Shown: positions 1 to 37,415 of the stretch, in pieces | Numbering within the stretch: position 1 is the stretch's first letter | Layout of the letters: each line of letters begins with the position of its first letter | NCBI GenBank assembly: GCA_938034905.1 | Contig: CALHLF010000079.1 | Span: forward strand, 1-37,415 | Length of the DNA stretch: 37,415 nt | Direction: 5' to 3' | Source: an uncultured bacterium | GTDB taxonomy: Bacteria > Dictyoglomota > Dictyoglomia > Dictyoglomales > Dictyoglomaceae | The notes under the pieces: generated by a model | Database searches by the model: none | What the model was told of the DNA's origin: nothing | What the model saw: the letters and a program-made list of their open reading frames with translations, nothing else | Made by a program: the position numbers and the translations under genes

Positions 1-666
1 CTACTTTCCTATTTCCTTTTAAAAAGAATCTCTATTGAGGAAAAAACCAAGTGGTCACTTCTTATATCCATGTGTGGGTATAATATTGGGCTCTTTGCCT
101 ATCCCTTTATCCAATCTCTTTATGGAGATCAGGGACTTTTAATGATGGCAATGTTTGATATTGGAAACTCTCTTGTGGTTTTTGGTTTAGCCTATGCTGT
201 TTCTCTAATAGCCTTTAATAATAAGATAAATTATAGAGAAATAATTAAAAAAGTTCTAACCTTTTTCCCATTGGATATTTACTTAATATCTATCTTATTT
301 AACATTCTTAAAATAAAGCTTCCCTCCATTATTAATGAATTAGTCTTCCAAATAGCAATACCCAATAGTATCCTTGCTCTTTTTACTTTAGGCTATTTTT
401 TAGACTTTAATTTGAACCTTCAGGAGTTAAAAGCTATTCTCTTGGGATTAATTTTAAGGATTTTACCAGGGATATTAGTCAGTATTATTCTTTCTAATTT
501 AAGTAATAATTTAATATTTAAGATCATCTCAATAGGAGTTCTCCTTCCTGTCCCCTTAGTTGCTATTATGTACTCTAATGAAAGAAACTTAAACACAAAA
601 TTTGCCTCGGTTTTTGTCACCATCACTATCATAACTGGAGTAATCTCTATAATATTACTTAAGTGA
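1..666 (+). CDS. AEC (auxin efflux carrier) family transporter, 5'-truncated by the window
   Basis: The frame is open from base 1 to the stop at 664-666, so the N-terminus lies outside the window; the ATG at 70 is internal. The visible part is almost wholly hydrophobic with about six membrane segments. The motif around 'MCGYNIGLFAYPF', followed by 'FDIGNSLVVFG', matches the conserved N-x-G-x-x-x-x-P and D-x-G-N pattern of AEC-family permeases (PF03547). These export or exchange small organic acids or amino acids; the substrate here cannot be told. It converges on the small leftward gene ending at 655, and the two stops overlap by 12 bases. The family call is fairly sure; a sodium/bile-acid-type permease is less likely. 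Confidence 0.75.
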   Translation, partial: LLSYFLLKRISIEEKTKWSLLISMCGYNIGLFAYPFIQSLYGDQGLLMMAMFDIGNSLVVFGLAYAVSLIAFNNKINYREIIKKVLTFFPLDIYLISILFNILKIKLPSIINELVFQIAIPNSILALFTLGYFLDFNLNLQELKAILLGLILRILPGILVSIILSNLSNNLIFKIISIGVLLPVPLVAIMYSNERNLNTKFASVFVTITIITGVISIILLK

Positions 667-852
667 TTTATATTTCATAATAAGAAACAAAGTAGTTAAT
701 GAGATGAAAATAGAAGCAATAGTTAAATACATTTCAGTACCTCTTCTTCTCCAGAAGATAAGCCATAATATTCCCATAATTATTACAAATACTAATACTA
801 AAATTTGAGCCCCAAATTTATTTTTCACTGCATACTCCATGGAGGAGTCCAT
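655..852 (-). CDS. Small two-helix membrane protein at the end of the ABC transporter operon
   Basis: This 65-residue protein has two predicted membrane helices (about residues 15-33 and 43-58) separated by a basic 'WRRRG' loop, with a lysine-rich tail. I recognise no family. The start at 852 lies inside the 3' end of the upstream ATPase gene (overlap 28 bases); a second ATG at 840 would shorten it by four residues. It is the last leftward gene of the importer operon and is probably translationally coupled to the ATPase. A role with the transporter is only a guess from position. It is a plausible gene, given an uninterrupted hydrophobic frame and operon placement, but unproven. Confidence 0.5.
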   Translation of the reverse strand: MDSSMEYAVKNKFGAQILVLVFVIIMGILWLIFWRRRGTEMYLTIASIFISLTTLFLIMKYKSLK

Positions 853-1841
853 TTAGGTATTTTGTTCCAAAAGAAACAAGCAACTTCGTGTTTATCATTT
901 ATTTTTTGAAGAACTGGATTTTCAACAAAACATATATCCTGAGAATACAAACAGGCATGAGAAAAGGGACATAATCTTTGTCCTAATTCCCTTTTTGGAG
1001 GTTCGTAAGATTTCAATTCTGGAAGTTTTTTCCTTTGAGCTAAATCTGGATCAGAGATTGGGGTTGCAGATATTAATGTTTGAGTATAAGGATGTAAGGG
1101 ATTATTTATGATCTCATCACTCTCCCCCTTTTCTACAATTCTTCCCCCATATAATATAGCTATCTTTCCTCCATCAGAGGCAAAAAATCTTGCAGCTCCT
1201 ATATCATGAAGAACAAGAATAATAGAAAGCCCCAGTTCTTTATTAAGAATCTTTAATATCTGGATTATTATAGCTCTAAGGGACATGTCAATCATACTTA
1301 TAGGTTCATCTGCAACTAAAATCTCAGGATTTACAGTGAGAGCCTTAGCAATAGCAAGCCTCTGTCTTCCACCGCCAGAAAGATGATGGGGGTATTTATT
1401 TAAGAAATAAGAAGGAGGGGTAAGACCAACTAAATTAAGAAGTTCATTTATTCTTTTTTCTATTCCTTTTCCCCTAATACTATTATTCTTTCTTAAAGGA
1501 TCTGCTAAGGTGGAATAAATATTTCTTGAAGGATGTAAGGAGGCATAAGGATCTTGATGAACATATTGAACCTTAGTTCTAAGGTCTGATAATTCCTTTT
1601 TAGAAAGGATAGAAATATCTCTTCCAAACCATTTTATTCTTCCATAGGTGGGAGTTTCGAGAAGACAGGCAATTCTTGCTAAGGTAGTTTTTCCCATACC
1701 ACTTTCTCCAATAATTGCCCATCTATCCTGTTTATTAATTTTTAAATCAATATTTTCTAAGGCAATAACATATCTTTTTTTAAAATATCCTCGAGAGAAT
1801 ATCTTTGTGACATTTTCTAATTCTAATACTGAACCTTCCAT
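825..1841 (-). CDS. Oligopeptide/oligosaccharide ABC transporter ATPase (DppF/OppF type)
   Basis: This is one of two ATPases powering the importer encoded upstream. Counting from the start chosen here, Walker A is GESGMGKTT (45-53); next come a signature LSGGGRQR and Walker B 'ILVADEP'. The C-terminus has the Opp/Dpp extension with four cysteines (CPFSHAC, a third Cys, and 'VACFF'), a cluster known in this family to bind an iron-sulfur centre in some members. The signature has Gly where LSGGQ is usual. A longer frame starts at 1892 but overlaps the upstream gene by 38 bases; the ATG at 1841 has AGGAGG nine bases before it and lies 13 bases after the upstream stop, so I prefer it. Length about 338 residues is normal. 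Confidence 0.9.
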   Translation of the reverse strand: MEGSVLELENVTKIFSRGYFKKRYVIALENIDLKINKQDRWAIIGESGMGKTTLARIACLLETPTYGRIKWFGRDISILSKKELSDLRTKVQYVHQDPYASLHPSRNIYSTLADPLRKNNSIRGKGIEKRINELLNLVGLTPPSYFLNKYPHHLSGGGRQRLAIAKALTVNPEILVADEPISMIDMSLRAIIIQILKILNKELGLSIILVLHDIGAARFFASDGGKIAILYGGRIVEKGESDEIINNPLHPYTQTLISATPISDPDLAQRKKLPELKSYEPPKRELGQRLCPFSHACLYSQDICFVENPVLQKINDKHEVACFFWNKIPKWTPPWSMQ

Positions 1842-1854
1842 ATCATCCTTCCTC

Positions 1855-2814
1855 CTATTTATAAAGGTGACATGCAACTCTTCTATTTTCATTTATGAAA
1901 TAATTTTTAGGCTTTTCCCTTTTACACTCTTCCATTACATGAGGACATCTAGGATAAAATCTACATCCAGAAGGAGGATCTAATAAGCTGGGAGGATCTC
2001 CTGGTATCCCTTTTATTTTCTCTAAATCTGATGTTAAGCTCATTATAGAATTTACTAAGCCTTGAGTATAGGGATGTTTTGGATCTTTCAGAACCTCTCG
2101 TGTGGGTCCACTTTCCACAATATTTCCTGCATATACTACAAAAATTTTGTCGGAAAGTTCAGCAGCGACAGCAATATCATGGGTAACAAAAATTAGAGTT
2201 AAATTAAATTCCTTTTTAAGATTTTTTAGGAGTTGAATAATATGAGCTTGGGTGAGAACATCAAGGGCAGAGGTAGGCTCATCTAAGATAAGAATTTTGG
2301 GATTAAATATTAAAGAAAGAGCAATAAGAACTCTTTGTTTCATTCCTCCTGATAACTGATGGGGGAAAGAATAGAGAATATTTTTAGGATCAAGTCTCAC
2401 AAGAGAGATTAACTCCTCTGCCTTTTTGATTATCTCATTATTTTTCCAATTATTATGGGCGTATATTGTATCAAAAAAATGGTCAATTATTTTTATAGTG
2501 GGATTTAAAGATTGTTGGGCAGATTGGGGTACTAATGCAATCTCTGACCATCTTATTTTTCTAAGCTCATGCTCAGAAAGATTCAAAAGATTTTTACCTT
2601 TATAGATGACCTCTCCCTCAAGAATTTTGGAATTTGGAGGCAAAGTGAGGGTCATTGCTTCGATTATAGTGCTTTTTCCAGATGCGCTTTCTCCTACAAT
2701 AGCAGATACTGTATTCTCCTCTACATCAAAACAAACACCATCACAAGCCTTAATAGTTCCTTCCCTAACTAAATATACTGCCTTAAGATTATTAACAGAT
2801 AATATAACTTCCAC
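1855..2814 (-). CDS. Oligopeptide/oligosaccharide ABC transporter ATPase (DppD/OppD type)
   Basis: This is the partner ATPase of the importer. Walker A is GESASGKST (41-49); the signature is LSGGMKQR, Walker B is 'ILILDEPTSALD', and the H-loop is 'VTHDIA'. The C-terminal extension carries CRFYPRCP...C...C, the cysteine pattern typical of DppD/OppD. The start is GTG at 2814, overlapping the TAG of the upstream permease by one base; GGAGGT lies seven bases before it inside the permease gene, so translation is probably coupled. Its 319 residues are standard. In thermophiles transporters of this architecture often carry oligosaccharides, which fits the divergent GH130 gene. Confidence 0.93.
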   Translation of the reverse strand: MEVILSVNNLKAVYLVREGTIKACDGVCFDVEENTVSAIVGESASGKSTIIEAMTLTLPPNSKILEGEVIYKGKNLLNLSEHELRKIRWSEIALVPQSAQQSLNPTIKIIDHFFDTIYAHNNWKNNEIIKKAEELISLVRLDPKNILYSFPHQLSGGMKQRVLIALSLIFNPKILILDEPTSALDVLTQAHIIQLLKNLKKEFNLTLIFVTHDIAVAAELSDKIFVVYAGNIVESGPTREVLKDPKHPYTQGLVNSIMSLTSDLEKIKGIPGDPPSLLDPPSGCRFYPRCPHVMEECKREKPKNYFINENRRVACHLYK

Positions 2815-3668
2815 TATTCATACCTCCGTAATTTGGGATTAAAGATCTCTTCTATACCTTGAGCAAAAAGGATTCCTCCATATATTAATAAAACAATGTG
2901 AATCATAATGATAATAGGATAGTGAAAGCCTCGAGGGGTATATAAAGCACCTGCTTGATATAATGCATAATTAAGCATTACTCCCCAATGGGTTGGATCG
3001 AATTTTGCAAGTCCCAAAAACATTAACCCTACACTAAATTCCATAGCTCCCTTTAATTGAGTTATAAAATTTATAAAAATATATGGAAGTAAAAGGGGCA
3101 TTATGTCTTTGAAAAGAATATAAAATGTGCCTAAATTTAGCATCTTTGATGTTTCTATAAATTCCCGAGATTTTATAGAAAAAACCTGTGCAGATATCTG
3201 TTTTGCTAAAGGAGCCCAAAGCCACATAGCAATAATTAAGGCTACTGTGATCATATTTAAAGATCTGTCAGCAAAAATTGCAGCCATGATTAAAAGGGCA
3301 GGAAAAGAAGGAATAACTAAAAATATAGTTATAATTGTATCTAAAAATTTTGATACAAATCCTCCTATATATCCCCGTGCAATTCCTATAATTGCTCCTA
3401 TAATAACTGCAAAAAAGCTTGCAAGAACAGATAATCCTACTACTGAACGAGCTCCGTGAACCATCTGTTGAAAAATGTCTATCCCAAAATAATCAGTCCC
3501 ATAGGGATGTTGAAAGGAAGGAGGTTTATATCTTTCAGCGAAGTTGGAACTCAAATTTAGGGGAACTATCATGGGACCTATAGTTGCCATTAGAATAAAA
3601 ATACTTAATAGAATAAAACCAATAAAAGCCTTCCTATTCATTAATATTGGTCTTATAAATTCTTTCAT
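2814..3668 (-). CDS. ABC transporter permease, DppC/OppC type
   Basis: This is the second membrane subunit of the importer, with 284 residues and about six membrane helices. The N-terminal cytoplasmic segment and first helix (to about 33) are followed by the family hallmark 'YGTDYFGIDIFQQMVHGARSV', close to the usual GTDxxGRDxxSR motif of OppC-like permeases. The conserved cytoplasmic loop 'REFIETSKMLNLGTFYILFKDIMP' (about residues 168-191) is the site that docks with the ATPase. ATG at 3668 overlaps the TGA of the upstream permease by four bases, a classic coupled junction. Confidence 0.93.
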   Translation of the reverse strand: MKEFIRPILMNRKAFIGFILLSIFILMATIGPMIVPLNLSSNFAERYKPPSFQHPYGTDYFGIDIFQQMVHGARSVVGLSVLASFFAVIIGAIIGIARGYIGGFVSKFLDTIITIFLVIPSFPALLIMAAIFADRSLNMITVALIIAMWLWAPLAKQISAQVFSIKSREFIETSKMLNLGTFYILFKDIMPLLLPYIFINFITQLKGAMEFSVGLMFLGLAKFDPTHWGVMLNYALYQAGALYTPRGFHYPIIIMIHIVLLIYGGILFAQGIEEIFNPKLRRYE

Positions 3669-4651
3669 TGTGCCTTCACCCTCGGATCAATAATTGCATA
3701 AAGAAGCTCAGTTATAAAAGTAGCAAAGACAACCCCAATAACGATTAGAGAAAATAATCCCGTTAGGAGTCCAAAATCTCTTGCGCTTATTGCCTGCCCA
3801 AAATAATATCCTATTCCCGGATAATTAAAAATAACTTCTACTAAGGTATGTCCTCCTAACATATATCCAATTCCAATAGCTAAACTTGCCACTAATGGTA
3901 AAATAGCATTTTTTCTAATATATTTTTGAGAGATTACAGAATCTGATAAACCTCTTATTTTTGCAAATCTAACAAAATCTTCTTCTATTATATTGGAACA
4001 GTTTCCCCTCATAGCTAAGCCCCAAGATGCCATTTGGGGAATAGATGTAGCAATTAAAGGACCTAATGCGTGATGAATAAGAGCTAAAATAAACCCCGGG
4101 TAAAATCCCGGGGTCATTTCTACTGGATATGCCCCTCCTAAGGGAAGAAGTCTTAACCTTACTGCACCAATAAATAATATGAATACTGCTAATACAAAAG
4201 CAGGGATTGCCTGAATTATGCTAAATAGGGTTGCTATAAATGTATCTATAAATGTTCCCCTTTTTTGTGCTGATAAAGCTCCAAGGGTTGTTCCTGCGAA
4301 AAATCCAAAAGCAGTTGCTAAGGATATTACAAATAGGGTCCAAGGTAGAGCCTTTCCAATTATTTCATTAACAGAGGTTTTAAAATATGTGGAATATCCA
4401 AAGTTCCCTACAAAGATATTTTTAAGAAACTTTATATATTTTAATATTATAGGCTCCTTAGGATTATACCCTATAATATTATGGGCTATTTCTAATGCCT
4501 TCTCTAAGGACATATTTCTTGTTTGAGCTATAGAGACTGCCAAGCCAAAAGCTGGATCTCCAGGCATAGATTGAACAATAAAAAATACTACAGTGAGAGC
4601 CAAAAAAGTCATTATAAATACTTGTATTAATCTATTTAATATGTACTTCAT
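3665..4651 (-). CDS. ABC transporter permease, DppB/OppB type
   Basis: This is the first membrane subunit of the importer, with 328 residues. It starts with the usual 'MKYILNRLIQVFIMTFLALTVVFF' helix and the family motif 'MPGDPA'. The ATPase-docking loop is in the segment 'DFVRFAKIRGLSDSVISQKYIRKNAILPL', and the C-terminus has 'VEVIFNYPGIGYYFGQAI', also typical of the family. The gene follows the binding-protein gene with a 29-base gap. Inside it (4093-4114) is a perfect GC-rich inverted repeat, listed separately. Confidence 0.93.
   Translation of the reverse strand: MKYILNRLIQVFIMTFLALTVVFFIVQSMPGDPAFGLAVSIAQTRNMSLEKALEIAHNIIGYNPKEPIILKYIKFLKNIFVGNFGYSTYFKTSVNEIIGKALPWTLFVISLATAFGFFAGTTLGALSAQKRGTFIDTFIATLFSIIQAIPAFVLAVFILFIGAVRLRLLPLGGAYPVEMTPGFYPGFILALIHHALGPLIATSIPQMASWGLAMRGNCSNIIEEDFVRFAKIRGLSDSVISQKYIRKNAILPLVASLAIGIGYMLGGHTLVEVIFNYPGIGYYFGQAISARDFGLLTGLFSLIVIGVVFATFITELLYAIIDPRVKAQ
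4093..4114. repeat. Perfect 8-bp GC-rich inverted repeat inside the dppB-like gene
   Basis: ACCCCGGG at 4093-4100, a six-base loop TAAAAT, and CCCGGGGT at 4107-4114 form a perfect stem. It encodes Thr-Pro-Gly-Phe-Tyr-Pro-Gly-Phe in the permease, so it may simply reflect a repeated Pro-Gly codon pair. No T-run follows on the coding strand, so it is not a standard terminator. It stands out because the surrounding DNA is so AT-rich. Confidence 0.6.
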
Positions 4652-4680
4652 TTGTTAAGACCTCTTCCCCCTTAATTATT

Positions 4681-6468
4681 TTATAACTTAGGTCTCAATT
4701 CTCCATTGGACAGCAATAGCACGTATAGTCTTTCAATTCCACCCGGTGCTAAACTCCATCTTGGATCTTCAGGATTAGGCCATCCTACAACTCTTTTACC
4801 ATCTAAGTAGAATATGGGAAGGACTTTCTCTAAGAAGGATATCATTGGTAGATACTCATTGGTAATATAAGCTAATTTTGCTACATAATCCTTTGCTTCA
4901 GCGGGTTTAGATGTAACTTCTTGAAGCTTTTCTGTTAGTTCGTAGGGAGAAAGATTTCCCCAAGGAGTTTTGAAGTTGCTTTTTGCAGGAAATCTGGTAA
5001 AGTCTACAACTTCTCCTTGATATAATCTTGTATAACCCGTAGCAGGATGAGGATAACCCCACCATGCTGTTCCAAATTCTACTGCAGTTTCATAATCTCC
5101 TCCCCGCATTATTGTATCTCTCATTCCTTCAGGTATTATCTTTAATTCTACTTTAAATCCAAAATTCTTAAGTTGCTCTGTTATCTCTCTTGCTGCTAAG
5201 ACCCAATCACTATGGGGTCCATATACTGAGACAGCAAAGGCTACTACTTTTCCATCAGGAGTTCTCCATAGACCATCAGATCCCTTAGTATATCCAGCCT
5301 CTTTTAGAATTGATTCTGCCTTTGCAGGATTGTAGGTATAGTTTGTTAAGGTTTTTAATAAATCTGTGGATAGCCATGTTTTTTCCATGCTCTTTAATAC
5401 TCCGTGGGAATAATCACTAACATCCTTTGCCTGCCATGCAGCTATATCTCTTACTTTTGCTCTATTCAATGCATAGGCAATAGCTTTTCTAAGATTTAAA
5501 TCTTTAAATAATGGTTTCTCAAAATTGAATACTAATGCAAATTCAGAAAGATCTGATACAGCCTTTAATTTTAAATTTGGATTTAATAAATTGAACTGAT
5601 CTACCACATCTTTGGGAATTGAGGGATGGGCTGCATCAATCTCTCCTGCTACTAAGGATGCCCATACAAATTCATTGGATGACCATCTTCTAAATACTAC
5701 TCTTGATATTCTGTTTTTAGATGCAGTCCAGTGATTCTTGTTCTTTTCTAAAACCATTTCCGTTTGAGTAACCCTTACTGGTTCATAGGTCCCCACTACT
5801 GGCATTCTTCCCCTCTCTTTAATTGGGCTAAATTCGTTTATTTTTGCTCTAAAGCTTGATGCTTTCTTTTCATAATCTTTCTTCAAATCCTCTGGAACTT
5901 TTTTACCTTCAACTCCCAATTGCCAGATTCTTCTTCCCAAGGATGCTACTTCCTTTGCTTCTGCTAAGAATTTCCCATATACATGAGAGGGCGCTAAGGT
6001 GGAGATAGCCCCATCAGTTAAAAGAGAGTGAATTAAGAAGGGATGGGTGCTACTAAGGACTAATGCAACAGTGTTTTCTGATCTTACTTCTACTTCTGCT
6101 ATTTCATAAGGCCATTCCCACATAGCATGTAAAAATGCAACATTACACTCAATATCCTTTGCAGTAAAGGGAGTTCCATCACTCCATTTTGTTTTTCTTA
6201 AATTTACTATTAATTTATTTCCTTCAACTTTCCAGGAAGTAGCAAGCCTTGGAATATACTCTCCTGTAGCAGGAATGTAGTATGAGAAGGGTTCATAGGC
6301 AAACCACCATGCACCACCTATAGCTCCAGGTCCAAAGGCATTACCATGGAAGGGAAAGGGCCAGCTTGTTGCGAATCTAATTTCTGGTCCTTTTACTTGA
6401 GCAGAGGATAAGGTTAAACTAATGATAAGAAGAATAGTGAAAATCAAAATGAGATTTAACTTTTTCAT
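4681..6468 (-). CDS. ABC transporter solute-binding protein, family 5 (oligosaccharide or oligopeptide)
   Basis: This extracellular receptor for the importer has 595 residues. It begins with a signal peptide (basic MKK, then a hydrophobic core to about residue 20, with 'LSSAQ' as a likely cleavage region and no lipobox cysteine). The mature part has family-5 (SBP_bac_5) marks: 'YIPRLATSWKVEG', 'LRKTKWSDGTPFTAKD', and 'DLNLRKAIAYALNRAKV'. ATG at 6468 is preceded by GGAGG at 6476-6480. It is first in the operon, with a strong promoter at 6582-6610. Homologues in Thermotoga bind cello- or manno-oligosaccharides; that this one does so is inferred from the divergent GH130 gene and not visible in the sequence. 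Confidence 0.93.
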   Translation of the reverse strand: MKKLNLILIFTILLIISLTLSSAQVKGPEIRFATSWPFPFHGNAFGPGAIGGAWWFAYEPFSYYIPATGEYIPRLATSWKVEGNKLIVNLRKTKWSDGTPFTAKDIECNVAFLHAMWEWPYEIAEVEVRSENTVALVLSSTHPFLIHSLLTDGAISTLAPSHVYGKFLAEAKEVASLGRRIWQLGVEGKKVPEDLKKDYEKKASSFRAKINEFSPIKERGRMPVVGTYEPVRVTQTEMVLEKNKNHWTASKNRISRVVFRRWSSNEFVWASLVAGEIDAAHPSIPKDVVDQFNLLNPNLKLKAVSDLSEFALVFNFEKPLFKDLNLRKAIAYALNRAKVRDIAAWQAKDVSDYSHGVLKSMEKTWLSTDLLKTLTNYTYNPAKAESILKEAGYTKGSDGLWRTPDGKVVAFAVSVYGPHSDWVLAAREITEQLKNFGFKVELKIIPEGMRDTIMRGGDYETAVEFGTAWWGYPHPATGYTRLYQGEVVDFTRFPAKSNFKTPWGNLSPYELTEKLQEVTSKPAEAKDYVAKLAYITNEYLPMISFLEKVLPIFYLDGKRVVGWPNPEDPRWSLAPGGIERLYVLLLSNGELRPKL

Positions 6469-6548
6469 ATATTTTCCTCCTTAGTTTTAAAATTATCAAA
6501 GAAAAAATTAAACTAAGGGAAAATGAAAAAAGTTTATCTTTAGAGTTC

Positions 6549-6557
6549 TCACCTCCT
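6549..6557 (-). promoter_or_regulatory. Extra Shine-Dalgarno sequence near the 5' end of the transporter mRNA
   Basis: On the minus strand AGGAGGTGA lies about 20 bases after the predicted transcription start and about 80 bases before the start codon of the binding protein. No open frame of useful length follows it, and the true ribosome site is GGAGG at 6476-6480. Such unlinked ribosome-binding sequences are known elsewhere (Bacillus thuringiensis cry3A 'STAB-SD') to protect mRNA from 5' decay. That role here is inference. Confidence 0.5.
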
Positions 6558-6581
6558 AAATTTTAAAATTTTTACAAGATA

Positions 6582-6610
6582 ATCATATCATAACCTGAAT
6601 TTTGTGTCAA
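6582..6610 (-). promoter_or_regulatory. Sigma-A-type promoter of the leftward transporter operon
   Basis: On the minus strand TTGACA (6610-6605), a 17-base spacer and TATGAT (6587-6582) give an almost perfect vegetative promoter. The predicted start is near 6575, leaving a leader of about 107 bases before the binding-protein gene. Its -35 lies 14 bases from the -35 of the divergent LacI-gene promoter. Confidence 0.85.
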
Positions 6611-6623
6611 TAATTATTTTTCT

Positions 6624-6652
6624 TTGACAAATACTATATTATAAATTATAAT
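6624..6652 (+). promoter_or_regulatory. Consensus promoter of the LacI regulator / GH130 operon
   Basis: TTGACA (6624-6629), a 17-base spacer and TATAAT (6647-6652) are a perfect consensus promoter. The start should fall near 6659, giving a leader of under 40 bases to the ATG at 6697. Confidence 0.9.
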
Positions 6653-6654
6653 AA

Positions 6655-6668
6655 TTCAAGCGATTTAA
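6655..6668. promoter_or_regulatory. Possible LacI-family operator at the transcription start
   Basis: TTCAAGCGATTTAA is an imperfect palindrome centred on CG (five of seven pairs match), the usual form of LacI-family operators. It contains the only CpG in the divergent intergenic region and covers the expected start site of the LacI gene. Autoregulation through it is plausible but weakly supported. Confidence 0.35.
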
Positions 6669-6696
6669 AATTATAATGCAAAAAGGAGAAAAAATA

Positions 6697-7719
6697 ATGG
6701 TAAATATAAAAGATATAGCTGAAAGAGCAGGAGTTTCTCCATCTACTGTCTCTCGAGCTTTAAATGATGATCCAAGAATAAGTGAAGAGACAAGAAAAAA
6801 GGTTAAAGAGATAGCTAAAAGATTAAGATATAAACCTAATCATGCAGCAAGAAGCTTAATAACTCGAGAGACAAAAACCATTGGTTTTCTTATATTAAAA
6901 AAGGAAAAGCCGTTGATAGCAGATCCCTTTTATTCTGTAATTCTTTATTCTGCTCAAAATGAACTTCATGAAATGGGATATCATTTGCTATACGGAATAA
7001 TTCCCCATGGGAAACTAAATCCCAAAAAGCCTCCTCGTATGATTCAAGAAGAAAGAGTTGACGGGATTATCTTGGCAGGACCTGACATGCCTAAGGAATT
7101 TATAGAGACTATTGTAAAAACAGGTATTCCTGTGATATTAGTAGATAATTACAATGAAAATGTAGATAGTGTTCTTGCAGATAATGTTAGAGGAGCATAT
7201 ATTGCAACAAAATATCTTATAGATTTAGGGCATAGAAACATTGCCTTTGCTTCAGGCCCTTTGGATCAAATTAGTGTTTATGAAAGATGGGAGGGTTATA
7301 AAAAAGCATTGATGGAAGCAAATATTGAATATAATTCTAATTATATGGTGGAAGAAAAAGAGTTAACTATGAAAACAGGAAGGCATGCCCTTCAAATTCT
7401 TTGGAAAAATGATTTAAAGCCCACAGCGATTCTTGCTGCTAATGATCCTATGGCATTGGGGATAATTCAATGTGCAAAGGATATGGGAATAAAAGTTCCT
7501 GATGAACTTTCGGTTATAGGAATAGATGATATTGATCTTTCTTCCCAATTTGATCCTCCTTTAACTACTGTAAGGATTTTTAAGGAGGAGATGGGAAATA
7601 TAACGGCAAAAAGATTGATGGATAGAATAAAAAATCCTAATCAGCCTCCAATAAAAATTATTGTAAGTACAGAGTTAATTGTTAGAGGATCTACTTCTTT
7701 TTTGCTAAATAAAAAATAA
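6697..7719 (+). CDS. LacI-family transcriptional regulator
   Basis: This is a DNA-binding repressor that probably senses a sugar. The N-terminal helix-turn-helix and hinge ('IKDIAERAGVSPSTVSRALN' to 'NHAARSL') are complete, followed by a periplasmic-binding-protein-like sensor domain with family marks 'VDGIILAGP', 'DLGHRNIAFASGP' and 'IDDIDLSSQFDPPLTTV'. The frame is open from an ATG at 6676, but AAGGAG at 6683-6688 sits eight bases before the ATG at 6697, where LacI homology begins, so that start is chosen. It is co-transcribed with the GH130 gene 18 bases downstream and is divergent from the transporter, so both are its probable targets. Confidence 0.92.
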   Translation: MVNIKDIAERAGVSPSTVSRALNDDPRISEETRKKVKEIAKRLRYKPNHAARSLITRETKTIGFLILKKEKPLIADPFYSVILYSAQNELHEMGYHLLYGIIPHGKLNPKKPPRMIQEERVDGIILAGPDMPKEFIETIVKTGIPVILVDNYNENVDSVLADNVRGAYIATKYLIDLGHRNIAFASGPLDQISVYERWEGYKKALMEANIEYNSNYMVEEKELTMKTGRHALQILWKNDLKPTAILAANDPMALGIIQCAKDMGIKVPDELSVIGIDDIDLSSQFDPPLTTVRIFKEEMGNITAKRLMDRIKNPNQPPIKIIVSTELIVRGSTSFLLNKK

Positions 7720-7737
7720 TTTTAAGGAGAGAGGAGT

Positions 7738-9723
7738 ATGGGAAAGGATAAAAAATTGGATGGGATTTTGGTTTTAGGGGAAGAGGAATATTTTATTTCT
7801 ATTTTAGAATGGTGGAAGGATCAGGGATATAAAGTAAAGATCTCTCCTGATTATAAAGGAGAGGAAGGATATAGTATTTTTTTAGTTTTAGGGAGAAAAG
7901 ATCTCCCTTGGGATAGAATAATAAATAATTTAAAGGATTTTAAAGCTAAAAAGATTCTTTTAAATCCATGGGGAGAAGAATATGATATTATTAATTCTTC
8001 CCTTTGGTCTGCAGTTATATCCTTTGTTCCTGTAGATAATAAAAGAACCTATAAAGTTGAAGTTCCCTATTATTCTATATTTGAGCTTTCAAAGAATACC
8101 CTTTGTGAAGAATTAAATTTACCTAAGGATAAAAATATAATTATTTTTTTAGGAGACTATGATTCTTCTTTAAAAGATATTCTTATTAATCTAAGAAGGG
8201 ACTCATCTATTTATAATTTAGGACTTATCTTTTCAGAAGAAGATAAGAAAAAACTCGAAAAGGATCTTGATAATCTTATTGATTTAAGAGTGGTAAACTC
8301 CTGGAAAGATGTTATGAAATATTTTCTCACCTCAAAACTTATAAGTTTTTATCAGAAAGAGAGTGGATTTTTAATATTTTCTCAAATTTTTAGTGGAGAC
8401 ACTTATACTTTAATGAAAAATGAAGATTTATTAACTAAAATTAAGTATCTTCTTGAAAATGAGAGGGAAAAAGAAGATATTTCAAAATATTATCAAGGAA
8501 TTTTATATAAACATTCTCCAGAGAGAATAGGAAGTCAATTCTTATACATTTTTAACGAGATTTTAAATCCTACCCCCTATCTTTCTTTACCAAGACTAAA
8601 AAGATATAGTGGGAATCCATTATTTAAAGCACGACCTGATGTGTATATAGAGATTAAAGGAAAGAAAATATATTGGGAGAGATTGGTATACAATGCAGGT
8701 GCCATTAGATTGGAAGGGAAAACATATGTTTTTTATAGAGCATTAGGAGAGGATGGTATCTCAAGAATAGGTCTTTGGTGGAGTAAGGATGGATATAAAG
8801 AAGAGAGAAGGCTTGAATATCCTATTTTTGGACCCGAAGAAGAATATGAGATACCAACACCAAAAAGATTAGAGGAAAGAAGAGAATGGCAATTAAAAAA
8901 CTTAGGAATGACAAGAGAGTTGGGAGGAACTGAAGATCCAAGGATATCTTTAATTAATGACTATCTTTATATGACCTATACTTCCTATGGAGATTTAGTT
9001 CAACTATCCTTAGCAAAGATAAAGGTAAAGGATTTTTTGAGAGGAGTAAGGGAATTTAAATCCTATGAAGAATGGAAATCAGTTTGGGATAGAAATGGTC
9101 CTATTTTTAGAGGTCTTGATGACAAAGATGCAGTATTATTTCCGGTATATGAAAGGGTAGAAGAAGATGTTGAGAAAAAAACTCTTTATGAAGGAAATTT
9201 TGTTAATCTTTTTCCCGAACTTTTAAATAGTAAAGTAGCTTTGATTCATAGAATTCCCCCTGATATGCAAATTCTTTTTACTGATGAGATTCTTTACAAA
9301 GGGGCTAAAGTAGGAAGAACCTTTCTTATGCCTAGACCAGGATATTGGGATAGTGAGAAGATTGGAGCAGGAGCCCCTCCTTTAAAGACAAAATTTGGCT
9401 GGCTTCATATCTATCATGGTGTGGGAAGATTTAAGGAAAAAAGGATATATGCTTTAGGAGTAGTGCTTACCTCCCTTGATGATCCTACAAAGATTATATA
9501 TCGTTCCAAGGATCCCATATTAGAACCTGAAGAGTATTATGAATTAGAAGGATGGGTTCCCAATGTAGTATTTTCCTGTGGAGTAGTTCCTAAATTTAAA
9601 GATTCCACAGAAATATTAGATGAAAATGATGAGATTATAGTTTATTATGGTGGAGCAGATGAGGTAATGGCATTGGCGGAAGGGAAGATTGGAGATTTAA
9701 TTCCAAGAGAGGTAAGAGATTAA
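7738..9723 (+). CDS. GH130-family glycoside phosphorylase with an N-terminal GT-B-like domain
   Basis: Residues about 285-655 are a five-bladed-propeller GH130 domain. 'GTEDPR' (397-402) is the family hallmark containing the catalytic Asp. 'YHG' near 559-561 and 'GAGAPPLKTKFGWL' are conserved in manno-oligosaccharide phosphorylases, which cleave beta-mannosides with phosphate to mannose-1-phosphate. The first 280 residues are not GH130. Their pattern (a Rossmann-like 'IIIFLGDYDSSL' near 134-145, and a C-terminal 'LLTKIKYLLENE...PERIGSQFLYIFNE') resembles the C-terminal half of GT4/GT-B glycosyltransferases, without a convincing active site. GH130 enzymes usually have 300-400 residues, so 661 is unusual. 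There is no signal peptide, so it is cytoplasmic, and 'aaggagagaggag' precedes the ATG. The phosphorylase family is sure; the substrate (mannan, beta-1,2-mannan or other) is open. Confidence 0.85.
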   Translation: MGKDKKLDGILVLGEEEYFISILEWWKDQGYKVKISPDYKGEEGYSIFLVLGRKDLPWDRIINNLKDFKAKKILLNPWGEEYDIINSSLWSAVISFVPVDNKRTYKVEVPYYSIFELSKNTLCEELNLPKDKNIIIFLGDYDSSLKDILINLRRDSSIYNLGLIFSEEDKKKLEKDLDNLIDLRVVNSWKDVMKYFLTSKLISFYQKESGFLIFSQIFSGDTYTLMKNEDLLTKIKYLLENEREKEDISKYYQGILYKHSPERIGSQFLYIFNEILNPTPYLSLPRLKRYSGNPLFKARPDVYIEIKGKKIYWERLVYNAGAIRLEGKTYVFYRALGEDGISRIGLWWSKDGYKEERRLEYPIFGPEEEYEIPTPKRLEERREWQLKNLGMTRELGGTEDPRISLINDYLYMTYTSYGDLVQLSLAKIKVKDFLRGVREFKSYEEWKSVWDRNGPIFRGLDDKDAVLFPVYERVEEDVEKKTLYEGNFVNLFPELLNSKVALIHRIPPDMQILFTDEILYKGAKVGRTFLMPRPGYWDSEKIGAGAPPLKTKFGWLHIYHGVGRFKEKRIYALGVVLTSLDDPTKIIYRSKDPILEPEEYYELEGWVPNVVFSCGVVPKFKDSTEILDENDEIIVYYGGADEVMALAEGKIGDLIPREVRD

Positions 9724-9737
9724 AAATTAAGGGAAGA

Positions 9738-10619
9738 TCACGGTTTTAGATCTCTCCAAGAGATTATCTTTATTCCCTCTTCCTTTATTACCCTTCTTAC
9801 CTCTTCATCTTTGAAAACTAAATACTCCCATACCCTCTTTTCCCAGGTGGGATTAATAGCCTTTATCTCATCACTTTCTATAGAAGGATGGATAATAATT
9901 TCTGATATTCCAGGTTTAAGCTTTCGTATTAAACCGATAATCATCCTTTTAAAAGAGAGATAATTAGGACAATCGGGAAGTTCATAAGGATATGGTATAA
10001 GATAATCAATCAATGGAATTCCCATTTCTCTTGCCATATCTAAGAATTTTATATGGAGCTCTATTAAATCTTGAGATAGTTGAGGAATCATCTCAGAAGG
10101 AAGTTTTTTTGGCAATCTGAAGGGAAGATTATATTCTTTACAAAATTGGAAAACTAAGGGAATAAAGGTTTTTCCATGAAATCCATATAAACTTCCCATA
10201 TGATTATCAAGATGGGTAGGTCTTACTCCCAATTTGAGGGCAAGATTAATTTGATTTTTAATTTCTTCTTCCACGTCTTCCCTTTTTGCATTTCTCTCAA
10301 ATTCTTCAGTGGTTTCAAAAAAATAACCCTCTCTATCTACTAAGGAATCTAAAAATTTATTCCTTGTTACAGGTCCCCATTTGTAATTTTTCCACTCACT
10401 GTTAAAGGTTAAATGAACTCCTACATCAAATTCTGGATGAATTTTACAAAATTCTCCAGCTTCTTTTGCCCAGGGACATGGAACCATAATTGTAGTAGAC
10501 GAGATAACTCCTTCCTCTAAAAGTCTAAAAATAGCAAGATTAACAGAGTGACACATTCCAAAATCATCAGCAGTAATAATTAAAAATCTTTCCTTTGACT
10601 CCTGAAGATTATCAGTCAT
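9738..10619 (-). CDS. ChbG/YdjC-family carbohydrate deacetylase
   Basis: Members of this family remove N-acetyl groups from chito- or other amino-sugar oligosaccharides using a divalent metal. The metal-site residues are visible: 'TADDFG' (D18, D19), H69 in 'VGVHLTF', and H136/H140 in 'THLDNHMG'. Its 293 residues are typical and there is no signal peptide. It has its own promoter (10646-10674) and ribosome site (GAGGAG before ATG 10619), and converges on the GH130 gene with a 14-base gap. The natural substrate is unknown. Neighbouring carbohydrate genes suggest an acetylated oligosaccharide, perhaps acetylated mannan, but that is a guess. Confidence 0.88.
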   Translation of the reverse strand: MTDNLQESKERFLIITADDFGMCHSVNLAIFRLLEEGVISSTTIMVPCPWAKEAGEFCKIHPEFDVGVHLTFNSEWKNYKWGPVTRNKFLDSLVDREGYFFETTEEFERNAKREDVEEEIKNQINLALKLGVRPTHLDNHMGSLYGFHGKTFIPLVFQFCKEYNLPFRLPKKLPSEMIPQLSQDLIELHIKFLDMAREMGIPLIDYLIPYPYELPDCPNYLSFKRMIIGLIRKLKPGISEIIIHPSIESDEIKAINPTWEKRVWEYLVFKDEEVRRVIKEEGIKIISWRDLKP

Positions 10620-10645
10620 ATTTTTCTCCTCATAATTTTTTATTT

Positions 10646-10674
10646 ATTTTAACTTTTTTACTAATAGAATTCAA
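10646..10674 (-). promoter_or_regulatory. Promoter of the ChbG/YdjC-type deacetylase gene
   Basis: On the minus strand TTGAAT (10674-10669), 17 bases, and TAAAAT (10651-10646). This places the transcript start about 20 bases before the ATG at 10619. Confidence 0.7.
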
Positions 10675-10706
10675 ATTTGTTTTCTCTATAAGTTATTAAT
10701 GTTATC

Positions 10707-12995
10707 TTAGTTCTCGTATAAATAAATATATGCTTTGTAGAATTTAAAGATTTCTTTATTTTTAAAATTATTATCCAGCCAATTTTTTACCTTTAGAGTT
10801 CGATCATTATGGTCACTTAATACTAACCAAAATCTTTTTGTATTTGACAATTCCTTCCTTAATTTTTCGTCACTAAAAAAGTCAGGATTTACGGGAATAT
10901 AGAAGAGCTTTCCTCTATTATAATATTCAAAGGGCCTATAATAATAAGATTCTGTTATCAAAACCTTATGGGAAGAATCAGAATTTTCGTGAATAAAGCT
11001 TACTATATCCCTCCAGGGACGGTTAAGGGTTTTCATGTGGGAATAATAGGATAAATCTAATATAGAATATAGACCAATTAAAAAAAGTATTAAGAGGATA
11101 ATTAGAGGGGGAAATTTGAGTTTTTTTATTCCCCGGGACAATAAAATTAAAAGACCCGGAACAAAGGCTGATAAATATCTACTACTATAAAAACTTTTTC
11201 CAAATAATGAAATTGCTATTAGAGAAAAAAAGGGAATAAAAAAGTACAATATATTTAATAAAAATCCCTTTTTTTCCTTATATGGGGGAAGTATTCCCAC
11301 AAAGGAAAGAATTAAAAAGAAAAGTAGTAAAAAATTGCTTAGGTTCCATTTATCAATAATAATCCTTGTAAATCCTAAGAAAATTTGATAGAGGGAGACA
11401 AGAATTGTAAAAATAGAAAGTTTTTGAGCTCCTTGATATACTTCTGGTGTATTTCTTGTAAAGATAACATAAATCCAGGGAGAAAATATTATAAGATTTA
11501 TGAGCTGAGAAATGATCCAATTTTTTAAATTTTTAAAATTCTTTCTTTGAGTGATGAAGATAAAGATGTTTTCTGCTAATATTAATAAACTTGAAAAGAA
11601 GTGAGTATAGAGGAGAAGAGAATTTACCATCAAAATTTTTATAAGATTTTTTCTATTAAATTCCTTGTTTATCAGATCATAAATAAAATTTAGAGAAAGA
11701 AGGGCTAAAAAGGTAAATAGAGGATACATTCGAGCTTCTTGAGAAAAATATATTAAGAAGGGAGAGAGGGAAAAAAGAAGAGAGGATATTAAGGCAGTGG
11801 TTTTATCATAGATCTTATTTACAAATTTATATAATAATAGAATACTAAGAGTACCAAAAATAAAAGATAAGGATCTTAAGGTAAACTCAGAATCTCCCAA
11901 TAACTTTATCCAAAAATACATAATTATAAAATAAAAAGGGGGATGGATTCCCGTTTGGGATCTATTTAGTATAATTCCAGTTATTCCCATCTGGGATACT
12001 TGAGCAGTGATTGCTTCATCAAGCCAAATACTTCTTTCTGAAATTTTATATATCCTTAACAGAGCACCTAATAAAGTTACAATAAAAATAATAATTTTAC
12101 TATCCTTAAGATTCTTATTAAGGATAGCTACCCCAATGATGGCAGGAAGAGCAGTATTTATTAAGAATAATAAAAAAGCACTATTAAAGGCTGTAGCAGG
12201 AGAAAGAGAGAATTTTCCAAGAAGAAATATTGCAGTTCCTTCTCTAATCCCTAATCCTCCAATAGTTATGGGAAAAAGATTTACCAACATAACTATTGGA
12301 TAACAGATAAATGTAGGAAAAAAAGAAAATTTCTCAAAAGAATTAACGAGGAGATACACCTCTATTAGCACTAAAAAATATGATAAGAAGGAAAGGATGA
12401 AGTTTAACAAAAGAGTCCTTCTTTTTAAATTTAGAATTCCTTCTATAAGTCTTGGAAATTTTTTAAAGGGATATATTTGGGAGAATTTTTCTAAAATCCT
12501 TTGATTAAAGATAAGAATTATAGAAAGAATTATTAGAATTCCTAATATAATTGATATATGTATTCCAAAAAAGAAGGAGAATCCCCAGAAGGCAAGGATT
12601 AGCACCACCAAAAGGTCAAAAATCTTATCTAAAATTACCAAACTTAATCCTTCAACTCTTTTTTCTTTGTTAATATTTCCAACTCTTGCGACTTCTCCTA
12701 ATCTTCCTGGAGTTATAAGCCCTATGGACATGCCAATAAAATAACTATCAATAGATTTTGAAAGGGAATTTTCTCTAATTAAATCCTTTAAAAGAAAATG
12801 CCATTTTAAAATTTTAAAGAAGGTAAATAAAAATCCAGAAAGGACTGCTAATATTAAAAATTTTATATTTAGAGAAACTAAATTTAGGAAAAGTTTCTGT
12901 CCTGGTAACTTTTTAAATATAAAATAAAATACGAAAAAAGTTATTAATAATTTTATGACATTAATAATAAAGTTTTTCTTTTCCCTCAGTATCAT
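10707..12995 (-). CDS. Fusion membrane protein: YbhN/AglD-type flippase-like domain plus GT39/ArnT-like glycosyltransferase
   Basis: This 762-residue polytopic protein has two parts. Residues about 10-295 match the LPG-synthase-TM/UPF0104 family, with 'TPGRLGE' (95-101), 'ILDKIFD' (121-127) and 'GGLGIRE' (246-252). Residues about 300-760 look like a GT39/ArnT (PMT-like) membrane glycosyltransferase. 'WLDEAIT' has an Asp-Glu pair at 326-327, the expected catalytic pair in the first external loop; it is followed by 'HPPFYF' (351-356), 'RSLSFIFG' and 'QEARMYPL'. GT39 enzymes use polyprenyl-phosphate sugars, and the GT2 gene two genes upstream should make one. ATG at 12995 overlaps the preceding gene by 35 bases but has AAGGAG just before it. 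Each half is well known alone; the single-chain fusion suggests coupled donor flipping and transfer, which is inference. Confidence 0.82.
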   Translation of the reverse strand: MILREKKNFIINVIKLLITFFVFYFIFKKLPGQKLFLNLVSLNIKFLILAVLSGFLFTFFKILKWHFLLKDLIRENSLSKSIDSYFIGMSIGLITPGRLGEVARVGNINKEKRVEGLSLVILDKIFDLLVVLILAFWGFSFFFGIHISIILGILIILSIILIFNQRILEKFSQIYPFKKFPRLIEGILNLKRRTLLLNFILSFLSYFLVLIEVYLLVNSFEKFSFFPTFICYPIVMLVNLFPITIGGLGIREGTAIFLLGKFSLSPATAFNSAFLLFLINTALPAIIGVAILNKNLKDSKIIIFIVTLLGALLRIYKISERSIWLDEAITAQVSQMGITGIILNRSQTGIHPPFYFIIMYFWIKLLGDSEFTLRSLSFIFGTLSILLLYKFVNKIYDKTTALISSLLFSLSPFLIYFSQEARMYPLFTFLALLSLNFIYDLINKEFNRKNLIKILMVNSLLLYTHFFSSLLILAENIFIFITQRKNFKNLKNWIISQLINLIIFSPWIYVIFTRNTPEVYQGAQKLSIFTILVSLYQIFLGFTRIIIDKWNLSNFLLLFFLILSFVGILPPYKEKKGFLLNILYFFIPFFSLIAISLFGKSFYSSRYLSAFVPGLLILLSRGIKKLKFPPLIILLILFLIGLYSILDLSYYSHMKTLNRPWRDIVSFIHENSDSSHKVLITESYYYRPFEYYNRGKLFYIPVNPDFFSDEKLRKELSNTKRFWLVLSDHNDRTLKVKNWLDNNFKNKEIFKFYKAYIYLYEN

Positions 12996-14568
12996 ATTCT
13001 CTCCTTATTCTTACTAAATTTTTATTAACCTTCATTATATGAAAATAATTATTTAAATCTTGAATCTGAAAATATCTTGAAGAAGGTATAAAGATATATG
13101 GATTTTCCCTTCCAATTATTACTTTATCTATTTTAAAAGGAGAATTTATCTCATCTTCAATTATCACCCTATCCTTTTTAATAATAATCTTCCTTTTAAA
13201 GTTAACAGGGCCTCCTTTTTTATAGGATATTAGCATGCTTCTCAAAATTTTTTTGACAAGGAAACTGATAAATTTATTTCTTCCAAGGGTAACTTGAAAT
13301 AGATTTAACATTAAATTTTTTGTTGGAGTCATATACTTAAAAGGAATCTTAAGAAGAGATCCTTCAACATAATATCCATCGTTAAATGATATTTTGAGCT
13401 TAGGATTTAAAAAGGAAGCGTATCTTCTTTCCCCAATATAAATAATAGGTCCACTATCCCTCAGGGATTTTAAAGTATTTTTAAAATCAATTCTTATTGT
13501 TCCCTCCTTCTTTAAATTCCCTATTATATAAAAATTTCTATTACTTTCTATAAATATTCCACTATCTGGGAAAATCTTTGAGAATTCCTCTTCATAAATG
13601 GGGTTTATCAATTCTCCTTTATAAAAATTTTCATGAGCTTGAATATATGTATATCCTATGTATGCAAGGTATCTATCATCTAAATTAGAAGGGCTTATAC
13701 TTTTTCCCTCAAGAATTGCCCTTCTTAAAGAAAAAAGGATTCTTTTTGCTGAGTCATTCCATCTTGCAGAAAATTCTATTCCCGAAGGAATAATGTATTT
13801 CGTATTTCTTGATCCATACTCCCCACCAAAGGAAAGATCAGGATGGGAAAAGAAAACCAAAAAGCTTAAAGCTTTATCTATCATATTTTTTGTCTCTTGA
13901 TCTTTTGTTTTTTCATAATATTTGCAAAGGTAATCTATAGTCAGGGAAAGATATCCTATATCTGGACCTTGATATTCTGGAAACCAACCTTCTTCTTTTT
14001 GAATTTTCTTTAGTTTTATCAACTTTGAGAAGGCTCCTCTCTTGTATTTCTCTTCAGAAGTTAAGAGATAGATATTATAAAGGGCAATAATACTTCCTGC
14101 CACTTGATTGCATGCAGTAAAGTCATCATTGCCAAGGAGAAAATCTCCTGCTTTTTTAAGATGCTTTATCACTTTATTTAAATTTTCTATTTTTCCCTTT
14201 AATAAAAGAATAGATTCAGAGATGGCATAAGAGGAAAAAGAGGTTGTAACAAAACTATGCTCATTGGGATACCATTCATCAAAGGATCCATTGCTCTTTT
14301 GGATTTTCCCCCAAAAATCTATTCCTGCATTTATAAAGGAAAGAATTGTATCATTTTTAAAATATATATTTTCAGGTTCATTTAAATTATAAAGAAGGGT
14401 TAGAGTTAAGACAGCTTCTTGAAATCTTGCACAGGGAAAAGCTACAATATTATAATGCCAATAATTTCTGTCAAAACAACCAAAGGTAGGACTTGATGGG
14501 TTTTTGTCTAAAAGTCCCAATAATCTTGGAATTTCGGAGAGAATTTTTCTTAGATAGACATTACTCAA
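12961..14568 (-). CDS. Unrecognised protein; helical-barrel (alpha/alpha toroid) N-half and beta-rich C-half, envelope-glycan cluster
   Basis: I do not recognise a named family for this 535-residue protein. It opens with 'CFDRNYWHY' (31-39). Up to about 330 it shows repeated helical pairs with aromatic motifs ('GIDFWGKIQKSNGSFDEWYP', 'EEGWFPEYQGPDIGYLS', 'LSFGGEYGSRNTKYI') in the style of alpha/alpha-toroid glycan lyases or hydrolases. The last 190 residues are beta-rich, as in heparinase II/III-type C-terminal sandwiches. There is no signal peptide. The start is TTG at 14568, within an eight-base overlap with the upstream GT2 gene and with GAGG a few bases earlier. It lies between two glycosyltransferase genes with overlaps on both sides, so it probably acts in the same pathway. 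A carbohydrate-active role is inference from fold impression only. Confidence 0.7.
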   Translation of the reverse strand: MSNVYLRKILSEIPRLLGLLDKNPSSPTFGCFDRNYWHYNIVAFPCARFQEAVLTLTLLYNLNEPENIYFKNDTILSFINAGIDFWGKIQKSNGSFDEWYPNEHSFVTTSFSSYAISESILLLKGKIENLNKVIKHLKKAGDFLLGNDDFTACNQVAGSIIALYNIYLLTSEEKYKRGAFSKLIKLKKIQKEEGWFPEYQGPDIGYLSLTIDYLCKYYEKTKDQETKNMIDKALSFLVFFSHPDLSFGGEYGSRNTKYIIPSGIEFSARWNDSAKRILFSLRRAILEGKSISPSNLDDRYLAYIGYTYIQAHENFYKGELINPIYEEEFSKIFPDSGIFIESNRNFYIIGNLKKEGTIRIDFKNTLKSLRDSGPIIYIGERRYASFLNPKLKISFNDGYYVEGSLLKIPFKYMTPTKNLMLNLFQVTLGRNKFISFLVKKILRSMLISYKKGGPVNFKRKIIIKKDRVIIEDEINSPFKIDKVIIGRENPYIFIPSSRYFQIQDLNNYFHIMKVNKNLVRIRREYDTEGKEKLYY

Positions 14569-15502
14569 ATCCTACTTCCTCAGCAATTAAATATTCCCTT
14601 TTTCTTTCGTGGGTTAGATTACTTAGCATCTCGCCTATGAGTCCTAAGGATAAAAATTGGACTCCTATAATCATAAGGAGAACTCCCAAGGTTAATAAGG
14701 GTCTTGTCCCAATCAATGCTCCTGTCAAAAGTTTATATAAAACTAAAGATAGATTTATAATAAATCCAGTAATTAAAAATAATATTCCAATACCTCCAAA
14801 AAGATGCATAGGTCTTTTTAAGAATCTTGTTAAGAAAATGACTGTTATTAAATCTAAAAATCCCTTAATTATTCTTTCCCAACCATATTTTGATCTTCCA
14901 TATTTTCTCTCATGATGCTCCACTGGAATTTCTGTAATTTTAAATCCCTTGCTATTTGCTAAGGCAGGAATATATCTATACAATTCTCCATAAATCTCTA
15001 AATTTTCGATCACCTCCCTTCTATAAGCTTTATATCCACAATTGAAATCATGAATTTTAACTCCAGTAAGGATACTTGCTAATTTATTAAAAATTTTAGA
15101 GGGTAATTTTTTGGTGATGGGATCTTTTCTTTCCTTCTTCCAACCTGATACTAAGTCGTATCCTTCTTTTATTTTTTCAATAAATTTGGGAATTTCCTTT
15201 GGATCGTCCTGTAAGTCTGCATCCATAGTGATAATAATATCTCCCTTTGCTCTATTAAACCCTGATAATAAGGCCGATGCTTTTCCAAAATTTCTTCTAA
15301 ACCTAATTAATTTAACTCTTTTATCCCTTTCATGGATTTCTTTTAAGATTTCATAGGAGTTATCAGAACTTCCATCATCAATAAAAATTATCTCAAAGGA
15401 AAGATTAGAGGGAACATTTCTTAAAATTTTTTCATATAATTCCTGTAATGTTCCCTCTTCATCCTTTAGAGGTATAACAAAAGATAGATCAATTTTTCCC
15501 AT
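14561..15502 (-). CDS. GT2-family polyprenyl-phosphate glycosyltransferase (DPM1/ArnC/GtrB-like)
   Basis: It transfers a sugar from a nucleotide donor to a membrane polyprenyl phosphate. The GT-A domain begins at 'LSFVIPLKDEEGTL', with 'FIDDGSSDNS' (about 41-50) and the metal-binding 'DADLQDD' (about 94-100). The 'GYKAYRREV' and 'YGRSKYGWERI' motifs are characteristic of the DPM1-like branch. Two C-terminal membrane helices (about 230-255 and 262-290) match ArnC/GtrB types. The start is ATG at 15502; a TTG one codon earlier is possible. No ribosome site precedes it, but TATAAT lies eight bases upstream, so the mRNA may be leaderless. It is the first gene of the three-gene glycosylation cluster. 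Confidence 0.9.
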   Translation of the reverse strand: MGKIDLSFVIPLKDEEGTLQELYEKILRNVPSNLSFEIIFIDDGSSDNSYEILKEIHERDKRVKLIRFRRNFGKASALLSGFNRAKGDIIITMDADLQDDPKEIPKFIEKIKEGYDLVSGWKKERKDPITKKLPSKIFNKLASILTGVKIHDFNCGYKAYRREVIENLEIYGELYRYIPALANSKGFKITEIPVEHHERKYGRSKYGWERIIKGFLDLITVIFLTRFLKRPMHLFGGIGILFLITGFIINLSLVLYKLLTGALIGTRPLLTLGVLLMIIGVQFLSLGLIGEMLSNLTHERKREYLIAEEVGFE

Positions 15503-15510
15503 CAAGATAT

Positions 15511-15538
15511 ATTATAATAGAATTTACATTTATAACAA
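15511..15538 (-). promoter_or_regulatory. Promoter for a leaderless transcript of the GT2 gene
   Basis: On the minus strand TTGTTA (15538-15533), a 16-base spacer and TATAAT (15516-15511). The -10 ends eight bases before the ATG of the GT2 gene, so transcription should start at or beside the start codon. The -35 lies in the 3' end of the SDR gene. Confidence 0.6.
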
Positions 15539-16288
15539 AGCTCCTCCATCTATACTAATTATGCTTCCTGTCATATATGCTGCCTCATCACAAGCAGCAA
15601 AAAGTATTGCAAAGGCGATCTCTTCTTCCCTTCCTAATCTTCCTAAGGGTCTTCTTTCTGCCATTTGTTTTAAAACCTCATCAGGATTTGGTAATTTCTT
15701 TAATCTCTCTGCAAGCCCCTGGGTATATGTAGTTCCAGGACAAACACAATTTGCCCTTATATTTTCCTTTGCGTAATCTATAGCTATGGATTTTGTAAGG
15801 GAGATGAGAGCCCCCTTTGATACACTATATGCAAATCTATCAGGAATTCCCTTTAAACCTGCCTCTGAAGATACATTTACTATTACTCCTCCTCCTTGTT
15901 TTTTCATTTGTTGAACTGCATATTTTGATAGTAAAAAGGGACCTTTTACATTTATTGCCATAGTTTTTTCAAAATCCTCTTCTGAGGTATTCTCAACCTT
16001 TCCGCCCAAGACAATGCCTGCATTATTAACAAGAATATCAAGTCTTCCATAAGTATTAACAATCTCCTCTATTATTCTCTCTGCCTCAGAAGAGACAGAT
16101 ATATCTCCTAAGATAAAAGTAGCCTCTCCTCCTTGACTTTTTATTATCTCTACGGTTTCTTTTCCTCTTTCTTCAGATATATCATTTACCCCAACCTTTG
16201 CTCCCCTTTCTGCAAACATAATTGCAGTTTTTCTTCCAATTCCAGATCCTGCTCCAGTAATTAAAACTACTTTATTTTTAAAATTCAT
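15530..16288 (-). CDS. SDR-family NAD(P)-dependent dehydrogenase in a sugar-acid operon
   Basis: This classical short-chain dehydrogenase has 252 residues. The cofactor site 'GAGSGIG' (12-18) is followed by 'NNAG' (88-91), catalytic Ser near 140, Tyr154 and Lys158 in 'YSVSKGA', and C-terminal 'GSIISIDGG'. 'VGVNDIS' after the second strand places Asp35 where an NAD-preferring acidic residue is expected. It is the last gene after rpiR, dehydrogenase, aldolase and dctPQM, so it probably oxidises or reduces a sugar acid or its keto form; the exact substrate cannot be told. ATG at 16288 has GGGAGG before it. Confidence 0.9.
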   Translation of the reverse strand: MNFKNKVVLITGAGSGIGRKTAIMFAERGAKVGVNDISEERGKETVEIIKSQGGEATFILGDISVSSEAERIIEEIVNTYGRLDILVNNAGIVLGGKVENTSEEDFEKTMAINVKGPFLLSKYAVQQMKKQGGGVIVNVSSEAGLKGIPDRFAYSVSKGALISLTKSIAIDYAKENIRANCVCPGTTYTQGLAERLKKLPNPDEVLKQMAERRPLGRLGREEEIAFAILFAACDEAAYMTGSIISIDGGALL

Positions 16289-16306
16289 ATTTATTTCCTC
16301 CCTTCT

Positions 16307-17593
16307 TTATCTTCCAAAGATTAAATTAGGAATAAATAATACTAAATCTGGGAAAAAGATAATAGTTGTCATTGCTAAAACTACTGCTATTAAAAAAGGC
16401 CAAGATTCTCTTATAAATTCTCCAATAGATACATCTAAAATAGAACATACCGCATACATTGCAGCACCTACTGGAGGAGTGAAGTTTCCTATAGCACAAG
16501 TAATAACGAAAATTAAGCCAAAATGTACAGGATCAATTCCTAATTTTAGAGCGATGGGGAAAAATATTGATGTAAGCATAAGAATAAGAACTGTTGCATC
16601 AATAAAGCACCCAGCAACTAATAAAAGACTAATTAATATAAGAAGGAAAATATAAGGATTATTTGTAATGCCAAGAATAAAATTAGAAATAATTTCTGGG
16701 ATTCTTTCCCATACTATCCCATAGGAAAATATAGAAGAAAAGGCTATAAGGGACATAGTGGCACCAATATCAATAGTTGAACCTCTTAATGCTTCTAAAA
16801 AATTTTTTAGATTTAAATCTCCATATATTAAAGTTCCTATAATAATAGCATAAACTACACAAAGGGCTCCAACTTCTGATGGAGTAAAATATCCTCCCCT
16901 TAATCCTACCAGCAATATTACAGGGAAAAGAATTGCCCAGATACCCCCATAGGATGCATGTATTAACTCTTTAAAGGACGCTCTCTTTTCCCTTTGAGGG
17001 GGAAATTTTCTTATCCTTGCAGTTACTGCAACAGTAATCATAAGATAGGTCATTATTAAAAGTCCTGGTACTATTCCTCCTGCAAAAAGTCTTCCAATAG
17101 ATACTTGAGCAATAGTTCCAAATAGCACAAGACCAATACTGGGAGGAATTGTTGGAACCTCTAAGGAAGAAAAAACTAAAGATCCTGCTGCATACCCCTT
17201 AGGGAGTCCTCTTTTGATCATCTCCGGTCCTAACATACGTGCTTCCATTGCTGCATCAGCGATAGCAGACCCAGAGACACCTCCCATAAGAGCAGAAAGG
17301 ACACAAGTAACCTGTGCTAATCCTCCCCTTAAATGTCCCACAAGTACTGTGGAAAGATCAATTAATCTCTTTGTAATTCCCGAATGATTCATCATATTTC
17401 CCGCAAGAATAAATAATGGAATTGCTAAAAGGGCAAAATTTAATGTTTGAGATAAGGGCAATTGGACTGGTGTGGTGAGGGGAATCTCTAAGGGATGCTG
17501 GAGGAAGAATAAAAGTCCTGATATGGCAATGGCAAAAACAACAGGCATCCCTAAGATCATAAAGACCAAGAACAATATTACAACTATTAACAT
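16307..17593 (-). CDS. dctM: TRAP transporter large permease (DctM)
   Basis: This is the 12-helix membrane subunit that carries the solute with sodium or proton symport. Its 428 residues are typical. The family patterns are present: 'PLFILAGNMMNHSGIT', 'GGVSGSAIADA', 'PTIPPSIGLVLFG', 'FTPSEVGALCVVYA' and 'NFTPPVGAAMYAVCSI'. ATG at 17593 follows the dctQ stop by two bases; the ribosome site AGGAGG is inside the end of dctQ, so the two are coupled. The substrate is likely a sugar acid, from the KDPG-aldolase and dehydrogenase genes in the operon. Confidence 0.95.
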   Translation of the reverse strand: MLIVVILFLVFMILGMPVVFAIAISGLLFFLQHPLEIPLTTPVQLPLSQTLNFALLAIPLFILAGNMMNHSGITKRLIDLSTVLVGHLRGGLAQVTCVLSALMGGVSGSAIADAAMEARMLGPEMIKRGLPKGYAAGSLVFSSLEVPTIPPSIGLVLFGTIAQVSIGRLFAGGIVPGLLIMTYLMITVAVTARIRKFPPQREKRASFKELIHASYGGIWAILFPVILLVGLRGGYFTPSEVGALCVVYAIIIGTLIYGDLNLKNFLEALRGSTIDIGATMSLIAFSSIFSYGIVWERIPEIISNFILGITNNPYIFLLILISLLLVAGCFIDATVLILMLTSIFFPIALKLGIDPVHFGLIFVITCAIGNFTPPVGAAMYAVCSILDVSIGEFIRESWPFLIAVVLAMTTIIFFPDLVLFIPNLIFGR

Positions 17594-17595
17594 GT

Positions 17596-18072
17596 CTATT
17601 TCCTCCTTCTTAAGGATTTTATCTCATCTATTATCTTATAAATAGTAGTAAAGAGGAGAAGAAAAGAACCAAAGGGGACACTAATAGTAACCCAAGAATA
17701 ACTAAATCCATAAATACCTTCATAGGCTCTAAATCTCATATCATAAGCAGCTTCTATCCCAAATCTGATAAGAAAAATCAAAAATCCGGTGATAATTATA
17801 TAATTTATTATTCTTATAATTGCTTTTACCTTCTCTGGAAGTTTATTTACAAAAAAATCAATAGTCATCAACTTATCTCTTCTAAAGGCTATATCCGTTG
17901 CTAAGAATGCAGTCCATGCAAAAAGAAAACTTGCCAATGGGTTTGCCCATCTTATTGGGTTTTTTAAGGTTCTTGAAATTCCTGCAGTAAAAACTAAAAT
18001 TACAATAGAGACTAAAAAGATTTGGGCTAAGAAAATCTCAACTTTACCAAGAAAATCATAAATCTTTCTCAT
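17596..18072 (-). CDS. dctQ: TRAP transporter small permease (DctQ)
   Basis: This four-helix small membrane subunit, 158 residues, has typical features: 'GISRTLKNPIRWANPLASFLFAWTAFLATDIAFRRDKLMTIDFFV' spans helices 1-2 and the conserved R-x-x-x-x-x-W and H/K-I-D-like motifs. It sits between the hairpin at 18091-18134 and dctM. GAGGTGA precedes the ATG at 18072. Confidence 0.93.
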   Translation of the reverse strand: MRKIYDFLGKVEIFLAQIFLVSIVILVFTAGISRTLKNPIRWANPLASFLFAWTAFLATDIAFRRDKLMTIDFFVNKLPEKVKAIIRIINYIIITGFLIFLIRFGIEAAYDMRFRAYEGIYGFSYSWVTISVPFGSFLLLFTTIYKIIDEIKSLRRRK

Positions 18073-18090
18073 ACTCTTTCACCTCATTCT

Positions 18091-18134
18091 TAAAAAAATA
18101 AAGGGATCGGACCTTATGAAAAGATCCGATCCCT
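18091..18134 (-). terminator. Intrinsic terminator-like hairpin between dctP and dctQ
   Basis: AGGGATCGGA (18102-18111) pairs perfectly with TCCGATCCCT (18125-18134). A CTT/AAG inner stem and a five-base loop lie inside. On the leftward strand it is followed by a run with seven consecutive T (TTATTTTTTT). It comes 12 bases after the dctP stop and before dctQ in the same orientation, so it probably gives partial termination, keeping binding protein in excess over permease. Confidence 0.85.
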
Positions 18135-18145
18135 AAGGATAAAAT

Positions 18146-19147
18146 TTACTTCTTTCTAAGCTCCCTCCAAACCTTGTCCTTTGCCTCTTTAATCTTTAAA
18201 ACTTCATAAGCTTTTTCTCCTGCCTTCTTAAATGCTGCTATATCTATATCCTTCTTTGGTATTATAATCATTCCCTTCTCTTGAATCATCTTTTTAACTT
18301 CCTCTTCTTTTGCAAATACAACCTTTGTGGTTTCTATTCCTGCTTTATCGCATTCTTCTTCAAGGATCTTTTGGTAAGTTAAAGGTAAACTTCTGAACCA
18401 TTTTGCACTAACCACTTCAAAGTTTATTAATAAAATATGGCTGGTCTCATTTACATATTTCAGTACTTCATATAATCTCATCCCTGGTATATTGTTATAT
18501 ACAAGCTCTACTCCATCTACAGCTTTTTGCTGAAGGGCAGGATATATATCACCAAAGGCTAAAGCTACAGGAGTAGCTCCAAGGGCACGGATAGATTCTT
18601 GCCAAACAGGAGTTCCAGGAGTTCTAATGCGAAGTCCCTTCAAATCCTCGGGAGTTTTTATTGGTTTGTTGGTCATGAAGTGCCTAAATCCTTGTACCCA
18701 AACAAAGGAGAGGACTTTAAATCCGTATTTTTCTTCTAAGGTTTTTAGCCAGTTGTGGACAGTGGGCATCTTCTTTAGTTTTTGTACTTCTTCGGGAGAA
18801 TCTACAAAATAAGGGCAGTTCATTATTCCAATATCGGGAACATACATTGCCATTCTTGCAGAATCAGTGTTTTGGCCTATATTAGCTCCTTTTCTGATTT
18901 GTTCCAATATATCTTCCTCTACGCCCAGCTGTGCACTGTGATATACCTCAATCTTAAGTCCACCGTTTGTTCTTTCCTCTACTGCCTTTGCCCACTTTAG
19001 GAATCCTTCATGATAAGGATCTAAAGGGGATAGGACATGATTGAATTTTAATACAAATTTTGGAGTTTGAGCAGATAATGGAATAGCTAATAATATTAAC
19101 ATTAAAATGGAAACAATAGTCAAAGAGATTCTCCTAAGTTTTCCCAT
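18146..19147 (-). CDS. dctP: TRAP transporter solute-binding protein (DctP)
   Basis: This is the secreted receptor of the TRAP importer, 333 residues. The signal peptide covers about the first 25 residues, ending 'LAIPLSAQT'. The DctP family pattern is clear: 'HVLSPLDPYHEGFLKWAKAVEERTNG', 'GVEEDILEQIRKG', 'PEDLKGLRIRTPGTPVWQESIRALGATPVAL' with the ligand-carboxylate Arg in 'RIRTPG', and 'DGVELVYNN'. GGAGGG precedes the ATG. The ligand is an organic or sugar acid, inferred from the conserved Arg and the operon. Confidence 0.95.
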   Translation of the reverse strand: MGKLRRISLTIVSILMLILLAIPLSAQTPKFVLKFNHVLSPLDPYHEGFLKWAKAVEERTNGGLKIEVYHSAQLGVEEDILEQIRKGANIGQNTDSARMAMYVPDIGIMNCPYFVDSPEEVQKLKKMPTVHNWLKTLEEKYGFKVLSFVWVQGFRHFMTNKPIKTPEDLKGLRIRTPGTPVWQESIRALGATPVALAFGDIYPALQQKAVDGVELVYNNIPGMRLYEVLKYVNETSHILLINFEVVSAKWFRSLPLTYQKILEEECDKAGIETTKVVFAKEEEVKKMIQEKGMIIIPKKDIDIAAFKKAGEKAYEVLKIKEAKDKVWRELRKK

Positions 19148-19205
19148 AATTTTCCCTCCATTTTAAAAAATTCTTCATTGTTAAGCCCAAAATCTATTTA
19201 AATTT

Positions 19206-19853
19206 TTACTTTTCTCTTGCCTTTCTCACCTCCTCTATAAATTTTTGGGCTCTTTCCGATAATAGATCCCATTTTTTCTCAGATAACAATTTTTTATCCA
19301 CTAAGTTTCCTCCTACTCCTACAAAGCATGCTCCTGCTTTAATGAATTCCCCTACATTTTCAAGACTAACCCCGCCTGTGGGAGAAAGCCTAATATGGGG
19401 CATAGGTCCATGAATATCCTTTATAAATTGAGGTCCTAAGGAAGATGCAGGAAAAATCTTTATTACATCTCCTCCCTCCTCCCATGCAGTGAGAATTTCT
19501 GTAGGGGTATAAGCTCCAGGGATGGCAACTTTATCATATCTATGACAAATTTTTATAATTTCAGGTTTTAAAACAGGAGATACAATAAATTCTGCACCTG
19601 CTAATATAGCAAGTCTTGCAGTTTCTGGATCAAGTACAGTCCCAACTCCTAAAACTATATCCTTTCCCATATTTTTTGATATTTCTGGAAGCATATTGAG
19701 AGCTCCAGGTGTGGTCATTGTAAGTTCAATCCCAATTACTCCACCCTCCTTTAATGATTTTGCAATGTTTAACAATTCCTCAGAATTATCTACTCTTATT
19801 ACTGCTACAACTCCACAGTCAATAATTTTCTCTAAGATTTTTTCCCTTCCCAT
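19206..19853 (-). CDS. eda: KDPG/KHG aldolase (2-keto-3-deoxy-6-phosphogluconate aldolase)
   Basis: It cleaves 2-keto-3-deoxy-6-phosphogluconate to pyruvate and glyceraldehyde-3-phosphate, the last step of Entner-Doudoroff and uronate breakdown. Its 215 residues fit the class I enzyme. Visible catalytic residues are Arg20 ('VIRVDN'), Glu43 in 'IELTMTTPG' and the Schiff-base Lys132 in 'VIKIFPAS'. 'LSPTGGV' provides the phosphate site. It begins 10 bases after the dehydrogenase stop, within the RpiR operon. No KDG kinase is in the window, so either it lies elsewhere or the enzyme acts on an unphosphorylated keto-deoxy acid. Confidence 0.93.
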   Translation of the reverse strand: MGREKILEKIIDCGVVAVIRVDNSEELLNIAKSLKEGGVIGIELTMTTPGALNMLPEISKNMGKDIVLGVGTVLDPETARLAILAGAEFIVSPVLKPEIIKICHRYDKVAIPGAYTPTEILTAWEEGGDVIKIFPASSLGPQFIKDIHGPMPHIRLSPTGGVSLENVGEFIKAGACFVGVGGNLVDKKLLSEKKWDLLSERAQKFIEEVRKAREK

Positions 19854-19863
19854 TTTTACCTCC

Positions 19864-20817
19864 TTAAGATACTATAAATTTAGGTTCTTCTCCCTTTAAT
19901 ACTAAGATAAGATTTTCTACAGAGACTTCTGCCATTTTCTCAATGGCTTCTTCAGTATGAGCTCCAGTATGAGAAGTGATAACAACATTTTCTAAATCAA
20001 ATAAGGGAGAATTTTTAGGGGGTTCCTCTTCAAGGACATCTAATCCTGCCCCAAAGATTCTCTTTTCCTTTAATGCTTTATATAATGCGATCTCATCTAT
20101 AATTCCACCCCTTGAAGTATTAATGATAATTGCAGAAGGCTTCATCATATTAATTTCTCTCTCAGAAATTAAATGATAGGTATCCTTAGTTAAAGGAATA
20201 TGAAGAGTTATAATGTCAGAATTCTTTAAAAGTTCTTCCAAGGAAACATATAGAACTCCTTCCCTTTCTGCCCAAGAATAATCAGGAGAAAGATCATAAC
20301 AAGTTATTCTTAAGTCAAAGCCCTTTAAGAGTTTTATAACCCTTTTTCCAATATTTCCTGTCCCAATAACCCCAAGGGTTTTCCCATATAATTCGTACCC
20401 TATAAATCTTTCCCATAATCCCTCTCGAGATTTTCTATCGGATAAAGAAATTCCCCTCAAAACAGAAAAAATCAATCCTATGGTCAATTCTGCTACCCCA
20501 TTAGTATTTGCAAAGGGAGTATTTGTAACTATAATTCCCAACTTTTTTGCGGCTTCAATATCTATATTGTCAACTCCTACCCCATATTTTGAGATAACCT
20601 TTAATCTTTCTGCATTCTCTAAGACCCTTGAGGTTAAAGGGTCTATTCCTACAATGATTCCATCAACATCTCTAATAAGCTTTATAATTTCTTCCTCCTT
20701 TAATACCCTCCCATATGGATTAAGAATTACCTCATATCCTTCCCTTTCTAATCTTTCTATATATTTTTTTCCTCTTGTTTCGAAGGTTCTTGGAGTTATT
20801 AATACTTTAATAGACAC
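19864..20817 (-). CDS. D-isomer-specific 2-hydroxyacid dehydrogenase (phosphoglycerate-dehydrogenase-like)
   Basis: This NAD-dependent enzyme of 317 residues interconverts a 2-hydroxy acid and its 2-keto acid. It has 'YGVGVDNID', the Rossmann motif 'GVIGTGNIG', the catalytic Arg in 'NTSRGG', a Glu in 'LEEEPP' and the catalytic His in 'SHTGAHT'. It lacks the C-terminal ACT domain of biosynthetic SerA and sits in a sugar-acid operon, so a catabolic role on a sugar or hydroxy acid is more likely than serine synthesis. The start is GTG at 20817, with AAAGGAG ten bases upstream and 18 bases after the rpiR stop. Confidence 0.9.
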   Translation of the reverse strand: MSIKVLITPRTFETRGKKYIERLEREGYEVILNPYGRVLKEEEIIKLIRDVDGIIVGIDPLTSRVLENAERLKVISKYGVGVDNIDIEAAKKLGIIVTNTPFANTNGVAELTIGLIFSVLRGISLSDRKSREGLWERFIGYELYGKTLGVIGTGNIGKRVIKLLKGFDLRITCYDLSPDYSWAEREGVLYVSLEELLKNSDIITLHIPLTKDTYHLISEREINMMKPSAIIINTSRGGIIDEIALYKALKEKRIFGAGLDVLEEEPPKNSPLFDLENVVITSHTGAHTEEAIEKMAEVSVENLILVLKGEEPKFIVS

Positions 20818-20835
20818 GTGCTAATATCTCCTTTC

Positions 20836-21684
20836 TTAAAATCTCTTAGGAACTATAGCTTCTCTGGTAAGTTTTAAATTCTCAATGGTTTTATCTAATC
20901 TTCTTAATGCAACTCCTATATAGAGGGCATCAATAATGGATAGTTGAGCTATACGAGCAGAGGTACTTTCAGTTCTATAAAAGGTTTCTTCTGAGGATAC
21001 AGAAAGCTTTATATCCAATACTTTGTCCATGGGGGTTTTGGCATAATGGGTTATACCGATGGTAGTTGCTCCTCTTTTCTTTGCTAAGGTGAGGGCATCA
21101 ATTATGTCCTTACTACTTCCTGAAGCAGATATTCCTATCACCACGTCATTAGGTTCCAATATACTTGCAGACATAGCCTGCATATGGCTATCTATATAGG
21201 CAACTGTTGGAATTCCTGTTTTCATAAATTTATGCTGGGCATCTAAAGCTACAGGTCCAGAACCACCTACTCCATATATTTGAAGTTGTCTTGCAGAAAG
21301 AATAGCAGATATTGCTCTTTCCAATTCCTTTATGGAAAGAATATTAAGAGTAGCCTCCATAGCCCTTATATTTGCAGAGAATACCTTTTTTAAGATAGTT
21401 TCTAAATTGTCTCCTTCTTGAACTGCCTGATGTACTGTTTTTACTGGTTGAATTTTTTCCATGGCAAGAGTTATTTTTAATTCTTGAAATCCCCTAAATC
21501 CCATTTTTTTACACATTCTTACTACAGTTGCCTCACTTACTCCTACTCTTTCTGCAAACTCTGTGATGGGAAGGTGGAGGACTTCCTGCCAATGGGTCAA
21601 AATATAATTTGCGACTTTCTCTTCAGAGGCTCGAAGATTTACCTTTTTCTCTTTTATGCTTTCTAATACATTAGATTCCTTCAT
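20836..21684 (-). CDS. RpiR-family transcriptional regulator (HTH plus SIS domain)
   Basis: This 282-residue regulator is the first gene of the operon it probably controls. The N-terminal helix-turn-helix ('EFAERVGVSEATVVRMCKKMGFRGFQELK', about 40-68) is followed by a SIS phosphosugar-binding domain ('IYGVGGSGPVALDAQHKFMKTG' and 'ISASGSSKDIIDAL'). In this family sugar phosphates such as KDPG are ligands (HexR), which fits the aldolase gene downstream. The ATG at 21684 has no ribosome site; a stop six codons upstream rules out extension. One copy of a 15-base near-palindrome (21688-21702) ends four bases before the start codon, so the protein may also block its own translation or transcription. 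Confidence 0.92.
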   Translation of the reverse strand: MKESNVLESIKEKKVNLRASEEKVANYILTHWQEVLHLPITEFAERVGVSEATVVRMCKKMGFRGFQELKITLAMEKIQPVKTVHQAVQEGDNLETILKKVFSANIRAMEATLNILSIKELERAISAILSARQLQIYGVGGSGPVALDAQHKFMKTGIPTVAYIDSHMQAMSASILEPNDVVIGISASGSSKDIIDALTLAKKRGATTIGITHYAKTPMDKVLDIKLSVSSEETFYRTESTSARIAQLSIIDALYIGVALRRLDKTIENLKLTREAIVPKRF

Positions 21685-21687
21685 TTT

Positions 21688-21702
21688 TGTATAAAATTTT
21701 CA
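21688..21702 (-). promoter_or_regulatory. Putative RpiR operator, copy 1
   Basis: On the minus strand TGAAAATTTTATACA, just before the rpiR start codon. It differs at one base from copy 2 (21746-21760). Confidence 0.55.
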
Positions 21703-21745
21703 CATTTTATTATTTTTCCAACATATTGAAGACAATTTCCATTCA

Positions 21746-21760
21746 TGAAAATTTTTTACA
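21746..21760 (+). promoter_or_regulatory. Putative RpiR operator, copy 2
   Basis: TGAAAATTTTTTACA. Read on the other strand it is TGTAAAAAATTTTCA, matching the published HexR consensus TGTARTWWWAYTACA at 12 of 15 positions. It lies in the leader, about 30-40 bases after the predicted transcription start. Confidence 0.6.
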
Positions 21761-21793
21761 AAATAAAAATTCCTTTTAAATTCTACAAAATAA

Positions 21794-21822
21794 ATGATAA
21801 AATCTATTTTAATTTTTGTCAA
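21794..21822 (-). promoter_or_regulatory. Promoter of the rpiR / sugar-acid operon
   Basis: On the minus strand TTGACA (21822-21817), 17 bases, and TATCAT (21799-21794). The start near 21787 gives a leader of about 100 bases. It is flanked by copies 2 and 3 of the 15-base repeat. Confidence 0.75.
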
Positions 21823-21833
21823 TACCCTTATGA

Positions 21834-21848
21834 AGAAAATTTTTTACA
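21834..21848 (+). promoter_or_regulatory. Putative RpiR operator, copy 3
   Basis: AGAAAATTTTTTACA, 14 of 15 bases identical to copy 2. It lies 12 bases upstream of the -35 of the rpiR operon promoter and also upstream of the ZIP gene promoter. Confidence 0.5.
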
Positions 21849-21871
21849 TAATTAGACGGGAAATTAAGGAT

Positions 21872-21900
21872 TAGACTAAAGGATATAAAATTTTTATAAT
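21872..21900 (+). promoter_or_regulatory. Probable promoter of the ZIP transporter / SDR pair
   Basis: TAGACT (21872-21877), 17 bases, then a perfect TATAAT (21895-21900). The -35 is weak. The leader would be about 45 bases and contains the GAGGAGG ribosome site. Confidence 0.6.
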
Positions 21901-21951
21901 ATTAAATAATGAGCTTTTTTAAAGACTAAATAAATTTGAGGAGGAAGAGAA

Positions 21952-22764
21952 ATGGAGTTTTTTAGAAATCTTTCTCCCATGGTTCAAGCATTATTAGCTA
22001 CACTATTTACTTGGGGAGTTACTGCTCTTGGTTCTGCAGGGGTCTTTCTTACAAAGGAGATAAATAGGAAAGTTTTGGATGGCATGTTGGGATTTGCAAG
22101 TGGGGTAATGATCTCGGCAAGTTATTTTTCTCTAATTTCACCTGCTATTGAATTAGCAAAAAGTGATTCTTCTTTACCCTTTTGGTTTCCAGTAGTTTTT
22201 GGATTTTTATTAGGAGGATTAACTCTTTATATTATAGATAAACTTCTTCCTCATCTTCATATAAATTTACCTGAGGAGAGTAAAGAGGGAATAGTAACCC
22301 CATGGCGAAGAACTACTTTGTTGATTCTTGCTATAACTCTTCATAACATACCTGAAGGATTAGCAGTGGGAGTTGCTTTTGGGGCTATAAAATTAGGAGG
22401 CGAATATGCGTCTCTTTCTTCTGCTATTGCCCTTGCTATAGGTATAGGGCTTCAAAATTTTCCTGAAGGACTTGCGGTTTCTCTACCTCTAAGAAGAGAA
22501 GGACTATCTCCTTTTAAAAGTTTCTTCTTTGGACAATTATCGGGTATCGTAGAACCTATAGCAGGAATAATAGGAGCTGGGGTAGTACTTGTTGTAAAGC
22601 CGATACTTCCTTATGCTCTATCTTTTGCTGCAGGAGCAATGATATATGTAGTGGTAGAGGAACTTATCCCAGAGGCTCAAAGGTCAGGAGAGACAGACCT
22701 TCCTACAATTGGAGCCCTTTTAGGGTTTGCTATCATGATGCTTCTTGATTTGGCCTTAGGTTAA
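21952..22764 (+). CDS. ZIP-family divalent metal transporter (ZupT-like)
   Basis: This 270-residue membrane protein with about eight helices imports zinc or another divalent metal. The two metal-site helices are intact: 'HNIPEGLAVGVAFG' on helix 4 and 'NFPEGLAVSLPLR' on helix 5. In helix 5 Asn-Phe-Pro replaces His-N-x-P at the first position, a variation common in this GufA-like branch. The His-containing loop 'LLPHLHINLP' lies between helices 3 and 4. GAGGAGG precedes the ATG. An SDR gene follows after 29 bases; the functional link between them is unclear. Confidence 0.92.
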   Translation: MEFFRNLSPMVQALLATLFTWGVTALGSAGVFLTKEINRKVLDGMLGFASGVMISASYFSLISPAIELAKSDSSLPFWFPVVFGFLLGGLTLYIIDKLLPHLHINLPEESKEGIVTPWRRTTLLILAITLHNIPEGLAVGVAFGAIKLGGEYASLSSAIALAIGIGLQNFPEGLAVSLPLRREGLSPFKSFFFGQLSGIVEPIAGIIGAGVVLVVKPILPYALSFAAGAMIYVVVEELIPEAQRSGETDLPTIGALLGFAIMMLLDLALG

Positions 22765-22793
22765 ATTTTAAAAACATAATAAGGAGGTTTTAA

Positions 22794-23543
22794 ATGGATA
22801 AAGTGGCCATTATAACAGGTGGTGGACAGGGGATTGGGAAAGCTATTACCAAGAAATTTTTAGAAAATAATATTAGGGTAATTGTAGCAGAAATTGATGA
22901 AGAAGCAGGAAAGGAAATAGAAGAAGAATATTCCTCTTTAGGAGATATAAAGTTTATAAAAACTGATGTTTCAAAAGAAGAAGATGTAAAGAGTATGGTT
23001 GAGGAGACGATAAAGATTTTTGGAAAAATAAATTATCTAATAAATAATGCAGGGATTGGAATAAATAAGCATATTTCAGAACTAACTCTTGAGGAGTGGA
23101 ATAGAGTAATTGGAGTGAATCTAACAGGAGCCTTTTTATGCTCCAAATATGCTTATCCTTATTTAAAAAAAGAAAAAGGAGTAATAATAAATATAGCCTC
23201 TACAAGAGCTTTTATGTCTGAACCAAATACTGAAGCCTATTCTGCCTCAAAAGGAGGGATATATGCTTTAACTCATGCTCTTGCTATAAGTCTTGGTCCT
23301 GAGATTAGAGTAAATTGCATAAGTCCTGGTTGGATAGAGGTCTCAGAATGGAAGAAAAAATCAATAAGAAAGTCTGTCGAACTTACAGAATTAGATCATA
23401 AGCAACATCCTGCAGGAAGAGTTGGAAAGCCTGAGGATATAGCAAGCTTGGTACTTTATTTAATCTCTGATGAGGCAGGATTTATTACAGGAGCAAATTT
23501 TATAGTAGATGGTGGAATGACAAGAAAAATGATCTATCTATAA
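22794..23543 (+). CDS. SDR-family NAD(P)-dependent dehydrogenase
   Basis: This is a classical short-chain dehydrogenase of 249 residues. The cofactor loop is 'GGGQGIG' (9-15). 'NNAG' (84-87), Ser136, Tyr149 and Lys153 ('YSASKGG') and the C-terminal 'GANFIVDGG' complete the site. AAGGAGG precedes the ATG, and the gene lies 29 bases after the ZIP gene, probably co-transcribed. Identity to named enzymes such as glucose or gluconate dehydrogenases is too general to assign a substrate. It converges with the epimerase gene three bases away. Confidence 0.9.
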   Translation: MDKVAIITGGGQGIGKAITKKFLENNIRVIVAEIDEEAGKEIEEEYSSLGDIKFIKTDVSKEEDVKSMVEETIKIFGKINYLINNAGIGINKHISELTLEEWNRVIGVNLTGAFLCSKYAYPYLKKEKGVIINIASTRAFMSEPNTEAYSASKGGIYALTHALAISLGPEIRVNCISPGWIEVSEWKKKSIRKSVELTELDHKQHPAGRVGKPEDIASLVLYLISDEAGFITGANFIVDGGMTRKMIYL

Positions 23544-23546
23544 AAA

Positions 23547-24575
23547 TTACACTTTGTATACCGGTCCTTCTACCTTATACTTTCCTCTAAACTTTTCTTC
23601 TTTAAGCATAAGGAGACTATCAAGATCATGAAAATCAAATGCTCCTGTTCCCAGTGCAAAATGTACACTTTGATTTATCCCAAGGCTTGATTCTCCCATA
23701 CATCCTATTATCAATCTTAAATTTGCGGTCCTTGCCATTTCTACTATGGCAAGGGCATCACTTATACCTGATTTCATAAGCTTTATATTAATGTAATCTA
23801 CAGCTTCTTCCTTTATTAATCTAAACACATCATATTTTGTTCTTGCACTCTCATCAGCAGCTACTGGAAAGGGAGATTTCCATCTAACATATTTCAGTCC
23901 TTCAATATCATTCATATCTACAGGTTGCTCAAAAACAGATATATCGATACCTGCTCTATAAACTTCTTTCACAAATTTTATTGCTTGTTTAGGAGTATAT
24001 CCTGTATTGGCATCAACTATATATTTACAACCCTTGCTCACTTCATGAATTGCAATCATTCCTTGGATATCCTCTTCTAAATTTTCTCCAACCTTTATTT
24101 TTATTATCCTATGTCCACGGGCCAAAATTTCTCTGACATCTTTAACTCTTTCTTCAATAGAGCCTATACTGATGGTATAGTCTGTTTCAATTTCTTTTTT
24201 GGCTCCACCAAGAATTTGATAAACAGGAACACCTACTTCTTCCCCGAAGGCATCCAATACAGCATATTGAACTGCTGCTTTTATACTACTAGCAGATTTT
24301 AATGAATCTATTTTTTCAAATATCCTTCTATACTCCCTTACATCCATTTCCATTATCATCTCTTCTACTACTTCTTCAAGAGCCATAAGTGCCTCAATCC
24401 TTTCCCCATTTACCCTAAAAGATGGGGAAGCTTCTCCAAAACCTTGAATTCCATTTTCCAGCTCAATAATAACTTCAATATTTTTTGTATCGTATGCTAT
24501 ATTGTTAGCAATATGAAAGGGCTTAATATATTCGAAGGTGTTAAGCTTGAATCTAACTTTCTTAATCTTTGCCAT
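23547..24575 (-). CDS. Enolase-superfamily dipeptide epimerase (L-Ala-D/L-Glu epimerase-like)
   Basis: These enzymes invert the alpha carbon of a dipeptide, classically L-Ala-D-Glu from cell-wall peptides. The residue set is complete: the K-x-K base at Lys159/Lys161 ('IIKIKVG'), metal ligands Asp188 ('VDANTGY'), Glu216 ('FEQPV') and Asp241 ('AADES'), the second base Lys265/268 region ('NIKLMKSG'), and the dipeptide-binding Asp317/Asp319 of 'HDLDS'. The last motif separates dipeptide epimerases from muconate or mandelate enzymes. Length 342 is normal. It follows the transglutaminase-fold gene by 15 bases in one operon, supporting a peptide-recycling role; the specific dipeptide is not determinable here. 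Confidence 0.87.
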   Translation of the reverse strand: MAKIKKVRFKLNTFEYIKPFHIANNIAYDTKNIEVIIELENGIQGFGEASPSFRVNGERIEALMALEEVVEEMIMEMDVREYRRIFEKIDSLKSASSIKAAVQYAVLDAFGEEVGVPVYQILGGAKKEIETDYTISIGSIEERVKDVREILARGHRIIKIKVGENLEEDIQGMIAIHEVSKGCKYIVDANTGYTPKQAIKFVKEVYRAGIDISVFEQPVDMNDIEGLKYVRWKSPFPVAADESARTKYDVFRLIKEEAVDYINIKLMKSGISDALAIVEMARTANLRLIIGCMGESSLGINQSVHFALGTGAFDFHDLDSLLMLKEEKFRGKYKVEGPVYKV

Positions 24576-24590
24576 ACATCTTATTCCTCC

Positions 24591-25931
24591 TCAGATAGTT
24601 TTAAATTCTATCACTTCAATTCTACTCTTGGTATCAATCACATAACCATCTTCTTTTTCAATGATTTCCATCTCACCAATTTGATTATCATATGGATCAA
24701 AGCGCCATGATATCTTTCTTGGGTAAAAGTCAGATTGAAATTCAGTGTTTGCAAACATCCTAAATCCGTCGAGATTTGTAAAGTAAAATAATCTCAGATT
24801 TTCATTATCTCTTCTTGCACCGCCAAAAGATAAATCGAGAGGCACCCAACCATAATCTTCAAGATATATCAAAGCCCAATCATGGGGTGAAGCAGAAATA
24901 GGAGTAATGCTCCATCCTGATTGCCACTTCGCTGGCACTCCTATCATTCTACATAAAGTTATGAACAAAAGTGCCTGAAAGCCACAATCACCTTTGAAAA
25001 CTGTAGCAACATATTCTGGAATATTATCATAAAGAACATAGGGTAAAACGTAAGAATAATTCACATTCAAAGTTATAAAATCATATATCCTTTTTGCTTT
25101 AGTGATATCCTCAAGATTTTTTATATCCTCACCATGAAAAATAACATCTATCAAGTTATAAAGGTAGGGAGTAAAGATTATATGAGGGGGTTTTTCAGAA
25201 AGATCCTCCTTTGATGGTTTTTGGGTATAAAGTTTTTGCATCCCTATCCATTCATGTATTTTATAGGAAAATTCTACATAAAACTCTTCTGTGTCCCTTC
25301 CTTGCATATAAACTGTTCTCTGGCCAACCTCATTTGGAGCAATTAAGGGTTCATGGCTTGAGGAAAGAAATTTTACTTCTGATTGTTGAAATTCCTCCTT
25401 TGGAAAGGGTAGCCATACTTGAATATTAACCCCAAGGGGTCTTGTCCTTTTTATAGATATTTTAGCTCTAACTTGGTATAATTTAACTTTTTGTTTCTCT
25501 ACTAACTCTAATACTCTACTATCAATTAAATTTCTCCTCTTTTTATTTAACCTTAAATCTTCTGTAGTCTTTTGTCTTTCTTTAAACTCTTGATAATTAA
25601 AAAACAAATTACTATCAAAACGACTTTCATAGAAAGGTATCCCATCAATATACATCCAATCTAAAATACCTTCCTGGGTTAATTTACGAAATTCTTGAAT
25701 TTTCAATCCTTTAAGCTTTTTTCTAAGTATTTTAAATGCCTCTTTCTCACTAACTCTATAAGCAGACCTCAAAATTTGCATTCTATAAAGTTCAAAATAG
25801 AGTTTCTTAATCATATTTTGTGGAATATTTTGGCTCAATCTCTCCTTTATTACCTTTTCAGCTTTTTTAAAGTGTCCTTTAATTATATCCTGCTTAATAT
25901 CTTCTGGTGTTTGAAAAACTAAAAATTCCAC
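24591..25931 (-). CDS. Transglutaminase-like cysteine protease/peptidase-fold protein
   Basis: This 446-residue protein lacks a signal peptide or membrane helix, so it is probably cytoplasmic. The first 150 residues are helical and charged. Residues about 150-235 look beta-rich ('TRPLGVNIQVWLPFP' matches the segment before transglutaminase cores). The transglut core is at about 275-375, with a complete Cys316 ('GDCGFQALLF'), His350 ('PHDWALIYL') and Asp366 ('VPLDLSF') triad. The start is GTG at 25931, with AGGAGGT five bases ahead. Operon partnership with a dipeptide epimerase suggests it cuts or modifies peptides, perhaps murein-derived, feeding the epimerase; this is inference. The family core is sure. 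Confidence 0.85.
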   Translation of the reverse strand: MEFLVFQTPEDIKQDIIKGHFKKAEKVIKERLSQNIPQNMIKKLYFELYRMQILRSAYRVSEKEAFKILRKKLKGLKIQEFRKLTQEGILDWMYIDGIPFYESRFDSNLFFNYQEFKERQKTTEDLRLNKKRRNLIDSRVLELVEKQKVKLYQVRAKISIKRTRPLGVNIQVWLPFPKEEFQQSEVKFLSSSHEPLIAPNEVGQRTVYMQGRDTEEFYVEFSYKIHEWIGMQKLYTQKPSKEDLSEKPPHIIFTPYLYNLIDVIFHGEDIKNLEDITKAKRIYDFITLNVNYSYVLPYVLYDNIPEYVATVFKGDCGFQALLFITLCRMIGVPAKWQSGWSITPISASPHDWALIYLEDYGWVPLDLSFGGARRDNENLRLFYFTNLDGFRMFANTEFQSDFYPRKISWRFDPYDNQIGEMEIIEKEDGYVIDTKSRIEVIEFKTI

Positions 25932-26049
25932 CTTCTACCTCCTACTAAGTATCTTTCAGCATATTCTATCATCCTTTATATATTTAAAAAATAAGAATTT
26001 GGTGGATAAGAAATAGATCTTGTTTTTACATCCATTACTTATATTCCCC

Positions 26050-26079
26050 TTGACAAACTTTTATGTTCTACCGTATTAT
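26050..26079 (+). promoter_or_regulatory. Promoter of the GntR / ABC ATPase genes
   Basis: TTGACA (26050-26055), 18 bases, and TATTAT (26074-26079). The -10 lies inside the inverted repeat at 26073-26090. Confidence 0.75.
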
Positions 26080-26090
26080 ATATCTAATAC
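26073..26090. promoter_or_regulatory. Perfect inverted repeat overlapping the -10: likely GntR (YtrA-type) operator
   Basis: GTATTA (26073-26078), six bases, TAATAC (26085-26090). It covers the -10 and start site of the gene for a GntR regulator, the normal place for an autorepressor site. Confidence 0.7.
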
Positions 26091-26107
26091 AATAATACAG
26101 AAAGGAG

Positions 26108-26482
26108 GTGTTAAATATTAATTTTGATGAGAATATACCTATTTATCTGCAAATAATGGATCTTATTAAAAAGGGAATTATAAAGGGTAATTTAAAGGGA
26201 GGTGAAAAATTGCCATCGGTGAGGGAACTGGCAGAAAAATTAAAAGTAAATCCTAATACTGTACAAAAAGCATATCAAGAATTGGAAAGGGAAGAAATTA
26301 TCTTTACCCTGAGAGGCATAGGCTCTTTTGTTACTGAAGATAAAAATAAAATTTTAAAGCTGAAGGAAAATATGGCTCACGAGATTTTAAAGAATTTTGT
26401 AAAGAATATGAAAGAACTTAATATTTCTGATGAGGAAATATTGGATTTGGTCTCTAAGTTTTTAAAGGAGGGTAAGATATGA
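26108..26482 (+). CDS. GntR-family regulator, YtrA subfamily
   Basis: This small repressor (124 residues on the GTG start) has the typical winged helix ('IYLQIMDLIKKGIIKG', 'LPSVRELAEKLKVNPNTVQKAYQELEREE', 'RGIGSFV') and only a short helical C-terminal dimer segment, the YtrA layout. The start is odd. GTG at 26108 overlaps the ribosome site AAAGGAGGTG itself, whereas ATT at 26117 lies eight bases after GGAGG exactly where homologues begin (Ile/Met-Asn-Phe-Asp). An ATT start is therefore possible; the coordinate given is the conventional GTG. Its ATG-TGA overlap with the ATPase gene shows coupling. Confidence 0.88.
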   Translation: MLNINFDENIPIYLQIMDLIKKGIIKGNLKGGEKLPSVRELAEKLKVNPNTVQKAYQELEREEIIFTLRGIGSFVTEDKNKILKLKENMAHEILKNFVKNMKELNISDEEILDLVSKFLKEGKI

Positions 26483-27051
26483 GTCTTTTGGAGATAGAAA
26501 ATTTAAATAAATTTTATGGAAAAAAACAGGCATTGAAAGATATTAATTTAAAAGCTGACATGGGAGAGATTATTGGACTTTATGGGCCTAATGGCAGTGG
26601 AAAGACTACCCTTTTAAAGTTGATCTTAGGGCTTTTAAAACCATCCTATGGAAATATAAAAATAAATGGAGAAAACATATCAATGAAGTCAAAAGAAATG
26701 GTATCCTTTCTTCCTGATAAGAATATTCTTCCCAATTGGATGAAAGTTAAAGATGCTAAGGATTTTTATAAGGACTTTTTCATGGGATTTAATGAGGATA
26801 AATTCTTAGATTTATTAAAGTTCTTTAGAATAGAAGAAAATAGGAAAATAAAAGAACTTTCAAGGGGAGAAAATGAAAAGGTACTTCTTTCTCTATGTTT
26901 AGCAAGAGAAGCTAAAATCTATCTCTTAGATGAACCTCTTTCGGGAATAGATCCATCTACTAGGGACAAGATAATTAAATCCATAATAAGAAATTACAAG
27001 GAAAATTCCCTGATGATAATATCTACCCATCTTGTTAGGGAGATAGAATAG
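26479..27051 (+). CDS. ABC transporter ATPase, YtrB-like, shortened after the H-loop
   Basis: A complete nucleotide-binding core is visible: Walker A 'GPNGSGKTT', signature 'LSRGENEK', Walker B 'IYLLDEPLSGID' and the H-loop His in 'STHLVREIE'. The signature is unusual (LSRGE rather than LSGGQ), as in several YtrB-like proteins. The frame stops at TAG straight after 'VREIE', giving 190 residues where relatives run to about 230-290 and continue with a beta-strand tail. No permease gene follows; a terminator does. It may be a degraded transporter gene or a short stand-alone ATPase. Start overlaps the GntR stop by four bases. Confidence 0.8.
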   Translation: MSLLEIENLNKFYGKKQALKDINLKADMGEIIGLYGPNGSGKTTLLKLILGLLKPSYGNIKINGENISMKSKEMVSFLPDKNILPNWMKVKDAKDFYKDFFMGFNEDKFLDLLKFFRIEENRKIKELSRGENEKVLLSLCLAREAKIYLLDEPLSGIDPSTRDKIIKSIIRNYKENSLMIISTHLVREIE

Positions 27052-27137
27052 GAATTAAATCTGGGATTATCATCCCTTCTGAATTTAATCTTCTAAACTT
27101 AATCTAAGGAAAAGGTAGAAATAAAAAATTAAATGTA

Positions 27138-27170
27138 GGGGGAAAGATCTTTACCCCTTTTTATATTTTT
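27138..27170 (+). terminator. Intrinsic terminator after the GntR/ATPase pair
   Basis: GGGG (27138-27141) pairs with CCCC (27154-27157); inside, AAA pairs with TTT around a GATC loop, and a tail of TTTTTATATTTTT follows. A second weak hairpin (GGGAT/ATCCC at 27063-27076, flanked by ATTAAAT/ATTTAAT) lies between the stop codon and this terminator. The interval 27052-27219 holds nothing else I can name apart from the next promoter. Confidence 0.8.
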
Positions 27171-27184
27171 AAGATATCTTTAAA

Positions 27185-27213
27185 TAGAAATTTTTAAAGA
27201 GATGTGTTAAAAT
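27185..27213 (+). promoter_or_regulatory. Possible promoter for a leaderless small-membrane-protein mRNA
   Basis: TAGAAA (27185-27190), 17 bases, TAAAAT (27208-27213), then six bases to the ATG at 27220. No ribosome site lies before that ATG. Confidence 0.5.
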
Positions 27214-27219
27214 GAAACC

Positions 27220-27405
27220 ATGGATATATATAGACCAATATTAGTTATATTAATTTGGGGATTAATATTAGAAATTCTTGTTCTAATATATTATTTAGTA
27301 CAAAGAAGATTTCCCTTTGAGTTTTATCTTAATCTAATTGTTATGGGAATAACTATAATTGGTCTTGCTTATATATTTAGAAGAATAAAAAGAGAATTTT
27401 TATAA
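27220..27405 (+). CDS. Small two-helix membrane protein, unrecognised
   Basis: This 61-residue protein has two membrane helices (about 6-26 and 34-53) with a short 'QRRFPFEF' loop and a basic tail 'RRIKREFL'. I recognise no family. It lacks a Shine-Dalgarno sequence; a promoter six bases upstream suggests a leaderless message. It heads a run of three small membrane proteins (next gene after 12 bases, AAGGAG between them). Confidence 0.6.
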   Translation: MDIYRPILVILIWGLILEILVLIYYLVQRRFPFEFYLNLIVMGITIIGLAYIFRRIKREFL

Positions 27406-27417
27406 AGGAGAAAAATT

Positions 27418-27885
27418 ATGGAAGGGCAAAAACTTTTAGGTATAATTTTACTCTCCCTTGGAATATTTTTAACCTTAATTAATTTTAAGCTTCTCCCTAG
27501 CTCATCTATCCTTTTTATCTTTGCTATTGGATTTTTATATTCATATTATAAATTCGGAAGAAATATAGGATTCTTAATTCCTGGATTAATATTTGTCGCT
27601 ATTGGGGTCTTTAGTATTTTAGAGGAAACTTGGAATATAGGAGGAGTATACTTTTTACTCTTCTTAGGTTTGGCTTTTATCTTCATATTTATAATTCACA
27701 CCTCAAAACTTCCTTCTTATGGAGAAAAATATTGGCCCCTTTATCCTGGTTTAATTCTAACAGGTCTTAGTTTAATATTAATTTTTCAAGAGAAAACTGC
27801 TCAATATTTAAATATTTTAATTCCTATATTACTAATACTTATTGGATTTGTAATGTTGATAAGAGGAGCTCAAAAATCTAAATAA
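27418..27885 (+). CDS. Multi-helix membrane protein of unknown function
   Basis: This protein has 155 residues and about six hydrophobic segments arranged as repeats of a short 'LLGIILLSLGIFLTL' / 'FLIPGLIFVAIGVFSIL' / 'LYPGLILTGLSLILIF' / 'LIPILLILIGFVMLI' unit, reminiscent of DUF5668-type small membrane proteins. No catalytic motif is visible. Its stop overlaps the next start by one base (TAATG), so the pair is coupled. Confidence 0.7.
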   Translation: MEGQKLLGIILLSLGIFLTLINFKLLPSSSILFIFAIGFLYSYYKFGRNIGFLIPGLIFVAIGVFSILEETWNIGGVYFLLFLGLAFIFIFIIHTSKLPSYGEKYWPLYPGLILTGLSLILIFQEKTAQYLNILIPILLILIGFVMLIRGAQKSK

Positions 27886-28271
27886 TGGAGATAAAAGGCA
27901 AACCAGCAACGATATGGATGGGACTTCCATCATCTTTATTTTTTGGTGAAACCTCTTTTAATCTTTTGGAAGATAAAATTATTGAGAAAAGAAAAGTATT
28001 TTTTGAGGAAAGAGAAGCAATTCTCTTACTATCTCATGTTGAGGGGATCGAAATTTTACAAAAGGGAGATAAATTATACGCATATGTAGCTTTTGCTTTT
28101 TTAATAATAAAAATTTTCCCCTTATTTTTTCTTTTCCTCCTTTTATATCTTATCTATAGACCCTATTTTTTAATCATTCACGGTAAAAATCTTCAATTAA
28201 TAATGACCATTTCTAAGAAAAACATAGAAGTTTATAGAAATTTTGTCTCTGAAACGCTAAAAAGATTATAA
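27885..28271 (+). CDS. Membrane-anchored protein, possibly PH-like (YdbS/bPH2-type), unknown function
   Basis: This protein has 128 residues. An N-terminal soluble part ('FNLLEDKIIEKRKVFFEEREAILLLSHVEGIEIL') reads like the first strands of a bacterial PH-type domain. One long hydrophobic stretch follows (about 66-92, possibly a hairpin), then 'FLIIHGKNLQLIMTISKKNIEVYRNFVSETL', again like the last strands and helix of a PH domain. The PH reading is an impression, not a match. It is the last gene of the trio; the next gene has its own promoter. Confidence 0.6.
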   Translation: MEIKGKPATIWMGLPSSLFFGETSFNLLEDKIIEKRKVFFEEREAILLLSHVEGIEILQKGDKLYAYVAFAFLIIKIFPLFFLFLLLYLIYRPYFLIIHGKNLQLIMTISKKNIEVYRNFVSETLKRL

Positions 28272-28274
28272 TTC

Positions 28275-28303
28275 TTTAACTTTTATTCCTACTGTATTAT
28301 AAT
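28275..28303 (+). promoter_or_regulatory. Promoter of the second LacI-family regulator gene
   Basis: TTTAAC (28275-28280), 17 bases, perfect TATAAT (28298-28303). The operator-like site at 28326-28338 lies about 15 bases after the expected start. Confidence 0.6.
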
Positions 28304-28325
28304 TATTATTAAAGAAAATTTTCAG

Positions 28326-28338
28326 TGTAACCGATACC
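28326..28338. promoter_or_regulatory. Putative LacI-family operator upstream of its own gene
   Basis: TGTAACCGATACC. Its reverse complement GGTATCGGTTACA is identical at 12 of 13 bases to 36716-36728 in front of the iolM-like gene. It is a weak palindrome centred on CG, as expected of LacI-family sites, and lies between the promoter and the AGGTGA ribosome site. Confidence 0.65.
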
Positions 28339-28348
28339 AGGTGAAAAA

Positions 28349-29365
28349 ATGAAGAGAATAACTATAGAAGACATTGCAAGAGAGTGTAATGTATCAAAAA
28401 GTACTGTCTCAAGGGTTTTAAATAACTCTCCCCATGTTAAAAGCAGTACAAGAAAGAAAGTTTTAGAAGTAATGAAAAAATATAATTATACACCAAATAT
28501 TCTTGCTCGAGGACTTATAGCAAAGAAAATTGGGGCCTTAGGAGTTATTGTCTCTGATATTACAAATCCCTTTCATTCCCTATTGGTTAGAGGAATTGGA
28601 GATATATGTAGAACATACGGATATAGCCTTTTCTTATGTAATACCGATGGAAGAGTGGATGAAGAAATAAAACATGTAAGATCTCTTATTCAAAGGAGTG
28701 TTGATGGAATAATTTTTGCATCTATTAAATTAAAGGACGAGGGATTGGAAGAGGCAAAGAAAAGTGGAATTCCCATTCTGTTAGTGGGAAGGCTTCCTGA
28801 AAAGGAGGAAGGATTTAATTATGTAATCGTGGACAATGAATTGGGGGGATATATGGCAGTAAACTATTTAATTTCCTTAGGACATAGAAAAATAGCTTAT
28901 CTTTCAGGTCCATGGGATACTTGGCCCAATATAAGAAGATTTGAAGGATATAAAAGAGCCTTAGAGGAGGCAGGACTTTCTATAGATAAAAAATATATTT
29001 TTAAAGGAGATTTTACATTAGATACTGCATATTCCATAGGGACAAAAATACTAATGATGAGGGATAGACCCACCTCTGTTTTCTGTGCCAATGATATGAG
29101 TGCTATTGGTCTTTTGGAAGCATGTATGGAATTAGGAGTAAAAGTTCCTGAAGAAATGTCAATTATAGGATTTGATGATATTCCATTAAGTTCCTTTAGG
29201 ACCATTCAATTGACTACGGTATCTCAATCAATATATGACCAAGGGGCTTTAGCAGGAAAAATTTTATTGGAAAAACTTCAAAATGAAGATAATACTCCTA
29301 CTCAATTGACCCTTCCTCCTAAATTGATAATAAGAAAGACTTGCGCCCCTCCTAAGGAAGTTTAG
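28349..29365 (+). CDS. LacI-family transcriptional regulator of the inositol-like locus
   Basis: This 338-residue repressor has a complete helix-turn-helix ('ITIEDIARECNVSKSTVSRVLNN') and hinge, then a sugar-sensing domain ('LGVIVSDITNPFHSLLVRGI', 'SVDGIIFAS', 'LGHRKIAYLSGP', 'GFDDIPLSSF'). AGGTGA precedes the ATG. A matching operator pair (28326-28338 and 36716-36728) points to autoregulation and control of the iolM-like gene 8 kb away. Its stop overlaps that of the convergent ROK gene. The effector is unknown; inositol or a downstream keto-acid would fit. Confidence 0.92.
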   Translation: MKRITIEDIARECNVSKSTVSRVLNNSPHVKSSTRKKVLEVMKKYNYTPNILARGLIAKKIGALGVIVSDITNPFHSLLVRGIGDICRTYGYSLFLCNTDGRVDEEIKHVRSLIQRSVDGIIFASIKLKDEGLEEAKKSGIPILLVGRLPEKEEGFNYVIVDNELGGYMAVNYLISLGHRKIAYLSGPWDTWPNIRRFEGYKRALEEAGLSIDKKYIFKGDFTLDTAYSIGTKILMMRDRPTSVFCANDMSAIGLLEACMELGVKVPEEMSIIGFDDIPLSSFRTIQLTTVSQSIYDQGALAGKILLEKLQNEDNTPTQLTLPPKLIIRKTCAPPKEV

Positions 29366-30558
29366 TAGGAAATTATTTGAGAGAATTTATTCTCTATAAC
29401 ACAAGTTGCAGCTCCCACTACACAGGTATATTCTCCTAATTTTGAAGGAATAACATCAGGAATTGGAGGAAAGGCATGAAGTTTTAAAGTGTGTCTTACA
29501 GGATTTAATAAAAGATCTCCTGCCTTTGAAAGACCACCTGCTATTATGACTAACTCTGGATTGAAAATATTAACGAGATTTGCTATTCCAATTCCTAAAT
29601 ATTCTCCCATCTCCTCAAATATATTTAAGATAAATCTATCTCCACTTCTTCCCGTTCTTATAATCTCTTCTAACAATTCTTCTCTATTTTTTTCTTCAAT
29701 AGATACCTGGGTATAGGCTCTATTTTTAAGCCCATCTAACACCTTATCTATTAAAACCTGAGTAGATACATAGGTCTCTAAGCATCCATAATTTCCACAT
29801 CGACATTTTTTCCCATTCCTTTCAATAACAGTATGTCCAAATTCACCTGCTCTATCAGAGAAACCTCTATATAAGCTACCATTTATTACAAATCCAGCAC
29901 TTATTCCACTACCAACTCTAACACAAATAATATTTTCTTTCCCTATTCCAGCTCCAAACCAGAGTTCTCCAAGGGTTGCTGCCTTAGTTATATGCTCTAA
30001 AAAGATTTGAGTATCATAAATATACTGGGAAAGATAGGATTTAATAGGAATATTTCTCCAAAAAAGATTTGGGGCAAAAATACATACCCCATTTTTTCTA
30101 TCTAAGGACCCGGGCACCGCTATTCCCAAACCCATAATCTCGTCAGGTTTAAGATCTTTTTTTAATCTTTTATATACTTCAACTACTTTATTTAATATAT
30201 TTGTATACTCTAAATTGGAATTTAAAAAAATAACCTCTTTCCTTAAAATCTCCCCTCTTAGATTCATAACTATTCCTGTCACTCTATCATTTTCTATCTC
30301 AATACCAAGGGGATAAATATTTGAATCATTCATAGAAAGTTCTATGGGTCTTCTACCTACTTTTGTCTCCTTGGCAGGGGTCTCTTTAACAAATCCAGAA
30401 TCTAATAGAACTTCAACTATACTTGATACTGCAGAGGGACTAAGATTTGTGATCTTTGATATATCATATCGAGAAATAGGTCCCCTTGTTCTAATAGTAT
30501 TTAGAACCAGAGATATATTTGATTCTCTCATTTTCTTAATATTTATTGATCTCATCAT
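29362..30558 (-). CDS. ROK-family transcriptional regulator
   Basis: This 398-residue regulator has an N-terminal winged helix ('ISRYDISKITNLSPSAVSSIVEVLLDSGF', about 20-50) and a ROK sensor domain. The domain has 'GLGIAVPGSLDR', 'RVGSGISAGFVING', the zinc-binding 'CRCGNYGCLE' and 'IIAGGLSKAG'. The phosphate motif is 'GIEIENDRVTG' rather than the D-x-G-G-T of sugar kinases, so it is a regulator, not a kinase. It is divergent from the ABC operon at 30818. In Thermotoga, as I recall, the inositol regulator IolR is also ROK family. AAGGAGTG precedes the ATG pair at 30558/30555. Confidence 0.92.
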   Translation of the reverse strand: MMRSINIKKMRESNISLVLNTIRTRGPISRYDISKITNLSPSAVSSIVEVLLDSGFVKETPAKETKVGRRPIELSMNDSNIYPLGIEIENDRVTGIVMNLRGEILRKEVIFLNSNLEYTNILNKVVEVYKRLKKDLKPDEIMGLGIAVPGSLDRKNGVCIFAPNLFWRNIPIKSYLSQYIYDTQIFLEHITKAATLGELWFGAGIGKENIICVRVGSGISAGFVINGSLYRGFSDRAGEFGHTVIERNGKKCRCGNYGCLETYVSTQVLIDKVLDGLKNRAYTQVSIEEKNREELLEEIIRTGRSGDRFILNIFEEMGEYLGIGIANLVNIFNPELVIIAGGLSKAGDLLLNPVRHTLKLHAFPPIPDVIPSKLGEYTCVVGAATCVIENKFSQIISY

Positions 30559-30590
30559 ATCACTCCTTTTTAAAATTTCTTTTATAAAAA

Positions 30591-30620
30591 ATATTACATC
30601 TCTTTAACAATTACCGTCAA
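30591..30620 (-). promoter_or_regulatory. Probable promoter of the ROK gene
   Basis: On the minus strand TTGACG (30620-30615), 18 bases, TAATAT (30596-30591). An alternative TATAAT lies just upstream, near 30625, with no good -35. Confidence 0.5.
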
Positions 30621-30633
30621 TTATAAATTATTT

Positions 30634-30647
30634 TGAAACAAGTTTCA
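30634..30647. promoter_or_regulatory. Palindrome between the ROK gene and the ABC operon: candidate ROK operator
   Basis: TGAAAC (30634-30639), AA, GTTTCA (30642-30647) is a perfect six-base-arm inverted repeat in the divergent intergenic region 30559-30817. I found only this copy. Confidence 0.5.
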
Positions 30648-30714
30648 TTAATTGCTCTTTTGTTTTTTATAAATCTATTCTTTTTATTTTATTTAAAGAA
30701 AATTTTTGGGAAGG

Positions 30715-30743
30715 TTTACAAATTTAAAAGTAGAAGTTATACT
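30715..30743 (+). promoter_or_regulatory. Promoter of the sugar ABC transporter operon
   Basis: TTTACA (30715-30720), 17 bases, TATACT (30738-30743). Expected start near 30750, giving a leader of about 68 bases. Confidence 0.8.
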
Positions 30744-30758
30744 ATAAGAGAAATTTTT

Positions 30759-30769
30759 AAGGAGGTGAT
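30759..30769 (+). promoter_or_regulatory. Full-length Shine-Dalgarno sequence in the leader, not attached to a gene
   Basis: AAGGAGGTGAT is an 11-base complement to the standard 16S rRNA 3' tail. It sits about ten bases after the expected transcript start and 49 bases before the ATG at 30818, which has its own AAGGGGG (30804-30810). The only frame beginning at it is ATG TCT TAA. Confidence 0.6.
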
Positions 30770-30817
30770 GTCTTAACTTGTCTTGTTCTTAAAAATCTAA
30801 AGTAAGGGGGAACTAAT

Positions 30818-32185
30818 ATGAGAAAGAGTCTAATTTTAACAATTTTCTCCTTTATTTTACTTTTAAGCCTTTCTTTAAATATTGCCCAAGAGAAAATTCA
30901 GACAATAACATTAACCGCATGGACCATCGGACCTGATAGACCTTCCTTTTACAGAAGGGATAATCTTGTAGATGCAGTAAAAAGATTAAACTCTTTATTA
31001 GAAAAAGAAGGCTCAAATATCAGAGTAAAGTTGGAAGCAACCTTTGATACAGGAACATGGGCAGATTATAAACAAAAATTTGTTTTGGCTGCTTCTGCAG
31101 GAAAAGCACCAGATATTATACTTAGTGGGCACGAAGATGTAGCACCTTGGGGAGAAGCAGGATATATTATTCCCTTAGATGATTTAATAAAGAAATATAA
31201 AGATACTACTGATCTAAAAGATGTTATACCTACATTATGGAAGAGTGTTCAATACAAGGAGAAAACATGGGCAATCCCTCAGGATTCTGAAGCAAGACCT
31301 TTGTACTTTAGAAAAGATTTATTGAAGAAACTGGGATGGACTGATAAACAAATAAATGATCTACCCAAGAAGATACAAAGTGGTGAATTTACCATATATG
31401 ATATGCTTCAAGTTGCAAAAACAGCCCAAGACAAAGGAATAATAGAAAAGGGTTATGGTTTTTGGCATAGACCTCGACAAGGTAATGATTTCTATATTTA
31501 TTATTACAATTTTGGTGGAGAAATGCAGGATCCTAAAACTGGAAAATTAATTTTAGTAAAGGATGCTCTAAAAAGAGAGTATCAATTCTTTGCAGATAAT
31601 ATATTCAAATATAGGACTGCTCCTGAAAAATTTATTGGTATGGAGTGGAGAATATGGCATGAAACAGTAGTGGCTGGAAAAGTGCTCTTCTGGCAGGGAG
31701 GAATATGGCATTGGGCAGAATGGCAACAAGTATATAAAGCAGATCCAAAGGATCTGGAAAATAATGTAGGTTATGCCTTGGTTCCTTCTTCAGATAAAGG
31801 AAAACCTGGAATCACCTTAACCCACCCATTAGCCTATATGGTAACAAAAAATTCAAAATATCCAGAGATTGCCTTTAGATTAATTGCATTAGCAACAAAT
31901 CCTGTATTTGATGCAAGACACTGTGTTACCAGTATGCACTTACCTGTACTTTCTTCTACGCGGAAACAGTCCACTTATCTTAAGAATAAATTCCTTAGAG
32001 ATGTGGAATATATGTTGAAATTCACCACCTTTATACCCAACAGTCCTGATTTTGGAACCTATGATACTATTGTATTTAAAGGGCTCTCTGCAGTAGCTAA
32101 TGGAGATGTAAAACCAGAAGAGGCAGTGGAAGTAGTAGTAAGGGATCTTGAGAATGCCCTTGGAGATAGGGTGATAATAAAATGA
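30818..32185 (+). CDS. ABC transporter sugar-binding protein, family 1 (inositol-type candidate)
   Basis: This 455-residue extracellular receptor starts with a signal peptide (MRKS, hydrophobic core to about 22, 'LNIAQE' likely cleavage; no lipobox Cys). The mature protein has SBP_bac_1 features: 'ITLTAWTIGPDRP', 'KQKFVLAASAGKAPDIILSG', 'IIPLDDLIKKY', 'VQYKEKTWAIPQDSEARPLYFRKDLLKKLGW' and 'AGKVLFWQGGIWHW'. Aromatic residues in the last segment probably stack on a sugar. It heads an operon with the same order (binding protein, two permeases, ATPase) as the inositol importer InoEFGK of Thermotoga as I remember it. The ligand is not proven. Confidence 0.92.
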   Translation: MRKSLILTIFSFILLLSLSLNIAQEKIQTITLTAWTIGPDRPSFYRRDNLVDAVKRLNSLLEKEGSNIRVKLEATFDTGTWADYKQKFVLAASAGKAPDIILSGHEDVAPWGEAGYIIPLDDLIKKYKDTTDLKDVIPTLWKSVQYKEKTWAIPQDSEARPLYFRKDLLKKLGWTDKQINDLPKKIQSGEFTIYDMLQVAKTAQDKGIIEKGYGFWHRPRQGNDFYIYYYNFGGEMQDPKTGKLILVKDALKREYQFFADNIFKYRTAPEKFIGMEWRIWHETVVAGKVLFWQGGIWHWAEWQQVYKADPKDLENNVGYALVPSSDKGKPGITLTHPLAYMVTKNSKYPEIAFRLIALATNPVFDARHCVTSMHLPVLSSTRKQSTYLKNKFLRDVEYMLKFTTFIPNSPDFGTYDTIVFKGLSAVANGDVKPEEAVEVVVRDLENALGDRVIIK

Positions 32186-33129
32186 TGCTTAAGATAGGGG
32201 ACGGGGTAAATCCCCGTCCTAAAAAAATAAATTGGAATCTCTTCTTCTTTTTATTTCCTGCAATAGCATTGATAATTGTATTTTTCTTTATTCCTGTATT
32301 TCTAACATTTCTTATGAGCTTTACCAATATGAGTACATCAACAGGGCTTACTGGTTTTAAGGTTATTGGATTTAAAAATTATCTTCAAATTCTTAAAAGT
32401 CAATGGACATTAAAAATTCTAAAAAATACCCTATTATATGTATTTACAACCCTTTCCTTATTTAATGTGGGAACAGCACTCTTTTTAGCAATCTTCAGTA
32501 CCCATATATCGGAAAATGCTGGTAAATTTGTAAGAACTTTATGGCTTCTTCCAAGAATTACCCCATCAGTAGTATATGCGACTTTATGGACTTGGTTTAC
32601 TGCAGAAGCCCCCTATGGGGTTCTTACCCAATTTCTCTCTCCCTTTGGTGTTACCTCTAAAAATTTGCTTTATACCTATCCTTGGATCTTTATTATTCTT
32701 ATTAATGGTTTTGTGGGGGCATCCTTTGGAATGTTGATCTTTACCTCTGCTATTAAGAATATTCCTCCAGACTATATAATGGCTGCCCAGGTAGATGGTG
32801 CCTCTACTCTGCAAATTATAAGAAAAGTAATACTTCCCATGATTCGTTGGCCCATTCTTTTTGTAACAACTTATCAAACATTATCTCTTCTCACATCCTT
32901 TGAGTATATTCTTCTTACCACCGATGGAGGTCCTGGTTTTTATACTACAGAGGTTTGGGCATTATATGCCTACCACAATGCCCTATCTAATTACTATGGA
33001 AATACCCTTTTTGGATTTGGTGCTGCTTTATCTGTATTTTTAGTGATTTTAGGAATTATATTCTCCATAATTTACCTCAAGGTATTTAACTTTAAAGCTC
33101 TTATATCAGAACCTAAGATAGAGGTGTAA
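32182..33129 (+). CDS. Sugar ABC transporter permease, MalF/UgpA type
   Basis: This 315-residue membrane subunit has six helices. The ATPase-docking EAA loop is 'YIMAAQVDGASTLQIIRKVILPMIRWPI' with the typical A-A-x-x-D-G-A. 'TEVWALYAYHNALSNYYGNTLFGFGAALSVFLV' at the end fits the family. ATG overlaps the preceding TGA by four bases. Confidence 0.94.
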   Translation: MMLKIGDGVNPRPKKINWNLFFFLFPAIALIIVFFFIPVFLTFLMSFTNMSTSTGLTGFKVIGFKNYLQILKSQWTLKILKNTLLYVFTTLSLFNVGTALFLAIFSTHISENAGKFVRTLWLLPRITPSVVYATLWTWFTAEAPYGVLTQFLSPFGVTSKNLLYTYPWIFIILINGFVGASFGMLIFTSAIKNIPPDYIMAAQVDGASTLQIIRKVILPMIRWPILFVTTYQTLSLLTSFEYILLTTDGGPGFYTTEVWALYAYHNALSNYYGNTLFGFGAALSVFLVILGIIFSIIYLKVFNFKALISEPKIEV

Positions 33130-33134
33130 ATAAT

Positions 33135-33980
33135 ATGGAAAACTATGGATTTAAAGGCCCAATTCCCATTATACTTTTAATAATTATATGTTTACCTATT
33201 ATTCTCCTCTATGGATGGTTAATAATATCCTCCTTTGCCACAAGAATGGAGGGATTAAAACCCTATGGTTGGACATTAAATAACTGGAGATTTTTACTGG
33301 AAAAACCTACCTTCTTTTGGCAAACGGAAGAGGAAACCCCAAATATTTGGGTTTATACCTTTAACACTTTAATTTATTCCTTTGGAATAACAATATTTAC
33401 AATATTTATATGCACCACTGCAGGATATGCCATATCAAGGCTTAATTTTAGAGGAAGAAGGTCCCTTTTGGCCCTTACCATTATCCTTCATTCCTTTCCC
33501 AGTATTACCCTTTTGGTGGGAATATTTGTAGTTCTTTTATTCTTAGGATTATACAATCGCTTGTTTGGGGTAATTTTAGTAAGAGTTTCTTTACAGCTTC
33601 CCTTTGGAATATGGATAATGAAGGGGTTCTTTGATAGTATCTCATGGGATGTGGAAATGGCATCCTTAGTGGATGGATGTTCAAGATTAAAAACTTGGTA
33701 TAAGATAATGCTTCCATTAGTTCGTCCAGGAATTTTAGCCCTCTCGGTATTTACCTTTTTATCAGGTTGGGGAGATTTTCTATTTCCCTATATCTTCATT
33801 CCCTCAAAAACCAGTCAAACTTTATCAGTATATCTTAGAAGTTTAACTGCAGATGTTAGATTTGTAGATTACGGATTAGTCACTGCGGTGGGTCTTTATT
33901 ATATGATTCCCATAATTCTTCTTTATATATTTGCCCAAAAATATCTTCTTAATATTTATACAGGGGGTACTAAAGGATGA
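33135..33980 (+). CDS. Sugar ABC transporter permease, MalG/UgpE type
   Basis: This is the second permease, 281 residues with six helices. The EAA loop is 'VEMASLVDGCSRLKTWYKIMLPLVRPGI', and 'CTTAGYAISRLNFRGRRSLL' and 'LPFGIWIMKGFFDSI' precede it as usual. It begins five bases after the first permease, with AGAGGTG as ribosome site. Its stop overlaps the ATPase start by four bases. Confidence 0.94.
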   Translation: MENYGFKGPIPIILLIIICLPIILLYGWLIISSFATRMEGLKPYGWTLNNWRFLLEKPTFFWQTEEETPNIWVYTFNTLIYSFGITIFTIFICTTAGYAISRLNFRGRRSLLALTIILHSFPSITLLVGIFVVLLFLGLYNRLFGVILVRVSLQLPFGIWIMKGFFDSISWDVEMASLVDGCSRLKTWYKIMLPLVRPGILALSVFTFLSGWGDFLFPYIFIPSKTSQTLSVYLRSLTADVRFVDYGLVTAVGLYYMIPIILLYIFAQKYLLNIYTGGTKG

Positions 33981-35059
33981 GAATCCTTTTAGAGAATCTT
34001 TCAAAGCATTTTGGAAAGGTTAAGGCAGTGGATTCTTTAAATTTAGAAATAAAAGAGGGAGAATTCTTAGTTCTATTAGGACCTTCTGGATGTGGAAAAA
34101 CTACAACTCTTCTTCTTATAGCAGGCCTCTATAAACCCACCTTTGGAAATATATATTTTGGGGATAAAATTGTGGACCATCTTTCCCCAAAGGATAGAGG
34201 GATTGGAATGGTATTTCAAAGTTATGCCTTATATCCTCATATGAATGTTTTTGATAATATTGCTTTTCCTTTAACTTTGATGAAAAAACCAAGAAATGAA
34301 ATAGAAAAGGCAGTAAGAGAGATAGCTAAGTTTGTCCAGTTGGATGAAGAGCTCTTAGAAAGAAGGCCAGGACAACTCTCTGGAGGGCAACAGCAAAGGG
34401 TAGCTTTAGCAAGAGCCTTAGTTAAGGGTCCGAGCATTTTACTATTAGATGAGCCCTTATCAAATCTTGATGCAAAATTAAGACTTATTATGAGAGCTGA
34501 GATAAAGCACCTACAAAAACAATTAGGAATTACTACTATTCTTGTCACCCATGATCAAGTAGAAGCAATGACTATGGGGGATAGAATTGCACTGATGCAT
34601 AATGGAAAGATACAGCAATTGGGAACTCCTGATGAACTTTATAATCAGCCCATAAATTTATTTACTGCAGGTTTTATAGGAAGTCCTCCTATGAATATAT
34701 TTAATTCAAAGATAGGAAGAGACGAGGAGGGTTATTATATATTAATTGAGGAATCTTTTAAGGTTAGATTCCCCGAAGAGCTATTTCAAAAATTAAAGGA
34801 AGAAAATTTATTTCTTGGAATAAGACCCGAGCATGTTACTATATCTTTACAGGCTTCTAATAACCTAATTCCGGGAAGGGTATATATAACCGAGCCCTTA
34901 GGAAGGGAAACCCTTCTTAATATTCAAGTGGGCAATATATTATTAAAGAGTATAGTTCCCCAAACTTTAAAGGTTTCCTCCGGAGATAAAATATGGATAA
35001 ATTTTGATGTAAATTATTGCCATTTCTTTGACAAAAATGGAGAGAGAATAAAGATCTAA
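33977..35059 (+). CDS. Sugar ABC transporter ATPase, MalK/UgpC type
   Basis: This 360-residue ATPase has Walker A 'GPSGCGKTT', Q-loop 'VFQSYALYPHM', signature 'LSGGQQQR', Walker B 'ILLLDEPLSNLD' and H-loop 'THDQVEAM'. The C-terminal TOBE regulatory part (about 240-360) contains 'LFLGIRPEHV'. MalK-type ATPases often serve several importers. A dedicated ATPase in the operon recalls the Thermotoga inositol importer. Confidence 0.95.
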   Translation: MRILLENLSKHFGKVKAVDSLNLEIKEGEFLVLLGPSGCGKTTTLLLIAGLYKPTFGNIYFGDKIVDHLSPKDRGIGMVFQSYALYPHMNVFDNIAFPLTLMKKPRNEIEKAVREIAKFVQLDEELLERRPGQLSGGQQQRVALARALVKGPSILLLDEPLSNLDAKLRLIMRAEIKHLQKQLGITTILVTHDQVEAMTMGDRIALMHNGKIQQLGTPDELYNQPINLFTAGFIGSPPMNIFNSKIGRDEEGYYILIEESFKVRFPEELFQKLKEENLFLGIRPEHVTISLQASNNLIPGRVYITEPLGRETLLNIQVGNILLKSIVPQTLKVSSGDKIWINFDVNYCHFFDKNGERIKI

Positions 35060-35074
35060 TTAGGGAGGAAAATT

Positions 35075-35794
35075 ATGAAATTATTTTTTATTCTTCTAAT
35101 TCTTCTTTTAATGAATATCACCCTTGGCAAGGAAGAATTAGATTTAGTTTTGAAATATGCTCCTATTATAAGATTTGATGAGAAGGAACCATTTTTTCCA
35201 GTAAGAATTGGATATACAGTTTTCAAAAATTCTGGTAAAAGTCCCTCTTTTCCAAGAGAAATAAAACTTTCTCAGAATGAAATTGCAATAGAGTATGCCA
35301 TATATTGGGATTGGGATATTCAGCATCTCTATGAATTGGAGCATGTATGGGTATATGTAAAGAATGAAAAGATAACAAGGGTTGAGGCAAGCTGGCATGG
35401 AGATTACAATGATATGAAAGGGGCAAAGATAGCAGGAACTCATCCTATTTTATATTCCCAACCAGGTAAACATGCCTTTGCACCATCCCCTTCATGGTTC
35501 CAACCCCTCTTTTTTAAATATGAAAGATTCATTGCTCCCTGCAAAGATAAGGCAGGAAGTGGTGGAATTCTTATTAAGGATATGTTTTACGGATTAATTT
35601 CTAAAAATCCTGAAGATGATAAATTGGTGGAAAATTATTTAAAGAAATTTTCCTTTACTCCTACCTTTAATTTTACAAAGGAATTTATTGCTGATAAAGA
35701 AATATATGTTCCTTGGAAGGATTTATTTGAGGAAATTCCAAAAAGAGTAAAATCCTGGATTGAGAAATTGAGAAGGGGAGAAGTTGAAAAATGA
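35075..35794 (+). CDS. Secreted VPS62-like protein in the sugar operon, function unknown
   Basis: This 239-residue protein has an N-terminal signal peptide (hydrophobic to about residue 17, 'TLGKEE' cleavage). The mature part resembles the VPS62 family: 'VLKYAPIIRFDEKEPFFPVRIGY' at the start, an aromatic centre 'IYWDWDIQHLYELEHVWVYV', 'VEASWHGDY' and 'YSQPGKHAFAP'. The biochemical role of that family is unknown to me. Within the operon it follows the ATPase by 15 bases (GGGAGGA ribosome site) and overlaps the isomerase gene by four, so it works with them. It may help capture or release the substrate outside the cell; that is only inference. Confidence 0.7.
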   Translation: MKLFFILLILLLMNITLGKEELDLVLKYAPIIRFDEKEPFFPVRIGYTVFKNSGKSPSFPREIKLSQNEIAIEYAIYWDWDIQHLYELEHVWVYVKNEKITRVEASWHGDYNDMKGAKIAGTHPILYSQPGKHAFAPSPSWFQPLFFKYERFIAPCKDKAGSGGILIKDMFYGLISKNPEDDKLVENYLKKFSFTPTFNFTKEFIADKEIYVPWKDLFEEIPKRVKSWIEKLRRGEVEK

Positions 35795-36708
35795 CAATAA
35801 TAAAAGGTATAGGAATAAATGGACATCCTTCTCTATGGCAAGGAGATTTAAAGATCTTTGAGGAGGATTTGAAATTTTCTCAAGAAGTTGGGTTTGACTT
35901 TATGGAAATTCCTCCCCATGGATTGGATGTAATTTTAGGTGGAAAAATAAATTATAAAAGGTTAGAGAGAATTAAAGAAATTATGGGAAAATATAAACTA
36001 AGATATAATGTTCATGCCCCTGATTCATTGAATCTTATGGAAAGAAAATATCGATCAATACAAAAGGAAGTTTTCTATTCTGTCTTAGAGTTCACAAAGG
36101 AAATAGGAGGGGAACTAATAGTTTATCACGCAGGAAGGGTAGGTGGGGAGAATGTAAAAGATAAGGATGCATTGGAAGAATTAAAAGGGGAGGAAAGGGA
36201 AGTTTTAAGGGAAATAGCAGAAGAGGCAGAAAAATTAGGAATTATCATTAGTATAGAAAATTCTAATGTAGATCTTGATATTATAAAGGGAGAAGATTTT
36301 TCTTATGGAATTTATATAGAGGAATTGGTGGACCAGGTGGAAAAGATAAATAAACCTAATGTGGGAATAACTATTGATCTAGGACATTCTTATATCTCCA
36401 GTAAATATTTAGGATATGATTTTGAGGGTTCAATTAAAAGAGGAGAAAGATATATAAACAATATTCATCTTCATGATTGTTTTGGAATAGTAAATGATTT
36501 AGATAAGAAAATTCCGTACATGTATAAAATTATATATGGTTTAGATGATTTGCATCTGCCCTTGGGATGGGGGAATATTCCCTTTGAAGAAGTCTTCTCA
36601 ATAATAAAGCCAAAATTTTCTTATTTAACACTGGAATTAGAAGTTAGGCATAGGGATGAGTATAAAGAGAGTCTTTTATTTGCTAAAAAACTTTGTAATT
36701 TATTTTGA
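35791..36708 (+). CDS. Sugar isomerase/epimerase-type TIM barrel (AP-endonuclease-2 superfamily)
   Basis: This 305-residue protein has the xylose-isomerase-like barrel pattern. 'FMEIPPHG' is strand 2, 'YNVHAPDSLN' and 'LIVYHAGRV' hold metal-side His residues, 'ISIENSN' supplies Glu, 'VGITIDLGHSY' supplies Asp and His, 'NIHLHDCFG' gives His-x-His, and 'TLELEVRH' gives the final Glu. These match a divalent-metal site for keto-sugar epimerisation or isomerisation. In the Thermotoga inositol pathway a protein of this superfamily (IolO) epimerises 5-keto-L-gluconate; whether this gene does so is uncertain, as it does not look closely alike. It is translationally coupled to the secreted gene before it. 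Confidence 0.8.
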   Translation: MTIIKGIGINGHPSLWQGDLKIFEEDLKFSQEVGFDFMEIPPHGLDVILGGKINYKRLERIKEIMGKYKLRYNVHAPDSLNLMERKYRSIQKEVFYSVLEFTKEIGGELIVYHAGRVGGENVKDKDALEELKGEEREVLREIAEEAEKLGIIISIENSNVDLDIIKGEDFSYGIYIEELVDQVEKINKPNVGITIDLGHSYISSKYLGYDFEGSIKRGERYINNIHLHDCFGIVNDLDKKIPYMYKIIYGLDDLHLPLGWGNIPFEEVFSIIKPKFSYLTLELEVRHRDEYKESLLFAKKLCNLF

Positions 36709-36715
36709 TAATTTT

Positions 36716-36728
36716 GGTATCGGTTGCA
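36716..36728. promoter_or_regulatory. Putative LacI operator over the iolM-like promoter
   Basis: GGTATCGGTTGCA, 12 of 13 bases identical to the reverse complement of 28326-28338. With flanks it reads TTG-x5-CG-x5-CAA, a LacI-family palindrome. It overlaps the -35 of the promoter at 36724-36752, so binding should repress. Confidence 0.65.
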
Positions 36729-36752
36729 ATTTTGGATTTTAAATTGTAAAAT
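36724..36752 (+). promoter_or_regulatory. Promoter of the iolM-like dehydrogenase gene
   Basis: TTGCAA (36724-36729), 17 bases, TAAAAT (36747-36752). The -35 is inside the LacI-type operator. Confidence 0.7.
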
Positions 36753-36783
36753 TAAAAGAAGATTTTAAAATGGAGGTAGAAAA

Positions 36784-37415
36784 ATGAAGGCTCTACTACT
36801 TTCTGCTCAATGGGATCCTAAGCCAGATTATCTTCTCTCGGAATTTGAAAGGTCAACAGGAAAAGCAATTACGGGAAATAGTGTATGGAGAAATCCAAAA
36901 TTGGAGCTTAAAAATATTCCTGATCCTACACCAGGTCCTAAGGATGTTATTATAAAGGTAAAAGCTTGTGGAATTTGTGGATCTGATGTCCATTTTTATG
37001 AAACCGATAAAGACAATTACATATTATATCCAGGACTTACAAAATTTCCTGTGGTTATTGGACATGAATTTTCAGGAGAAATTGTTGAGGTAGGAAAAGA
37101 GGTAAAGGATCTTAAGGTTGGAGATATGGTTACTGCTGAAGAGATGATATGGTGTGGAGAATGTATCCCTTGTAGAAATGGATATCCCAATCAATGTAAA
37201 AACTTAGAGGAAATTGGATTTACTATAAATGGTGCCATGGCAGAATACATAGTTATTGGAGCAAAATATTGCTGGAAAATTGATGAGATTGCAGAAAGAT
37301 ATGGAGATAAAGAAAAAGCCTTTGAAGCAGGATCCTTAGTAGAGCCTACATCAGTAGCATATAATGGAATGTTTGTAAGAGCAGGAGGATTTAAACCAGG
37401 CTCTTATGTAGCAGT
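36784..37415 (+). CDS. iolM: Zinc-dependent dehydrogenase, scyllo-inosose 3-dehydrogenase (IolM)-like, 3'-truncated by the window
   Basis: Only the first 210 codons are present. It is a medium-chain zinc alcohol dehydrogenase: catalytic zinc ligands in 'ACGICGSDVHFYE' and 'GHEFSGE', and a structural-zinc loop 'CGECIPC' and 'C' in 'NQCKN'. 'MKALLLSAQWDPKPDY', 'SDVHFYETDKDNYILYPGL', 'TAEEMIWCGEC' and 'AGSLVEPTSVAYN' match, from memory, TM0412 of Thermotoga maritima, which oxidises 2-keto-myo-inositol at C3. GGAGGT precedes the ATG. Regulation by the LacI gene at 28349 is predicted from a shared operator. A related polyol dehydrogenase is the alternative. Confidence 0.8.
   Translation, partial: MKALLLSAQWDPKPDYLLSEFERSTGKAITGNSVWRNPKLELKNIPDPTPGPKDVIIKVKACGICGSDVHFYETDKDNYILYPGLTKFPVVIGHEFSGEIVEVGKEVKDLKVGDMVTAEEMIWCGECIPCRNGYPNQCKNLEEIGFTINGAMAEYIVIGAKYCWKIDEIAERYGDKEKAFEAGSLVEPTSVAYNGMFVRAGGFKPGSYVA

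Follow-up and report, generated by a model that had tools for sequence, protein, structure and literature searches.

Polyprenyl-phosphate sugar pathways decorate lipopolysaccharides, teichoic acids, arabinan and proteins. The window analysed here, a stretch of 37,415 nucleotides from an uncultured member of the Dictyoglomaceae, carries three overlapping genes that raise the question of what kind of glycosylation system they encode and what the protein in the middle does. All three lie on the minus strand: a GT2 glycosyltransferase of 314 aa (14561..15505), a toroid protein of 535 aa, here called TOR (12961..14568), and a flippase–GT-C fusion of 762 aa (10707..12995). GT2 and TOR overlap by 8 bases (14561-14568) and TOR and the fusion by 35 (12961-12995), exactly as the initial annotation of this DNA had reported. 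We computed gene order, families, folds, conservation, co-occurrence and invariant residues; all steps of catalysis and transport, like the substrate and the acceptor, are inferred from these.

The first gene product matches PF00535 (Pfam profile search, E=3e-38). Its nearest NCBIfam model is ArnC (221 bits, under that model's cut-off), and ArnC is also its nearest neighbour in the PDB (E=6.5e-57), followed by GtrB sll0501 (E=1e-38) and PfDPMS (E=2e-25). With two C-terminal transmembrane segments predicted to begin at residues 238 and 270, it has the make-up of the ArnC/GtrB/DPM1-type polyprenyl-phosphate GT2 found in Gtr-type systems. Its sequence predicts that it loads a sugar onto the carrier at the inner leaflet, moving it there from a nucleotide donor.

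The fusion joins two predicted functions of such a pathway. Residues 13-288 (12132..12959, minus strand) form a flippase-like half of the PF03706 (MprF/YbhN/AglD-type) family (E=1e-31) with a conserved P-x-T-x-(G/A)GxGxRE stretch. From about residue 300 onwards the rest of the chain makes up the GT-C half, which includes a GT39-like PMT_2 match at residues 351-509 (11469..11945, minus strand; E=1e-15). Near its start, at the position of the GT-C acidic loop-1 motif, lies Asp326-Glu327 (12015..12020, minus strand) within a conserved W-x-D-E. The initial annotation had staked its reading on this pair, which is kept in 5/5 full-length fusions aligned and in free-standing GT39 relatives. The AF2 model (pLDDT 88.3) matches ArnT, PglB, PMT and MprF in Foldseek; the GT-C half is closest to ArnT with bound undecaprenyl phosphate and the flippase half to MprF. 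The unit thus contains a flippase gene as judged by PF03706 membership and MprF-like fold, and not one of the GtrA, SMR or MATE type; flippase activity is putative for this subfamily, which counts against the reading given below. AglD of Haloferax is a GT2 joined to a PF03706-type domain. In AglD and MprF, as here, the flippase-like domain is coupled to an enzyme that works in lipid-linked synthesis, but in the Dictyoglomaceae protein it is joined to the last enzyme of the pathway, the GT-C. MprF also differs in its aminoacyl-tRNA-dependent synthase/transferase domain, in place of which the C-terminal half here is a GT-C.

The load-flip-use scheme of the initial annotation is therefore supported by an ArnC-like GT2, an MprF-like flippase domain and an ArnT/PMT-like GT-C domain. 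The toroid-like protein, to which the annotation gave no role, probably adds a step, the modification of the carrier-linked sugar. We suggest, with confidence a little above even, that the triplet is a Gtr/Arn-like three-component extracytoplasmic glycosylation system with an added modifying enzyme, TOR, acting before flipping. TOR, a soluble protein tethered to the membrane by a cationic helical hairpin, would alter the carrier-linked sugar chemically within its toroid pocket, taking the place of ArnD in the Ara4N pathway or of DprE1/E2 in the arabinan pathway. The PF03706 half would then flip the modified product, and the GT-C half would transfer it to an outside acceptor, which might be lipid A, another lipid, a protein or a polymer.

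Systems in which a sugar on a carrier or lipid is modified in the cytoplasm, with a flippase alongside, have been published (PMC11127046; gpgSDF, PMC12713373). The earlier statement that no described system has this exact set is right as regards the set itself, and we found no paper on it in the open-access literature; the scheme itself, however, is known from the Gtr, Arn, mycobacterial DPA and Citrobacter pentofuranose pathways (PMC11127046, PMC12826051). GtrABC-type systems, including that for Citrobacter pentofuranose, share the polyprenyl-phosphate sugar synthase, flippase and GT-C transferase, and in some of them an auxiliary enzyme in the cytoplasm also alters the sugar on its carrier (PMC11127046). 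Here, by contrast, the flippase is of PF03706 type and fused to the GT-C, and the auxiliary enzyme has a polysaccharide-lyase fold instead of being an SDR or DprE epimerase. The Arn pathway (ArnC-ArnD-ArnEF-ArnT, aminoarabinose on lipid A) has in common with the triplet a GT2 nearest ArnC, a GT-C nearest ArnT and an enzyme whose gene stands between those of synthase and flippase. It differs in that slot, where TOR stands instead of ArnD, a NodB-type deformylase, and in its flippase, PF03706 replacing the SMR-type ArnE/ArnF. The gpgSDF operon of Pseudomonas aeruginosa likewise combines a cytoplasmic glycosyltransferase, a cytoplasmic modifying enzyme and a COG0392 flippase, but its transferase is a GT4 acting on phosphatidylglycerol, a deacetylase occupies the place of TOR, and there is no GT-C (PMC12713373).

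Could the three genes be neighbours by accident, or through mere crowding of glycan genes? GT2 genes are common, which would favour such a reading. The triplet is intact, with genes overlapping or adjoining, in G004, G005, G006 and G052 (three genomes of the same family and one of another family), so the outcome that the initial annotation named as fatal to its proposal, a lack of conservation elsewhere, did not occur. In a fifth relative the triplet has decayed as a unit, and in two congeners it is absent; inheritance, loss and decay together support treating it as one unit. We also compared TOR loci from many phyla with a matched control of Hepar_II_III proteins (n=30). Within about 1.5 kb, a polyprenyl-type GT2 adjoins TOR in 14/28 loci versus 0/30 in the control (Fisher test, 4e-6), and a PF03706 gene in 11/28 versus 0/30 (Fisher test, 9e-5). 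The order, GT2 upstream and flippase downstream of TOR, is fixed in nearly all loci. Because the triplet is intact in these four genomes and the pairing is enriched in unrelated phyla over the matched control, the arrangement is not attributable to chance, and accident or crowding, contradicted by the control, is highly improbable. Fusion of the flippase to the GT-C protein occurs in Dictyoglomaceae and in G052, where it bears a NodB-type domain at its C-terminus; other lineages have a separate flippase gene directly downstream of TOR. The fusion links the flippase and GT-C functions. Two observations speak against the modifying-enzyme reading: in the unbiased sample, GT2 and flippase are both missing within 1.5 kb of TOR at 10/27 loci, and the GT2 neighbours belong to more than one subfamily. 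In its favour, many TOR loci have PMT_2 or other multi-TM proteins nearby.

The initial annotation called the middle protein unrecognised. Indeed, no Pfam or NCBIfam family matches TOR of the window above cut-off, but it belongs to a large conserved family, which about 7% of the bacterial genomes sampled carry and which occurs also in archaea, in a Kaiserbacteria genome and on a Phyllobacterium plasmid record. The plasmid record carried no usable annotation, and phage records had none. Pfam PF07940 does not recognise TOR (E=0.05 for the strongest Hepar_II_III_C match of any of the 42 members), and PDB searches with its sequence or profile gave nothing significant. Membership in Pec_lyase was rejected, the match being below cut-off and limited to one toroid hairpin. 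The AF2 model (pLDDT 93.1) reveals an (alpha/alpha) toroid followed by an antiparallel beta-sandwich, the fold of uronate lyases and of Hepar_II_III proteins. Its Foldseek matches are PL33/PL35/PL8/PL12 lyases (E 5e-8 to 1e-5), and hhalign pairs TOR with Hepar_II_III proteins (prob 97, E 1.3e-10). Dermatan sulfate epimerase is grouped with this fold. Unlike these lyases, TOR has no signal peptide; it also lacks a predicted TM segment, its chain begins directly in the toroid, and it is probably cytoplasmic. N-terminal extensions in loci L027 and L036 were rejected as fusions; they overlap a GT2 frame and seem to be open frames called too long. A further difference is a helical hairpin inserted in the sandwich at residues 415-446 (13231..13326, minus strand; AF2 helices 415-426 and 432-446). 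The region is cationic and hydrophobic in 42/42 members (a stretch of 47-53 residues, K+R 8-14, D+E 0-5), and it is predicted to contact the membrane.

Invariant residues in the 42-member alignment (A1) are E103, N154, E193, E198, Y199, D203, Y206, R254 and D298. By profile alignment (hhalign), N154 (codon 14107..14109, minus strand; 42/42) falls on the GNH motif and aligns with the carboxylate-neutralising Asn of PL12/PL35 lyases, whose catalytic residues we took from Table 4 of PMC12088678. A further 52 residues along stands an invariant Tyr; in PL12 and PL35 the distance is 54. Y199 and Y206 are both invariant, and the profile alignment sets the lyase Tyr column at D203 with an ambiguity of about three residues. 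In no column of the sandwich does His exceed about a third of the 42 members, and TOR also differs from the lyases in its invariant acids. An incomplete lyase triad, the absence of a conserved sandwich His and the ambiguous Tyr column count against lyase-type modification, and the acid-rich pocket would also suit a hydrolase. TOR might accordingly trim or remove a carrier-bound sugar or glycan by an acid-acid mechanism, for quality control or recycling of stalled polyprenyl-phosphate glycans instead of product formation. The five invariant acids E103, E193, E198, D203 and D298, the missing lyase His and the resemblance of the toroid alone to GH76, GH88 and GH9 enzymes (Foldseek, weaker E-values) are consistent with this, and freeing stalled intermediates would pay because Und-P sequestration is harmful (PMC12826051). 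However, the whole-chain matches, sandwich included, are lyases, the lyase-type Asn is invariant, and the close overlap of the TOR gene with those for synthase and flippase points to a regular pathway step; we consider a hydrolase unlikely.

For TOR as a modifying enzyme, the likeliest chemistry would be epimerisation or elimination at C5 of a hexuronic acid, because of the fold and some lineage-specific neighbours. Some Bdellovibrionota loci carry a UDP-glucose-6-dehydrogenase-like (UGDH) gene and an AsnB-type amidotransferase gene next to GT2-TOR, as would fit a uronic acid or uronamide. Against this, UGDH is not adjacent to TOR in Dictyoglomaceae or in the unbiased sample. More specifically, TOR may have founded a new family of membrane-attached enzymes in bacteria and archaea, with C5-epimerase/elimination chemistry on a polyprenyl-phosphate-bound monosaccharide, giving an unrecognised class of lipid-linked donors for PF03706 flippases and GT-C enzymes; we offer this tentatively, as a rather doubtful proposal. 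Polymers are the substrates of the known enzymes with this fold (PMC12088678), and some TOR loci sit in larger glycan clusters holding GT4, AsnB or UGDH genes. TOR might then be a lyase or C5-epimerase of a longer lipid-linked oligosaccharide or polymer, to which GT2 and flippase would contribute a side branch. In Dictyoglomaceae, however, linkage is confined to GT2, TOR and the fusion; neither a polymerase nor a further glycosyltransferase was recognised next to them, and a polymer substrate seems improbable.

As to the acceptor, the Dictyoglomota system may carry out an Arn-like modification in which the GT-C half transfers to lipid A. This is compatible with the modifying-enzyme reading and suggested by ArnC and ArnT being the nearest solved structures. 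LpxC, the one lpx gene by which we judged lipid A synthesis, is encoded in G000 (E=1.7e-80) and in 9/9 related or TOR-bearing genomes tested, so that lipid A is a possible acceptor. The gene does not discriminate, however, since two congeners that lack the triplet also encode it, and TOR loci occur in archaea and a Kaiserbacteria genome, which presumably do not make lipid A. We hold lipid A to be a somewhat doubtful acceptor.

If TOR does act as proposed, a widespread unnamed enzyme between synthase and flippase would represent a new chemical step in the scheme, point to sugars so far unseen on bacterial and archaeal surfaces, and assign a definite cargo to PF03706 proteins. The fusion places a hard-to-assay flippase step and the transferase in one polypeptide, where they could be tested together.

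The boundaries of the unit were also considered. A YdjC-like carbohydrate deacetylase gene (9738..10619, minus strand; PF04794, E=3e-60) lies 87 bases downstream of the triplet and is a possible fourth gene. It was not found adjoining the triplet in relatives, and at loci L076 and L078 the triplet has neighbours on the opposite strand; given such variation it was rejected as a core member. The upstream SDR-TRAP-KDPG aldolase genes were likewise rejected as part of the pathway, relatives differing in the genes upstream of the triplet. No Shine-Dalgarno sequence was seen before the GT2 start, which may be ATG 15502 instead of TTG 15505. Directly before the gene lies a weak putative promoter, TTGTTA-16-TATAAT (15511..15538, minus strand; TATAAT ending at 15511), identified by consensus match alone and one of 42 promoter-like sites found where 34 were expected.

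The three genes lie on the minus strand: a GT2 glycosyltransferase (15505-14561; Pfam PF00535, E = 3e-38), a 535-residue protein of a family here named TOR (14568-12961; nothing above the Pfam cut-off) and a 762-residue flippase-GT-C fusion (12995-10707; PF03706 LPG_synthase_TM at residues 13-288, then PMT_2 at 351-509). Consecutive frames overlap by 8 and 35 bases, exactly as read in the initial annotation. In the same genome, the fusion is the sole PMT_2 match, and no second GT2 scores above 35 bits against that of the triplet. The nearest solved structure to the GT2 is ArnC (E = 6.5e-57), followed by GtrB sll0501 and dolichol-phosphate mannose synthase. Two groups of structures resemble the model of the fusion (pLDDT 88.3): one comprises ArnT bound to undecaprenyl phosphate (E = 3e-8), PglB, ALG12 and Pmt4, the other MprF (E 7e-5 to 6e-4). 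We read the first as matching the GT-C half and the second as matching the flippase half, in agreement with Pfam. The GC content at 10501-13500 is ~27% versus ~33-36% across most of the window, a difference that membrane-protein codons or a foreign origin could explain.

We found that the triplet is a real, conserved unit. Three genomes of the same family (G005, G004 and G006) carry it intact, with the order kept and the genes adjoining or overlapping; identity to the window is 86%, 73% and 70% for GT2, 66%, 57% and 55% for TOR, and 65%, 48% and 44% for the fusion, respectively. It is present too in G052, from a different family, so the linkage on which the initial annotation had staked its proposal does recur. 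The Asp326-Glu327 pair that it singled out in the GT39 part is likewise kept, in 5 of 5 full-length fusions and in free-standing GT39 relatives. G003, a genome in a single contig, holds triplet remnants (L075:7674-12434) with several stops or frame breaks in every gene, that is, loss of the whole pathway under way. In the congeners G001 and G002, TOR and the fusion lack any match and a close GT2 copy is absent. Hence, the genes are gained, lost and decayed as one. The unit is probably functional. The TOR tree groups the window with the other members of its family and with G052 in a clade with strong support.

TOR is a widespread protein family without a prior name. A pattern scan returned 39 loci, from bacteria (Dictyoglomota, Armatimonadota, Rokubacteria, one Kaiserbacteria genome, Bdellovibrionota, Alphaproteobacteria, Verrucomicrobiota, Cyanobacteria, Thermodesulfobacteriota and Acidobacteriota) and three archaeal lineages (Woesearchaeota, Borrarchaeum and Methanophagales). 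Searched with the profile of a 42-member alignment, 28 of 386 genomes, among them that of the window, contained strong matches (E < 1e-60). Pfam matches of TOR are weak, and no NCBIfam family fits better than E = 0.003. We ran neighbour-family profiles over all TOR loci, counting genes within 1.5 kb on the same strand. In the unbiased sample, a polyprenyl-type GT2 accompanies TOR at 14 of 27 loci, always upstream, and a PF03706 gene at 11 of 27, always downstream; most of these touch or overlap TOR, and at 10 of the 27 loci both GT2 and flippase are missing within that distance. The pattern-scan set gave 24/38 and 20/38. At 30 control loci of Hepar_II_III proteins, with equal flanks and genomes sampled likewise, both counts were 0/30, versus 14/28 and 11/28 for TOR (Fisher test, p = 4e-6 for GT2 and 9e-5 for PF03706). 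The flippase is its own gene immediately 3' of TOR in most lineages and is joined to a GT-C protein in Dictyoglomaceae and G052. Of 32 multi-TM proteins near TOR, 11 contain a recognisable PMT_2 domain, the window's fusion among them. AsnB-type amidotransferase and UDP-glucose-6-dehydrogenase-like genes are partners specific to Bdellovibrionota. FrhB/FdhB-like partners occur mostly in cyanobacteria; a gene for such an iron-sulfur flavoprotein lies just 5' of TOR at L020, L040, L041, L044, L046, L047 and L048, loci of cyanobacteria, a proteobacterium, an acidobacterium and a Methanophagales archaeon. Nitroreductase-like partners occur in Kaiserbacteria, Woesearchaeota and Rokubacteria, with the flavoprotein gene directly 5' of TOR at L016, L017 and L018 (a Rokubacterium, a Kaiserbacterium and a woesearchaeon).

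In the AlphaFold2 model of TOR (pLDDT 93.1), an alpha/alpha toroid extends to about residue 313 and a beta-sandwich spans 329-535. Among solved structures, those most like the model are uronate lyases (PL33, PL35 GAGase II, PL8 xanthan/hyaluronate lyases, PL12 and PL15). TM-scores are moderate (~0.42-0.57), so the modelled kinship is one of fold, not subfamily; profile comparison with Hepar_II_III proteins gave a probability of 97% (E = 1.3e-10). Residues invariant in the 42 members include E103, N154, E193, W195, E198, Y199, D203, Y206, R254, D298 and R459. In PL12 and PL35 lyases an Asn neutralises the uronate carboxylate, and the catalytic Tyr lies 54 residues further (PMC12088678, Table 4). 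N154 aligns with this Asn and Y206 lies 52 residues past it, while the profile alignment puts the Tyr column at D203. The lyase catalytic His is conserved at no sandwich position among the 42 members; TOR is therefore not classed as a polysaccharide lyase, although it shares the fold and, in part, the site of such enzymes. As no TM segment is predicted and the chain begins directly in the toroid, TOR is probably cytoplasmic. Residues 415-446 form two helices inserted in the sandwich; this insert combines cationic and hydrophobic character in all 42 members (insert region 47-53 residues, K+R 8-14, D+E 0-5), which suggests that it touches the membrane surface.

The gene order of synthase, soluble enzyme, flippase and GT-C protein would place TOR in a modifying slot, altering the carrier-linked sugar. 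Known pathways with this order, such as ArnC-ArnD-ArnEF-ArnT, alter such a sugar before or around export. PMC12826051 lists the Arn genes. A carrier-linked sugar is altered likewise in the mycobacterial DprE1/E2 route and by the Citrobacter O2 epimerase (PMC11127046). In gpgSDF, whose carrier is phosphatidylglycerol, a cytoplasmic deacetylase sits between glycosyltransferase and COG0392 flippase (PMC12713373), as the modifying enzyme would in the triplet. It is because of these parallels that we assign TOR to this slot, and computation gives the logic of the pathway good support. Overall, the triplet is best read as a new form of three-component extracytoplasmic glycosylation, its novelty being the TOR enzyme family. 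The TOR fold and N154 suggest a uronate substrate, as do neighbouring UGDH and amidotransferase genes in some lineages, and a DPM-like GT2 of Haloarcula makes dolichol-phosphate glucuronic acid (PMC9943897). The uronate substrate is the weakest link of our reading, since the His is missing and no UGDH adjoins the window triplet; the genome encodes two dehydrogenases of the UGDH Pfam family at other loci. Hydrolase chemistry is a possible alternative for TOR.

LpxC was found in the window's genome and 9 of 9 others examined. Two of these lack the triplet, so lipid A is a possible acceptor but not an indicated one; given the archaeal members of the TOR family, it cannot be the acceptor in general.

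Directly 5' of the triplet, minus-strand genes at 15530-21684 encode an RpiR-type regulator, a 2-hydroxyacid dehydrogenase, a KDPG/KHG aldolase, a DctP-DctQ-DctM TRAP transporter and an SDR. They look like an operon for sugar-acid uptake and breakdown, which was not seen tied to the triplet in relatives. A plus-strand gene (7738-9723) encodes a 661-residue protein in which GH130 (beta-1,2-mannobiose phosphorylase-like) is only C-terminal (residues ~391-654); for the first 390 residues Pfam gave no match. A YdjC-like carbohydrate deacetylase (9738-10619, minus strand) lies 87 bases 3' of the fusion. In G052 the fusion (L079:6391-9240) carries an extra C-terminal polysaccharide-deacetylase domain, of NodB type, joined behind the flippase-GT-C protein; thus, two unrelated deacetylases occupy the same position.
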